Both the position numbers and the translations under genes were made by a program. DNA of 55,608 bases from a virus, in IMG/VR virus record IMGVR_UViG_3300012920_000048, positions 1 through 55,608 of that record; one strand, written 5' to 3'. This document shows, piece by piece, positions 1 to 55,608 of this stretch; positions within the stretch are counted from its first letter, which is position 1; each line of letters opens with the position of its first letter. The notes under the pieces were generated by a model. It was not told where the DNA came from. It saw nothing but the letters and a program-made list of their open reading frames with translations, and ran no database searches.

Positions 1-2619
1 CATCGCCTCATCAAAGCCGGCTGATGCTTCTTCCTCGAACTTATCAAAGTCGGCTGATGCTTTTTCCGCGAACGCATCAAGACTTCCATCATTACCTTGT
101 GCTTTGTCTATCTCATCAAATATTCCTTTTCTCTCTTTTCTTAGAGCTCGGAGTTCTTTTTCTACTTTAGATTTCTTTGCCATCCAAGCATCTTTTGCTG
201 CCATTGGGTCATCAGTTGCTCTCCAGCTGTCATTCAATGCTGGATCGCCTAGTTCTCCCAGTGCAGCGCTTTCTTCTTCTTTGGCAGCTATTCTTTTATC
301 TACATCTTTAAGTTTCTTAAAAGCAGCATCTTCAGCAGCTGAATCTGGAATTCCAGACCTTTTAGGTTTAGCAGGTTTAGCTGTGCCAGTACCTGTACCT
401 GTTTTAGCTGTCGGCCCTCTTCCACTTTTAGCATTTTTCATTGCTTGAGCTGCTAAATCTCCGGCGCTCATATCTAACATCTCATTTGCTTTTGCGTGTG
501 TTCCTCCCAATTCTTGTGAAACGGTATCAACAGCTTCTGTTGGAGTAGCGCCCGCCTCCATCAAGTCCTTCATTTTTTGTTCTCCCTGTTCGGGAGTTAA
601 AGGTTTTTTCTTGGCAGTAACTTCTATCTCTTGAAGTGCCTCATCTGTACTTACTAAACCGCCTTCATTTTTCTGAACTTTGGCACCGCCCTTTGCCTCT
701 TGATACTCTTCATCGGACATTAACATAAATGGTTCAGATTCCGCACGCGGGTTTAGCGCCCGATATTCTTCATCGGATTTCATTTTAAATGGTTCAGATT
801 CCTTGAGTGGGTTTTTCTCCCGATATTCTTCATCGGATTGGAGTTTAAATGCTTCTCCTTGATCTACTTCTGCAATTGATGTAGATCTCAACTTATCTAA
901 CATTTCTTGATCTGTTTGTTTGAGAGCAGGTTTATCAGACTCTGTTTTCTTAGCTTCTACAACAGGTGCTACGACTTCATCTACAACTTGTTCTTTTACT
1001 TTCTCTTTTATTTCTCCACCAAAGAATTCATATAAAGATTTAGATAAATCGTTACCATCATCTCCTCCCAACATACCAAAGGAAAGTCCTGATATTAATC
1101 CTCCTGCTCCACTAGCTAACTTTTGTCCTAGTGTAGCATCTTCACCTTCTTCTAAATTAAATTCTGATAATCCTTCTCTTGTAAATGCTTGTTGCCCACC
1201 TTTAAACAAACCATAACCTGCCGAAGCTACTGCCGCTGCTGGACCAGCAAATCTTGCTGCACCTGCTGCTAATCTTGCTCCGCCTCTAAGTAATTTGCCT
1301 CCTGCAGATTTTGCTTTACCTAATAATGCTTTACCTTTTGTTGCTAAAGCACCGCCCATTAATCCTTCTACAACACCGGGTCCTCCGCCTCCACCGCCAG
1401 CACCGACGCCTCCGCCTTCTTTTAATACTTCTAATACTTCTTTAAGTGTTTCTTCTGTGGCAAGTTTATCTTTATCTGCTGCTATGCCTGTTCTACTAGC
1501 TACTATTTTTTCTCTTTTACTTTGTGCTGGCGCAGGTCCTGTTCCTGCTGCAGTTGGTGTATCCACACCATATTGTTCTCTCATTTTTTGAGCATAGTCT
1601 TTCTTTTCAGTACTCAACTCAGGTGTAAGATAATCCAAGCCTTGGTTTATTGCTTCTTGTTCTGCCTCTAATCTGCCTGCTCTATTTGCTGAACTTGTTT
1701 CTTTAAATGGTGCAAATTTTGTTAGTCCGCCAGAGTCTGCTTTCCCCATAATATTTTCCATAGAAAACATTTGCTTAAGACCTTCTTTACTAAATAAATC
1801 TGTGCCTTGCTCTACACCAAATATAGATCCTTTGATAGCTCCTTTTACTCTATCTCCATAAGTTCCTTTAACGTCTTGTTCTACTTGATCTAATCCTAAA
1901 GATTCTGCCAGTTCAGGACTTGCTGTTTTTCTAAGTTTTGCTATTTTTGTAAGGGCTGCTTTTTGATCGCCTTCCTTAAGAGCTGCTCCCAATTCTTTTA
2001 AATTTTTTGTATTTGTTTCGTCGCCTTGTAATGCTTCTGTAATTTTCCCATCACCTCTATCTGCAAATATGTTTGATGCTAAAGTAGATCTTCCTTGGGA
2101 TACTCTTCTTTTTGAAGCATTTTTTGTTGCGCCTATAATTCCGGTAGCTTGTTTAGCCACACTTGCAAGATCAACAAGTGCTGTGGATGAACTTCCGCCT
2201 CCACTGGTAGTGCCTCCTCCGGTACCACCACCGCCACCGCCAGCGCCTCCGCCTCCGGTGCCTCCACCAATTCCTCCTCTTTGAAGGATTTGTAATATTT
2301 TTTGGTTTTGTTCCAGCATTACAGTTCTTGCTGCTTTAGCCCCAGCATTATGTTTTACTTGTTTTACATTAATAGCTTGTTGTTCTTTTTGAGCCTTTCT
2401 TGTAGCCTTATTCGCTTTCATTTCGCTATTAAACATGATGACTTCTTTAGCGATTTGAATCTTATTAAATTTCTTATTTGATTCAGCGTCATCTTTTAAT
2501 GCTTTTGTTTCCGCTTTAATAGAAGCTTCTAAATCTTCAATGTCTTTGGAAATATCAGCGTCAGGCAATTCCCCAATAAGATTTGCTATTCCTTGTAACT
2601 GTTGATCTATGTCTGGCAT
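1..2619 (-). CDS. Tape-measure-like tail protein (C-terminus cut off by window edge)
   Basis: The open frame runs for 873 codons from ATG at 2619 to the window edge without a stop. It starts MPDIDQQLQGIANLIGEL. The first ~100 residues are charged and helical. A Gly-rich linker follows, then a long Ala/Lys/Glu-rich body with a second Gly-rich linker and two short hydrophobic stretches (around LAAGAARFAGPAAAV and SGAGGLISGLSFGML). Great length, helical and hydrophobic segments, and position right after gp26 and its possible frameshift extension fit a tail tape measure, the role of gp29 in T4 and gpH in lambda. No specific motif proves it, so a large structural or hub protein is the alternative. 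It begins 3 nt after the extension ORF, so translational coupling is likely. Confidence 0.6.
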   Translation of the reverse strand, partial: MPDIDQQLQGIANLIGELPDADISKDIEDLEASIKAETKALKDDAESNKKFNKIQIAKEVIMFNSEMKANKATRKAQKEQQAINVKQVKHNAGAKAARTVMLEQNQKILQILQRGGIGGGTGGGGAGGGGGGTGGGTTSGGGSSSTALVDLASVAKQATGIIGATKNASKRRVSQGRSTLASNIFADRGDGKITEALQGDETNTKNLKELGAALKEGDQKAALTKIAKLRKTASPELAESLGLDQVEQDVKGTYGDRVKGAIKGSIFGVEQGTDLFSKEGLKQMFSMENIMGKADSGGLTKFAPFKETSSANRAGRLEAEQEAINQGLDYLTPELSTEKKDYAQKMREQYGVDTPTAAGTGPAPAQSKREKIVASRTGIAADKDKLATEETLKEVLEVLKEGGGVGAGGGGGGPGVVEGLMGGALATKGKALLGKAKSAGGKLLRGGARLAAGAARFAGPAAAVASAGYGLFKGGQQAFTREGLSEFNLEEGEDATLGQKLASGAGGLISGLSFGMLGGDDGNDLSKSLYEFFGGEIKEKVKEQVVDEVVAPVVEAKKTESDKPALKQTDQEMLDKLRSTSIAEVDQGEAFKLQSDEEYREKNPLKESEPFKMKSDEEYRALNPRAESEPFMLMSDEEYQEAKGGAKVQKNEGGLVSTDEALQEIEVTAKKKPLTPEQGEQKMKDLMEAGATPTEAVDTVSQELGGTHAKANEMLDMSAGDLAAQAMKNAKSGRGPTAKTGTGTGTAKPAKPKRSGIPDSAAEDAAFKKLKDVDKRIAAKEEESAALGELGDPALNDSWRATDDPMAAKDAWMAKKSKVEKELRALRKERKGIFDEIDKAQGNDGSLDAFAEKASADFDKFEEEASAGFDEAM
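701..864 (-). repeat. Three ~60-bp tandem repeats inside the tape-measure-like gene
   Basis: Three copies with a 60-nt period, the last one diverged, encode a ~20-residue unit resembling EPFKxxSDEEYRxxNPxxES. The period is a multiple of three, so the frame is kept. They lie in a charged, probably disordered segment. Repeat-number change here would alter protein length by 20 residues per copy. Confidence 0.8.
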
Positions 2620-2622
2620 TTT

Positions 2623-2822
2623 TTAAAACCTATTTCTGTTTGCTCTTTCCTTTGCTCTCTCGGCCTTCTCTTTCAAGTGACCTACTAACATACTAACATA
2701 AACTTCCCTTTCCCAGGGCATCATACTTTCTAACTCTGTTAGACTATATTGATGTTCTTGCATTAACAAAAAATTAGTCCTGTAATAATTATCAAGACTC
2801 TCCTGAGAAAGGCTTAGGCGAA
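2623..2822 (-). CDS. Minus-1 frameshift extension of gp26 (gpGT-like), or a separate 46-residue ORF
   Basis: This frame has no good start of its own at its upstream end. It is entered exactly by a -1 slip at the T TTT TTC heptamer at the end of gp26. The extension reads RLSLSQESLDNYYRTN and so on for 65 residues, ending at TAA (2623-2625), 3 nt before the next ATG. It would give a ~292-residue gp26 fusion. The tail is Lys/Arg/Glu-rich and helical at its end (LKEKAERAKERANRNRF). An internal ATG at 2763 could alternatively give a free 46-residue protein. The geometry matches lambda G/GT, where the frameshifted chaperone precedes the tape measure. Frameshifting itself is inferred. Confidence 0.65.
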
Positions 2823-3500
2823 AAAATGTTCGTATCCATTAATATTAACTATTTGTTCTGCTCCACAATGTGGACATCTGTAGTCTATATTATGAGATAA
2901 CGCTGGCATCTTTGCCATGAAAGCTTTCATCTCTTCCATAATATTAAGAGGAAGTTCTTCAATAAATTCTATTTGTTCCTCTTTTGTTGCCTCAGAAAAA
3001 ATACTTTTTTCTTCTTCTGTTTCAATTGACTCTATACATTCAGCTACATAATCTATATCTTCTAATCCGCCCTTGGCAATTTTTAATGCACTGGGGTATT
3101 TCATTTTTATAGCCATGCTATCGCCAACCTTAATAACAGGATCTGGCAAACTGTCTAATCCTTTTACTTTAAGATTTTCTAATTCTAATTCATAAGGAGA
3201 TGTTTCTTTACACTCCCCACAAATAAGATTAAATTCTTGTGTCTGTCCTACAGAGTCCATTCTTATTTTCATAAACAAACCTTGTAGATCATACATTGTT
3301 AATTCTTCTACATCGAGTTCTCCGAATGTACAATTATTAACAACTTGTGAAGCAGCCCTAACCATCTCTTCGAAAGAGGACTCTTCATCACTAGCCATCA
3401 TTAGAATCTTTTGTTCTCTTACAAGAAAAGGCCTATACTTTACTACTTCTCCTGTAGATAAACTTGCTTCCGATATTGGCTGTTCAATTTTAGGTAACAT
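2814..3500 (-). CDS. gp26: gp26-like baseplate hub / tail assembly chaperone
   Basis: The 228-residue protein is close to T4 gp26 in length (about 208). It starts MLPKIEQPISEASLSTGEVV, followed by KYRPFLVREQK, the usual opening of the T4 gp26 family. It carries a split zinc-ribbon: C94xxC97 in the middle and C209xxC212 near the end. In T4, gp26 is needed to assemble the central hub. Position directly before a tape-measure-like gene suggests the chaperone role played by lambda gpG. The last codons overlap a perfect -1 slip site, so two products are likely. It is the fourth gene of a minus-strand run with gp4, gp2 and the tube-fold protein. Confidence 0.85.
   Translation of the reverse strand: MLPKIEQPISEASLSTGEVVKYRPFLVREQKILMMASDEESSFEEMVRAASQVVNNCTFGELDVEELTMYDLQGLFMKIRMDSVGQTQEFNLICGECKETSPYELELENLKVKGLDSLPDPVIKVGDSMAIKMKYPSALKIAKGGLEDIDYVAECIESIETEEEKSIFSEATKEEQIEFIEELPLNIMEEMKAFMAKMPALSHNIDYRCPHCGAEQIVNINGYEHFFA
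2820..2826 (-). promoter_or_regulatory. Candidate -1 ribosomal frameshift site T TTT TTC
   Basis: In the gp26 zero frame the codons are CAT TTT TTC GCC TAA, so the heptamer T TTT TTC fits X XXY YYZ exactly. Slippage gives TTT TTT and then CGC CTA AGC, which stays open for 65 codons. The zero-frame stop is only two codons after the slip site. I did not find a clear downstream hairpin by eye. A GGAG-containing stretch lies about 16 nt further on. Confidence 0.6.
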
Positions 3501-3520
3501 AATTTTTCTCCATTTTCAAA

Positions 3521-4066
3521 TTATCCTGATGCAATAGATTTTAAATCTTCAGACTCCCAATAGGCAGCAGACATAATTAAAGTATTTCTTACGGCTGATG
3601 TTGTTCCATGGGATAAAGGCACCAAGTTTAAAACTTTAGGCATTGCTTCGTGCAATGTCCATCTTCTTGTTAGATTGTTTTGCATATCCAAACAATCAAT
3701 TAAAACAGTAGCATAGATATCCTCAGGAAATGCAACCTCTTGACTCTTAGCATTCACACAAGCGTCAATCCATTGTTCACATTGTCCTCTTAGATGCCAA
3801 TCTCCTGTAGTAAGGAATGTAAAGTTTATTTCGTTTCCTAAGAAACCTAACTTTGTATTTCTAAAGAAAGTCCAAGGACCTATATTAAATTCTTTATTGC
3901 TTAAAATAGCACCTGGTATTTGTACTTCCTCACAGAATAGTTGAAAGTCTACTTGTGCATTTGTATCTAAGTAATTAGATAATACAGTAACTTCAAATCT
4001 TTCTGCACGGGCAAAAGAATCTTTGACTAATCTATTTTTGTATTCATCAAATTTTCTAAAAGCCAT
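3521..4066 (-). CDS. Tail-tube-fold baseplate protein, probably gp54-type tube initiator
   Basis: The 181 residues begin MAFRKFDEYKNRLVKDSFARAERFEVTVLSNYLD, then alternate beta-rich segments (FCEEVQIPGAILSNKEF, INFTFLTTGDWHLRGQCEQWID). This resembles the gp19 tail tube fold. The true tube protein gp19 is encoded at 47145, so this copy is more likely a tube-like baseplate part. In T4, gp48 and gp54 share the tube fold and start tube growth. gp48 is encoded next door at 5184. At 181 residues it is shorter than T4 gp54 (about 320), so the exact assignment is uncertain. It overlaps the end of gp2 by one base and precedes gp26 by 20 nt. Confidence 0.6.
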   Translation of the reverse strand: MAFRKFDEYKNRLVKDSFARAERFEVTVLSNYLDTNAQVDFQLFCEEVQIPGAILSNKEFNIGPWTFFRNTKLGFLGNEINFTFLTTGDWHLRGQCEQWIDACVNAKSQEVAFPEDIYATVLIDCLDMQNNLTRRWTLHEAMPKVLNLVPLSHGTTSAVRNTLIMSAAYWESEDLKSIASG

Positions 4067-4677
4067 TATCTGCCTCCGGTTGTACTAATGGTCATTCTTC
4101 TTGTTCTTTGTGGTTTTTCCATTGTTTCTCTATATACTTGTCTATCTGAAGCTCCTACAAAATTTTGTACTGGTAAAAATATAGCTGCTTGCCAATTTTG
4201 TGGATCTACTTCTATCATTTTACCTGTTATATTAACTGCCAAATATTTTTTAACAGAGCCTCTAACTTCTGGGAACCTTGAGAAGTTTTTTACAAAACTC
4301 CAAGCAGATTTTAATAAACTTTTATCAGTTATATCTGTTGCTGGTAATAACTTATCTAATAAATTAGCTCTTAATTGTGGAGCTAAATAATGTAAGTTAA
4401 TACCACTAAACCCGCCTGGGAATGGTTCTGTAATTATTACAAGAGGAACTGTATCATAATACGGCAAGTCTGCTTTCCATTTAGGATCGTATGTAAACAT
4501 ATACATTTTACCCACTTCTAATTGTCTTGCTTCTTTACCAAGATCTGTTTGTTGTGCCTCTTGGAATGTATTAACTCCTCGTGCATATGTTCGAATAGCT
4601 CTCTGATACCACAGGACTGAACGGTCCATTTGTTCATCTCTAGCTGCTCTAACAATGTCTGCAAAAGGTGTCGCCAT
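4066..4677 (-). CDS. gp2: gp2-like DNA end protector
   Basis: The 203-residue protein has the segment KMYMFTYDPKWKADLPYYD followed by PLVIITEPFPGGFSGINLHYL, which I recognise from T4-type gp2 proteins. In T4, gp2 (about 274 residues) binds packaged DNA ends, protects them from RecBCD and helps finish the head. The pairing with gp4 upstream supports this. The C-terminus is basic (EKPQRTRRMTISTTGGR), which suits DNA binding. The start is unusual: a late promoter ends 5 nt before the ATG, leaving no room for a ribosome binding site. Confidence 0.75.
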   Translation of the reverse strand: MATPFADIVRAARDEQMDRSVLWYQRAIRTYARGVNTFQEAQQTDLGKEARQLEVGKMYMFTYDPKWKADLPYYDTVPLVIITEPFPGGFSGINLHYLAPQLRANLLDKLLPATDITDKSLLKSAWSFVKNFSRFPEVRGSVKKYLAVNITGKMIEVDPQNWQAAIFLPVQNFVGASDRQVYRETMEKPQRTRRMTISTTGGR

Positions 4678-4682
4678 GTAAG

Positions 4683-4690
4683 TATTTATA
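4683..4690 (-). promoter_or_regulatory. Late promoter TATAAATA for gp2, butted against its ATG
   Basis: Read on the minus strand the sequence is TATAAATACTTACATGGC. The spacer between TATAAATA and ATG is 5 nt, so with T4 spacing the transcript would begin at the A of ATG. The same 18 bases occur before gp25 on the plus strand. Confidence 0.75.
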
Positions 4691-5137
4691 CTAGATACCC
4701 AATTCTTTTTCGGTAACTATCTTAAATTCCATGCCTTGCGCTTTACAAAAATCCTGTGCTGATTTCCATTTGGCCTCGTTTACTCCGTACTGAGCTATCT
4801 CTTGTAAGTGTTTTCTAGTCTTACGCTTCTGAGGTGAGGGAGGTTTTGTGAATCTTTCTGGTTTGACTTCTATTAAATACTTCTTTACTCTATCTTGTTC
4901 TTGTACTTCTATATAAAAATCTACCATATATCTGTGTACTTTATTGTCTAGAGGGTTTCTATAAGGTATTGCAATCTCTTCTGATACCCAACCTTTTATA
5001 GAACTATTAAGATCACACCAGTTCATAAACTTCAACTCGTAACTAGAACGATAGATTATCGAGGTAAAGTCACCAAGATACTTTGCTGGGTTTTTAGGAA
5101 TAAACTTTCCTTTGTATATTTCTTTGGCATAAACCAT
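4691..5137 (-). CDS. gp4: gp4-like head completion protein (nuclease fold)
   Basis: The 148 residues match T4 gp4 (about 150). It has the family core WCDLNSSIKGWVSEEIAIPY, then RYMVDFYIEV and KYLIEVKPE. D73 and E90-x-K92 form a PD-(D/E)xK-like set, consistent with the TnsA-like nuclease fold proposed for this family. gp4 acts late in head maturation before tail joining. It is the first gene of the minus-strand run, and its start codon overlaps a plus-strand late promoter. Its own late promoter gives a ~23-nt leader without a visible Shine-Dalgarno sequence. Confidence 0.88.
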   Translation of the reverse strand: MVYAKEIYKGKFIPKNPAKYLGDFTSIIYRSSYELKFMNWCDLNSSIKGWVSEEIAIPYRNPLDNKVHRYMVDFYIEVQEQDRVKKYLIEVKPERFTKPPSPQKRKTRKHLQEIAQYGVNEAKWKSAQDFCKAQGMEFKIVTEKELGI

Positions 5138-5144
5138 ATAAATA
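5137..5144 (+). promoter_or_regulatory. Late promoter TATAAATA for the gp48 operon
   Basis: TATAAATA overlaps the gp4 start codon on the other strand. Expected +1 is about 5150, giving a leader to the ATG at 5184 that includes GAGG. It faces the minus-strand promoter at 5166-5173. Confidence 0.75.
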
Positions 5145-5165
5145 AGTATAATAATTAATTAAAAG

Positions 5166-5173
5166 TATTTATA
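5166..5173 (-). promoter_or_regulatory. Late promoter TATAAATA for the gp4-gp26 run
   Basis: The minus strand reads TATAAATACTTTTA. Expected +1 is about 5160, so the transcript would overlap the gp48 transcript by about 10 nt. Each promoter lies in the other's leader. Confidence 0.75.
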
Positions 5174-5183
5174 TCGAGGACTT

Positions 5184-6203
5184 ATGCACTATCCAGACGG
5201 TTTATATGATGATGAACACCCAAATGGTATAAACTTCTATATCATTGCCAAATCTGCAACTGTATCTAATTTTGGATTAGAGGCAGCAGATGCTGATACA
5301 CAAACAGCATTGAGAGATACAATGGGAAATCAAAACAGATCATCATCTGAACACTATGCATCTTCTGTAAGTGCAGCAGGAACAGTGGCAGGAGGTGCTG
5401 GTGCCCTTGCAGCAGGAGGTAAGGGTTCGTCCTTTTTAGGATCAGTAGTGCGAACTGCTGGTGGCGTGGCTGCAGGTGCAACTGCAGGAAGAATTGCAGG
5501 AGAAATCATGGAAAGATCAGGTTCTGCTCCTGGCTCTAGTGTACAACTAGCAGGAGATATTTCATTGTATGTACCTCAATCTGTAGTTGCAGCATATTCT
5601 GCTAATTGGGACGAAGTAGACTTAGGACCTTTTGCAGGTACAGTAGGAACCTCAGGAGCATCTTTTCAAACATTAGCAGACTCATTTGGAGAAGGTACTG
5701 AATTAACAGCAAGGGGAGCAGTTGCAGCAGCTGCTAATATACCAGCTGCCTTAGGAATAGGAGATGTTAATTTTAATGATTTGTTTGAAGCTACAAGTAA
5801 GAAAGTAGGCAACCCATATAAAGAACAGTTATTTAAATCTATGGGCTTTAGGCAGTTTTCATTTCAATATGTTTTCTCTCCTAAAAATGCTGGAGAGGCA
5901 AGTAGAGTAAATGAAATCATAAAAACATTTAAAGAAAACATGCACCCAGATGTTTCTCCTGATGGAATGTTCTTAATTTATCCTTCAGAGTTTATAATAG
6001 AATTTAGTTACAGAGGTGCACCAAATCCAAACTTACCTAAGGTGAGTAATTGTGCATTAAAAAATGTTAAATTAACTTATGGTCCTGATGGAATGATGAA
6101 CACATTCCAAGGCTCGGGCGGTATACCAACAGAAATAACAATGGAACTTCAATTTGTAGAACTAGAAACTCTTACAAGACCTAGATTGGCGGAGGGATTC
6201 TAA
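5184..6203 (+). CDS. gp48: gp48-like baseplate tail tube cap
   Basis: The 339 residues compare with about 364 in T4 gp48. The N-terminus (MHYPDGLYDDEHPNGINFYI) and the C-terminal domain (GFRQFSFQYVFSPKNAGEASR to ITMELQFVELETLTR) fit the gp48 family, whose C-terminal half has the tail tube fold. Residues ~65-110 are an Ala/Gly-rich, membrane-like segment. gp48 sits on the hub and starts tube and sheath polymerisation. The ATG follows GAGGACTT. Its stop codon overlaps the gp53 start (TAATG). It opens the long baseplate operon. Confidence 0.82.
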   Translation: MHYPDGLYDDEHPNGINFYIIAKSATVSNFGLEAADADTQTALRDTMGNQNRSSSEHYASSVSAAGTVAGGAGALAAGGKGSSFLGSVVRTAGGVAAGATAGRIAGEIMERSGSAPGSSVQLAGDISLYVPQSVVAAYSANWDEVDLGPFAGTVGTSGASFQTLADSFGEGTELTARGAVAAAANIPAALGIGDVNFNDLFEATSKKVGNPYKEQLFKSMGFRQFSFQYVFSPKNAGEASRVNEIIKTFKENMHPDVSPDGMFLIYPSEFIIEFSYRGAPNPNLPKVSNCALKNVKLTYGPDGMMNTFQGSGGIPTEITMELQFVELETLTRPRLAEGF

Positions 6204-6718
6204 TGTACTTTAAAACACTACCTAAAATAATTTATCCTTATACAGACGCAGACGGTAAAAAGCACGGTGCTTTTGTTCCTGATATATTTAGAAGAGTACA
6301 ACTAGATAGATTTTTTAAAAATAGATTAGTTCTTGTAGATTATTTTGTTGATGATGTTGAGAAGCCTGAAGATGTTGCTCACAAGTATTATGGTAGTTCA
6401 GAGTATCATTGGATTGTCCTAATGTCTAATGACATAGTAGATGTTGACAAAGAATGGCCTAAGAAAAGTAGAGACTTACCTAAATATGTTAAAGACAAAT
6501 ATGGAGAAAACAATTCAACTGATGTACATCACTATGTAATTGATGGTACCGACATAATTGTCGACTGGGACGCAGGAAAAGTAGCATCTGGAGAATATAA
6601 AGAAGTTACAAACTTTGATTATGAGGCTGAATTGAATGATAAAAAACGACAAATATTTCTATTAGATAAAATTTATGTAAGAGATATTATAGAACAATAC
6701 AAGCAATTGATGGGATAA
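6203..6718 (+). CDS. gp53: gp53-like baseplate wedge subunit
   Basis: The 171 residues (T4 gp53 about 196) begin MYFKTLPKIIYPYTDADGKK. They contain the diagnostic FFKNRLVLVDYFVDDVEKPED followed by AHKYYGSSEYHWIVLMSNDI, part of the LysM-like gp53 core. In T4, gp53 joins wedges into the ring around the hub. It overlaps gp48 by one base and ends 1 nt before the gp27-like gene, so the three are probably co-translated. Confidence 0.9.
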   Translation: MYFKTLPKIIYPYTDADGKKHGAFVPDIFRRVQLDRFFKNRLVLVDYFVDDVEKPEDVAHKYYGSSEYHWIVLMSNDIVDVDKEWPKKSRDLPKYVKDKYGENNSTDVHHYVIDGTDIIVDWDAGKVASGEYKEVTNFDYEAELNDKKRQIFLLDKIYVRDIIEQYKQLMG

Positions 6719-6719
6719 T

Positions 6720-8105
6720 ATGTCCGGAGAACAGTTAATCAAACCTGGTGATGTTACATGTGATGATTTAACTCTCACAACACATACAGGACAATCATAC
6801 TTACTAAAGGCAGATGCCGAAACAGGGCATGAAGGTTATTTTGCTGAACTTAATTTATACGAAGATGTATTTAATAAATTTGTTACAGGAAAATTATTAT
6901 TAAGAGATGCTTCCAATATGATGGAGCAAGGACCTATTGTAGGTGGTGAAACTATTACAATGAAATGGAGAACAAATACTTTTCCAGGTGATATGCAACA
7001 CTCTATTATGAGAACATTTAAAATTACAGGCATATACACAAGAGCATTAAACAACGATAGAGAACAAATTTATTCATTACATTTTGCTTCTGATGAAGCA
7101 TACAAAGATCAAACAACTATTGTAGGACAAAGATTTGATGGTAAAACAAATGATCTTATTTTAAAAATATATAACGAATTTCTAAAAACAGGAAGACCTT
7201 CATTGCCAGGACAAGCAGCTCCTGGTTTGTTTATAGGAGACGAACCACATAGTTCTAAGATAAGTTTTGTTTCCAATCAATGGACACCGATGCAAATATA
7301 TGATTGGCTTACAAGGTATTGTGTTGGTGCTACAAAGACAGGAGCAGACTTTGTATTTTATGAGTCCCATAAATCTTTTTATTTTACCTCACTACAACAA
7401 AGAATAGACGAACAATTAGATAATATGTTTGAAGAATACATATATGAAATGGGAGGCGCAGAGATTAAGCATAGAGCAAGTGGTTCTTTTAGAGCTATAA
7501 AACTTCCTAAAGAATATGTTACCATAGATAGATTTGTAATACCTAGAACAATGGATACATTTGACGGACAAGATCAAGGCTACTTTGCACAACAAGGCAG
7601 AGCATATGATTTATATAGTAAGGAAAGAGTAACAAATAAAATAGATATCAACGAAGATTTTGATAAATTTGTGCATACAGAAACTAATTGTCCTGTACCT
7701 CAACAAATACCTAGAGAAAAATTAGCAAAGCAAACATTTAAAATATTAAACAGTATGAACAATATGCACCAGGCAAACAATATACCTGGAGGCGAATATG
7801 GTAATAATGATTTAGATAATGTTCCTTCTAACATGTTATATAGAGATAACTATTTTAATTCTTTTAAGGATTATACATTTGAAATACATGTTCCAGGTAG
7901 AACAGATATACAAGTAGGAGATCTAATAAAAATATTATATCCTTCTACAAACTCTAAAGGACCTGGTTCAACATACGACGATATTTTTGATAAAAAATTA
8001 ACAGGTAAATATTTAATTACAGCTATACACCATAAAATAGATAATGTGGCGCATACAATGATTATGGAAGTAGTTAAAAATGGATTACCGGTGCCACCTG
8101 TTTAG
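6720..8105 (+). CDS. gp27: gp27-like baseplate hub protein
   Basis: The 461 residues compare with about 391 in T4 gp27. The fold pattern fits the hub family: an N-terminal beta domain (TLTTHTGQSYLLKADAETGHEGYFAELNLYED), then VTGKLLLRDASNMMEQGPIVGGE, then a second tube-like domain ending LTGKYLITAIHHKIDNVAHTMIMEV. gp27 forms the trimeric hub ring that connects the gp5 spike to the tube. The gene sits between gp53 and gp5, as expected. No catalytic motif was seen. Confidence 0.8.
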   Translation: MSGEQLIKPGDVTCDDLTLTTHTGQSYLLKADAETGHEGYFAELNLYEDVFNKFVTGKLLLRDASNMMEQGPIVGGETITMKWRTNTFPGDMQHSIMRTFKITGIYTRALNNDREQIYSLHFASDEAYKDQTTIVGQRFDGKTNDLILKIYNEFLKTGRPSLPGQAAPGLFIGDEPHSSKISFVSNQWTPMQIYDWLTRYCVGATKTGADFVFYESHKSFYFTSLQQRIDEQLDNMFEEYIYEMGGAEIKHRASGSFRAIKLPKEYVTIDRFVIPRTMDTFDGQDQGYFAQQGRAYDLYSKERVTNKIDINEDFDKFVHTETNCPVPQQIPREKLAKQTFKILNSMNNMHQANNIPGGEYGNNDLDNVPSNMLYRDNYFNSFKDYTFEIHVPGRTDIQVGDLIKILYPSTNSKGPGSTYDDIFDKKLTGKYLITAIHHKIDNVAHTMIMEVVKNGLPVPPV

Positions 8106-8113
8106 GAGATAAT

Positions 8114-9805
8114 ATGTTACAGAATTTTTTTAAAGTAGACTTTCCACAATGGGTATGGTGGATGGGTGTGATTGAATCTAGAGGAGATGTTGCACAAGCT
8201 GGTAGATATCAAGTAAGAATATTTGGTTATCATACAGATGATAAAGAAATTTTACCCACAAAAGATTTACCTTATGCAACTTGTTTACATTCTGTTACTA
8301 ATGCAAGTACTTCAGGTATTATGGAAACACCTGCTCTTGTTCCAGGTTCTACAGTTATAGGATTTTTTGCAGATGGACAAGAAGGACAAATGCCTGTTAT
8401 CATGGGATCAATAGCAGGTAAGGCAGCACCCGGAGGAGGTCCTGGCCAGGAAGATGCTTTTAATGATCCTAATAAAAAATATCCTAGAGGTATGTGGAGT
8501 GGCCCACCTGAAGGTTACGCAGGAGTAGGCGAACCAGATATATCTAAACTTGCAAGAGATGAAGATGCTGAAGGACATTATAGTCTTATTACAAAAAGAG
8601 CAGAAAGAGAAGTAGAAGTTAGAACAGCATCGGCGCCATCAATAGAAGAAGATGGTATATTAGATGACAAAGACGGTAAAGACTATGAGGGTGCAGAATG
8701 GGAAGAACCACATGCCAGGGCTCATGGTCCATATAAAACATTTGAAAAGAAAGAATTCGAGCCCAAGTATTGGGACGCATTAGCAGACTTAAAAGGTGGA
8801 GGTGATGGTTCTCCTAAAGAACCTGGAGAATATACATCATTATATCCTTACAATAATGTTAAGGAAACAGAAGCAGGATTTATAGAAGAGTTTGATAATA
8901 CAGGTAAAAAAGCCAGATATGCTTGGCATAGTCCAATGGGAAATTTTGTCGAACACCAAACAGATGGCACTAAAGTAGAAAAAATAAAAGGCGACGATTA
9001 TGAAATCGTTGTTAAGGATAAAAATGTTCTTATAAGAGGTTCTTGTAATGTAACGATAGCAGGAGACTGTAAAATGCTTGTACAAGGGGACAAGTATGAA
9101 GAAGTAGAAGGAGATTATTTCCTTACAATATTCGGAGATCGTATTACAAAAATTAATGGTAACGACAATAAGGTTGTTATTACAGATCAAAACTATTCTA
9201 TTGCAGGGAACAGAGTGTGTCGTGTTTCTTTAGATGACTCTTTAGAAGTTATAGGTAAACAGACACAGACCGTTGTTAAAACAAAAACAGAAACAATTAA
9301 TGATACAGTAACAGAAAACTTTAATAAAAGTCATAATACAACGGTGGCAAAAAATAGAGTGGAAACGGTTGTAGGTACAAGTAAGTTAGAAGTAGCAGAA
9401 AAAATATTTATTGCAGCTGCTGATACTTTAGAACTTCTTTCTGAAAAAGCAATGAAAATACAAACAAACTCAGAACAAGAAATTATTGTTGGTAAAACTC
9501 AAGACATTGAGGTGGGAACATTCCAAACAACAACGATGGGTAAAGAGGAAACAACAGATGAAGAAGGCAACACAGTACCTGCTGTAGAAGGAAAACAAAC
9601 TATTTCTGTTAAAGGTGGCGGTACACATAATATTACAGCAGAAGGACATAGTACAATTAATAACAATGTAACAATAACAGGTACAACGCACTCTGTAGGA
9701 GATGTTTCTACAGCGGCAGGCAATGCACCTACATTGGCTACACATAAACATAAAGAGATACCGGGTAGCGGCGATCCAGCAGATACAACGGTAGCAGACG
9801 CATAA
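8114..9805 (+). CDS. gp5: gp5-like central spike with OB fold and beta-helix
   Basis: The N-terminal ~110 residues form a gp5/VgrG OB-fold (VWWMGVIESRGDVAQAGRYQVRIFG, then GSTVIGFFADGQEGQMPVIMGSI). Residues ~115-250 are charged and show no recognisable lysozyme domain, unlike T4 gp5 (about 575 residues). From ~290 on, short repeated beta strands (IVVKDKNVLIRGSCNVTIAG, GDYFLTIFGDRITKINGN) match the triple-stranded needle. Near the end H544-K-H546 resembles the HxH motif that holds an iron ion at spike tips of P2-like phages. It is preceded by a good GGAG site and followed by an unknown gene. Confidence 0.88.
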   Translation: MLQNFFKVDFPQWVWWMGVIESRGDVAQAGRYQVRIFGYHTDDKEILPTKDLPYATCLHSVTNASTSGIMETPALVPGSTVIGFFADGQEGQMPVIMGSIAGKAAPGGGPGQEDAFNDPNKKYPRGMWSGPPEGYAGVGEPDISKLARDEDAEGHYSLITKRAEREVEVRTASAPSIEEDGILDDKDGKDYEGAEWEEPHARAHGPYKTFEKKEFEPKYWDALADLKGGGDGSPKEPGEYTSLYPYNNVKETEAGFIEEFDNTGKKARYAWHSPMGNFVEHQTDGTKVEKIKGDDYEIVVKDKNVLIRGSCNVTIAGDCKMLVQGDKYEEVEGDYFLTIFGDRITKINGNDNKVVITDQNYSIAGNRVCRVSLDDSLEVIGKQTQTVVKTKTETINDTVTENFNKSHNTTVAKNRVETVVGTSKLEVAEKIFIAAADTLELLSEKAMKIQTNSEQEIIVGKTQDIEVGTFQTTTMGKEETTDEEGNTVPAVEGKQTISVKGGGTHNITAEGHSTINNNVTITGTTHSVGDVSTAAGNAPTLATHKHKEIPGSGDPADTTVADA

Positions 9806-9815
9806 GGAGGATAAG

Positions 9816-10421
9816 ATGAGTTGCGGTCCAAGTTCAGCAATGAGAGATTTAGCAGATCAAATAGATCAAGCAAATGATGCTTTGGATGCTGCTATTAACG
9901 ATTCACCATTAGGTAAATTACTCACATTAAAAGAAGAAGCAGAAGCTAAAGTAAATGCCATGATGGATAAATTGGAAGCTGCCATACCAGGAGCTATTGG
10001 AGGATTTGTAGATAAAGCATTTGACGAATTGCCCATGGGTGATCAAATGAAAGAAGTTGCAGGTTTGATAGCTTTAGGATATTTACAAAAAGATGTTGTG
10101 GAAAATAAGATAGATGTAATGAAAGCAAAGTATTCTAACTTAGATGTAGATATAGACAATGTAGCAGACTTGCTAAGAAGTGGTGCAGCAGATATAGATG
10201 ATTTGTGTAAACTGTTACCTAATGTTTCTACACAAGGTGTTAATTTAATTGTTAAAGGTATACCAACATCATTTCCTAATGTAGATCCTGTGGCTATGGT
10301 GAAAAAAGGAGATATACCTAAACTTCCTGATATAGGAAAAGTATTTTTAGATGTAGAGGTTGAAGCTAAAGATCAAGCTGATGATTTTTTAAGTTTAGAA
10401 CTGCCAAGATTCAATTTATAG
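9816..10421 (+). CDS. Unknown protein between gp5 and gp25
   Basis: I do not recognise this 201-residue protein. It starts MSCGPSSAMRDLADQIDQAND and is mostly predicted helix, with heptad-like stretches (LTLKEEAEAKVNAMMDKLEAAI). The C-terminal third is rich in Pro and Val (KGIPTSFPNVDPVAMVKKGDIPKLP). It has no transmembrane segment or catalytic motif. Its place directly after the spike gene suggests a virion or spike-associated role. A strong AAGGAGGATAAG site precedes the ATG. Confidence 0.75.
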   Translation: MSCGPSSAMRDLADQIDQANDALDAAINDSPLGKLLTLKEEAEAKVNAMMDKLEAAIPGAIGGFVDKAFDELPMGDQMKEVAGLIALGYLQKDVVENKIDVMKAKYSNLDVDIDNVADLLRSGAADIDDLCKLLPNVSTQGVNLIVKGIPTSFPNVDPVAMVKKGDIPKLPDIGKVFLDVEVEAKDQADDFLSLELPRFNL

Positions 10422-10422
10422 T

Positions 10423-10430
10423 TATAAATA
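10423..10430 (+). promoter_or_regulatory. Late promoter TATAAATA butted against the gp25 start
   Basis: The sequence is TATAAATACTTACATGGC, with 5 nt between promoter and ATG, so the predicted +1 is the A of ATG (10436). The same 18 bases are found before gp2 on the minus strand. Confidence 0.75.
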
Positions 10431-10435
10431 CTTAC

Positions 10436-10849
10436 ATGGCCTTACTAAGAAGAAAAGTTGCAAGAATATACAAGGACATTGATTTGTCTTTTGGTAGTAA
10501 TAGTATTACTGGCGATCTTAATAAAAAACTAGATGTCAGTGCTGTAAAACAGTCTTTAAAAAATTTAATATTAACAAAACCTTATGAAAGACCTTTTAAT
10601 CCTGCACTATCATCAGAACTAGCAGGATTGTTATTTGAGAATGCAGATGTTTTTACTGCCAATAGAATACGAAAAACAATAGAATTATTGATTAAAAATT
10701 ATGAGCCTAGATGTAAGTTACGTCTAGTAAATCCAATTGAAGTTGAGCCAGATTATGATAGAAACGCTATAAATGTAAAGATTCATTTTGAAGTTATTGC
10801 AATAAATGAGCCACAAGAATTAACAGTTAGACTAGAGAGATTACGATAA
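10436..10849 (+). CDS. gp25: gp25-like baseplate wedge protein
   Basis: The 137 residues match T4 gp25 in length (about 132). Start MALLRRKVARIYKDIDLSF and the core SVKQSLKNLILTKPYERPF-type segment (here AVKQSLKNLILTKPYERPF) are typical, as is EPRCKLRLVNPIEVEPDYD. gp25 holds the wedge core bundle and is related to type VI secretion TssE. No Shine-Dalgarno sequence is possible on a transcript from the adjacent promoter, so translation would be leaderless or rely on read-through from upstream. Its stop overlaps the gp6 start (TAATG). Confidence 0.93.
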   Translation: MALLRRKVARIYKDIDLSFGSNSITGDLNKKLDVSAVKQSLKNLILTKPYERPFNPALSSELAGLLFENADVFTANRIRKTIELLIKNYEPRCKLRLVNPIEVEPDYDRNAINVKIHFEVIAINEPQELTVRLERLR

Positions 10850-12753
10850 TGGCACAGATGAAAGTAAACGAATTAGACTTCAAAGGCATAAAAGAAAATT
10901 TAAAAGCCTATCTAAAGTCACAGACTGAATTTTCAGATTATAATTTTGAAGGTTCAGGTATGGCAGTATTAATTGATTTGTTGGCATACAATACACATTA
11001 TAACGGTATGTTAGCACACATGCTTGCCAATGAAAATTTTATTGATACAGCAATTAAAAGAGAGTCTGTAGTATCTATTGCAAAAGCATTAGGATACACA
11101 CCTAGATCTTATTTAAGCTCAGAAGCAAATGTAACTATAACGATTACACCTGATCCTTCATATACAGATACAAATCTTACTTTATCTAGAGACTCGGTAT
11201 TTACTTCTGTAGTAAATGGTTCATCATATAAGTTTTATCCTTCAGAAGATATTACAGTTGCAGCACAAGTTATAAATGGAGTTACTAAATTTATTTTCGA
11301 TGATGTAAAAATTAAAGAAGGTGTAAGGGTTACAAATCAATTTACAGTAACAGCAGCAGCACCACAAGGACCATATATTATTCCTAATGAAAATGTTGAC
11401 ACCAGCACAATAAGAGCAAGAGTACAAACATCATTACAAGATACATCTATTACAACATGGTCTAAAGTAGACACATTGTTAGATATTAAAAATGATTCTA
11501 GAGTTTATTGGTGTGAAGAAGGAATTGATGGTCTTTCCCAATTAAGATTTGGAGATGGTGTATTAGGTAAAAAATTAGATGTAGAAAATGTTGTAATTAT
11601 CGATTATTTAGCAGGCTCAGGAACTACACCTAACGGAGCAAAAACATTTAATACTCAATCTGTAGTTTCGGGTAGCGCAGAAGTAATTGAAGTTACAACT
11701 TCAAGTCCAGCATCTGGAGGCTCTATACAAGAAACAGTAGATGAGATTAGATTTAATGCTCCTCGTTACAACGCAACAAGAGATAGAGCAGTTACAGAGT
11801 CAGATTATAAAACATTAATATTACAAAGTAATCCTAACATACAATCTGTTTCTGTTTGGGGAGGCGAAAAGAACGATCCTCCTATGTACGGTAAAGTGTT
11901 TATATCTCTTAATCCTATTGCAGGACAGATTATAACAGAACAAGACAAGGATACAATTAAAAATACTATTATTGATCCTAAAACACCTGTAGCAATTATT
12001 CCTGAATTTGTCGATCCAGAATACACATACATACAACTTGAAATTTCTAGTGTTTTCAATCCTAAAGAGACATCTTTAACTAAAGGACAAATTGAAGCAG
12101 AAATTAAAACACAAGTTGACAATTATTTTAATCTTAGTTTGAATAAATTAAATAAGAGTTTTTATTACAGTAGAATACATGACAGAATTAATAATAGTCT
12201 TGAGTCTATTATTTCTACAAACATACAATTAGGATTACAGAAAAGAGTAAAACCAGATCTTAACTTGTCTAAAAATTATACAGTTAGATTTAATCAAAAA
12301 TTACAACCGAGAGAAGTTAGCAGTACATTCTTTAATATTAAAATTTCTAATGTAATACATAAGGCAATATTAAAAGATGTGCCTGCTACAGATGTTATAG
12401 CTCCCCTATATAGTGGAAAGGGTGTTATAAATGCTGTAACAGTAGAAGGAACAAACTTAGGACAAGTAGGAACAATCGATTACGATTCAGGAACATTAGA
12501 ATTACCTTCAATGGTAATTACAAGTTTATATGGAACAGAAGCTAATTTAAGAATAAATGTAAAACCTCATGATAGTGTTAAAGACATTACTACACAAGCA
12601 TTGATTAGAACATCAGATACTAGCACATCAGCAGTCGTTGCTAAACCCTCAAGAAACACAGTTCTAATACAAGATGATAGTGTTATAAATTCTACGATCA
12701 ACACTACATCAGGTGTTAAAATAACGGCAAATAAAGAAGTAGAAGAAGTATAA
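10849..12753 (+). CDS. gp6: gp6-like baseplate wedge protein
   Basis: The 634 residues compare with about 660 in T4 gp6. The N-terminus ([20 protein letters not shown], then [19 protein letters not shown]) is the strongly conserved gp6/J-like helical region. Then come [20 protein letters not shown] and beta domains, with [19 protein letters not shown] in the middle. gp6 dimers link neighbouring wedges into the inner ring. It overlaps gp25 upstream and the gp7-like gene downstream by one base each (TAATG), a sign of coupled translation. Confidence 0.93.
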
Positions 12754-15700
12754 TGGCGGATTATATCCCATCATTCTATAGATATGTAAAATCTATAACA
12801 ATAACTAATGGAGGCTCAGGATATTTTTCTGGTTTGCCAACTGTTAGTATTACAGGTGGTGGAGGTACAGGCGCTACAGCAACAGCAACAGTAAATGGTG
12901 GTGTCGTAATAGACATTGTTATTACTAACAGAGGTTCGGGTTATACAAGTGCTCCTACAGTTACAATAACAGGAGGCGGTGGTACAGGAGCAACAGGTAC
13001 TGCAGTTTTAGATTCAGCACAAAGCGCCTCTACATTAGAACAAAGAAATAAAAATTACTTAATTAAAGAACAAGCTCCTGAGTATATTCAAACAGAAGCT
13101 CCTGTTTTTGTTACATTTTTAGAAAAATATTATGCGTTTATGGACGCAAATTATAAAGGTGTAAACAATTATGTATCAGATATAGATTATGCAAGTGAAC
13201 AATTTCTCGATAAATGGCGAGGGGCATTAGTATCAGATTTTCCTAAACTATTACAAGTAGATAAAAATTTCTTTTACAAAAGAGCGAAAGACTTTTACGA
13301 ATCAAAAGGTTCTAAAAGATCTATAGAAGCTTGGTTTAGAATATTATTTGATGAGAATGTTGATATTAATTATCCTTATCAATTTGTATTGAAACCTTCT
13401 GATGGTATCTACAATGTAGAAAGAGCAATTAAAATACAAGAAGCTGTACACGGCGGTGGCAGTCTTGAACCTCTAGATCTAGATGGTAAAAAGATTGATA
13501 TAAGATACAAGGAAACAACAGGTACGGTTACAGTTACAAAGCATACAAACGCTAGTGTAAGAAGAGTAGAAAAGAACACATACCAAACAAATGGTTTAAC
13601 ATTACAAAGATTTGAGCTTATTCTATCATTCGATGATGAGAATGTTACTACAATACATGGACCGGGAGCAGGTGCTACAGCAACAGCAACGGTAAGTGGC
13701 GGAGCAATTACAGGTGTTACAGTAACCAATGGAGGCTCAGGTTATACAGCAGCACCAACAGTTCAAGTATTTCCAGCAGCAGGAAATACAATTACCACAA
13801 ATGCAGTACTTTCTGCTCGTGTTAGCAATGGAGTAATTACATCTATTGTAGTAGACACAGCAGGCGCAGGATATGATGATGCACCAGGAATAGAATTTGA
13901 TGAAGAGTCTACTAGATCTTATGTTGTAGATGATGGTGCAGGTAACGCAGACGATGATATATATGGTTATCTTGTTAGAGTACTGACAAGCGTAGCATTT
14001 AAATCATATGCAGGCTCAGAAACTAACGCAGGATTTAAAGTAGGACAAATATACGCAATTAACGAAACAGGCGATGATGGTAAAGCGTATGCTGTTAGTG
14101 GCTATTTTGCTGAGGACTATACATTTATAGGTGGTTCTAATGATGCTTATATTAGAGTTACAGCAGTAACAACTGCAGGGCTACCTTCGGCGTTCACAGT
14201 AATTAATCCAGGTTCTACATTCTTAAATGATACAGCAGATATTTTACTTACATCTCCATCAGGAGAATCATGTACAGTTACATTAACAACAGGTTATCTA
14301 TTCGAATACGAAGGTAAATGGAAAAACGATCAGGGTAAATTGTCTGATGTTAATGTAATTGCAGATAACAAAAGATATCAACCATACTCTTATGTAGTCA
14401 AATCAGGCATATCACAATCTATATGGGACAGATCTCTAAGAGATACTGTACACCCAGCTGGTATGGAAGTATTTGGAGACTTAGTTATAAGAAGTGTGGT
14501 AGACTTTAATGTACTATACGAAGTTGAATCTACAGGTTATACATTCTATATATTTGATGCAGATGATGAAGTTATAACAGTAGAAACACAAGTATTTGAC
14601 TTTACATTACCCAAAACAGACTCCACAACAGTAACAGAAAATCATGGAATACATTTTGTTCCTGCTGGAAAAACAGAGTCTGTTTCAGCAACAGATCAAG
14701 GAGCTGGAGATCCTTATTGTGTAGATGGTTATTGGAATGATAGTACCGATGGTAATACAGCGGATAACTATAATATTGGAGACGAACAATTTGTTAAACA
14801 TGTTTCCAAACCATTTACAGAAACGCTTACAGCAACAGATAGTGTTACAGAAGATAGTATAGATATATCTTTTGTTAGAGCGTTTACAGAAACACAAAAT
14901 GCCACAGAGGCATTGGCAAAATCATTTAATAAAGTATTTGATGATGGATTTAATAATACATATTGGACGCCAGCTAATGGCGCAAGCTCTTATACTAATG
15001 ATTTAGACAATGCAGGTAACTACATGTACTATGTAGGTACAAGAATTGCAGGTGTAAATGTAACAGAGTCTATAAATGTAGAAAGAATATTAGGCGCACA
15101 ACCAACAGATACAATTTCTGTAACAGAAGTGGCCGTAATACAAGCAACATTTAATAGAGCTCTTTCAACTACATCAACTGCCACAGATACTGCATTTGTA
15201 GTAAACTTTAATACTACATTTACAGAATCATCAAGTGCTACAGAATCTAGTGCAAAAACTATTGCTAAAGTACTGGCTAATACAGCAACAGTAGGACAAG
15301 CAGTAATTAAATCATTGGGTGTAGCACCTTCGGATACAGCAACAACAAGTGATACTGACACATATCAATTAAATAAAGTCCAATCAGATACACCAACAGC
15401 AACAGAAAGTTTGGCTAGAGCATGGACAGTAAATAGAACACTTACAGATTCACCAAGTGTTGCAGATCCATTAATAAAATCCTTGTCTAGACCGGCAACG
15501 GATTCAGTCAGTGCAGCAGAATCTATTAGCACATTGTTGTCCAGAGAGGTAGTACTCTCAGATTCAACAAGTGTTACAGCATCTGAGGTACTACAAATTA
15601 ATAAAGCAGTTTCGGAAACAATTACTGTATCCGAGGCTATAAACAGTATAAATACAAGTAAAGGATTAACAGAAACACCGACAGGTACAGAATCCTTAGC

Positions 15701-15830
15701 AAATGCACTAAGTAAACCGGCAACGGATAGTGGAACTGCTACAGACACGGGTACAGGTAAGATGCAGGATTATGTAGATCCTACTTACTTAGACTCAGAC
15801 TATGTTGGTTCTAGTTGGAACTTTACATAA
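12753..15830 (+). CDS. gp7: gp7-like baseplate wedge protein with beta-repeat modules
   Basis: The 1025 residues are near T4 gp7 (about 1032), and the gene follows gp6. Residues ~100-220 ([20 protein letters not shown], then [15 protein letters not shown]) look like the conserved core. Flanking this are Gly-rich beta modules of the [20 protein letters not shown] type at residues ~13-90 and ~305-390. From ~620 to ~1000 lies a degenerate repeat of about 20 residues built on TESxSATES / FNKVF / TDTxTATE. In T4, gp7 holds the wedge together and contacts short tail fibres. Position and core support gp7, but the repeats make homology over the full length doubtful. Confidence 0.65.
12795..13013 (+). 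repeat. Two Gly-rich beta modules ([22 protein letters not shown])
   Basis: Two successive copies encode [20 protein letters not shown] and [19 protein letters not shown], each followed by [11 protein letters not shown]-like sequence. The same module is found in gp8, the DUF4815-type protein and gp18 of this window. Confidence 0.85.
14600..15760 (+). repeat. Degenerate ~20-residue Thr/Ser/Glu repeats in the gp7-like protein
   Basis: Recurring units such as [48 protein letters not shown] and [17 protein letters not shown] lie about 20 residues apart. The pattern suggests stacked beta strands. Copies have diverged in DNA, so this is an old array. Confidence 0.7.
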
Positions 15831-15855
15831 CGGATAAACATATTAGGAGAATAAA

Positions 15856-16299
15856 ATGTTTAAAAATGATAACTCAAAAGCTACAGGTAAGCTTACAGTT
15901 GAAATCAAAAACGACAAGGGCGTCGTTGTAGAAACTAGGGAAGTAAAAAACCTAGTGGTAGACGACGGACTAGGCTTTATTGCATCTAGAATGAAAGATG
16001 CTACAGCAACAGCTATGTCTCATATGGCTATTGGAACAGGATCAACAGCAGCAGCTGCTAGTGATTCTGCTCTAGGTTCAGAGGCAGCTAGAAATGCACT
16101 AACTTCTACAACGGTAACATCTAATGCCGTTGCTTATGTTGCATCATTTGCAGCAGGCGAAGGAACAGGCGCTATCACAGAAGCAGGTATTTTGAATGCC
16201 GGTTCTAGTGGTACTCTTCTTTGTAGAACAGTCTTTTCGGTTGTAAACAAAGGCGCGTCAGATTCAATGACAATTACTTGGACAGTTACAATTTCTTAA
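15856..16299 (+). CDS. Small conserved virion protein (unknown role)
   Basis: The 147 residues begin with a basic stretch (MFKNDNSKATGKLTVEIKND), continue with VVVETREVKNLVVDDGLGFIASR, and include HMAIGTGSTAAAASDSALGSEAAR and AGILNAGSSGTLLCRTVF. The 'IGTGST...D..LGSE..R' pattern recurs in fibre- and baseplate-associated proteins of tailed phages, usually of unknown function. It lies between gp7-like and gp8 genes, after TTAGGAGAATAAA. A virion decoration or fibre-attachment role is an inference from context. Confidence 0.75.
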   Translation: MFKNDNSKATGKLTVEIKNDKGVVVETREVKNLVVDDGLGFIASRMKDATATAMSHMAIGTGSTAAAASDSALGSEAARNALTSTTVTSNAVAYVASFAAGEGTGAITEAGILNAGSSGTLLCRTVFSVVNKGASDSMTITWTVTIS

Positions 16300-16308
16300 G
16301 GTAAATAA

Positions 16309-17922
16309 ATGGCGCTAGTACTTAGAAGACTAGGTAGAGTAGAATTAGCAAGAACATTCCACAGGGATATTCGTAATAGCAACGACTACTTTCACTTTGC
16401 AATAGGGCGTACGGAGGCTTGGACAGATGATACAAGCCCCGAAACCCCTATTGACAATGACTCCTATGTTTCTAAGTTTAGACGCAGCATGATGTTTACC
16501 CAAAGAATTGACTCGGCAGATGTTTGCTTATTAGCCAAACGAAATGATTGGTCTTCAGGTACAGTATATGATGAGTATGATGATAATATTTCATCTACAA
16601 ATCAAACCAATTCTGGAGCTTCCAATCTTGCCGATGCAACCTTTTTTATAATGACTGATGAATTTAAAGTATATAAATGTATCAGTAATAATAATAACGG
16701 ACCAAGTACAGTCAAACCAACAAGTACAGGAACATCTGTATTCGAGTTGGGAGACAATTACAATTGGAAATTTATGTTTCAAATATCGGCATCCGATCAA
16801 AACAAATTTTTGGATGCCGATTTTGTTCCTGTTAGAAAATTAACAGGCAACCCTACACACGATGTTACCGGAGAAGTAGATAGTGTTACAATAACTGCAG
16901 GAGGATCTAGTTATACATCTGCTCCAACAGTAGTAATACAAGGAGACGGTGATGGGTTGGCAGCAGGAACAGCAACAATAGATACAAATCCAGCAAGTGG
17001 TACATACCAACAAGTTACAGGTGTTACAATAACAGCATCGGGCTCAGGTTATAGTTTTGCTTTTATAACATTTACAGGTGGAGGCGGTTCAGGAGCAACA
17101 GGCTCTGTTAATTTAGGAGACGCCGATTCTTTACCAGCATTACAAAGTGCTGTAGAAGGTGCAGCTGTAAGTGGTACATTAGACAGAGTTATTGTTACCT
17201 CAGCAGGACAAGACTACGCAGAAAGCGATGTTCAAGTTACTGTTGAAGGTGATGGTACAGGAGCAGAAGCAAGTGCTTATGTAAACGCAGCAACAGGAGC
17301 CATTACAAAAATAAGAGTAACAAATCCAGGCTCAGGTTATTCTTATGTAGATGTTAAAATTACAAACACAGCAGCGCCTGGAACAGGAGCTACAGCAAGA
17401 GGGATTGTTTCTCCACAAGGAGGGCATGGCTCTAATGCACCAAGAGAATTGTTTGCAACAAACTTAGGTGTAACTGTATCTCTTTCAGATAACGATAATA
17501 GAGATTTAATATTAGGAAATGACTTTAGACAAATTTCTCTAATAAAAAATATTAAAACACCAGCGGGTGTTGTTTATACAACTAACACAGCAACTGCATG
17601 TTTTATTATAAATGTATCATCATCAGCATTAAGTAGTTATGCTGTAGACGATAACATAACAACAGATGACGGAGGAACATTTACAGTCATACAAATAGAT
17701 TCAGAAAATAATAATGTATATTTAACTTCTACGAATCCTATAATGACAACTAACTCCGTTTTGACAAATACTACAAAAAACATTACCAATTTGGTTATAA
17801 ATAGTATAACAAATCCAGAAGTAGATAATGCTACAGGAGAAATTATTTACTTAGATAATAGATCACCGGTAACTAGATCCGTTGATCAGGTAGAACAGAT
17901 TAAGGCATTGATTAGGTTTTAA
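16309..17922 (+). CDS. gp8: gp8-like baseplate wedge protein with inserted beta modules
   Basis: The N-terminus (FHRDIRNSNDYFHFAIGRTEAW) and C-terminus (GEIIYLDNRSPVTRSVDQVEQIK) match the ends of T4 gp8, which closes with GEMIYMENRPPI. The middle also keeps FELGDNYNWKFMFQIS. At 537 residues it is about 200 longer than T4 gp8 (334). The excess is residues ~192-365, made of SGYTSAPTV-type Gly-rich modules. gp8 binds gp7 and gp10 on the outside of the wedge, so the insert may be exposed. It lies 3 nt before the next gene. Confidence 0.87.
   Translation: MALVLRRLGRVELARTFHRDIRNSNDYFHFAIGRTEAWTDDTSPETPIDNDSYVSKFRRSMMFTQRIDSADVCLLAKRNDWSSGTVYDEYDDNISSTNQTNSGASNLADATFFIMTDEFKVYKCISNNNNGPSTVKPTSTGTSVFELGDNYNWKFMFQISASDQNKFLDADFVPVRKLTGNPTHDVTGEVDSVTITAGGSSYTSAPTVVIQGDGDGLAAGTATIDTNPASGTYQQVTGVTITASGSGYSFAFITFTGGGGSGATGSVNLGDADSLPALQSAVEGAAVSGTLDRVIVTSAGQDYAESDVQVTVEGDGTGAEASAYVNAATGAITKIRVTNPGSGYSYVDVKITNTAAPGTGATARGIVSPQGGHGSNAPRELFATNLGVTVSLSDNDNRDLILGNDFRQISLIKNIKTPAGVVYTTNTATACFIINVSSSALSSYAVDDNITTDDGGTFTVIQIDSENNNVYLTSTNPIMTTNSVLTNTTKNITNLVINSITNPEVDNATGEIIYLDNRSPVTRSVDQVEQIKALIRF
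16882..17405 (+). repeat. Beta-module insert in gp8
   Basis: Modules beginning ITAGGSSYTSAPTVVIQGDG, ITASGSGYSFAFITFTGGGG, VTSAGQDYAESDVQVTVEGDG and VTNPGSGYSYVDVKITN follow each other, separated by TGATA/TGAEA-type linkers. T4 gp8 has no such segment. Confidence 0.8.
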
Positions 17923-17925
17923 CAA

Positions 17926-20900
17926 ATGGCACTAAATTTAAATACATCACCCTATTACGACGACTTTAGCGACGATAAAAGATTTCATCGCATCTTGTTT
18001 AAACCTGGTGTTCCAGTACAAGCTAGAGAGCTAACACAATTACAAACTATATTACAGGACCAAATGGAAAAAGGATTTGGTTTTGTTCTCCAAGAAGGAG
18101 CAGTAATTACAGGTTGCGCAGAATCACAAAGAACTATAGACTGGGTTAAAGTCAATGATACTGACGCATCTGCTACAACAATTAATAACACAGACTTAAC
18201 TAAGTATCTTAATAAGGTTGTTTTAGGTAGTGTTACAGGTTTAAAAGCAAAAATTACAAGTGTTGAAACAGGTTCTGTAGGTGAAGCACCTAATCTAAAA
18301 ACATTGTATGTAAAATATTTAAGTGAGACAGAAACACATACCTCATTTGAACCGTCAGAAACTTTAACAGTTATTACACTAAACGAAGAAACACAAGAAG
18401 CAAATGATGCAGGAACAAACCTAAACGGTGCTACTTTTGTTGTAAATAGTTTAGAAGACAATACAACACAAGCAGGCGGACCTGTAGGTACTACAACAGA
18501 TATTACATTAGAACCTGGTATTATACATGCCAGAGGTTCTTTTATAAAAACAGATAAAATTACAGCAAGGGTAGATAGATATAATACTAGGTTAGCAAAA
18601 CATGTAGGTTTTGTTATAACCGAAGCAGTAACACAAGCAGCTACAGATACAACACTATTAGATCCTGCACAAGGATCATTTAACTATAATGCTCCTGGAG
18701 CAGATAGACTTAAATATACAGTAGAGTTAAAATCTTTAGATGCTTCAGCAACTAAACCAGAAAATTTTTATTCATACGCACATTTTATTAATGGCGAAAT
18801 TCAAAGAGTACACCTCAAAGATAATCCTTTAGCAGGGTTGGGTGATATTCTAGCAAACAGAACATACGACGAGTCAGGCAATTATCTTGTTAGAGGTAAT
18901 TCAGTTACATTGAGAGAACATTTAAATGAAAATGACAACGGCGGTTTGTTTACATCAGGCAACAATGGCTCAAGAGCAGCTCTTGTAGTATCAGTTGATC
19001 CAGGTGTTTCTTATGTAGGTGGATTCAAAAGAGAGTTATTAAGTTCTAAAAGAATACCTATAATGAAACCAGGACACTTTATTACAAAAGAGTCTCAACC
19101 TATATCTACATCATATGGTAACTACATAGAAATAGAAGATGTTTCAGGTATCTGGGATGTCGACGGTGGCGCAGAAATTAAAATATATAACGCAGTACAA
19201 AACCAAAATGCCAGCCCACAAGGTAGTGAAATAGGTAAAGCAAAAGTTAGGCAATTAGTTTATTCTAGTGGCACAGCACCAACAGCAGTATATAGACTTT
19301 ATGTTTATGATGTTGAAATGATTAATGGTGAATTTAAAGATGCAAGAGGTATTAGATACTCTGCTACTAATGGAGGTATTGCAGATTTAGTTCTTAATAC
19401 ACCTAACGCAGCAGGCACAGCCAATCAACAACCAGGTATAAAAGAAAGTAAGGTAAATAAATTAGTTTACAGACTACCTTACAAACACATCAAAACACTA
19501 AAAGCAGAAACAGGTAGTACATATGATTACACATTCCAATATCAAAAGGAATTTGATGTAACACTAGATAGCACTAATGGTTCTGCTACACTTACGGTTT
19601 CAGGTTCTGAGACATTCCCTTATTCGGGTGTATTAACTGAAACACAAAAACAAGATTTTATTTGTATTGCCACAGCAGCGTTCAACCAAACTAGCGGACC
19701 TTCAGGCGGTACAATAGCAGCAGGAGAATATATAGATTTATCCTCAGGCTCTTCAACAGCAACAGTTACAGTAAACAGTGCTACATCTATTACAATAGAT
19801 ACAGGCGGTGCAATAACAAGTGGCTCTGGAAACATTAAAGTTTATGTTCCTGTACAAGTAGCAGACGGCACACCTGTTGCAAAAGCATTGCTACAAGACA
19901 GATATGTAAAAATAGATACAGGTACAAACTCTGCAGGAACAACTGGAGAATATAATATAGGTGTTTCAGATCTATATAAAGTACAGCAAATTACAGCAGG
20001 CACAAATTCAGATTATACTACTGGCCAAGTAGATGTAACAGCTCAATTTAGAGTAGTAGATGGACAATCTGATAACTACATAGGACATGCTAAAATTGTT
20101 AAAAAGAATAACAGTACTTTAGATTTAGCAACTAATAGATATATTGTTGTTAAATATTCATTCTTTGAACATACAGTATCAGGACCTTCATTTGCTTGTG
20201 TAGATAGTTATCCAGTAGATGATACATCAAGTCCAGCAGCGAATACAATTAGAACTGAAGATATTCCTGTTTTCCAATCTCAAAAATATGGAACATTTAG
20301 TTTAAGAGACGCAGTTGACTTCCGTCCTGTAATTACAGCAACTGCTACAAACACAAGTACATTAGGTAGCGCAACAGTCAATCCTGGTAATGAAAGAAAT
20401 ATTAGTAGACCAGGTTCTGGTTTAACAAACCCTAAACCAACAAAAACTTTTGCTACAGACTTGCAATATTATCAAGGTAAAAAATTAAGAGTAGTATTAG
20501 ACTTTGATGGCGAATATAGAATTATAGAAGGCACATACGGAGACGATCCTAAACTACCGGCTGAACCAGCAAGAACAATGACATTGGCTGAGGTAGATCT
20601 TAAACCTTATCCTTCACTTTCACCACAACTAGGTAGGCAAAAAGCCAAACCTGAATACACTAATGTTATTAAAAATGTATCTCAGAGAAGATACACAATG
20701 AAGAACATTGGTGCATTAGAACAAAGAATTAAAAACTTAGAATATTATTCTTCTCTTAACTTATTAGAGAATTATGCTAAAGACATGACTATTGTTACCG
20801 AAGGCGGTACAGATAGATTTAAGAATGGTATTCTAGTAGATCCGTTTACAGGACATAATGTTGGATCTGTATTAGATCCTCATTACAGAATTTCTATAGA

Positions 20901-23900
20901 CCCTGAGAAAAAACATGCTAGACCATTCTTTGCAATGGAAAACATAGATAACAGAATATTCTCGGGTATTAATACTAATGCCACAGTAGCAGGAACAGAG
21001 CTAAAATTAACAGGCAATACAATATCATTACCATACAATAGAATGGTATTAACACAACAACAGCAAGCTTCTCAAACTGAGAACTTGACAAAAGAATTGT
21101 TATTCCAATATGCAGGGGAGATGACACTATCACCAGATGTCGATAACTTCGTAGACACAGCAATACAACCTGCAGTCAATGTAAACTTTGACGGAAACTA
21201 TGACGCGTGGGAGAACATGGCAGAGGCTTGGGGAACACAATGGGGTTCATGGGAAGACTCAGGCGCTGCCAATGTTACATCAGTTACTGAAACAGCACAG
21301 TTTATTAATACTGGCGGAGGCTCAGGAGCTGGTGCGTCATTTACTACTACAACAACACAACAAACACAAGTAAGACAAGGTATAGGTCTAAATGTACAAG
21401 CATCAACAGAGACTCAATCATTAGGCGAGAAGGTTGTAGATGTAGCATTTGCTCCATTTATGAGAAGTCGAATGATTACAGCGACATGTACTAGACTAAG
21501 ACCTGAAACAAGAGTATATCCGTTCTTTGATGGAGAGGATGTATCAGATAATTGTACGATGGCAGACGGCAGTACAACTACATTAACAACAGATGCAGAC
21601 GGAAAAATAACAGTACTCTTTACAATACCTCAAGGAAGATTTAAAACAGGATCTAGGATATTTAAATTAACAAATAGCTCTACAAATTCTGAGAAAAATA
21701 TTACGACAACATGTAATGCAGTTTACGAGTCATCTGGTTTTATACAACAAAAACAAGATACAATCGTAGGAATGAAAACTGCTAATGTTAGCTCAACAGA
21801 ATTTTCAGATTCAAGAACATTAACAGATGTAAGCACAAGTTTTAGTGTTGGAGCAGGTACACCTTTACCTCCTCCCCCACCACCTGTTATTGTTAATAAC
21901 CCGGTACCGGTTCCAGTACCCACAACAGTTTTTGTACCACAACCTGTACCACAACCACCGGTGATTGTAATTTCACCTGTACCGGCACCACCTATACCGC
22001 CGGTACCGGTACCACCTCCACCGGTAGTACCACCGGTTACAACGCAACCGCCGACACCGGTTCCGGCACCGCCTAATCCGGCGCCACCACCTCCGGTACC
22101 ACCGCCCCCACCACCGAGTCCGGAGCCAACACCTGCGCCAACACCTGCGCCGACGGAACCGCCGGTTGTTACACAAGATTTGGAAACAGTTAGAGCAAAT
22201 GTTAGAAGGTGGATACGACAAGGCCGTTTCAGAATGGGCGATCCTTTAGCACAAACATTTGTTGTGCCTAATATACCAGGCGGTGTGTTTATTACTGATG
22301 TAGAAATATACTTTAAGAACAAACCATCATCAGGTAATAACGGTGTTACAATGCAAATTAGAGAAGTTATTAATGGTGTGCCAGGAGCTCGTATACTTCC
22401 TAATGGAACAAAAAGATTAGAAAGAGCAGATATTAATACTTCACAAGAAAGTGAAGGTGTAACAACATTTGTAGGAACGACATTTACATTTGACGATCCT
22501 GTTTATTTACAACCAGATCAAGAATATTGTTTTGTTCCTAAACCAGAAAATGACGAAGCAGGATATGATATTTGGATTTCTGAATTAGGAGAAAACCAAG
22601 TAGGTACAACAGAAAGAATTTCTAAACAACCACATGGTGGTATGATGTTTACTTCAGCTAATGATAGAACATGGAGCGCTCATCAGGCAAAAGACATCAT
22701 GTTTAACATACATAGAGCAACATTTAAAACAGGAAAAGTAAGTGGTAAAGTAACTAATAAAGACTTTGACTATGTAAACTTTAGTGAGTATAGCACAGGT
22801 TCAGCAATTAACTGGGACGCTGGTACTCACCTAGTAGGATTTACACCTACAATTACATCAGGAGGATCAGGATATTCTAGTGCTCCTACAGTTACAGTTG
22901 ATAACAGTAATACAAATGGAACAGGCTTGACAATGACAGCAACAATATCTGGAGGAGCAGTAACAGCTCTAACAGTTACAAGTCCTGGATCAGGGTACAC
23001 AAGTGCACCTACTATTACAATAGGAGCAGGAACAACGACAGCAACGGCAACACTTACATTACAACAAGGTAAAGTAGTTAATTACGATTCATTAAATGAA
23101 CAAGTAACATTAGACAGAACAGCAGATACATTACCATTTACAGTAGGACAAAGAATAGGTAATACACAAGGAAGTGCTTTAATAGGTTCATTTACAGATA
23201 AAATTATTAATGAAGTTGCACTAAACGCAGGCCTACTATTGCCTCATGTATTAACTACTGCAACAGCTTGTATTTCAATTAATGAAACAGGCGCATCGGA
23301 TGCTGTTTCTAAAACAGGTATTACAGAAGCATATACAGAATTAGACTTCAATACTACAACAGCATTAGAAAAAGAACATACTATTTACAGTAGATCTAAT
23401 GAAATGTCTACTTACAATAGTGATAAAACATCGTTGTTGGAAATAGAACTAGGATCTGATTTAGAAAACACCAGTCCTATATTATCACTAGAACAATTAG
23501 ATACTCTAGGAATAGTTAATAGAATTAATAATGATGCCACAGATGAAGACACAAGATTCAAAGGTAACGCAGAATCTAGATATATTACAAGAAGAGTAAT
23601 ATTAGAAGATGGCCAAGATGCTGAAGATATTTGTGTATACTTAGACGCAGCAGTTCCTAATGAAGGCAGCTTAAAAGTATATGCTAAATTACAAAACGCA
23701 GCAGATGAAGGAAACTTCCAGGAAGATTTAAGTTGGATAGAATTATCATCACAAACACCTCCATTTGAATCTACTGAAGATTTTGCAGAATACAAATATG
23801 GATTACCTCTTAAAGGCTCGAACGCAGCAGGACTAGACGGAGGTACACCTTCAGTCTTTGAATACGATGTAAAATGTGTTCAAAGTATTGCAGTGGGTGC

Positions 23901-24216
23901 AGGAGGAAGTGGTTATAGTGTATCACCTACAGTTACAATAACTGGCGGTGGTGGTTATGGCGCACAAGCAGAAGCAACAGTTTCAGGCGGTGCCATTACA
24001 GCAATTACGGTTACAAATCCTGGCCGTGAATATACAAGTGCACCAACAGTTACAATTACAGACTCTAGTGGATCAAGTGCTACGGCAACTGCTACAGTAG
24101 GTACAGTAACACATACAGGATTTAAAACATTCGCTATTAAGGTAGTGCCTTTAAGTACGACAACATCTAAGTGTCCTAAGTTTAAAGACTTAAGAGCTAT
24201 AGCATTGCAGGCATAA
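17926..24216 (+). CDS. Giant DUF4815-type baseplate/fibre protein
   Basis: The 2096-residue protein starts [20 protein letters not shown], then [19 protein letters not shown], the signature of DUF4815 proteins of marine T4-like phages. Residues ~1-900 are the DUF4815-like body, ~900-1300 are mixed, ~1314-1415 are nearly pure Pro/Val/Thr/Ala, and ~1420-1600 contain a beta-sandwich-like region ([21 protein letters not shown]). Two Gly-rich beta modules follow at ~1640-1710 and ~1985-2060. Location after gp8 is where T4 has gp9/gp10, so it may be the peripheral wedge or fibre-attachment protein. The Pro segment is far more GC-rich than its surroundings. Confidence 0.75.
21868..22170 (+). repeat. 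Pro-rich low-complexity linker, locally GC-rich
   Basis: About 100 codons encode runs such as [11 protein letters not shown] and [13 protein letters not shown], with many CCG and CCA codons and repeated ccggtaccggt-like blocks. The rest of the gene is AT-rich. An extended, stiff linker between two folded halves is the likely role. Confidence 0.85.
22846..23064 (+). repeat. Gly-rich beta modules in the DUF4815-type protein (first pair)
   Basis: [20 protein letters not shown] and [19 protein letters not shown] are two copies of the module seen in gp7-like, gp8 and gp18 proteins. Confidence 0.85.
23881..24114 (+). repeat. Gly-rich beta modules in the DUF4815-type protein (second pair)
   Basis: [21 protein letters not shown] and [21 protein letters not shown], separated by [15 protein letters not shown]. 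Same family as the first pair. Confidence 0.85.
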
Positions 24217-24217
24217 G

Positions 24218-24448
24218 ATGAATAAGTTACCAACAGGCATTATAAATATTGAGGGAGAAAAAGATCTTGTAAGAGATCGTAACTCAAAAGCTTTATTAAA
24301 TACTAATTTAGAAAGTCTTAAGGCATATAAAATTAAAAGAAATGCAAATCTTAAGATAGTAGAGTATGAAAATGATATAAATACTTTAAAGACTGAATTA
24401 GTTGAAATAAAGAAAACTTTAGAACTTTTAGTCAACAAAATTACATAG
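24218..24448 (+). CDS. Small coiled-coil protein
   Basis: The 76 residues start MNKLPTGIINIEGEKDLVRD. The second half is a heptad-rich helix (IVEYENDINTLKTELVEIKK). I do not recognise a function. It begins 2 nt after the DUF4815-type gene and 8 nt before a fibre-like gene, so it may be a chaperone or adaptor for fibre assembly. A similar coiled-coil gene lies within the other fibre cluster at 38308. Confidence 0.7.
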   Translation: MNKLPTGIINIEGEKDLVRDRNSKALLNTNLESLKAYKIKRNANLKIVEYENDINTLKTELVEIKKTLELLVNKIT

Positions 24449-24456
24449 GAAGAAAC

Positions 24457-24987
24457 ATGGCAACTTTAACATTAAGATCAGCAAAAGGTAGTCCTCTTAC
24501 TAACAATGAGGTTGACGCTAACTTTACCAATCTTAATACTGACAAATACGAATCAGGATCTAATGTATCTTTAGGTACAATTTCTGGTACGACTGTTAAT
24601 GTTACTTCTGTAACTACAACAGCAGGTTTAACAGTAGGAGGTTCTTCTACATTAAGCACATCTGCTACAGTATCAGCAGCAGGTTCAGACCAGTCAGGTG
24701 CTACAGCACTAACTAATTCGTATAATATTGTTACAACTGCTACAGCTAACCAGGGTGTAAAACTTCCTGATTGTGCAGCAGGTTTGGAAGCTTTTCTTTT
24801 GAATGACACGGCAGTTAATCTTAAAGTTTACCCAGCATCAGGCGAATCTGTTGATAGTGGATCAGCCAATGTTGCAGTAGATTTAGCGCCAGGACATTCA
24901 TTGAAATTGGTAGGAGTAAGCGCAACAAAATGGAACAGGCTAAGTCCTGTAATCATTTACAACTCATCGGGAACAAGAGTAAATTAA
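24457..24987 (+). CDS. Small fibre/virion protein with IYNSSGT C-terminus
   Basis: The 176 residues begin MATLTLRSAKGSPLTNNEVDANFTNLNTDKY, a common N-terminus of marine phage fibre proteins. The body is Thr/Ser/Val-rich beta, and the C-terminal half may be a small folded tip (GVKLPDCAAGLEAFLLNDTAVNLKVYP). It ends IIYNSSGTRVN, nearly the same ending as the 399-residue fibre protein at 39208-40407. A GGAAG site precedes the ATG. Likely structural, exact place unknown. Confidence 0.75.
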   Translation: MATLTLRSAKGSPLTNNEVDANFTNLNTDKYESGSNVSLGTISGTTVNVTSVTTTAGLTVGGSSTLSTSATVSAAGSDQSGATALTNSYNIVTTATANQGVKLPDCAAGLEAFLLNDTAVNLKVYPASGESVDSGSANVAVDLAPGHSLKLVGVSATKWNRLSPVIIYNSSGTRVN

Positions 24988-25002
24988 TAGGAAACGATAG
25001 GA

Positions 25003-26283
25003 ATGAGACCTCTAAGAATTAAAGCATCAGCATATCCAGTAAGTTCAGGTAACTTACAGGGTTTGCAAGAAATGACAGATTCAGAAATAGAACAGTATTA
25101 CAGTGCTATTTTAACATTAGATTTCGCAGATAATACAGATGGTTCTGGTACTGCGGAAATTAATATCAATGGAGGAACAGGAACTTCTATCGGAACAGCA
25201 ACCGATACAAAAAGAGATGACGCAGTAGGAACACACCCAACAGACGGTGCAAGTTCTACGGTTACTACTTATACAGCTAAACAAATAGAAACAGCAGCGT
25301 CAGAAAGTATTACTAACAGACCTTTAGGATATGTATCCTCAGGTACAGTTGGAATGCACGAGTTCGACGATACAGAATTAGACACAGACATTTTAGATAA
25401 AGTCGTAGATGATTTTGTTGCACAAGGCGATTATACTGTAGGACAATATAAACTATCTACAAGCTCACCTTCAGGTGGTACTTGGACTTCTCGTTACACA
25501 TTGGTAAACACAGAAGTAGATGGTACAAGCACAAGTTATTACATTTGGCAAAAGACAGCAGCTACAACATCAGCAGTAGCTAATTACAAACCACTTAAAG
25601 TAACAGGTGGTGGAGCTGGTGTTCAAGAAATGACTGTTGCTGAAATGGAACAAATTGTTCCTAATTTAAGAAACTACATGATTTCTAGTGGTAAAGGGAA
25701 ATATGTATTACAAGCAGCAGCTCCAGGTTCAGGTACTTGGGTTGATCAAGGTTCATTTATTGATACAAAGAAAGAAGTAGCAGCACAAAACTATACAGGT
25801 TCTTATGAAGGAACATACACAGGGTCTTATACAGGTGGTTATACAGGTGCCAAAAACTACGCAGGCACATATACAGGTGCCAAATCTTATTCAGGAAGTT
25901 ATGTAGGAACCTCAGGTTATGCAGGCACATACACAGGAACCTCAGGTTATTCCGGTACATATTCAGGTGACTACACAGGAAACTATGCTGCCAACTATTC
26001 AGGTTATGCAGGTACATCTTACGCAGGCACATACGCTGGCTCATATACAGGGTACTATACAGGTGCCAAAAACTATACAGGTTATTACACAGGTGCTAAA
26101 ACATATGGCGGAACTTATGTAGGCACATCAAACTATGCAGGCACATACACAGGAACATCTGCTTATTCCGGTTCATATTCAGGTAACTACACAGGTTATT
26201 ACTCAGGCACATATTCAGGCGATACAATTCAAAGTTCAAATGAAACAGTCAGTACGGTAAAACTGTGGCTTAGAACTGCTTAA
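25003..26283 (+). CDS. Tail-fibre-like protein with Tyr-Gly repeats
   Basis: The 426-residue protein starts MRPLRIKASAYPVSSGNLQG and has two segments with the phrase QEMTxxE(I/M)EQ (near residues 22 and 206), suggesting a duplicated domain. Each is followed by SGTW(T/V)-type beta sequence. From residue ~262 to ~407 it is almost wholly Y-x-G-x units. The last ~20 residues (SSNETVSTVKLWLRTA) may form a terminal knob or anchor. This is most likely a fibre or adhesin. The DNA repeats would favour copy-number change. Confidence 0.7.
   Translation: MRPLRIKASAYPVSSGNLQGLQEMTDSEIEQYYSAILTLDFADNTDGSGTAEININGGTGTSIGTATDTKRDDAVGTHPTDGASSTVTTYTAKQIETAASESITNRPLGYVSSGTVGMHEFDDTELDTDILDKVVDDFVAQGDYTVGQYKLSTSSPSGGTWTSRYTLVNTEVDGTSTSYYIWQKTAATTSAVANYKPLKVTGGGAGVQEMTVAEMEQIVPNLRNYMISSGKGKYVLQAAAPGSGTWVDQGSFIDTKKEVAAQNYTGSYEGTYTGSYTGGYTGAKNYAGTYTGAKSYSGSYVGTSGYAGTYTGTSGYSGTYSGDYTGNYAANYSGYAGTSYAGTYAGSYTGYYTGAKNYTGYYTGAKTYGGTYVGTSNYAGTYTGTSAYSGSYSGNYTGYYSGTYSGDTIQSSNETVSTVKLWLRTA
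25788..26223 (+). repeat. Tyr-x-Gly-x tandem repeat, with a ~216-bp higher-order duplication
   Basis: About 145 codons encode a 4-residue pattern such as YTGSYEGTYTGSYTGGYTG. A longer block, YTGAKNYAGTYTGAKSYSGS and following, recurs ~72 residues later as YTGAKNYTGYYTGAKTYGGT and following. The unit of DNA is 12 nt and the higher-order unit is ~216 nt. No reading frame break occurs. Confidence 0.9.
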
Positions 26284-26290
26284 TTAGCAG

Positions 26291-26298
26291 TATAAATA
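26291..26298 (+). promoter_or_regulatory. Late promoter TATAAATA
   Basis: TATAAATA is followed 5 nt later by an expected +1 near 26304 and then TATGGAGATATTATG, a normal Shine-Dalgarno sequence for the gene at 26320. Confidence 0.75.
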
Positions 26299-26319
26299 AA
26301 CTTACATTATGGAGATATT

Positions 26320-26904
26320 ATGGCAAACGAAAATGTCGTTCTTGAGATTGATCCTAGTAATATAACAACAGTCCAAGACGAACCCAAGAAAAGAAATTTT
26401 GTTTACAAAGATCCTTATTGGTCTAATAAGGATGCCAAACATATGATCGTAACTCTTGAATACGAAGATGGTAGAAAGTCTACAGCATCTATTCAAGACA
26501 AAGACGGCACAAATCCAGATTACAAAGCAATACTAGAAGAGTTTGGTGAAGAAGTATTAGATAATAACACAGCAGAAGGTGTTAGACGTCGTGATGAACA
26601 AGTTAAGAAAAGACTACAAAGAAAAGAAACAGAAGCAGTTAGGGCTAGACAAGAAGCATTGTTTGGTGCTAAGTTACAAGCATTTGAAATAGATAAAATT
26701 AAACATTCATCTAATGTAGAATTGAAAAGACTTATTCGTAAGGCAAAAACACCTTTGGAAGTTACATCTTATACAACAATTTTATTATTAGATGACTTTA
26801 TGAATAACAAAACTGTAACAGACTTGTGGGACGAAACTCCAAATCTAATACAGAAATTGAAAGAAGTTGCGGAAGTAGTTTTTGATGAAAGAGATAAATC
26901 CTAA
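26320..26904 (+). CDS. Unknown charged protein
   Basis: The 194 residues (MANENVVLEIDPSNITTVQDE) include a beta-like region (YKDPYWSNKDAKHMIVTLEYEDG) and a long basic/acidic helix (RRRDEQVKKRLQRKETEAVRARQEALFGAKLQ). I do not recognise the family. It carries its own late promoter, so it is likely a virion or assembly protein. It overlaps the glycosyltransferase start by 20 nt. Confidence 0.75.
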   Translation: MANENVVLEIDPSNITTVQDEPKKRNFVYKDPYWSNKDAKHMIVTLEYEDGRKSTASIQDKDGTNPDYKAILEEFGEEVLDNNTAEGVRRRDEQVKKRLQRKETEAVRARQEALFGAKLQAFEIDKIKHSSNVELKRLIRKAKTPLEVTSYTTILLLDDFMNNKTVTDLWDETPNLIQKLKEVAEVVFDERDKS

Positions 26905-27637
26905 AGATTTTCCTGAGAACGGATTTGTAATTGTAGCATCGTTAAAGGAAAGATTTTATAAAGCAGCAATAGAATGTGCAGAGTCAGTTAAATTATTTTG
27001 GCCTGAAGCACATATTACAGTATTCGTAGATCATGAAGAATGGATCAAACCATCTGATTACAATGTAGCAGATTATATTGTACATTGGGAAGTACCTAAA
27101 CATATTAGAGCTAAACTATGGGCATTAGGTAACACACCTTATAAAGGTATTACATGTTACTTAGATGCAGACATGTATTGTCAACATGAAGATGTAGAAT
27201 TTATATTTGATCAACTGCCTGATGATTTAGATTTATTGTTTACAAAAATTAGACCTTACAATGCTAAGGTAACTAAACTTACAAACACAGAAGAAATGAC
27301 AGCACATTGTGGCATGTTCTTATATAGAAACAATCCTCATACAATTAAACTTATGGAAGATTGGTATGGAGAATATGTTAAACAAAATCTTAGAGATCCT
27401 AAAGGTGGTTGGGTACATGAATTGGGAGGCGACTATCCTAGTGATGTAAGAAAGTGGGATACTTTTACAATGTGGCGACTACTTACATACGGAGATGGAG
27501 ATGTAAAGTGGAGAGACGATTTACATATTAGATGGAATTTTATTAATGGACATTTAGATAGTGAACTTGAAGGTGAAGAAATAGTTTTTTGGCATTACAC
27601 TATCCCACAACACGAAATACACTTGAAGAGAAAATAA
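26885..27637 (+). CDS. Glycosyltransferase-like protein (GT-A fold)
   Basis: The start MKEINPKDFPENGFVIVASLKERF at ATG 26885 is preferred over the in-frame TTG one codon earlier. The 250 residues show a Rossmann-like beginning (GFVIVASLKERFYKAAIECA), then CYLDADMYCQ with a DxD motif that binds the metal and nucleotide sugar in GT-A enzymes, and later AHCGMFLYRNN. Its acceptor is unknown. It overlaps the gene before it, and its stop overlaps the next ATG (TAATG), so the oxygenase is translationally coupled. It is only distantly similar to the minus-strand glycosyltransferases. Confidence 0.75.
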   Translation: MKEINPKDFPENGFVIVASLKERFYKAAIECAESVKLFWPEAHITVFVDHEEWIKPSDYNVADYIVHWEVPKHIRAKLWALGNTPYKGITCYLDADMYCQHEDVEFIFDQLPDDLDLLFTKIRPYNAKVTKLTNTEEMTAHCGMFLYRNNPHTIKLMEDWYGEYVKQNLRDPKGGWVHELGGDYPSDVRKWDTFTMWRLLTYGDGDVKWRDDLHIRWNFINGHLDSELEGEEIVFWHYTIPQHEIHLKRK

Positions 27638-28284
27638 TGAAATGGATTAATATGTCAGATGAGATACTAGATATGTTGAATCCATATACCGATTGGTTTT
27701 TCAAACAAGATACAACTTGGTTAGACGAAAAATCTAAAGAACACGAAAAGAATACAAGTACATTAGAACATGCCTGTTCAGATGATTATCTAAAAGAGAT
27801 AGTAGAAAAAGATGGTAGGCATGAAGGATATCCTGAGATATCATACAGTTTTGATCTTGCCTCAAGAACTATACCAGGTGAGTTTCAAGAGAAATACAAT
27901 GAGCTAACTGATGAGCTCCTGGCATTCTTAGGTGCCAGGAACCAAGCTGTTCATGTATATTATCCTAAGAATGGATTCATGGGTTGGCACAATAACTGGA
28001 ATGCACATGGATACAATATATTATTATCATATACGAAACATGGGGGCGGGTTCTTTAAGTATAGAGATCCTGTCACCCATGAAGTAGTAGAGATGTTAGA
28101 TCCAGGTGGTTGGTCTGCGAAAGTAGGTTATTATGGCAGGGGCAGAGAACCCGATAAAGTCTACTATCATTGTGCTGGAACACACGAACCGAGACTCACA
28201 TTAGGGTTCGTAGTACCCAATTTGGACATTTGGCGGTCCATGATTGAGGATATTTCTGGAGAAGATGCCTCACATTTCTCCTAA
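27637..28284 (+). CDS. 2OG-Fe(II) oxygenase-like protein
   Basis: Start ATG at 27637 (MKWINMSDEILDML) overlaps the previous stop and is preferred to the upstream in-frame start. The core GFMGWHNNWNAHGYNILLSY, then GGGFFKYRDP and CAGTHEPRLTLGFVV, matches the phage 2OG oxygenase family: H118 and H183 would bind iron and R186 would bind 2-oxoglutarate. The usual acidic residue of HxD is Asn (H118-N-N120), as I recall for other phage members of this group. Substrate is unknown; coupling to a glycosyltransferase suggests glycan or structural protein modification. Confidence 0.8.
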   Translation: MKWINMSDEILDMLNPYTDWFFKQDTTWLDEKSKEHEKNTSTLEHACSDDYLKEIVEKDGRHEGYPEISYSFDLASRTIPGEFQEKYNELTDELLAFLGARNQAVHVYYPKNGFMGWHNNWNAHGYNILLSYTKHGGGFFKYRDPVTHEVVEMLDPGGWSAKVGYYGRGREPDKVYYHCAGTHEPRLTLGFVVPNLDIWRSMIEDISGEDASHFS

Positions 28285-28333
28285 GTTACTGATATAACTA
28301 CAAAAAAGATTTCAAAAGATTACCCTAAAAAGG

Positions 28334-28362
28334 TTGACTTCTGGTTCCTCAGAGTGCATAAT
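28334..28362 (+). promoter_or_regulatory. Sigma70-type promoter TTGACT-17-CATAAT
   Basis: A -35 box TTGACT (28334-28339) and -10 box CATAAT (28357-28362) are separated by 17 nt, near consensus. It lies in the 111-nt gap before the unknown gene at 28396, which carries GTGAGGAC as its ribosome site. This fits early expression of the ligase operon by unmodified host RNA polymerase. Confidence 0.7.
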
Positions 28363-28395
28363 GTATGTATATTAAATAAAAAGTGAGGACTTTAA

Positions 28396-28827
28396 ATGAT
28401 ACTAGATAACGAAGTAACAATAGCAGGCGAAACAGTTCGTAAAGAAAGATGGGGCATGGCAGCACATCACGATGAGAACAAAACTTTTACAGGTGATGTT
28501 TTATACAAAAGCCAAGTAAGAACAGCTCCAAGTGGTTATTCTTATGATAACTCCATTGAAACAAAATTCCAAGACACAGCTCAAGTAGATGGGCTTACAG
28601 TTTGGAAATCAAATGGTGAGGTTCCATTCGCAGACATGCTATTAGACTTTGTACAAATTGGTGCAATAACTTTAGAACAAGCAGAGTTCTCATTACTTCA
28701 AAAACAAAAAGATCAAAGTGCAAGTATTTCTAAACTTTACAGAGCAGACGACGGCAATATTTACTTAAGCGAAGATGCCCTAGCATATCGTAAAGAAAGA
28801 CTAGCAAAAATAGCGGAGGCAGCGTAA
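28396..28827 (+). CDS. Unknown protein of the ligase operon
   Basis: The 143 residues start MILDNEVTIAGETVRKERWGM. They contain LQKQKDQSASISKLYRADDGN and end in a helix (AYRKERLAKIAEAA). No family was recognised, and there is no signal peptide or membrane segment. It is the first gene behind the sigma70-type promoter and ends at the start of the ligase gene (TAATG overlap), so it is probably made early. Confidence 0.75.
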   Translation: MILDNEVTIAGETVRKERWGMAAHHDENKTFTGDVLYKSQVRTAPSGYSYDNSIETKFQDTAQVDGLTVWKSNGEVPFADMLLDFVQIGAITLEQAEFSLLQKQKDQSASISKLYRADDGNIYLSEDALAYRKERLAKIAEAA

Positions 28828-29933
28828 TGATATTTCCTTTACCAACACTCTACAAAAGAGACACGAACGGAAACATTCGTGAACTAACAGTAGAATATTC
28901 TCAGGGTGTATTGAATGCTACTCGAACTATTGCTGGTATAAAAGACGGCAACCTAGTTACAAGTGGTTGGAAAAATGCTACAGGTAAGAACACAGGCAAA
29001 GCAAATGCTACTACAGATGCTGAACAAGCACAAAAAGAAGCACAAGCAATGTGGGATAAGAAAGTAGAAAAAGAATACTTTGAAGACATTTCAAAGATTG
29101 ATACTTACGATAAGTTCAAGCCAATGTTAGCTCATGACTATGCAAAAAGGCCACAGTCAAGTGGTATTAGTCAACCTAAGTTAGATGGCATTAGATGTAT
29201 TGCAAGAAAAGATGGACTTTACACAAGAGCAGGTAAAGCAATTACAACTTGTGATCATATCTTTTTAGCACTACAACCATTCTTTGAAGAGTATCCTAAA
29301 GCTATTTTAGATGGTGAACTTTACAATCACAAATTAAAAGAAGACTTCAACAAAATTACAAGTCTTGTTAGGAAAGTAAAACCTACACAAGAAGAACAAG
29401 AAGAATGTTTTAAACTTGTTGAGTATCATGTATATGATTGTCCTTTCTGGGGTAGAGGTTTAGCTGAAACAACTCTAGATAGAATAAGTTTTATAGAAGA
29501 TCAAGAGTTTGAAAGTCCTATTGTTACAGTTCCAACAGATACTTGTGAAGATCAAGAACAGTTAGATGCTAAGTATTCACAATATACAGAAGATGGTTAC
29601 GAAGGACAAATGGTTCGTAACCATGGCGCTTACGAAAACAAAAGAAGTAAGAACTTACTGAAAAGAAAAGAGTTCATTACAGAAGAGTTTGATGTTGTAG
29701 AAGTATTAGAAGGCTCAGGTAATTGGGCAGGATATGCTAAACACTTTGTTCTTACAGACGGCACAGAAACATTTAAGAGTGGTGTAAGAGGCAATCAAGA
29801 AACACTTAAGGCTCTATTAGAACAAGAAGAGAAACCTACTTGGGTTACATGTAGATTCTTTGAAAGGTCAGTAGATAATATTCCTAGATTCCCGGTTGTA
29901 ATTGATTGGGGTGTAGGTAAGAGGGAAGACTAA
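28827..29933 (+). CDS. ATP-dependent DNA ligase
   Basis: The 368 residues carry the nucleotidyltransferase motifs: I SQPKLDGIR (nucleophile K118), III LDGELY (E164), IV EGQMVRN (~260) and V KNLLKRKEF (~275). An OB-fold-like end follows (FVLTDGTETFKSGVRGN, then VTCRFFERSVDN). Residues 1-85 (FPLPTLYKRDTNGNIRELTV to EKEYFEDI) resemble a WGR-like domain placed before some phage ligases. It seals nicks in DNA replication and repair. It overlaps the previous gene (TAATG) and the next one, and is likely early. Confidence 0.92.
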   Translation: MIFPLPTLYKRDTNGNIRELTVEYSQGVLNATRTIAGIKDGNLVTSGWKNATGKNTGKANATTDAEQAQKEAQAMWDKKVEKEYFEDISKIDTYDKFKPMLAHDYAKRPQSSGISQPKLDGIRCIARKDGLYTRAGKAITTCDHIFLALQPFFEEYPKAILDGELYNHKLKEDFNKITSLVRKVKPTQEEQEECFKLVEYHVYDCPFWGRGLAETTLDRISFIEDQEFESPIVTVPTDTCEDQEQLDAKYSQYTEDGYEGQMVRNHGAYENKRSKNLLKRKEFITEEFDVVEVLEGSGNWAGYAKHFVLTDGTETFKSGVRGNQETLKALLEQEEKPTWVTCRFFERSVDNIPRFPVVIDWGVGKRED

Positions 29934-30124
29934 TGTACACATATTTAAAAGAAATCACCGATTGGGGTGAACACAAAGTCAAGAACCATACATATATCTT
30001 CAATGAGAAAGGACAGAATGTTGGTTATATTAAAACAGGAACCAAGGAAGAACTTTTTTACAAAAAACCTTCCAAGCTCTTTTCTAAATCTCGAAGGAAA
30101 TTTATTAAACTTAATCGTACTTAG
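29933..30124 (+). CDS. Small basic protein of unknown function
   Basis: The 63 residues (MYTYLKEITDWGEHKVKNHTY) end in a Lys/Arg-rich tail (PSKLFSKSRRKFIKLNRT), which may bind nucleic acid. It overlaps the ligase stop (TAATG) and converges with the minus-strand gene ending at 30111, overlapping it by 14 nt. Role unknown. Confidence 0.65.
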   Translation: MYTYLKEITDWGEHKVKNHTYIFNEKGQNVGYIKTGTKEELFYKKPSKLFSKSRRKFIKLNRT

Positions 30125-30353
30125 AAAATCTTAGTCTTACAAGAGCTTTTCTTACAATAGCAATTCCAGTTAATCCTATAAAGTTAATAAACGCAGCCAT
30201 CTCAGATGAGGTGCCTGCGTAGTCAATGCAAGCCTTAATAATGAATACACTTAACGGGAACATAATAATTGCTCCTATTGCAGTATCTACTGTTGCTTCA
30301 TGTAGTGCTTTCTTTAATTTATTATTTTGTACCAATTGCCATAAATCTGTCAT
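30111..30353 (-). CDS. Small membrane protein, two predicted helices
   Basis: I choose the ATG at 30353 (MTDLWQLVQNNKLKKALHEA) because GGAAAG lies 6 nt upstream; an in-frame start at 30368 would add five residues. The 80 residues have hydrophobic segments AIGAIIMFPLSVFIIKACI and AAFINFIGLTGIAIV, with a basic end (RKALVRLRFSKYD). Small two-helix proteins like this occur in many marine T4-like phages, function unknown. It overlaps the methyltransferase-like gene by 32 nt. Confidence 0.65.
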   Translation of the reverse strand: MTDLWQLVQNNKLKKALHEATVDTAIGAIIMFPLSVFIIKACIDYAGTSSEMAAFINFIGLTGIAIVRKALVRLRFSKYD

Positions 30354-30990
30354 AGTAAACTTTCCCATTCCAATCGTAATAGAATTGTTTTACTTTGCCG
30401 GTATAACTGACGTCTTTCAATCCGGCATTTTCAATTAACGCTTTCTCACTATCAACACAATTAATGCCATACATTTCTTCTATAACATTTGAATTCTGTA
30501 CAGCAAATACAGCGTGTTTGTTTGCTGTTTTTAAATCTTTCAAAGGATACATCTGTTCTGCTCCCATTGTAATAACTACATCAACCTTTAGTTGATTTAA
30601 TTCATCAAATGCGAACGGAATATCCATGTTCCAGTGATTTATTTTTATGTATTCTTCTGCTATATAATGCTTATTAAACACCTTAGAGAGCTCTAAAGCT
30701 TCTTTATCGATGTCAACTAGGTGCATTTCTCCCACGGACAAGTTCTCACATAAGAGAGGAACTAAAGGTATCCCTAACCAGCTGTTTAAGATAAGAATGT
30801 TAAACTGCTCGTCTTTCATATAGTCATCTAAACTATTCTTTAGTTCTTCCACCAGCCATATACCAGCTTCCATAGTATTAGGATTCAATGCTTGTCTAAA
30901 GTCATCATGTTTATGTTTCATTTCATGCTCTACTTTAGCGAGAGCATCGCCCCAATGTTGTAAATTATTTAAAAAATTAAAATTTAACAT
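30322..30990 (-). CDS. SAM-dependent methyltransferase-like protein
   Basis: The ATG at 30990 (MLNFNFLNNLQHWGD) has GGGAAGAAAAGAAG just upstream and overlaps the preceding gene by 14 nt; the longer frame to 31047 lacks such support. The 222 residues have a Rossmann pattern: FNILILNSWLGIPLVPLL, then MHLVDIDKEALELS (acidic motif II), NMDIPF and VDVVITMGAEQMYP. The usual Gly-rich motif I is degenerate, so cofactor binding is uncertain. Substrate unknown; it belongs to the glycosyltransferase operon. Confidence 0.6.
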   Translation of the reverse strand: MLNFNFLNNLQHWGDALAKVEHEMKHKHDDFRQALNPNTMEAGIWLVEELKNSLDDYMKDEQFNILILNSWLGIPLVPLLCENLSVGEMHLVDIDKEALELSKVFNKHYIAEEYIKINHWNMDIPFAFDELNQLKVDVVITMGAEQMYPLKDLKTANKHAVFAVQNSNVIEEMYGINCVDSEKALIENAGLKDVSYTGKVKQFYYDWNGKVYYDRFMAIGTK

Positions 30991-31651
30991 CTTCTTTTCT
31001 TCCCATTGAATCAAATAAACAGACATATGGTATTTGTCTGAATACATGTTTTTCTATATCATGTGGATATATATAGCCTTGGTTATAACTATAAAACCAC
31101 CCTAACGGAAAATATTTAATTCTTGCTACACCTTTGTGCATAAAGAAATTATCTATTCCACGATAGTACCATAAGATTTTTTCCTTGTGTGCTTTAAAAT
31201 AAAGAGTTATATTTTCTTTATCTAAGTTATCGTTCCATCTTAATATACTAGAATTTAAATCTGTATATCTATGAGGAACATGTTCTGTTTCTTTTTTCTG
31301 TGTTTCTAAATCATGCCAATGTGTTTGGCCAAAACATAGACAATCTTCAGGATCAAAGTTTGCTATGTCATCTATATTCTTTTGTATAATAATATCTAAA
31401 TCGAAGAAAAGATTCTCACCTTTTTGTCTTACGACATTATCATCGAATAGATACATTTTATTCCACCACTTCTCTAATTTGTTTCCTGCAGGAAATGGTA
31501 TAACTTTTATATTATCATCTAGTCCTTTTGGTTTATCAGTCAAACAATAAAATTTAAAATCCCGAGATATATATTCACTACAAGATTCGTATATCTTATT
31601 TACATGTTTGGCAGAATACTTACTGCCCCATTTGACTGTATAAATGTTCAT
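30977..31651 (-). CDS. Glycosyltransferase, paralogue 1 (DLD motif)
   Basis: The ATG at 31651 forms an ATGA overlap with the previous stop, so it is preferred to a TTG further up. About 224 residues begin MNIYTVKWGSKYSAKHVNKIY, with FYCLTDKPKGLDDNIKVIPFP and FFDLDIIIQKNIDDI. The DxD-type DLD motif and overall layout mark a GT-A fold enzyme. Three relatives follow in the same operon. Shared pieces are the KWGxKYxxxxVNxxY opening and the D-x-D-V/I-I-I-Q strand. Acceptor unknown. Confidence 0.75.
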   Translation of the reverse strand: MNIYTVKWGSKYSAKHVNKIYESCSEYISRDFKFYCLTDKPKGLDDNIKVIPFPAGNKLEKWWNKMYLFDDNVVRQKGENLFFDLDIIIQKNIDDIANFDPEDCLCFGQTHWHDLETQKKETEHVPHRYTDLNSSILRWNDNLDKENITLYFKAHKEKILWYYRGIDNFFMHKGVARIKYFPLGWFYSYNQGYIYPHDIEKHVFRQIPYVCLFDSMGRKEDVKF

Positions 31652-32463
31652 TGCCAATGTTTTAATAAATCCGGGTCCACCAATTCATTTTGTTTAACAC
31701 TACCTCTACCTTTAAGCATAGGTTCGGGTAGTAAATCAATATTAAATACACAGAGGATTGGTGTCTCTCTATATATTTCTGTTTCTAAATCGTCGTCTTC
31801 CCAACTACGACCTCGGTTATAAGAGTAAGCATAATCTGCTGGGAAATGATCCCAAAGTTTTTTGCCCCAATCGCCCCACCTCCAAGAATGATAATTGTCA
31901 GTTCCATCTGTATATGTAAACCAAATCTTATCTTTGTTTTCTAACACATCATGCCATATACATTCTGCTTGATCGTCGGACCAAACTTGGCAACTGCCAT
32001 TTGTATATGCACCGTGTGCTAATTTAAATTTTCTTGTTTTCATTGGACGAGGATCTTGCCACCAACTTCTTAGCTTTGTCGGTCTTTCCATATTATAGGT
32101 TAATATAGGCTCTATATTGTTTTGAATGATTACATCCAAATCAAAGAAGACGAAGCGTCCTGTCGGCTTATCTGCTGCAAAATTGTGAGTATTGAAGACA
32201 AATGTTTTAGGTCTGTCCCAGCATCTAGCCATGCCATACTTAAAGTCATCAGAGCCGAACCAGTACTTAGGATGAATGGTATCAATGTCTGGAAATGGTA
32301 TAACCTGAATATCATCATCCAATCCTTCAGCGTCATCAGTATAACAGTAAAAATGGAAATCGTGCTTATCATCTGTATGCCTCCTTGCCATGTTTTTTAG
32401 TTTATTCACAAAATGAGGACCATACCTAGTACCCCATTTAGAACATACTATATTTACTCTCAT
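31648..32463 (-). CDS. Glycosyltransferase, paralogue 2 (DLD motif)
   Basis: The 271 residues begin MRVNIVCSKWGTRYGPHFVNKL. They contain FYCYTDDAEGLDDDIQVIPFP, HPKYWFGSDDF and FVFFDLDVIIQNNIEPI. The end YSYNRGRSWEDDDLETEIYRE resembles paralogue 3. It overlaps thyX upstream and paralogue 1 downstream by ATGA, showing coupled translation. As a GT-A-type enzyme it would add a sugar to an unknown acceptor. Confidence 0.78.
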   Translation of the reverse strand: MRVNIVCSKWGTRYGPHFVNKLKNMARRHTDDKHDFHFYCYTDDAEGLDDDIQVIPFPDIDTIHPKYWFGSDDFKYGMARCWDRPKTFVFNTHNFAADKPTGRFVFFDLDVIIQNNIEPILTYNMERPTKLRSWWQDPRPMKTRKFKLAHGAYTNGSCQVWSDDQAECIWHDVLENKDKIWFTYTDGTDNYHSWRWGDWGKKLWDHFPADYAYSYNRGRSWEDDDLETEIYRETPILCVFNIDLLPEPMLKGRGSVKQNELVDPDLLKHWQ

Positions 32464-33131
32464 AGTTGCTCCTTTGCCAGCGGAAATACATTACTTATAA
32501 CTTTAGCAACTTCATGGGCTATATCCATGTGTTCTGCTTGTGTTCCGTTAGCACCTCTCAATTCTATGTAATGAACCCAACTTCTTAGAGTACCATTAAC
32601 ATACATTCTACTAATGGTGTTACCTTCAGGCAACACCGCCCTTGCTTGTTCTTTTGCAATACCATGTTCTAATGCCCATGTATACGCATATCTAGTTTGT
32701 CTAATTATATCTTTTTGTAAGTCATTCCACTTTATTCTTAAAGCCTGATCTTCTAAGGTATCTCCTAGTTCAATACTATTTTGTCTGTTCTTAGGATCTT
32801 GTAGTCTTGCTTCTCGAACTTCAAATTGCAAATCCTTTGTAGGGTTTGCATACCTTTGACTGTATTCTTGAAAACTAAAACTTCTGTGTCTTAAAATTTG
32901 CCTAGCAATATCTCTTGTAGTTTCTATTTCTAAACATACACTAACCATTTCTAATGGCGACCAGTGTTTGTGTTTCATTAGATACTTAATAAGTTTCTCG
33001 CTAGTTTCCTGATTGTTTTGATTATCAGGATTACTTACCCTAGCACAGAACGCAATTAGTTCTGTTGGGCTTGTACTAGAAATTAATTCTTTTCCATCTG
33101 TTTGACTGTAGCTAATTAACTTAACCTGCAT
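32460..33131 (-). CDS. thyX: ThyX, flavin-dependent thymidylate synthase
   Basis: The 223 residues hold the ThyX signature: R81HRSFSFQEYSQRY94, which fits RHRxxSxxxxSxRY. Also typical are KHKHWSPLEM before it and RAVLPEGNTISRMYVNGTLRSW near the end. It makes dTMP from dUMP with FAD, NADPH and methylenetetrahydrofolate, giving dTTP for phage DNA synthesis. Oddly, it sits inside a late-looking operon of glycosyltransferases, not next to replication genes. It overlaps neighbours on both sides. Confidence 0.97.
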   Translation of the reverse strand: MQVKLISYSQTDGKELISSTSPTELIAFCARVSNPDNQNNQETSEKLIKYLMKHKHWSPLEMVSVCLEIETTRDIARQILRHRSFSFQEYSQRYANPTKDLQFEVREARLQDPKNRQNSIELGDTLEDQALRIKWNDLQKDIIRQTRYAYTWALEHGIAKEQARAVLPEGNTISRMYVNGTLRSWVHYIELRGANGTQAEHMDIAHEVAKVISNVFPLAKEQL

Positions 33132-33331
33132 ATGACATAGTCCTTACCGTATTGTTGTTTGTGTTTAGCAAGCTCTTCCGTGACTTGCATTGTTTTATAT
33201 TCAAAGTCTGTAATATCCGATTTGATAACCAGAACAGCAAATTGAGACTCTTCAACTATTGGTACATAGTTATCGTAGTCTTCAAATGTGCCTTTTAATA
33301 TTACCGACTTTTCTGTTGTTACTTCTAACAT
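33116..33331 (-). CDS. Unknown 71-residue protein before thyX
   Basis: The protein (MLEVTTEKSVILKGTFEDYD) has alternating beta and helix segments (SQFAVLVIKSDITDFEYKT). No family recognised. It overlaps the radical-SAM-like gene by 7 nt and thyX by 16 nt, so it is coupled to both. The overlap itself supports a real gene. Confidence 0.65.
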   Translation of the reverse strand: MLEVTTEKSVILKGTFEDYDNYVPIVEESQFAVLVIKSDITDFEYKTMQVTEELAKHKQQYGKDYVICRLS

Positions 33332-34818
33332 GTTCCACCTTGTTCATTATGTATTACTGCCGGATTTAACTTTAATAGATTATTAAAGTATCCTTTATAA
33401 AAATCATTTGTAAAAATTTCTTCTAATGTGTATTCCTTTATATTGTTCTTATCCCAACTATACAATAACTCTGTCTTGTGTTCAGGAGAGTTATATGCTG
33501 TTATTAGATTAAGTGCCACATGTTTACAGGGAAACACATTACCTGTTGCACTTAGATAAAATTGATTATTAACTTTACCCTCGCACTTAACATGTGGAGA
33601 AAACTTTATTGTTCTCTCTTTATATATATCATCTTTTTTTCGTGTCTGTAGAGTTTCTAGTTCTATAAGTTTGTAGTCAGGCATATCCTGTTTTTCATTT
33701 TTCTCTACAATTTTTTCTTCCTTAGGCACGCTATTTTCATATACAAATCCAGAAAACATATATTGTTTAGAAAGTTTTTTAGCTTTTTGTATATCATTGT
33801 CTAATTGATTTGTATGTGTATAAGACCAAAACACTCTACAACCTGCATCTAATAATGTTTTAGCATTTTCTAATATTTTTTTCTCTGGATTGCCTGTATC
33901 AATTTGGAAAGTTATATTACCTACTTCTTTTAACGCTTCTGCTAAATTACGCCACCATATAAAGTCATTTATTTTCTTTCCATCTGTAACTAAGTCTGTG
34001 CCTATACCCCAACGACTAGCAAAGAATTGTACAATGTCAAATAAATCTGGATTATCTGTAGGCTCTCCTGTCAGTCCTTTTAGTTTGACTCTTTTGATTT
34101 TAGCCCTTTCTATGTATTCATACGAAAATGCTTTTTCAATATCCTCTATTGTAAGACAATCACCCTCACTATTAATACACTCTATTTCTATTTTTTCAGG
34201 CAACCAAGGATACAAATCTGTTTCTTTATTGTACATCTTTTCTATTTGTTCTTTTGTATAGTCATCATACCAATAAGGTAAAGCAACAATATTCTCATCT
34301 GTAGTTTCAGGATATGTTGCCGTAGTATCCTGTAAGAAAGGTAGAGTACCATCTTCTATAAAAAATTTATTATGGAAAGCGTCATATTCATATAATAGAT
34401 CGTCTTCATTTTCTTCCCATTCTTCTAAAATTTTTTCTACTCTATCATTTCGGAAAATAAAGTAACAAAGATTACCGTCCTGCAGTCGAACACGCTTGTT
34501 GGTCTTATAAGTCTCTATGTCCCCTATGTTGTTAATAATAGTGTTAGGAGTAATAAACAAAGAGCTACTCTTAGGCTTTGTGTATCTCATAATATCTATT
34601 TCTAACCAATCTATTCCATATTTAGGAACATGAAAAGTAATACCCTCAATGTAGCCGTCCATCTTTTTGGTTGACATAAGCAGATCCATTTCATCATCTT
34701 GTACAAAGACAACGAATTCAAAAGGATCTTCTATCAGCTTCTTGCATTGAGTATACAAAGCGTTTATTTGTAACTGACTGTATTTGTTATCTAGCTGATT
34801 TGCTATTATTGTTACCAT
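33325..34818 (-). CDS. Radical-SAM-like protein with GT-like N-terminus; iron-sulfur cluster motif lost
   Basis: The N-terminal ~200 residues start MVTIIANQLDNKYSQLQINALY, echoing the KWGxKYxxxxVNxxY opening of the neighbouring glycosyltransferases, but lack a clear DxD. From ~205 the chain follows a radical SAM barrel: IEIECINSEGDCLTIEDIEK, KRVKLKGLTGEPTDNPDLF (GGEP-like), then GIGTDLVTDGKK. The CxxxCxxC triad is replaced by C-x6-C. The C-terminus (CEGKVNNQFYLSATGNVFPC) looks like a SPASM-type extension. I infer a degenerate radical SAM protein fused to a GT-like domain. Function unknown. Confidence 0.6.
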   Translation of the reverse strand: MVTIIANQLDNKYSQLQINALYTQCKKLIEDPFEFVVFVQDDEMDLLMSTKKMDGYIEGITFHVPKYGIDWLEIDIMRYTKPKSSSLFITPNTIINNIGDIETYKTNKRVRLQDGNLCYFIFRNDRVEKILEEWEENEDDLLYEYDAFHNKFFIEDGTLPFLQDTTATYPETTDENIVALPYWYDDYTKEQIEKMYNKETDLYPWLPEKIEIECINSEGDCLTIEDIEKAFSYEYIERAKIKRVKLKGLTGEPTDNPDLFDIVQFFASRWGIGTDLVTDGKKINDFIWWRNLAEALKEVGNITFQIDTGNPEKKILENAKTLLDAGCRVFWSYTHTNQLDNDIQKAKKLSKQYMFSGFVYENSVPKEEKIVEKNEKQDMPDYKLIELETLQTRKKDDIYKERTIKFSPHVKCEGKVNNQFYLSATGNVFPCKHVALNLITAYNSPEHKTELLYSWDKNNIKEYTLEEIFTNDFYKGYFNNLLKLNPAVIHNEQGGTC

Positions 34819-35557
34819 GCCAAAATCTCAAAAGTGTCTCATCTTCTAATTCATCTATTTTTATTTGAAACTCATTGTTATGTGAGTCTATATTAAACAA
34901 ACAAAATCTAGGTTGTTCTCTATATTTATGTGGATCTAAATCATCAGGCCACTGCTTACCTCTGTTATAACTATACACCCATTCGTAAGGTATATTGTTC
35001 CAAAAATCTCTTTGTCGCCAGTAATGATAATTATCTGTACCTTTAAAGAAAGTTCTATATATTTGTTGATCCTCGTCTAATGCGTCCCAGAATATATGTT
35101 CACATTGATCTTCATTCCAACACATGACACTAGAATTGTACATTGTACCTCTAATGTCTATGAATAATCTTTCATGTATTCTTTTAGGATTATCCCATCT
35201 AACATGAATGATTCTAGGCTTAAGAGCTAATTCTTGTAAGTCTGTTATATCATTTTGTATAATTACATCGAGATCTAAATAACACCATTTACCCATATAA
35301 CCTAAAAAGTTATGAGAGTTGAATACTAAAAATTTAGATCTATCCCAACACCAGCGTTCTTTACCAAACCAAAACTTAGGATGCAAAGGTTCTATGTCAG
35401 GTATATCTCTTGTATCACACTCTAATCCTTTACTATCATCTGTAAAACATGTAAAGGTAAAGTCCTTATTGTAGTGTCGTTGCACCGCACGATATAGATT
35501 GTTTACATATTGTGGTGAGTATTTAGTGCCCCACTTGATGCATACAAAGTTCATCAT
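34787..35557 (-). CDS. Glycosyltransferase, paralogue 3 (DLD motif)
   Basis: About 256 residues begin MMNFVCIKWGTKYSPQYVNNLY, with an alternative start one codon later. They include FTCFTDDSKGLECDTRDIPD, HPKFWFGKERWCWDRSKF, and CYLDLDVIIQNDITDL with the DxD-type motif. YSYNRGKQWPDDLDPHKYRE near the end is also found in paralogue 2, so these two are the closest pair. It overlaps its operon neighbours by about 32-35 nt at both ends. Confidence 0.78.
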   Translation of the reverse strand: MMNFVCIKWGTKYSPQYVNNLYRAVQRHYNKDFTFTCFTDDSKGLECDTRDIPDIEPLHPKFWFGKERWCWDRSKFLVFNSHNFLGYMGKWCYLDLDVIIQNDITDLQELALKPRIIHVRWDNPKRIHERLFIDIRGTMYNSSVMCWNEDQCEHIFWDALDEDQQIYRTFFKGTDNYHYWRQRDFWNNIPYEWVYSYNRGKQWPDDLDPHKYREQPRFCLFNIDSHNNEFQIKIDELEDETLLRFWHGNNNSKSAR

Positions 35558-36185
35558 ATTCTTTTACTTGCTCCGGATATTGTTCTTGATTATTCAATAA
35601 TGCTATTGTGTATTCTGGCCTATATTTTCTACCTGCAAATACATAAGAGTAAACCTCATGATTAGGTAAATGTTCAAATGTAAAACCTTCATGGTATAAG
35701 AATGTATCGTCACCATGAGGGTATTGTAAGTTATATTTATGTTCGTTTCTAGCATAGTGATGCCAAATATGAGTAGCGTCTTTCCATAACATTACACTAG
35801 AATTAAAATTGGATAAAGGATGTTTACTGTGATATGGAAATTCATCTATAGGCATTTGATCTATACCTTTATCTTTCCACCATGTATATGCTATAACAGG
35901 ATTATTTACACAATAATCAAACAAATGATCTATAGGTTTTTGTATTCTTACATCTAAATCTAAGTATAATATTGTACCTAAATCCTTTAACTGAAACAGT
36001 TTGAGCTTTTCCATATTGCCTGCTGGCTCATGTTCTAAGTATAAAACACCTATTGCAGGGTTCAAACCGTATGCATCGTCGGTTACACAGACATAATTGT
36101 ACTGTCCTTCCGTGTGTTCGTATATAGCATTGACGTCATCTTCGCTATATTTGTCACCATATTTTAATGTTAAAATAGTTTTCAT
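35523..36185 (-). CDS. Glycosyltransferase, paralogue 4 (DLD motif), first gene of the minus operon
   Basis: The ATG at 36185 (MKTILTLKYGDKYSEDDVNAIY) is chosen over a GTG at 36194. The predicted late transcript from the adjacent promoter begins at about 36192, leaving a ~7-nt leader with no Shine-Dalgarno sequence. The 220 residues include YNYVCVTDDAYGLNPAIGVL and ILYLDLDVRIQKPIDHL. The DLD motif and layout match the other three. It may also be translated from the GTG if initiation occurs upstream. Confidence 0.75.
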   Translation of the reverse strand: MKTILTLKYGDKYSEDDVNAIYEHTEGQYNYVCVTDDAYGLNPAIGVLYLEHEPAGNMEKLKLFQLKDLGTILYLDLDVRIQKPIDHLFDYCVNNPVIAYTWWKDKGIDQMPIDEFPYHSKHPLSNFNSSVMLWKDATHIWHHYARNEHKYNLQYPHGDDTFLYHEGFTFEHLPNHEVYSYVFAGRKYRPEYTIALLNNQEQYPEQVKEYDELCMHQVGH

Positions 36186-36196
36186 TGTAATCACAT

Positions 36197-36210
36197 TTAT
36201 TTATAAATAA
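36197..36210. promoter_or_regulatory. Palindromic bidirectional late promoter TTATTTATAAATAA
   Basis: The 14 bases are their own reverse complement. TATAAATA reads at 36202-36209 on the plus strand and 36198-36205 on the minus strand. It lies between the minus-strand glycosyltransferase operon and the plus-strand fibre cluster, so one site could fire both ways. The next bases on each side differ. Confidence 0.8.
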
Positions 36211-36242
36211 GACTATATACGATAATTTAGAGAAAACTACTG

Positions 36243-36572
36243 ATGGCAACCATTTCTAATATAGTAATAGATCAGGGCACAACATTTAGTTTGGAGCTTA
36301 ATCTAACAAACGACGACGGATCTGCTAAGGATTTAGCAAATTATACCGTGACTTCTCAGATGAGAAAAAGTTATGAAGCTACAACAGCTACTGATTTTAC
36401 TACTGCTAAAGTGGATGCCACAGGAAAAGTTACAATATCGTTGACTGCAGCACAAACTGCAGCAGTCAAAGCAGGAAGATATGTTTATGACATTGAGATA
36501 GCCTCATCGTCAGAAACATTAAGAGTATTAGAGGGTATAGTTACCGTAACACCTAATGTTACGAGAGCATAG
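36243..36572 (+). CDS. Small Ig-like virion protein
   Basis: The 109 residues (MATISNIVIDQGTTFSLELNL, then DDGSAKDLANYTVTSQMRKSY) match a widespread phage domain seen at baseplate or fibre-attachment sites, in the style of BppU N-terminal domains. The pattern is all-beta. It opens the plus-strand fibre cluster after the bidirectional promoter. The leader is about 28 nt with a weak AGAG. Confidence 0.75.
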   Translation: MATISNIVIDQGTTFSLELNLTNDDGSAKDLANYTVTSQMRKSYEATTATDFTTAKVDATGKVTISLTAAQTAAVKAGRYVYDIEIASSSETLRVLEGIVTVTPNVTRA

Positions 36573-36581
36573 GAGATATAG

Positions 36582-36839
36582 ATGGCAGTTACAGTATCAG
36601 CATCAAGTACACCAATAAAAGTATCAACATCAGTAGGTAGTACAAGAGTCGTAAGTTCTGCTACACCTCAGTCTGCGATTGCGACGGCAACAACGATTGA
36701 TAATCTTTCGGGATTAGATACCTCAGCAAAACAAAACGGTTATACTCTAGTTTATGATGGAACCAGTGGTAATTGGCAAGCAGCACCAGCATCGTCTGTT
36801 GCAGCATCCATTACTGCAATTGATGGTGGCACATTTTAG
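36582..36839 (+). CDS. Small fibre-associated protein ending IDGGTF
   Basis: The 85-residue protein (MAVTVSASSTPIKVSTSVGST) is Ser/Thr/Ala/Val-rich and probably beta or disordered. It ends AIDGGTF, like two other proteins of this cluster (GIDGGTY at 38287 and SIDGGTY at 39193). It lies 10 nt after the Ig-like gene with AGGAGATATAG as ribosome site. A role in fibre assembly is inferred from the shared tail. Confidence 0.7.
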   Translation: MAVTVSASSTPIKVSTSVGSTRVVSSATPQSAIATATTIDNLSGLDTSAKQNGYTLVYDGTSGNWQAAPASSVAASITAIDGGTF

Positions 36840-36843
36840 TATG

Positions 36844-36859
36844 ATATTAAGCTTAATAT
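36844..36859. promoter_or_regulatory. Perfect 16-bp palindrome ATATTAAGCTTAATAT
   Basis: It occupies the gap between the 85-residue gene and the fibre gene at 36890. No T-run follows, so it is not a typical terminator. It could be a weak hairpin in mRNA or a protein binding site, or chance in AT-rich DNA. Confidence 0.4.
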
Positions 36860-36889
36860 TATATAAAACATTTAACTAGGAGAAAATAA

Positions 36890-38287
36890 ATGGCAACAAC
36901 AATTCAAATTAAAAGAAGTACAGGCTCAGCAGCCCCCGCTACTTCTGATTTAGTTGAAGGCGAATTGGCGTATGCTGAGGATAGATCGGGTAGTGGAGCA
37001 TCTGCTAAGTTATACATTTCATCTATTGATTCAGGTGGTAGTGAAGTAATTCAAGAGATTGGTGGTAAGTACTACACAGATCTTATTGACAACGCTACAA
37101 ACGCAGCAACTGCTAGCACCATTGTTAAGAGAGATGGAAGTGGACACTTTAACGGTGCAACAATTACAGGTTCAACACTTACAGATGGCACAGCAAGCAT
37201 AGCTTCAGGTGCTATTACAGGAGCAACAAACATAACAGCTTCTGGTACAGTACAATTTGGATCTTTATCAGACGGTACTATTACAGCAACAGCATTTGTA
37301 GATGAAGACAATATGGCTTCTAACAGTGCAACGCTTATTCCTACTCAACAATCAGTTAAGGCTTATGTAGATGCAACAGCATCAGCGGCGTTTGACTTGG
37401 ATTTTAGCGGTGACTCTGGTTCAGGAACAATTGAACAAGCAGAAACATTTGCTATCACAGGTGATACAGGTATTACAACAACAGCATCTGGTAATGGTTT
37501 AGCCATTGATCTAGATGACACAGCAGTTTCAGCAGGATCATATGGTTCCAGTACTGCCATTCCTGTTATTACAGTAGACGCACAAGGTCGTATTACATCA
37601 GCTAGTACAGCAACAACAAGCTCTACTTTAACTATTGGTGCTGACAGTGGTTCAGACGATACAGTTACAGTAGGAACAGATACACTTAACTTTGTAGGTA
37701 CAGCCAATGAGGTTGAAACAACAGTTTCTAATAACCAAATCCAAATTGGATTACCAAACAATGTAACAATATCAGGTAACCTTACAGTTAGTGGTACAAC
37801 TACAACTGTAGATTCCACAACTTTATCCGTAGCAGATCCATTGATCTCACTTGCAACAGGTAACAATTCATCTGACGCAGTGGACATTGGTTTATATGGT
37901 TTGTATGACACTTCAGGTTCAACAGACTTGTATTCAGGTTTCTTCAGAGACGCTAATGACTCTGGTAAGTGGAAACTATTTAAAGACTTACAAGCAGCAC
38001 CTGGCACAACTGTTAATACAAGTGGAACAGGTTACGCCGTAGCTACATTAGTAGCAAACTTGGAATCATCTAGTGTAGCAATCACAGGTGGTACTATTAC
38101 AGGTATTACTGATCTTGCAGTAGCAGATGGTGGTACTGGCGCAGGTACATTTACTTCTAAAGGTATTCTTTATGGTAATGGTACAAGTGCTTTACAAGTA
38201 ACAGCAGCAGGCTCAGAAGGACAAGTCCTACAAGCAGGCTCAGGCGGTACGCCAGAATTCGGAGGAATTGACGGCGGTACTTATTAA
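36890..38287 (+). CDS. Fibre protein with N-terminal IQIKRSTG domain, ending IDGGTY
   Basis: The 465 residues open with MATTIQIKRSTGSAAPATSDL then VEGELAYAEDRSG, typical of the N-terminal virion-binding domain of marine phage fibres. A central region (NVTISGNLTVSGTTTTVDST, then ADPLISLATGNNSSDAVDIGL) is a common fibre shaft-to-tip segment and is echoed in the 399-residue protein at 39208. The C-terminus is EFGGIDGGTY. It is expected to be a trimer at the tail periphery involved in host recognition. Confidence 0.78.
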   Translation: MATTIQIKRSTGSAAPATSDLVEGELAYAEDRSGSGASAKLYISSIDSGGSEVIQEIGGKYYTDLIDNATNAATASTIVKRDGSGHFNGATITGSTLTDGTASIASGAITGATNITASGTVQFGSLSDGTITATAFVDEDNMASNSATLIPTQQSVKAYVDATASAAFDLDFSGDSGSGTIEQAETFAITGDTGITTTASGNGLAIDLDDTAVSAGSYGSSTAIPVITVDAQGRITSASTATTSSTLTIGADSGSDDTVTVGTDTLNFVGTANEVETTVSNNQIQIGLPNNVTISGNLTVSGTTTTVDSTTLSVADPLISLATGNNSSDAVDIGLYGLYDTSGSTDLYSGFFRDANDSGKWKLFKDLQAAPGTTVNTSGTGYAVATLVANLESSSVAITGGTITGITDLAVADGGTGAGTFTSKGILYGNGTSALQVTAAGSEGQVLQAGSGGTPEFGGIDGGTY

Positions 38288-38307
38288 TAAATTTTGAGGA
38301 TTTTGAA

Positions 38308-38604
38308 ATGGACGAACAATTAATTAATGAATATATTAATAACTTAGCAAATCAGGTCAATAATTTGACTCAAGAAAATATATTATTAAAAACTAGATTA
38401 ACTATATTTGAAAAGAGAGAGAAGGATAGATTGGAGGTAGAGGCTAAAAAAGAGGAACCACAAAGTGAGTTCACACAGCCTGAACCGATAAAAGAGGAAA
38501 AAGATATTCCTCCTTTAGTGAAAGGCCCTAAGCCTAAAGGTTATAATCCTAAAGTGGATGGACCTTTACCTCTTATCCCTAATCCTAAATTAGCAAAGGA
38601 ATAA
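38308..38604 (+). CDS. Small coiled-coil / Pro-rich protein
   Basis: The 98 residues have a helical start (MDEQLINEYINNLANQVNNL, then TQENILLKTRLTIFEKREKD), then an acidic Pro-rich end (PPLVKGPKPKGYNPKVDGPL). It lies among fibre genes and resembles in style the 76-residue coiled-coil gene at 24218. Possibly a fibre chaperone or connector; not recognised. Confidence 0.65.
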   Translation: MDEQLINEYINNLANQVNNLTQENILLKTRLTIFEKREKDRLEVEAKKEEPQSEFTQPEPIKEEKDIPPLVKGPKPKGYNPKVDGPLPLIPNPKLAKE

Positions 38605-38608
38605 TTAA

Positions 38609-38929
38609 ATGGCAACAGTAATTAAAATTAAGAAATCAGAAACTGCCAGCAGCGCACCTAGTACATCAGATCTAGTTGCAGGTGAGGTAGCTCTTAATAC
38701 AGCAGATCAAATAATGTATGTAAGAGACTCTGGAGGCTCTATTGTAAAAATAGCAAACTTCTCAGAGGCTGATCAATCCTTAGTTTTTCCTACTGGCGAT
38801 TATGGTAGTGTTGCAGATAGTCTAACAACAGACGCATTTGGTCAACAACTCGATAAAACATTTGATTGTAATACTAGCGTAAAGTATAGAGTTCAAACTG
38901 TGGAACTAGGGTCAAGTTCATCAATTTAA
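38609..38929 (+). CDS. Small virion protein with IKIKKSET N-terminal domain
   Basis: The 106 residues (MATVIKIKKSETASSAPSTSDL, then VAGEVALNTADQIMYVRDSGG) carry the same N-terminal fold type as the long fibre at 36890 but no shaft. The end (QQLDKTFDCNTSVKYRVQTVE) is not known to me. Probably an attachment or capping unit of a fibre. Confidence 0.7.
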   Translation: MATVIKIKKSETASSAPSTSDLVAGEVALNTADQIMYVRDSGGSIVKIANFSEADQSLVFPTGDYGSVADSLTTDAFGQQLDKTFDCNTSVKYRVQTVELGSSSSI

Positions 38930-38938
38930 GGAATAGAG

Positions 38939-39193
38939 ATGACAGTAACAGTACAATTTAGACGAGGAACAACAGCACAAAATAATGCGTTTACAGGATC
39001 TATTGGTGAAATATCTGTTAATACTACTAATAACTCTATTAGAGTTCATGATGGTTCTACGGAGGGCGGACATGAACTTATGAAATCGGATGCAACTAAT
39101 ATTGATGGGAGTATTGCAAGCTCAAGAATATCCGGAACTATAACAGCTAGTACATTGGCAGATGGATCTAGCATAGACGGCGGAACATATTAA
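38939..39193 (+). CDS. Mtd_N-type domain protein, single domain, ending IDGGTY
   Basis: The 84 residues (MTVTVQFRRGTTAQNNAFTG, then EISVNTTNNSIRVHDGSTEGG) make up one major-tropism-determinant N-terminal-type domain and a short tail ending SSIDGGTY. The full-length neighbour at 39208 has the same domain followed by a shaft, so this could be a truncated duplicate kept as an adaptor. It is intact, with AAGGAATAGAG before its ATG. Confidence 0.72.
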   Translation: MTVTVQFRRGTTAQNNAFTGSIGEISVNTTNNSIRVHDGSTEGGHELMKSDATNIDGSIASSRISGTITASTLADGSSIDGGTY

Positions 39194-39207
39194 ATTAGGA
39201 GAAAACA

Positions 39208-40407
39208 ATGCCAACACAGGTACAATTTAGAAGAGGCACAACAACACAGAATAACTCTTTTACCGGTGCGGTAGGTGAACTTTCCGTAGATACTACGCTA
39301 GATACAGTTAGAGTCCATGATGGCTCAACGGCAGGAGGACACAGGCTTGCCAAGTATTCAGAAATAACAACTGGAGACATAACGGCAGTCGTAGCAGGCA
39401 CAGGTTTATCCGGCGGTGCAACTAGCGGTAGTGCAACGGTAGCACTTTCCCACTTAGGATTAGAAAGTTTATCAGATCCAAACGATGATCAAATTATATT
39501 TTGGGACGACTCGGCTGGAGCAACAGCATTCCTTGATATTGGTTCAGGACTTGCCATATCAGGAACAACTTTATCTAGTTCTATAACACAATATGCAGAC
39601 TCAGATGCAAGAGGAGCAATCAGTGTAACAGATTCAGGCGGAGATGGTTCTCTCGCTTACAATAATTCTACAGGAGTTATAACATATACAGGACCTAGTG
39701 CCTCAGAAGTTAGGGCACATATAACAGCTGGAACAGGTGTAAGTATCAGTTCTGGCGAAGTAGCTATTGGACAAGCAGTAGCAACATCTAGTAATGTTAC
39801 ATTTGCAGATGTAGCAGCAACAGGTAATTTAACAGTTACAGGTAACCTAGATGTAAACGGAACGACTACAACTTTAGATACCACAAACTCAACAATAGCA
39901 GATAGACTTATTGAGTTAGGTAATGGAACAACTGGAACACCAGGTAATGACATGGGTCTAGTACTCGAAAGAGGAGACTCAGATAACGCATTTATTGGTT
40001 GGGACGAAAGTGCAGACAAGTTCCTAATGGGAACAGGCTCATTTACAGGAGCAAGCACAGGAGATCTTACAGTTACAACAGGAACACTTGTAGCAAATTT
40101 AGAAGGCAATGTTACCGGTAATGTAACAGGCAACGCAGATACTGCAACAGCATTGGCAACTGCCAGAGCAATTGCTTTGACAGGAGATGTTACAGGTACA
40201 GCAAACTTTGACGGTACAGCAGGCATATCAATTAGTGCAACTATTGCAGCTAATAGTGTGGCTTTAGGTACAGACACTACAGGTAATTATATGGCACAAG
40301 TTTCAGGTGGAGACGGTATTACAATCTCTCATACACAAGGAGAAGGTTCCACAGCTACTATTACAGGAACGGCTATATATAATAGTAGTGGAACAAAACT
40401 TAACTAG
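39208..40407 (+). CDS. Fibre protein with Mtd_N-type N-terminus, ending IYNSSGTKLN
   Basis: The 399 residues open with the Mtd_N-like domain (MPTQVQFRRGTTTQNNSFTG, then RVHDGSTAGGHRLAKYSEI). Then come repeats around ITAVVAGTGLSGGATSGSA, VTFADVAATGNLTVTGNL and GNVTGNVTGNADTATALATA, typical fibre shaft sequence. The end TAIYNSSGTKLN nearly equals that of the 176-residue protein at 24457. Likely a host-recognition fibre. It is the last fibre gene before the neck genes. Confidence 0.8.
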   Translation: MPTQVQFRRGTTTQNNSFTGAVGELSVDTTLDTVRVHDGSTAGGHRLAKYSEITTGDITAVVAGTGLSGGATSGSATVALSHLGLESLSDPNDDQIIFWDDSAGATAFLDIGSGLAISGTTLSSSITQYADSDARGAISVTDSGGDGSLAYNNSTGVITYTGPSASEVRAHITAGTGVSISSGEVAIGQAVATSSNVTFADVAATGNLTVTGNLDVNGTTTTLDTTNSTIADRLIELGNGTTGTPGNDMGLVLERGDSDNAFIGWDESADKFLMGTGSFTGASTGDLTVTTGTLVANLEGNVTGNVTGNADTATALATARAIALTGDVTGTANFDGTAGISISATIAANSVALGTDTTGNYMAQVSGGDGITISHTQGEGSTATITGTAIYNSSGTKLN

Positions 40408-40416
40408 GGGTAAAAT

Positions 40417-41394
40417 ATGGCATTAGCTAGCAGACAGGACTTACAAGACTACGCACTTAGAAGACTAGGTCACCCTGTTATTGAAATCAATGTTGATGAA
40501 GGACAACTATCAGACAGGATAGATGATGCCTTACAATTCTTTCAAGAATATCACTTTGATGGTGTAGAAAAAACATTCGTAAAACATCAGATAACAGGTT
40601 CCACATTAAAGCTAACTGCCAACCTAGCTAATAATTTCCAAAAGGGAGAGACTATTACGGGTGGCACATCAGGAGCTACAGCATTAGTAGATGGTGCTGA
40701 TAGTACAGCACAGTTTATACAACTAGAACAAGTAAAGTCTGGCACATTCCAGGGTGGAGAAACTATCACAGGTGATAGATCAGGAGCTACAGCTACACTA
40801 CATGGAACAGATACTTATATACAAGGCGATATAGAAAAAGGATATTTGCCTATTAGTAATAATATATTAGGTATAACCAAAGTATTTAACTTTGGAGGCG
40901 CAGCAACTAACAATACAAGAGATGGACAACTATTTGATTTAATGTATCAGTTTAGAATGAACGATCTCTATAACTTAATGGGTGCGGATATGATTTATTA
41001 TTCCGTAGTCCAAACACATTTGACAACTTTGCAGAAACTCCTAACAGGGGATAGGCAAATTAGATTTAATCGTAAAACAGATAGGCTTTATATAGATACT
41101 GATTGGGACAAAACATTCAATATTGGAGACTATGTTGTAGCAGAAGCGTATGCTATTATAGATCCTGCTACATATTCAGAAGTCTATGATGATATGTTTC
41201 TTAAGAAATATACAACTGCATTATTTAAAAAACAATGGGGCGATAATATTAAGAAGTTTGCTGGAATACAAATGCCGGGTGGTGTAACATTAGATGGACA
41301 ACAGATCTATCAAGAAGCCATTGAAGAAATTAGGCAAATAGAACAGGAGATGCAACTTAAATACGAATTACCACCTCAGTTTATGATAGGATAA
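40417..41394 (+). CDS. gp13: gp13-like neck protein
   Basis: The 325 residues (T4 gp13 about 309) begin MALASRQDLQDYALRRLGHP, then INVDEGQLSDRIDDALQFFQ and EYHFDGVEKTF, the family signature. Residues ~50-140 contain two copies of a short beta motif built around GETITGxxSGATA, an addition to the core. The C-terminus has MYQFRMNDLYNLMGADMIYY and KKYTTALFKKQWGDNIKKF. gp13 and gp14 close the head after packaging and connect it to the tail. Confidence 0.92.
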   Translation: MALASRQDLQDYALRRLGHPVIEINVDEGQLSDRIDDALQFFQEYHFDGVEKTFVKHQITGSTLKLTANLANNFQKGETITGGTSGATALVDGADSTAQFIQLEQVKSGTFQGGETITGDRSGATATLHGTDTYIQGDIEKGYLPISNNILGITKVFNFGGAATNNTRDGQLFDLMYQFRMNDLYNLMGADMIYYSVVQTHLTTLQKLLTGDRQIRFNRKTDRLYIDTDWDKTFNIGDYVVAEAYAIIDPATYSEVYDDMFLKKYTTALFKKQWGDNIKKFAGIQMPGGVTLDGQQIYQEAIEEIRQIEQEMQLKYELPPQFMIG

Positions 41395-41398
41395 TACT

Positions 41399-42148
41399 AT
41401 GCCAACAAACAACTTTTTCCAAAATGGCGGTGGCATAGGCACAACAAACGAACAGCGCTTAATAGAAGATCTAATTATCGAGAGCCTTAAAATATATGGC
41501 CACGATACTTTTTACCTGCCTAGAACATTAATAAACAAAGATACGGTATTTGACGAGGATCAATTATCTAGTTTTGATGCTGCCTATCCTTTAGAAATGT
41601 ATTTGGAAAATGTACAAGGTTTTGCTGGACAAGGAGATATATTTACAAGATTTGGTATGGAAGTTAGAGATCAGGCAACTTTCATATTAGCAAAAAGAAG
41701 ATGGGAGGACATGGTAACAAGACAGAGTCCTTCTTTGGCAACTAATCTTAGACCTAATGAAGGCGATTTAGTATATTTCAGCAGAACAAAATCTTTATTC
41801 GAGATTAAATATGTAGATTTTCAAAATCCATTTTATCAGGCAAATCAAATCTATGTTTACAGATTAACTTGTGAACTGTTCGAATACAGCTCAGAAGATT
41901 TGGATACAGGTATTGCAGAAATAGATGCAATAGAAACAAAATACTCTCAGGATATGTTGGAGTATCAATTCAAACTAGAAGACAATGGATTATTCCTAAA
42001 AGAAGATGGTGGTTCATTAATTACAGAAGCATATCAAACAACTGTATCCGAACCTATAGACAATACAGACTTTGATAACCTACTATCTATAGAAGGTATA
42101 TTAGACTTCAGTGAAACAAATCCATTTGGTGAGATAGGAGGCTCGTAA
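41399..42148 (+). CDS. gp14: gp14-like neck protein
   Basis: The 249 residues (T4 gp14 about 256) include NEQRLIEDLIIESLKIYGHD, then FYLPRTLINKDTVFDEDQLS and DIFTRFGMEVRDQATFILAK, hallmarks of gp14. It forms the neck ring with gp13 and gp15. It lies 4 nt after gp13 and overlaps the gp15 start by one base (TAATG). Confidence 0.93.
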   Translation: MPTNNFFQNGGGIGTTNEQRLIEDLIIESLKIYGHDTFYLPRTLINKDTVFDEDQLSSFDAAYPLEMYLENVQGFAGQGDIFTRFGMEVRDQATFILAKRRWEDMVTRQSPSLATNLRPNEGDLVYFSRTKSLFEIKYVDFQNPFYQANQIYVYRLTCELFEYSSEDLDTGIAEIDAIETKYSQDMLEYQFKLEDNGLFLKEDGGSLITEAYQTTVSEPIDNTDFDNLLSIEGILDFSETNPFGEIGGS

Positions 42149-42942
42149 TGTTTAAGAATAAAACATTTTATCACAGCCATATAAGAAAGGCTATTATTGC
42201 CTTTGGAACTATATTCAATGATATAAACATTGAAAGAAAGAATAGCTCAGGTGCAGTAACACAAACATTAAGAGTACCTTTAGCGTATTCTACAAAACAA
42301 AAATTTATGACACGACTTGCTAGAGTGCCAGACTCAACAACAAGAGGTGAAGTAGCACTTACATTGCCTAGAATGGGATTTGAGATAAATGGTTTAACAT
42401 ATGATCCAGCAAGAAAGGTAGTACCTATACAAAGAAATAAAGTAGTGGGTATAGGAGATGATGCTAATACTGTTAGATCTGTATTTGCTTCCGCTCCGTG
42501 GAACTTAGATATAGCATTATATATATTTGCAAAGAACCAAAGTGATGGATTGTCTTGTTTGGAACAAATTATTCCTTACTTCAATCCAGACTTTAATATT
42601 ACAGTTAATGATCTCCCTGAAGTGGGAATTAAAAGAGATATAAAAATTACATTAGATAATGTTGGTTATGAAGATGAATATGAAGGCGAATTTGCTAACC
42701 GACTTAGTTTAGTTTGGACATTAAACTTTACTATGAGGCTTAACTTCTACAGTCATGTAGATAATGTAGGTATAATTAAGAAAGCAGTTGCAGATGCTTA
42801 TGTAGATCCTACACTAAGTTTAGATAAAAGCAAAGTAGCAGCAAGTAGAGGTAGAACAACTGTTTCAGTTAATCCTCTAACAGCTACACCAGCCGATGAA
42901 TATACATTCTTGGAGGAATTTGATGAAGCATTCGAAGAATAG
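42148..42942 (+). CDS. gp15: gp15-like tail terminator / sheath stabiliser
   Basis: The 264 residues (T4 gp15 about 272) show MFKNKTFYHSHIRKAIIAFG and FNDINIERKNSSGAV, then TRLARVPDSTTRGEVALTLP, typical of gp15. The hexamer caps the tail tube and sheath and docks to gp13/gp14. It overlaps the start of gp16 by 20 nt. Confidence 0.93.
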   Translation: MFKNKTFYHSHIRKAIIAFGTIFNDINIERKNSSGAVTQTLRVPLAYSTKQKFMTRLARVPDSTTRGEVALTLPRMGFEINGLTYDPARKVVPIQRNKVVGIGDDANTVRSVFASAPWNLDIALYIFAKNQSDGLSCLEQIIPYFNPDFNITVNDLPEVGIKRDIKITLDNVGYEDEYEGEFANRLSLVWTLNFTMRLNFYSHVDNVGIIKKAVADAYVDPTLSLDKSKVAASRGRTTVSVNPLTATPADEYTFLEEFDEAFEE

Positions 42943-43420
42943 TGGGTTTGAAAGTTTAGACAAGAGCTTTAATACAAAAGAAATAACAAAAGCTCTAGAA
43001 ACAAACTTAAAAAAGACACAAGAAGAAAGACAACTACCTACAGTAGACATGTCAGCAGAAGACAGAGAGGCTCTACACAGGAAACAACAAGAAGAAGACT
43101 TGCAGTATGCTAGAATGATGTTAAAGCAGGCTGAAGCATTCAATGCTGAGGCTATTGAAGGCATATTACATATAGCAAGAAACTCAGATCAGCCTCGTGC
43201 ATATGAAGTAGCAGGTGGATTAATTAAAAATCTACAAGATAATGCTAAGGATATGTTAGATGTGCATGAGAAACAAAAAAGAATAACAGCAGACGACCCT
43301 AAAGCAAGAAGAATAGAAACACAAAACAATTTATTTGTAGGCAGTACAAAAGATCTACTGCAAGCTATCAAAGAGGATGATAGTAAAGTTATAGATGTAG
43401 AGAATGGCACAGAAACCTGA
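42923..43420 (+). CDS. gp16: gp16-like terminase small subunit
   Basis: The ATG at 42923 is chosen because TTGGAGGAATTTGATG gives an excellent ribosome site; an upstream in-frame start has none. The 165 residues match T4 gp16 (164). Central QQEEDLQYARMMLKQAEAFN and AYEVAGGLIKNLQDNAKDML form the helical oligomer core. gp16 recognises DNA and regulates gp17 ATPase and nuclease. It overlaps the gp17 start by 17 nt. Confidence 0.9.
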   Translation: MKHSKNSGFESLDKSFNTKEITKALETNLKKTQEERQLPTVDMSAEDREALHRKQQEEDLQYARMMLKQAEAFNAEAIEGILHIARNSDQPRAYEVAGGLIKNLQDNAKDMLDVHEKQKRITADDPKARRIETQNNLFVGSTKDLLQAIKEDDSKVIDVENGTET

Positions 43421-45068
43421 ACAAGTATCATATCACGGCAACCCTAACCTTAAACCGTTAGCGTATCAGCATGATTTTACAAAAGAAGAAATACAAGAAT
43501 ATATAAAATGTAAAGAAGATCCTAAGTACTTTATAGAAAACTATGTAAAGATCGTAACACTAGATAAAGGATTACAACCATTTAAATTATTTGAATGCCA
43601 AAAAGGCAAAGTAGATCTCATTATGAAAGAGAGAAAAGTAATTTTAATGGAAGGACGACAGCAGGGTAAAACAGTTACAGCAGCTGCGTGTATATTACAT
43701 TATACAATATTCCAAGAAGATAAAACAGTAGCTATTATGGCTAACAAAGCCTCAGCAGCTAGAGAAGTATTAAACAGATATCAAATTATGTATGAGAACT
43801 TACCCTTATGGATGCAACAAGGTGTTAGAGTATGGAATAAGGGTGATGTAGAATTAGAAAATAATAGTAAAGTACTCACAGCAGCAACAACAGCAGCAGC
43901 CATTCGAGGTAAATCAGTAAACTGGTTGTACATTGATGAGGCAGCAATCATACCTAACAATATAGCGGACGAATTCTTTACTTCCGTTTATCCTACTATT
44001 TCTGCTGGTGAGACAACTAAAATTCTACTTACATCTACACCTTTAGGTTACAATCACTTCTGGAAATTCTGGAATGAATCTGAGAAAGGAGAGAACGGAT
44101 TTGAAAATATGTTTATTCCTTACTATGAGATTCCAGGTAGAGATGAGAAATGGTTAGAAGAACAAAAGAATCTATTAGGAGAAGTTAAATTTAACCAGGA
44201 GGTTATGTGTGAATTCCTAGGTTCTACTAATACACTAATAAATGCAACAACAATAGGTAGATTAAGTACAAAAGAACCTGAATATCAAAATAATGGATTA
44301 GATATATATGAAGATCCTAAAGAAGGGCATTACTACGCAATGGCATGTGATACTGCCAGGGGAATAGGTGGAGACTACTCTGCCTTTGTAGTCGTAGATA
44401 TTACGGAGATGCCCTACAAAGTGGTTGCTAAATATCGTAGGAACGATATTGCTCCTATGTTATTTCCTGATGTTATAGGTAAAGTAGGCAGAGATTATAA
44501 TAATGCCTTTATACTTGTAGAAGTAAATGATATAGGACAACAGGTAGTAGAAATACTACATCAAGAAGTAGAATACGAAAACATTCTTAGTACAGTTACA
44601 GAACAACAGAGGCAATATGTAAGTCCTGGATTTGGTAAAGCAACGAAACTAGGTGTTAATACTTCTAAACAAGTAAAAAGACAAGGATGTTTTACATTCA
44701 AATCATTACTTGAAGAACAAAAATTGTTGGTATTTGATGAACATATTATACATGAAATATCAACTTTTATTGAGAAAGGCAATACATACCAAGCCGACGA
44801 AGGCTATCATGATGACTTGGTAATGTGTATGGTACTGTTTGGTTGGCTGTCAAGTCAAAACTTTTTTAAAGATATGACTGATGTCAATGTTAGAGAAGGA
44901 TTGTATGGACAACAAATGGGAGAAATAGAAACTAATTTAACTCCTTTTATAAGACAAGACGGAACAGAACCAGAAGTAGAAGTAATAGGTAATGATGTTT
45001 GGCTATTAGAAGACGAGTATCACCCTAAAAACTTACAGAAGAAATTGAAAGATCTGATAAACAGATAA
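43404..45068 (+). CDS. gp17: gp17-like terminase large subunit
   Basis: The 554-residue packaging motor has Walker A G84RQQGKT90, Walker B WLYIDEAAII (D178, E179) and the STP coupling motif (LLTSTPLGYNHFW). The nuclease domain carries D316 and D324 (ACDTARGIGGDYSAF), E373 (ILVEVNDIGQQ) and D470/D471 (YHDDLVMC). T4 gp17 is about 610 residues. It cuts concatemeric DNA and pumps it into proheads using ATP. It is the last gene of the fibre-neck-terminase operon. Confidence 0.97.
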   Translation: MAQKPEQVSYHGNPNLKPLAYQHDFTKEEIQEYIKCKEDPKYFIENYVKIVTLDKGLQPFKLFECQKGKVDLIMKERKVILMEGRQQGKTVTAAACILHYTIFQEDKTVAIMANKASAAREVLNRYQIMYENLPLWMQQGVRVWNKGDVELENNSKVLTAATTAAAIRGKSVNWLYIDEAAIIPNNIADEFFTSVYPTISAGETTKILLTSTPLGYNHFWKFWNESEKGENGFENMFIPYYEIPGRDEKWLEEQKNLLGEVKFNQEVMCEFLGSTNTLINATTIGRLSTKEPEYQNNGLDIYEDPKEGHYYAMACDTARGIGGDYSAFVVVDITEMPYKVVAKYRRNDIAPMLFPDVIGKVGRDYNNAFILVEVNDIGQQVVEILHQEVEYENILSTVTEQQRQYVSPGFGKATKLGVNTSKQVKRQGCFTFKSLLEEQKLLVFDEHIIHEISTFIEKGNTYQADEGYHDDLVMCMVLFGWLSSQNFFKDMTDVNVREGLYGQQMGEIETNLTPFIRQDGTEPEVEVIGNDVWLLEDEYHPKNLQKKLKDLINR

Positions 45069-45099
45069 TGTATTTACAATAATTATACTGTATTTACAA
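45069..45099 (+). repeat. Two TGTATTTACAA direct repeats, 20 bp apart
   Basis: Copies at 45069-45079 and 45089-45099 are identical over 11 bases. Each contains the dyad TGTA-N2-TACA. They lie between gp17 and the gp18 late promoter. The 20-bp period (about two DNA turns) is suggestive of paired binding sites. Confidence 0.55.
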
Positions 45100-45124
45100 A
45101 ATTGAAGGTAAAAAGATTGTCATG

Positions 45125-45132
45125 TATAAATA
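45125..45132 (+). promoter_or_regulatory. Late promoter TATAAATA for gp18
   Basis: Placed ~60 nt before the gp18 ATG; the leader contains a strong GAGGAGAAG. It starts the sheath-to-capsid group of highly expressed genes. Confidence 0.8.
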
Positions 45133-45193
45133 GTAGGATGATAATTAATAACTTGTGTCATTCATAAGATAATATAAACCGAGGAGAAGAAAC

Positions 45194-47110
45194 ATGGCAT
45201 TTCAGCTATCACCAGGTGTTCTCGTAAAAGAGACAGATCTTACTAGCATTGTTCCTTCAGTTGCATCTTCAATTGGTGCTTTTGTAGGAGATTTTGCGTG
45301 GGGTCCTTCAAATGAGATCACAACAATTAGTTCCGAAAACGAGTTGGTAGAGCGTTTCGGAGAGCCAAATGATACAACAGCTGTAAGTTTCTTTACAGCA
45401 GCATCATTCTTGGCATATGGTAATAACCTCAAGGTAGTAAGATCAGTTGACGATACCACAGCAGTTAATGCTGTAGCATCTGGTTCAGCAGTTCTTATTC
45501 AAAACGAGGAAGACTACGACAATAACCATGGTACCGGAGCAGGTACTAATGGAATGTGGGCAGCTAAGTGGCCTGGAGCTTTAGGTAATTCACTTAAAGT
45601 CTCATTTGCAGATTCTAGTAACTTTGATAGCAACTCTGTTGCTTCAGCTACTATTACAGCAGGTGGTTCAGGTTATACAAGTGCTCCTACAGTAACATTT
45701 GCAGCAGCACCAGCAGGCGGTATTACTGCTACTGGTACAGCAACAATTAGCGGAGGCGCTGTTACAGCAATTACTATTACTAATCCAGGTAATGGTTACA
45801 CTTCCGCACCAGCAATTACATTCAGTGGCGGAGAAGGTTCTGGAGCAACAGCTACAGCAGTCTTGGCAACTGATTGGGCTTACAAAGACGAATTCGATAG
45901 AGCTCCGTTAACATCACAAAGAGCGTTAACTAAGTCAGGTTCTAATGACGAAATTCATGTCATTGTTATTGACGAAGACGGATTGTTCTCAGGAGTAATT
46001 GGTACAGTATTAGAAAGATTCCCACATTGTTCTAAAGCGTCTGACGCACTAGGACTAGAAGGCGGATCTATTTTCTACAAAGACGTAGTTAATAACCAGT
46101 CTAAGTATGTTTGGTGGACAGACCACCCCGCAAGTGAATCCACTTGGGGTACTACACAGGCAGGTACAACATTTACATCAAACTTTACAGCAGCAGAATC
46201 AACAGTAAGTCTTACAGGCGGTGTTGATGACAGTCCTGAAGATGGAGATTACCAAACATCTTGGGCTTTATTTGGAGATGCAGAACAAACAGATGTAAAT
46301 CTATTAATTACAGGAGGCATGAGCCTTGTATCTCAAAAATATGTACAAGACAACATTGCTAAAGTAAGAAAAGATTGTATTTCATTCCACTCACCACAAT
46401 TAACATCAGTAGTAAACAACGCAGGTTCAGAAGGAACAGCGATTGCTACAGATAAAGCATCACTTGCAGCTACTTCATATAGTGTTATGGATAGTAACTG
46501 GAAGTACATGTATGATCGTTACAACGATACATTTAGATGGGTACCATGTAATGGTGACATCGCAGGACTTTGTGCTCATACAGATTTAGTTAGAGAGGCT
46601 TGGTTCTCTCCAGCAGGTCTTAATAGAGGACACATTAGGAATGCTTTCAAACTAGCTTGGAACCCTAACAAGGCAAATAGAGATGATATGTATAAAATTG
46701 GTATCAACCCTATTGTTAATATGCCTAATGATGGTATTGTATTGTTTGGAGATAAAACACTTCTAGCAGCACCTAGTGCTTTTGATAGAATCAATGTTAG
46801 AAGATTGTTTATTGTCCTAGAAAAAGCGATTGCTACAGCAGCTAAATATCAATTGTTCGAGTTCAACGATTCGTTTACAAGGCAACAGTTTACTTCTATT
46901 GTTACACCTTTCTTAAGAAGTGTACAGGGTAGAAGAGGAATATTTGACTTTAGAGTCATTTGTAACGACAGCAATAACACAGCAGAAGTAATAGACAAAA
47001 ATGAATTTGTTGCAGATATCTTTATCAAGCCAGCAAGATCCATTAACTTTATTACTCTTAACTTTATTGCTACAAGAACAGGCGTTAGCTTCGAAGAAGT
47101 TGGTGGTTAA
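45194..47110 (+). CDS. gp18: gp18-like tail sheath protein with inserted beta module
   Basis: The 638 residues (T4 gp18 about 659) begin [20 protein letters not shown], the sheath family start, and include [20 protein letters not shown] and [23 protein letters not shown] near the end. Residues ~155-225 hold two copies of the Gly-rich module ([41 protein letters not shown]) that T4 gp18 lacks. The insert probably sits on the outer surface. The sheath contracts to drive the tube into the cell. Confidence 0.96.
45643..45867 (+). repeat. Two Gly-rich beta modules inserted in the tail sheath
   Basis: [20 protein letters not shown] and [20 protein letters not shown], separated by [13 protein letters not shown]. 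This is the same module as in gp7-like, gp8 and DUF4815-type proteins. Confidence 0.85.
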
Positions 47111-47113
47111 CAT

Positions 47114-47121
47114 TATAAATA
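47114..47121 (+). promoter_or_regulatory. Late promoter TATAAATA for gp19
   Basis: It lies 24 nt before the gp19 ATG, with TTAGGAGAAAAC as the ribosome site. Confidence 0.8.
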
Positions 47122-47144
47122 AAAGGATAAATTAGGAGAAAACA

Positions 47145-47657
47145 ATGCCAGACATTAATAGATTTAAGCAACAGTTGGCCAATGGAGGCGCTAGACCTAA
47201 TCAGTTTAGAGTCAACATTACTTTCCCCGTTGGATCACCAGATGGTTCTAAGCAATTGCTTGTTACAGGGGCTGCACTTCCAGCATCTACTGTTAACCCA
47301 GTGATTACACAGTACAGGGGAAGAGAAGTTAAGTTTGCAGGAGAAAGAATATTTGATCCATGGACTATTACTATTGTTAATGACAACGAAATGTCACTTA
47401 GAAGATCGTTTGAGCAGTGGATGCAAATGATTAACGATAAGGATAACAACGAAGGTAAAATTGAATGGGATCAGTATCAGAAAGAGATTGTTATTGAACA
47501 CTTGGATCGTAACGATAAGAGTATAAATAAAATTAACCTTAAGGAAGCGTTTCCAATTAATATGTCAGAAATTGCATTGGCTTATGCACAGAACGACATT
47601 ATTGAAGAATATACAGTAACATTCCAGTATCAAACTTACACATCAGACTTAGACTAA
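47145..47657 (+). CDS. gp19: gp19-like tail tube protein
   Basis: The 170 residues (T4 gp19 about 163) run MPDINRFKQQLANGGARPNQ, then FRVNITFPVGSPDG, YRGREVKFAGERIFDPWTIT and ALAYAQNDIIEEYTVTFQYQ, all characteristic. Hexamer rings form the inner tube through which DNA passes. It lies between sheath and portal, the usual order, and has its own promoter, as expected for an abundant protein. Confidence 0.96.
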   Translation: MPDINRFKQQLANGGARPNQFRVNITFPVGSPDGSKQLLVTGAALPASTVNPVITQYRGREVKFAGERIFDPWTITIVNDNEMSLRRSFEQWMQMINDKDNNEGKIEWDQYQKEIVIEHLDRNDKSINKINLKEAFPINMSEIALAYAQNDIIEEYTVTFQYQTYTSDLD

Positions 47658-47678
47658 TCTAAGTTAGTAGGAAAAATT

Positions 47679-49274
47679 ATGGATTTATTTGGGTTTGAAA
47701 TAAAACGGAAAGAGCCACAGAAGAACGAAAAGTCGTTCGTGGCTCCTTCTACAGACGATGCTATAGAGAGTATACGAGCCGGTGGGTATTACGGCACCTA
47801 TCTAGATTTAGAAGGTGTCGCCCATACGGAAGCCGAGCTTGTTAAAAGATATCGTGATATAGCAGGTATGGCAGATGTCGATACAGCTATTGAAGATATA
47901 ATTAACGAATCTATAGCGCAGTTAGAAAACGAATCGCCTGTAGAAATTAATTTAGACGATGTAGAACTATCGTCAGCCGTTCGTAAATCAATATCCAAAG
48001 AGTTTGAAGAGATTAAGAATATCCTGGACTTTAAGGATAGAGCCCAGGATTATTTTAGAAGATGGTATATTGATGGAAAATTATTTTTTCATAAAGTCAT
48101 CGATATGGACAATCCTAAACAAGGGATAACAGATATTAGATATATCGATCCTAGGAAAATTAGGAAAGTTAGGGAAGTAAAGAAAGAGAAAAACCCTACA
48201 GGTGTCATGTTTGTTAAGAATGTAGAAGAATACTTTATCTATAATGATAAAGGAGTTACTACAAAACCAGGTGCATATGTAGCACCAGAAAATCAGCAAG
48301 GGCTGAAGATAACAAAAGACGCCATAGCATATTGTCCTAGTGGATTAGTAGATCATGACAAAAATATTTCGTTGTCGTATCTACATAAGGCAATTAGGCC
48401 TGCTAATCAACTTAGGATGATGGAGAATGCTGTTGTTATATATAGAATAACAAGAGCACCTGAAAGAAGGATATTTTATGTAGATGTTGGTAACTTGCCG
48501 AAGATGAAGGCAGAACAATATCTAAAAGACATCATGGATAGGTATCGTAATAAATTAGTTTACGATGCTAATACAGGTGAAATTAGAGATGATAAGAAGT
48601 TCATGTCTATGTTGGAAGACTTCTGGTTACCCAGAAGGGAAGGCGGAACAGGAACAAGTATTGATACATTGCCAGCAGGTCAAAACCTAGGGCAGATTGA
48701 AGATGTAGAGTATTTTCAAAGGAAATTGTATCAGTCATTAAACATTCCTGTATCGAGATTAGAACAACAGGCTGGACTAAACTTTGGTAGAGCAGCTGAG
48801 ATTAATCGAGACGAGATGAAGTTTACAAAATTCATCATCAAGTTAAGAAGAAAGTTCTCGGTATTGTTAGCGGACTTACTAAGAACGCAGCTCTTACTAA
48901 AAGGTGTTTTGACAGAGGAAGATTGGGACTCTATTAAAGATGATATAGAGTTTGAATTTGCTACTGATGCCTACTACACAGAATCTAAAGAACAAGAGAT
49001 TTTACGAAGTAGGGTAGAAGTATTAAATGGTCTTGCTGCTTACATAGGAACATTTTTTAGTAAGCGTTACATTCAAAAGAATGTTTTAATGCTAACTGAT
49101 GAAGAGATAGATACTATCGAAACAGAATTGTTGAGTGAACCTCAATATCAACGACAGTATCAATGGTCGCCACTTAGTGCAGTTCAACCGGACGCACCAC
49201 AAGGTGGCGGTGATATAAGTAATGAAGTACCTGGTGAAGGAAATCCTGTACCAGGCCCAGATAATGGAGCATAA
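47679..49274 (+). CDS. gp20: gp20-like portal protein
   Basis: The 531 residues (T4 gp20 about 524) include YRDIAGMADVDTAIEDIINE and DYFRRWYIDGKLFFHKVID, the portal core LNFGRAAEINRDEMKFTKFI and the tunnel-region LPAGQNLGQIEDVEYFQRKL. The dodecamer starts prohead assembly and is the DNA gateway for gp17. The C-terminus is Pro/Gly/Asp-rich (PQGGGDISNEVPGEGNPVPG). It ends 1 nt before the next ATG. Confidence 0.97.
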   Translation: MDLFGFEIKRKEPQKNEKSFVAPSTDDAIESIRAGGYYGTYLDLEGVAHTEAELVKRYRDIAGMADVDTAIEDIINESIAQLENESPVEINLDDVELSSAVRKSISKEFEEIKNILDFKDRAQDYFRRWYIDGKLFFHKVIDMDNPKQGITDIRYIDPRKIRKVREVKKEKNPTGVMFVKNVEEYFIYNDKGVTTKPGAYVAPENQQGLKITKDAIAYCPSGLVDHDKNISLSYLHKAIRPANQLRMMENAVVIYRITRAPERRIFYVDVGNLPKMKAEQYLKDIMDRYRNKLVYDANTGEIRDDKKFMSMLEDFWLPRREGGTGTSIDTLPAGQNLGQIEDVEYFQRKLYQSLNIPVSRLEQQAGLNFGRAAEINRDEMKFTKFIIKLRRKFSVLLADLLRTQLLLKGVLTEEDWDSIKDDIEFEFATDAYYTESKEQEILRSRVEVLNGLAAYIGTFFSKRYIQKNVLMLTDEEIDTIETELLSEPQYQRQYQWSPLSAVQPDAPQGGGDISNEVPGEGNPVPGPDNGA

Positions 49275-49275
49275 A

Positions 49276-49566
49276 ATGGCAGAGACAGATAGAACAAAAG
49301 AAGTTAATGATTTAGTGGGCGATATACTAGCAGGCAACAATGCAGATGCCCAACAAAAATTTAACGACCAAATGACATCTAGAGCACATGAGGCTATAGA
49401 TGATATGAAATCAGGTATAGCAACTGATGTCTTTAATAAACATGTTGTAGATCCTGATATGGAACCACAAGGAGTCGGCTTAGAGGACTCGATTGTGGAT
49501 ATAGATCAAACCACAGGTAGACCAGTAGGTGAGCCTGAACAAGGAGAAACAAATGAAGACATTTAA
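49276..49566 (+). CDS. Small prohead core protein, gp67-like by position
   Basis: The ATG at 49276 (MAETDRTKEVNDLVGDILAG) lies 1 nt after the gp20 stop; an upstream in-frame start would lie inside gp20. The 96 residues are acidic and helical (AQQKFNDQMTSRAHEAIDDM). T4 has small core proteins gp67 and gp68 between gp20 and gp21, so this place suggests a scaffold component. Sequence similarity is too weak to be certain. It overlaps the next ATG by 14 nt. Confidence 0.65.
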   Translation: MAETDRTKEVNDLVGDILAGNNADAQQKFNDQMTSRAHEAIDDMKSGIATDVFNKHVVDPDMEPQGVGLEDSIVDIDQTTGRPVGEPEQGETNEDI

Positions 49567-49852
49567 AGATTTTAGAAACGGGACTATTACCGAAAGTCCT
49601 GTTGATGGTGTCGCAAAAGGCTCACTAGACGGCGATAAGCACTTGTGCGCTAGTAAAATTTTCAAAGAAGGTTTTGGAGAAGGGACACCTATTATTGGAG
49701 AACATGCAGAGCCAGTTGATGGCCATGTGTCTTGGTATAAAGTTATGTTTGAACACGGTATCGAAACAGTTGAAGTGAATGATCCTAATGTTGAAATTGT
49801 AGAGGCAGGTTCTCATGGGAATCATGCCAAAAAACCAGCAAAAAAATATTAA
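49553..49852 (+). CDS. Small prohead core protein, gp68-like by position
   Basis: The ATG at 49553 (MKTFKDFRNGTITESPVDGV) has AAGGAGAAACAA before it. The MKTFK(D/E)F start is common among T4-type core proteins and their cleavable N-termini. The 99 residues contain HVSWYKVMFEHGIETVEVND and end in a basic Lys-rich tail (HGNHAKKPAKKY). The role as a core protein is inferred from place and start. Confidence 0.65.
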   Translation: MKTFKDFRNGTITESPVDGVAKGSLDGDKHLCASKIFKEGFGEGTPIIGEHAEPVDGHVSWYKVMFEHGIETVEVNDPNVEIVEAGSHGNHAKKPAKKY

Positions 49853-49868
49853 TTAAAAGGATAAACAA

Positions 49869-50294
49869 ATGGCAGTCACAGTAAACGCACTTAAATTAAC
49901 CCAGGTCCAGGGTGTAATTTCTGTAAGGGGGACTGCAGACACAGGAACAATTACTTTAGCAACAACACTAAAGAAATCTACTGAGACGCAAAGCTCCCCA
50001 GCAGTCAATATAAAAGGACTACATTGGACTTTATCTAGCGGCGCTAGCGCTAAGGTTCAAAGAAACTCCGTCGTATTATATGAGCTTATGGAAAGTGGCT
50101 CACTTGATATGTACGGGTATGCAGACAACTCAGAAAACACATCTAATATTGAAGTAGTCATAGCAGGTGGAGCCGGCGGTACAGTTATAGTAGATTGTGC
50201 TAAAGTTTCAGGTTATGGTTCACAACAACATCAAGACGCACCACTAGACACTAACGATTCAGGAAGTGTTTATAATGGCGGATCATTAGGTTAA
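49869..50294 (+). CDS. Small virion protein between core and protease genes
   Basis: The 141-residue protein (MAVTVNALKLTQVQGVISVRG) is all beta by pattern, with KGLHWTLSSGASAKVQRNSV and IEVVIAGGAGGTVIVDCAKV. It lacks acidic core traits and may be a head decoration or structural protein. I do not recognise it. AAAGGATAAACAA precedes the ATG. Confidence 0.72.
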   Translation: MAVTVNALKLTQVQGVISVRGTADTGTITLATTLKKSTETQSSPAVNIKGLHWTLSSGASAKVQRNSVVLYELMESGSLDMYGYADNSENTSNIEVVIAGGAGGTVIVDCAKVSGYGSQQHQDAPLDTNDSGSVYNGGSLG

Positions 50295-50304
50295 GGAGAA
50301 AGAT

Positions 50305-50964
50305 ATGAGACTTATTAAAGAATTTAATGATAGTATTAATTACCTTACAGAGGAATCTAGTAATCCTAAGAAACCTAATGTGTTTATTGAAGGTGTTTTC
50401 TTACAATCAGATTTAAAAAACAAAAACGGCAGAGTCTATCCTAAAGAGATCATGCAGAGAGAAGTCAACAGATATGTTGAAGAAAATGTAAAAACTAAAA
50501 GAGCTTACGGTGAATTAGGACACCCAGAAGGTCCAACAGTTAATTTAGACAGAGTTTCTCACATGATTACAAGTCTTAAGGAAGACGGTACCAATTATAT
50601 TGGTAGAGCCAAAATAATGGATACGCCTATGGGGCGTATTGTTAAAGAACTTATTAGCGAAGGCGCTCAACTAGGTGTTTCATCTAGAGGTCTGGGCAGT
50701 TTAAAAGAAAGGAATGGCATTAATGAAGTACAAGGTGACTTCATGTTAGCTACAGCAGCAGATATTGTTGCAGATCCTTCAGCACCAGATGCTTTTGTTT
50801 CCGGAATAATGGAAGGCAAAGAATGGGTATTTGTTAATGGTAAATGGACAGAGCAGGATATTGAGGAGACTCGAAATATAATCAACTCGACATCACAGAG
50901 AGAGCTAGAAGAAGCTAAAATAGCAGTTTTTAGCAATTTTCTAGATAAACTGTCTAAAATATAA
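50305..50964 (+). CDS. gp21: gp21-like prohead protease
   Basis: The 219 residues (T4 gp21 about 212) hold the serine protease motifs of the gp21/herpes assemblin clan: AYGELGHPEGP with catalytic H73 and LGVSSRGLGS with S126/S127. It digests the core and trims the capsid protein once proheads are built. In this window LFE-A sequences in gp22 and gp23 fit the (I/L)xE cleavage rule. The start MRLIKEFNDSINYL is preceded by AAGGAGAAAG. Confidence 0.95.
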   Translation: MRLIKEFNDSINYLTEESSNPKKPNVFIEGVFLQSDLKNKNGRVYPKEIMQREVNRYVEENVKTKRAYGELGHPEGPTVNLDRVSHMITSLKEDGTNYIGRAKIMDTPMGRIVKELISEGAQLGVSSRGLGSLKERNGINEVQGDFMLATAADIVADPSAPDAFVSGIMEGKEWVFVNGKWTEQDIEETRNIINSTSQRELEEAKIAVFSNFLDKLSKI

Positions 50965-50974
50965 TAGAAATCTG

Positions 50975-50988
50975 TATAAATATAAATA
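50975..50988 (+). promoter_or_regulatory. Tandem overlapping late promoters TATAAATATAAATA for gp22
   Basis: Two TATAAATA boxes overlap by two bases (50975-50982 and 50981-50988). Two +1 sites 6 nt apart are predicted. The leader to 51036 holds AAGAGGAGAG. Confidence 0.75.
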
Positions 50989-51035
50989 GTTTATTAGATT
51001 ATATTACAATTAAATAATCCTAAGAGGAGAGTAAC

Positions 51036-52358
51036 ATGGGAGTAGAATCCAAAATCAGAGAACTGCTAGAAGGTAAGTTGCAAGACGACACCGTAGCAGT
51101 ACTAGATGAGGTAGCTGGTAACCAGCAACCTACATCTTCAGCGGATGCTCATCGTCCACTTGACAAAAAAGCGGGTGATGCTACACCTCCTACACAAGGT
51201 AACTCAAATCCAAATCCTGAAATGCAAGACCTTAGCGGTACAAGCAATCCAGAAGGTGGATTAACTAGCCCTGTAGGTAAGGAAGCGTCAGCTAAGGCAG
51301 GCAGTGCACCTAGACCTCAGAACTCTGGTGCAGGTAAAGCACCCAACTACAACGATGGCACAGACCCTCGTTCAGTAGTTGCTCAGCCTTCTTCTAAAGG
51401 CAATGTTCATCAAGAAGAAACGGAAGTCGAAGAAGACGAAGTTCTTGAAGAAACACCTGAAGTAGAAGCAGAAGAGGATCAAGAAGTCGTTGTTGAAGAC
51501 GAAGTTCTTGAAGATGAGGAAGTAGAGTACGTCAACGAAGGTGAAGAAGAAGACGACGAAGAAGAAGTTATTGCAGAATCTGAAGAAGATGAAGTAGTAG
51601 CAGAAGACGAGTCCGAAGCAGAAACACTTTTTGAAGACGACATTGCTAACCTATTTGCCGACGAAGAGCACCTTTCAGAAGAATTTAAAACACAAGCAGC
51701 TTCATTATTTGAAGCAACGGTTGTGGCTCGCGTCAGTCAACAAGTAGAGATCATTGAGAACGAACTTGTTGAGGAAGCTTCTAAAGCTTTCGACGAAGCA
51801 AAAGAAAAACTTGTTGAAAATGTAGACAAATACCTCAGTTATGTAACTGAGCAATGGCTCAAGGACAACGAGTTAGCTGTTGAAAATGGCTTACGCAGCG
51901 AAATCACTGAATCATTCATTAACGGAATGAAGCAGGTTTTCACAGAGCATTACATTGAAATGCCCGAAGAAAAATACGATGTGTTGGCTGAACAACAGAA
52001 CCAAATTGATGAACTAAGATCTAAGTTAGACGAAGAGATTAGTAAGTCAGTTGCAATCAGCGAGGCAAAAGAACAATTGCAGAAGGAAAAAGTTTTCCGT
52101 TCCGTGGTTGGCGATCTAGCTGAAACTGAAGTTGAAAAGTTTGCATCACTTGTTGAAGATGTCACATACGACAACGAGGAAATGTATACTTCTAAACTTA
52201 ATGTTATCAAGGAAAATTATTTTCCTAAAGCAAAATCTGATGACACAGACAAGCTAGATGATAGCGTTGATCAGGGAACTTTAGCGGACAATACTGTAAT
52301 GAGTAGATATGTACAAGGTATCTCTCAAGCAGCTAAGTTTGATAAGGTTAAAAATTAA
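51036..52358 (+). CDS. gp22: gp22-like prohead scaffold protein
   Basis: The 440 residues (T4 gp22 about 269) start MGVESKIRELLEGKLQDDTV. A disordered Pro/Gly/Ser part (~30-125) precedes a very acidic stretch (~125-200), then long helices rich in Glu and Lys (FDEAKEKLVENVDKYLSYV). The end MSRYVQGISQAAKFDK is typical of gp22. LFE-A near residue 230 is a candidate cut by gp21. It forms the inner core that shapes the prohead and is removed. Confidence 0.9.
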   Translation: MGVESKIRELLEGKLQDDTVAVLDEVAGNQQPTSSADAHRPLDKKAGDATPPTQGNSNPNPEMQDLSGTSNPEGGLTSPVGKEASAKAGSAPRPQNSGAGKAPNYNDGTDPRSVVAQPSSKGNVHQEETEVEEDEVLEETPEVEAEEDQEVVVEDEVLEDEEVEYVNEGEEEDDEEEVIAESEEDEVVAEDESEAETLFEDDIANLFADEEHLSEEFKTQAASLFEATVVARVSQQVEIIENELVEEASKAFDEAKEKLVENVDKYLSYVTEQWLKDNELAVENGLRSEITESFINGMKQVFTEHYIEMPEEKYDVLAEQQNQIDELRSKLDEEISKSVAISEAKEQLQKEKVFRSVVGDLAETEVEKFASLVEDVTYDNEEMYTSKLNVIKENYFPKAKSDDTDKLDDSVDQGTLADNTVMSRYVQGISQAAKFDKVKN

Positions 52359-52364
52359 TTTTTT

Positions 52365-52372
52365 TATAAATA
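52365..52372 (+). promoter_or_regulatory. Late promoter TATAAATA for gp23
   Basis: It lies just after the gp22 stop. The leader to 52419 is about 40 nt long and contains AAGGAGAAAC. Confidence 0.8.
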
Positions 52373-52418
52373 ATTAGGTTATAAAATATAACAAACATAG
52401 TAAAACAAGGAGAAACTG

Positions 52419-53684
52419 ATGTATCTTTCAGAAGAACTACAAAAGAAGTGGCAACCAGTTCTTGAGCATCCTGAACTCTCAGAGATTCAAGATCCTTACA
52501 AGAAAGCTGTAACCACAGTAGTCCTCGAAAACCAAGAGAAGGCTCTTCGTGAAGAAAAAGAAGCTCTTTTCGAGGCTACACATGCTAACCAAACAGGTAG
52601 CAACATCGACAACTATGATCCTATTTTGATCTCGTTGGTAAGACGTGCGTTACCTAACCTTATGGCTTACGATGTTTGTGGCGTACAACCAATGTCTGGA
52701 CCTACTGGTCTTATCTTCGCAATGAAATCTCATTACAGCACACAAGCTGGAACAGAGGCTTTATTTAACGAAGCAGACACTGACTTTGCCGGTGCAGGTA
52801 CTCACGCTGGAGCTAATCCAGTAGATGGTACTTATACAACTGGTACAGGTGTATCTACAAGCACTGCAGAAGGGTTTGGAGACAGCACTACACTTAATGA
52901 AATGGCATTCTCGATTGAGAAGACAACTGTAACTGCTAAGTCAAGAGCACTTAAAGCAGAATACACCGTTGAACTTGCTCAAGACTTGAAAGCTGTTCAT
53001 GGTCTAGATGCAGAATCCGAGCTAAGTAATATCCTTTCACAGGAAATTCTTGCAGAGATCAACCGTGAGGTAATTAGAACTATTTACAAAGTAGCTAAAA
53101 CAGGCTCAGCCTCTACAGCTACAGCTGGAACATTCGACTTAGATGTTGATTCCAACGGTAGATGGTCAGTAGAAAGATTTAAAGGTCTTTTATTCAATAT
53201 CGAGCGTGATGCTAATGTCATCGCACAAGACACAAGGCGTGGTAAGGGTAACTTCATCATCTGTTCATCAGATGTAGCAAGTGCTCTCTCAATGTCAGGT
53301 GTTCTTGACTATGCTCCAGCATTATCAACTAATTTAAATGTTGATGACACAGGTAATACATTTGCTGGTGTACTTAACGGTCGTTATAGAGTATACATTG
53401 ACCCATATTCAGCAAACACAGGAGCTGCTAGCCAGTTCTATGTTGTTGGTTATAAAGGCACAAGCCCTTATGACGCTGGTCTATTCTATTGTCCTTATGT
53501 TCCTTTACAAATGGTTAGGGCTATTGACCCAAGCACATTCCAACCTAAAATTGGTTTCAAAACTAGGTATGGCATGATCGCTAACCCATTTGTAATGCAG
53601 GCAGACGGTACTACTGATGCAGACACATTTACTGCAGACAGAAACCAGTACTACAGATCTGTTAAAGTTACAAATCTTATGTAA
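52419..53684 (+). CDS. gp23: gp23-like major capsid protein
   Basis: The 421 residues include NYDPILISLVRRALPNLMAYD and GVQPMSGPTGLIFAMKSHY, diagnostic of T4-like capsid proteins, and end YYRSVKVTNLM. T4 gp23 is longer (about 521). The site L50-F-E52 before A53 matches the prohead protease rule, so the mature form likely starts at A53. Position before a strong terminator and behind its own promoter fits high expression. Confidence 0.98.
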   Translation: MYLSEELQKKWQPVLEHPELSEIQDPYKKAVTTVVLENQEKALREEKEALFEATHANQTGSNIDNYDPILISLVRRALPNLMAYDVCGVQPMSGPTGLIFAMKSHYSTQAGTEALFNEADTDFAGAGTHAGANPVDGTYTTGTGVSTSTAEGFGDSTTLNEMAFSIEKTTVTAKSRALKAEYTVELAQDLKAVHGLDAESELSNILSQEILAEINREVIRTIYKVAKTGSASTATAGTFDLDVDSNGRWSVERFKGLLFNIERDANVIAQDTRRGKGNFIICSSDVASALSMSGVLDYAPALSTNLNVDDTGNTFAGVLNGRYRVYIDPYSANTGAASQFYVVGYKGTSPYDAGLFYCPYVPLQMVRAIDPSTFQPKIGFKTRYGMIANPFVMQADGTTDADTFTADRNQYYRSVKVTNLM

Positions 53685-53712
53685 TTAGGACTAATTCTAG
53701 TAATAGAATTCG

Positions 53713-53742
53713 AAACGGGCTACTATGTAGCCCGTTTTTTTA
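53713..53742 (+). terminator. Rho-independent terminator after gp23
   Basis: AACGGGCTAC (53714-53723), loop TAT, and GTAGCCCGTT (53727-53736) form a 10-bp perfect stem, followed by a run of T to 53741. It closes the sheath-to-capsid gene group. The convergent small gene ends 10 nt further on. Confidence 0.93.
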
Positions 53743-53751
53743 TCTGAACGA

Positions 53752-53967
53752 TTATTTTTGGTTGACGAACTCGTATAATTCTTTGGCCACTTCTATTACA
53801 TCAGATGCTGATATAGTATTAGTAGGTAAGTATTTTAAGTCCTGGGGATTGTGTTCATTATGTAAGAAAATAGCGTCTGCTTTTCTTCTATAATTATCTT
53901 CTAACAAGCCTTGCGCTTGTCCTAGTAAGTCGGCTCGTATCTCGAACCCTGATTTATTATCACTCAT
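53752..53967 (-). CDS. Unknown 71-residue protein
   Basis: The protein (MSDNKSGFEIRADLLGQAQG, then LLEDNYRRKADAIFLHNEHN) is charged and mainly helical, with IEVAKELYEFVNQK-like end. The ATG follows CAGGAGAATAAA and a minus-strand late promoter lies 44 nt upstream. Not recognised. It is the only minus-strand gene in this part. Confidence 0.75.
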   Translation of the reverse strand: MSDNKSGFEIRADLLGQAQGLLEDNYRRKADAIFLHNEHNPQDLKYLPTNTISASDVIEVAKELYEFVNQK

Positions 53968-54010
53968 TTTATTCTCCTGTGTGTATGTGTGTTGTCCTTA
54001 TGGACACTTT

Positions 54011-54018
54011 TATTTATA
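54011..54018 (-). promoter_or_regulatory. Late promoter TATAAATA for the 71-residue gene
   Basis: On the minus strand TATAAATAAAAGTGTCC leads to a leader of about 38 nt with AGGAGA before the ATG at 53967. It is divergent from the plus-strand promoters at 54038-54071. Confidence 0.72.
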
Positions 54019-54037
54019 CAAAAAGGTAAAACACAAA

Positions 54038-54066
54038 TTGACTTATGGTTAACATGAGTTTATTAT
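54038..54066 (+). promoter_or_regulatory. Sigma70-type promoter TTGACT-17-TATTAT overlapping a late promoter
   Basis: The -35 box TTGACT (54038-54043) and -10 box TATTAT (54061-54066) have a 17-nt spacer. The late TATAAATA begins at 54064, so early and late polymerases would compete here. The first 13 bases resemble the ligase operon promoter (TTGACTTxTGGTT). Confidence 0.65.
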
Positions 54067-54071
54067 AAATA
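54064..54071 (+). promoter_or_regulatory. Late promoter TATAAATA butted against the ATG at 54077
   Basis: The sequence TATAAATACTATTATGAAA leaves 5 nt before ATG. With T4 spacing the predicted +1 is the A of ATG, a leaderless transcript. Confidence 0.75.
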
Positions 54072-54076
54072 CTATT

Positions 54077-55216
54077 ATGAAATACCATGTCATATACAAA
54101 GAGGGAAAAGCAGAGCCATTCTACGGTACACAATGGCAGGAAGTTCCATGGTCTATTAATGATCCTGAAGAACTATTAAGATACAGAGAGGATAGGAATG
54201 TACTGACATGGAGATTAAATGACTTACCTCTTACAGAAAAATTTATAGAAGCATATAAAAAGATAGCAACCCATTCATCTCAGTTCTCATCTTACGGTGG
54301 AGACAAAATAGCACAAGACGAAAGACCGCCTGGTTATCCGTGGACATACAGAGACATTTGGTGGGAGTACAAATTACGCTTAGATATTTACAAAAGTAAT
54401 ACAGTAGAAGATTTTTTGGCTAGTCGTGTAAAAATGAACGAGCTAATAGATTATATGGGATTAGATCCTAACTTAAAATTAAATACTAGAGATATATATG
54501 ATGCTAGACTACCAAGTCTTAATGCCTTACATGAATGTTTTGAAAATGGATTAGCAGAAGGATATGCAGCTGTAGGTAGAGGAGAGATGACTGCTAAACA
54601 TTTTGAACACTTCCAACATAATTGGGAAGCAATAAATTATATTGTTCATATGAACGAAAAATGCCAGGGTTTTGGTGATGAACCAATAGAAAGAATACAA
54701 CAAAAAATAATGGATGACTTTGTATATTGTACAACATTAGCTCCTCATTATATTCCAGCAGGAGATCATATTAATGAATATAAAAATTGGAAATTAACAC
54801 CTGAGGATTACGAACACTTTACATTACAAAGAAATGGACAGGAATTATTGTTAGACTATGGAACAACAGGTAAGGATTTGTATATTTCATCTGTTACAAA
54901 CGACATAGAACTAGCTAAAGGAAATAAAACATCACAACAGATACACTATAATCCATGGGTTATGTATGAATTCCATACACAAGACCATAACCAAGCACTT
55001 AATCAGTATGAGAAGTGGATTGCAAAGAACAACATAGCAGAAGATATAGATCTTACACGGCCTGAGTATACTCCTGGTAGACATGTACTATCAGAAGAAT
55101 TAATATCTCACAGGCACATCAAAGATCCTTTAACATTTTATAATGAAATAGTAAAAAGGACACCTATTATAGAAGGGTTCATTATAACTGATGAAAATAA
55201 TAGATCTATCTTATAA
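54077..55216 (+). CDS. Unknown 379-residue protein
   Basis: I do not recognise the family. The protein is soluble, mixed helix and beta, rich in Trp, Tyr and His. It begins MKYHVIYKEGKAEPFYGTQW and includes PPGYPWTYRDIWWEYKLRLD, FEHFQHNWEAINYIVHMNEK and the repeated-His VLSEELISHRHIKDP. No transmembrane segment or known catalytic motif is visible. Both a sigma70-type and a late promoter lie directly in front, so it may be made throughout infection. No Shine-Dalgarno sequence would be on either transcript. Its end contains the iscU promoter. Confidence 0.78.
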   Translation: MKYHVIYKEGKAEPFYGTQWQEVPWSINDPEELLRYREDRNVLTWRLNDLPLTEKFIEAYKKIATHSSQFSSYGGDKIAQDERPPGYPWTYRDIWWEYKLRLDIYKSNTVEDFLASRVKMNELIDYMGLDPNLKLNTRDIYDARLPSLNALHECFENGLAEGYAAVGRGEMTAKHFEHFQHNWEAINYIVHMNEKCQGFGDEPIERIQQKIMDDFVYCTTLAPHYIPAGDHINEYKNWKLTPEDYEHFTLQRNGQELLLDYGTTGKDLYISSVTNDIELAKGNKTSQQIHYNPWVMYEFHTQDHNQALNQYEKWIAKNNIAEDIDLTRPEYTPGRHVLSEELISHRHIKDPLTFYNEIVKRTPIIEGFIITDENNRSIL

Positions 55217-55219
55217 ATA
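55212..55219 (+). promoter_or_regulatory. Late promoter TATAAATA for iscU
   Basis: It spans the stop codon of the 379-residue gene. Expected +1 is about 55225, and the short leader contains ACCGGAGG before the ATG at 55238. Confidence 0.75.
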
Positions 55220-55237
55220 CTATTAACCGGAGGATAT

Positions 55238-55608
55238 ATGGCTTATTCAGATAAAGTAGTAAAGAGATTTGAAGAGGTAACAAACAACCCAGCAGCACAT
55301 GGTGTAGGTAAGTTTGATCCTAACGATCCACATGTTGCTACAGGACTCACAGGCGCACCTGCTTGTGGTGATGTAATGAAATTAGATCTTAAACTAGACC
55401 CTGAGACAGATGAAATCTTAGATGTCAAGTTTAAAACATACGGATGTGGTAGTGCTATTGCTAGTTCTAGTATGTTCGTAGAAATGTTAAAGGGTAAAAC
55501 AATAGAAGAGGCAAAACTTATTAAGGATAAGGAAATTGCTGACGCGCTTGAATTGCCACCCATTAAAATACATTGTTCTGTATTAGCAGAAGATAGTATT
55601 AAAAGAGC
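55238..55608 (+). CDS. iscU: IscU-type iron-sulfur cluster scaffold (C-terminus cut off)
   Basis: The 123 residues seen cover nearly the whole of IscU (E. coli about 128). It starts MAYSDKVVKRFEEVTNNP and carries the three cluster ligands: C43 (GAPACGDVMKL), C70 (TYGCGSAIASSS) and C113 (IHCSVLAEDSIK), plus D45. ELPPIK matches the LPPVK motif where HscA binds IscU. IscU takes sulfur from IscS, builds a [2Fe-2S] cluster and passes it to apoproteins with HscA/HscB. The active-site set is complete, so it is probably functional. A phage copy could supply clusters for host or phage enzymes. Confidence 0.96.
   Translation, partial: MAYSDKVVKRFEEVTNNPAAHGVGKFDPNDPHVATGLTGAPACGDVMKLDLKLDPETDEILDVKFKTYGCGSAIASSSMFVEMLKGKTIEEAKLIKDKEIADALELPPIKIHCSVLAEDSIKR

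Follow-up and report, generated by a model that had tools for sequence, protein, structure and literature searches.

A conserved -1 frameshift in the tail assembly chaperones of long-tailed phages was reportedly described by Xu, Hendrix and Duda in 2004. The slippery heptamer of lambda G/GT is G GGA AAG, as opposed to T TTT TTN at the gene 26 locus investigated here. The survey of frameshifts in long-tailed phages is named in the PRFect paper (PMC10885494), a passage of which also notes, with reference to Vladimirov et al. (2022), that frameshifting is replaced in some T4-like phages by a short gene together with a long fused one. In the 2025 Adele paper, Vladimirov et al. (2022) are credited with poly-T -1 frameshift signals in the TAC-N genes of T4-like phages (PMC12846349); the original article on T4-like chaperones (Vladimirov, Gautam and Davidson, 2022, Virology 566:9) is referred to here as these citing papers present it. 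The preliminary description of the present locus, whose author was aware of no well-established T4-like case, has to be corrected on this point. In the chaperone locus of Vandenendeviridae and Andersonviridae a GTTTTT -1 signal has been described (PMC12846349). That locus resembles the present one in its conserved poly-T site, in a -1 frame that is never closed and in a downstream piece annotated as a separate gene, although these are other phage families and the likeness is one of evidence, not of compared proteins. On this evidence, and as far as the citing papers render the original work, the phenomenon is already known in kind and the novelty of the present case is limited. The present analysis adds a quantitative test in a lineage that has no close relatives in culture, and it links the predicted fusion protein to gp51 of phage T4.

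The window, i.e. the whole stretch of viral DNA that was analysed, comprises 55,608 nucleotides, and the features discussed below are listed in Table 1. The gp26 protein matched Pfam PF12322 (T4_baseplate; E 7e-52) and PHROG 150 ('baseplate hub'; E 8e-53). The last codons of gene 26 are CAT TTT TTC GCC TAA and contain the heptamer T TTT TTC, as had been described previously, with a single codon (GCC) between the heptamer and the TAA. The heptamer is of the X XXY YYZ type, lies in the phase of the 0 frame and precedes the 0-frame stop. It reads TTT TTC in the 0 frame and TTT TTT in the -1 frame (Phe Phe in both), and its phase fits a -1 slip because both codons re-pair as TTT. Also in agreement with the previous description, the -1 frame stays open for 65 sense codons (RLSLS...NRF), up to a stop at 2625-2623 located 3 nt ahead of the next gene (ATG at 2619), and a 46-codon ORF starting with the ATG at 2763 exists within it, which comprises 48 codons if the TTG at 2769 is taken as the start. 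Of the 65 residues of the extension, 63 were covered by a match to PHROG 634, the 'baseplate hub assembly catalyst' (gp51), at E 8e-26; a Pfam search gave no model matching the extension. Judged by its PHROG match, the extension is a member of an already known family, gp51. The conceptual 292-aa fusion matched PHROG 150 in one continuous stretch (residues 2-274; profile positions 7-278 of 282), with a score of 219 bits versus 181 bits for gp26 alone.

Table 1. Features of the gene 26 region and their positions in the window.
Feature	Position	Strand	Basis
Gene 26, encoding the 228-aa gp26 (putative short form of the tail assembly chaperone)	2814..3500, stop included	-	Pfam PF12322, PHROG 150
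Slippery heptamer T TTT TTC	2820..2826	-	Conserved as T TTT TTN in 175/176 loci
-1 frame extension, gp51-like, 65 codons + stop, C-terminal part of the predicted 292-aa gp26-gp51 fusion	2623..2820	-	PHROG 634
Stretch of the extension between the gp26 stop and the first -1-frame ATG/GTG/TTG	2770..2813	-	Purifying selection in the -1 frame
ORF called separate gene 51 by annotators of relatives (TTG 2769 or ATG 2763)	2623..2769	-	Annotation of relatives
Ala/Gly-rich ORF of 873 codons, running off the window edge, probably the tape measure	1..2619	-	Position; weak PHROG matches of relatives
T4-type late promoter match TATAAATA	4683..4690	-	Ahead of the minus-strand genes leading to gene 26

The locus is best read as a case of programmed -1 ribosomal frameshifting, by which gene 26 would yield a short chaperone, gp26, and a long form, gp26-gp51, equivalent to lambda G/GT; on sequence comparison, the probability of this reading was put at about 0.92. 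It is strongly supported because the in-phase heptamer is invariant, the -1 frame is always open and under purifying selection, and T4 gp51 provides a counterpart, so that the original proposal of a frameshifted gp26 chaperone in this T4-like phage was borne out by the comparison. Most ribosomes would terminate at the TAA of gene 26 and release the short gp26; a minority would slip back by one base on T TTT TTC, with both tRNAs re-pairing with TTT, and would read on in the -1 frame to release the 292-aa fusion as the long form. The predicted short and long forms, which have a common N-terminal part and both occur as genes in T4, may act like lambda gpG and gpGT, with the common part co-assembling and the few long chains connecting the assembly, through their gp51 part, with the probable tape measure encoded immediately downstream, as tail and baseplate hub form. 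The sequences themselves show the site and its conservation, the open -1 frame, coding selection in that frame and the homology between the fusion and T4 gp51; the slipping itself, the slip rate and the chaperone role are what we infer from these comparisons. As in lambda G/GT, the short ORF carries the heptamer near its 3′ end and is overlapped by a -1 ORF, the short and the predicted long form have their N-terminal part in common, and a probable tape-measure gene follows. It differs from lambda in its protein family, T4_baseplate (PF12322), for which no relation to solved proteins was detected.

IMG/VR was searched for gp26 loci with gp26 and with the fusion as queries, and together with 17 annotated isolates 176 loci were obtained. 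A T TTT TTN heptamer, in phase at the 3′ end of gp26, was present in 175 of these, among them 16 of the 17 annotated isolates, which represent several lineages of the T4 superfamily, and was placed exactly one codon ahead of the gp26 stop in 167 loci. The variants were TTTTTTC (98 loci), TTTTTTA (57), TTTTTTT (19) and TTTTTTG (1); the heptamer of AF3 is T TTT TTG. The -1 frame was open in all 176 loci, for 164-206 nt past the stop or to the contig end. Both the heptamer and the open frame, whose conservation in relatives had been suggested as a check, were thus retained. Isolates with gp26 loci include Kyanoviridae, Schizotequatrovirus, Emdodecavirus, Chakrabartyvirus, Menderavirus and Pootjesviridae. 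Kyanoviridae, Schizotequatrovirus, Emdodecavirus, Pootjesviridae and others share with the window gp26 and the 'gp51 baseplate hub assembly catalyst', their arrangement, the heptamer and the open -1 frame, but are annotated as having two genes, and their gp26 proteins are 20-38% identical to that of the window. The predicted fusion is hidden in public records because relatives, among them loci L083, L088 and L091, have gp51 annotated separately as 'baseplate hub assembly catalyst' or, in the case of ACG-2014e and S-CAM1, carry no annotation for it. The sole exception was Vibrio phage K362 (L098, 3100-3330), in which the heptamer is lost (TCA CTT TTC AAG TAA TGG) and the gp51 ORF retains an ATG overlapping the gp26 stop; a single gp26-type gene was found in its genome. 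A broken heptamer combined with an own start, which the preliminary description had named as speaking against frameshifting, was therefore seen in this one distant locus of the 176 and in none of the window's lineage, and it can be read either as a natural loss of the frameshift or as a switch to coupled initiation. A T TTT TTA heptamer was also observed in the unannotated Pseudoalteromonas phage XG4, which is outside the count of 176.

Codon usage at the site was likewise constrained. The residue preceding the two phenylalanines varies (S, H, D, N, G), yet its codon ended in T in all 105 clusters, and the first Phe of the site was encoded by TTT in 105/105 clusters, TTT making up 74% of the Phe codons elsewhere in these genes. 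Other FF pairs in the same gp26 genes formed such a heptamer in 2 of 91 cases. The probabilities calculated for this codon evidence, near 1e-19 and 3e-14, assume independence, and kinship among the loci makes the true values less extreme.

A counterpart that holds both parts in one frame was found in phage T4. T4 gp51 matched PHROG 150 from end to end (13-280 of 282), and in the joint alignment it crossed the junction without a gap, opposite the window's EHFFRLSLSQESLDNYYRTN; T4 gp51 therefore holds in frame the residues that in the window are accessible only via a frameshift or an atypical start. At the corresponding position (GLKEFFELL) T4 gp26 ends, with TTC TTT and no heptamer. On the side of family membership, hhalign gave 97% to gp51 of T4/phage 25. 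The AlphaFold model of the window's gp26 was confident (pLDDT 92.5) and resembled gp26-type or baseplate hub proteins in BFVD, while a comparison of gp26 with the PDB revealed no relative by sequence and none by fold at E<=0.001. By sequence and fold, gp26 and the predicted fusion of the window belong to the T4 gp26/gp51 family; the modelled fold would lower the chance of common descent with the solved lambda or HK97 chaperones and would leave functional analogy. When whole genomes were searched with PHROG 150, two full-length copies were found in T4 and in Aeromonas phage 25, and one copy in each of 13 other phage genomes, five of which showed a short extension as a separate match. By tblastn, full-length in-frame relatives of T4 gp51 were detected in 1,339 phage records, the majority belonging to enterobacterial and related T4-like phages. 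Records with the window-type gp26 numbered 623 and those with the extension 590, cyanophages and vibriophages predominating; all three counts refer to matches of the proteins. T4 gp26 corresponds to the short form, and the predicted fusion is collinear with T4 gp51; in T4 each form has a full-length gene of its own and gene 26 ends without a slippery site, whereas the window has one gene and a predicted frameshift.

We consider it rather likely that frameshifting was the original way of making the two chaperone forms in the T4 superfamily and still predominates there, that gene 51 of T4 and close relatives, separate and essential, goes back to a frameshift product frozen by duplication of the gene with the extension fused in frame, and that the gp51 of hundreds of deposited genomes is thus a mis-annotated C-terminal domain; many cyanophage and related genomes are probably affected. 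A 2010 review (PMC3004832) described gp51 as a protein that T4 requires but whose function was unknown. In marine T4-like phages, the predicted fusion would define its role clearly, namely that of the C-terminal portion of a long tail chaperone. Frameshift and gene duplication would represent two solutions within one virus superfamily, so that the need for a fixed short-to-long ratio becomes testable.

Selection on the extension was investigated most strictly in loci (117/175) whose -1 frame offers none of the starts ATG, GTG and TTG ahead of codon 18, using disjoint nearest-neighbour pairs and only -1 codons 5-17, all of which lie past the gp26 stop. In the window the first start in this frame is codon 19, the first Phe of the site being counted as 0. 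Comparison of synonymous and nonsynonymous change, another check suggested at the outset, indicated purifying selection, with a dN/dS of 0.27 (0.16-0.39) in 38 pairs of start-free loci and of 0.12 (95% 0.04-0.19) in 18 pairs from the window's own lineage. Changes in this lineage fell on the third position of the -1-frame codons in 27 cases, on the second in 8 and on the first in 1. Read in frame 0, the same segment gave a ratio of 2-12, and frame +1 was full of stops. The dN/dS values and the position bias in this start-free segment argue that the segment past the gp26 stop is translated as protein in the -1 frame, which a normal start codon could not explain.

These data bear on the alternative that survives best, namely that gene 51 is an independent small gene translated from its own start by reinitiation or translational coupling after gp26, with no fusion being formed. 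Many relatives have a gp51 start of their own, most are annotated with gene 51 as an independent gene, all annotators encountered here take a separate start for granted, and in some loci (ValKK3, K362) the start is near the gp26 stop or overlaps it. For T4 gene 26 the use of a rare internal start codon is reported, and odd starts are thus conceivable. However, the 117 loci that offer none of the three start codons before about codon 18 still show protein-like conservation there, no convincing Shine-Dalgarno sequence was found ahead of the TTG and ATG starts of the window, and a separate gene would leave both the invariant heptamer and the T4 gp51 homology across the junction unexplained. Independent translation of gene 51 is hence considered improbable. 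Slightly less probable still is that the fusion arises when the transcribing polymerase slips on the T run, so that the mRNAs differ in length and no ribosomal slip is required. The site is indeed a T run, and seven or eight T are found in some relatives; in the window and most relatives, however, it consists of six T ended by C or A, which is short for slippage by RNA polymerase, and the heptamer suited to tRNA slippage is kept in phase in all loci but one.

Frameshifting on the gp26 heptamer was also compared with what chance yields in the window. Among the ORFs of at least 100 aa, 58 in-frame X XXY YYZ heptamers were counted, and only two of them lead at least 10 codons past the stop of their own ORF, the gp26 site and a site around 10385 on the plus strand. 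This second heptamer (GAT TTT TTA, window 10380-10390) concerns the ORFs 9816-10421 and 10436-10849; it lies 11 codons before the stop, and its -1 frame runs through the next ORF. A viral-contig scan gave no relatives of the 201-aa ORF carrying it, and these were found by whole-record searches; the heptamer was absent from relatives about 40% identical (GAA TTT TTA, GAA TTT TTT). A late-promoter match TATAAATA is present between the two genes. The second heptamer is probably a chance site and was used as a negative control. That the gp26 heptamer and its open frame are a mere coincidence of two overlapping ORFs, as the AT-rich genome, its 58 heptamers and the chance entry of the second site into the next ORF might suggest, has a negligible probability, since the second site is broken in relatives and has a promoter match between its genes, whereas 175/176 loci retain the gp26 site.

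Possible stimulators, which a programmed frameshift does not need in every case, were weak in the window itself. RNA structure downstream of the gp26 heptamer was unremarkable (z about -1 to -1.3 in the window), an Rfam search gave no match, and the upstream Shine-Dalgarno-like stretch was weak. Relatives outside the window's lineage carry a Shine-Dalgarno-like GAGGGA/AAGGA about 8-12 nt ahead of the heptamer, which is somewhat stronger than predicted by synonymous recoding (-6.7 versus -5.1 kcal/mol) and could be a dnaX-like stimulator.

The next gene had been called tape-measure-like in the preliminary description. It is indeed Ala/Gly-rich, at least 873 codons long and directly downstream, with two weakly hydrophobic segments. 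A PHROG search with the ORF itself gave no match, and the matches to tape-measure PHROGs were weak and confined to ORFs at the same place in relatives (P-HM1, ValKK3, S-SM2). The ORF is likely to be the tape measure, although this is weakly shown. Tandem repeats of 60 and 33 bases (SEPFKMKSDEEYR... repeated) were observed inside it at window positions 726-855 and 9-80 (minus strand), and possibly represent a region variable with tail length. No late-promoter match was found between gene 26 and the extension. In the window as a whole, TATAAATA late-promoter matches occurred at 20 sites, against 8.9 in shuffled sequence, as expected of a T4-like late region.
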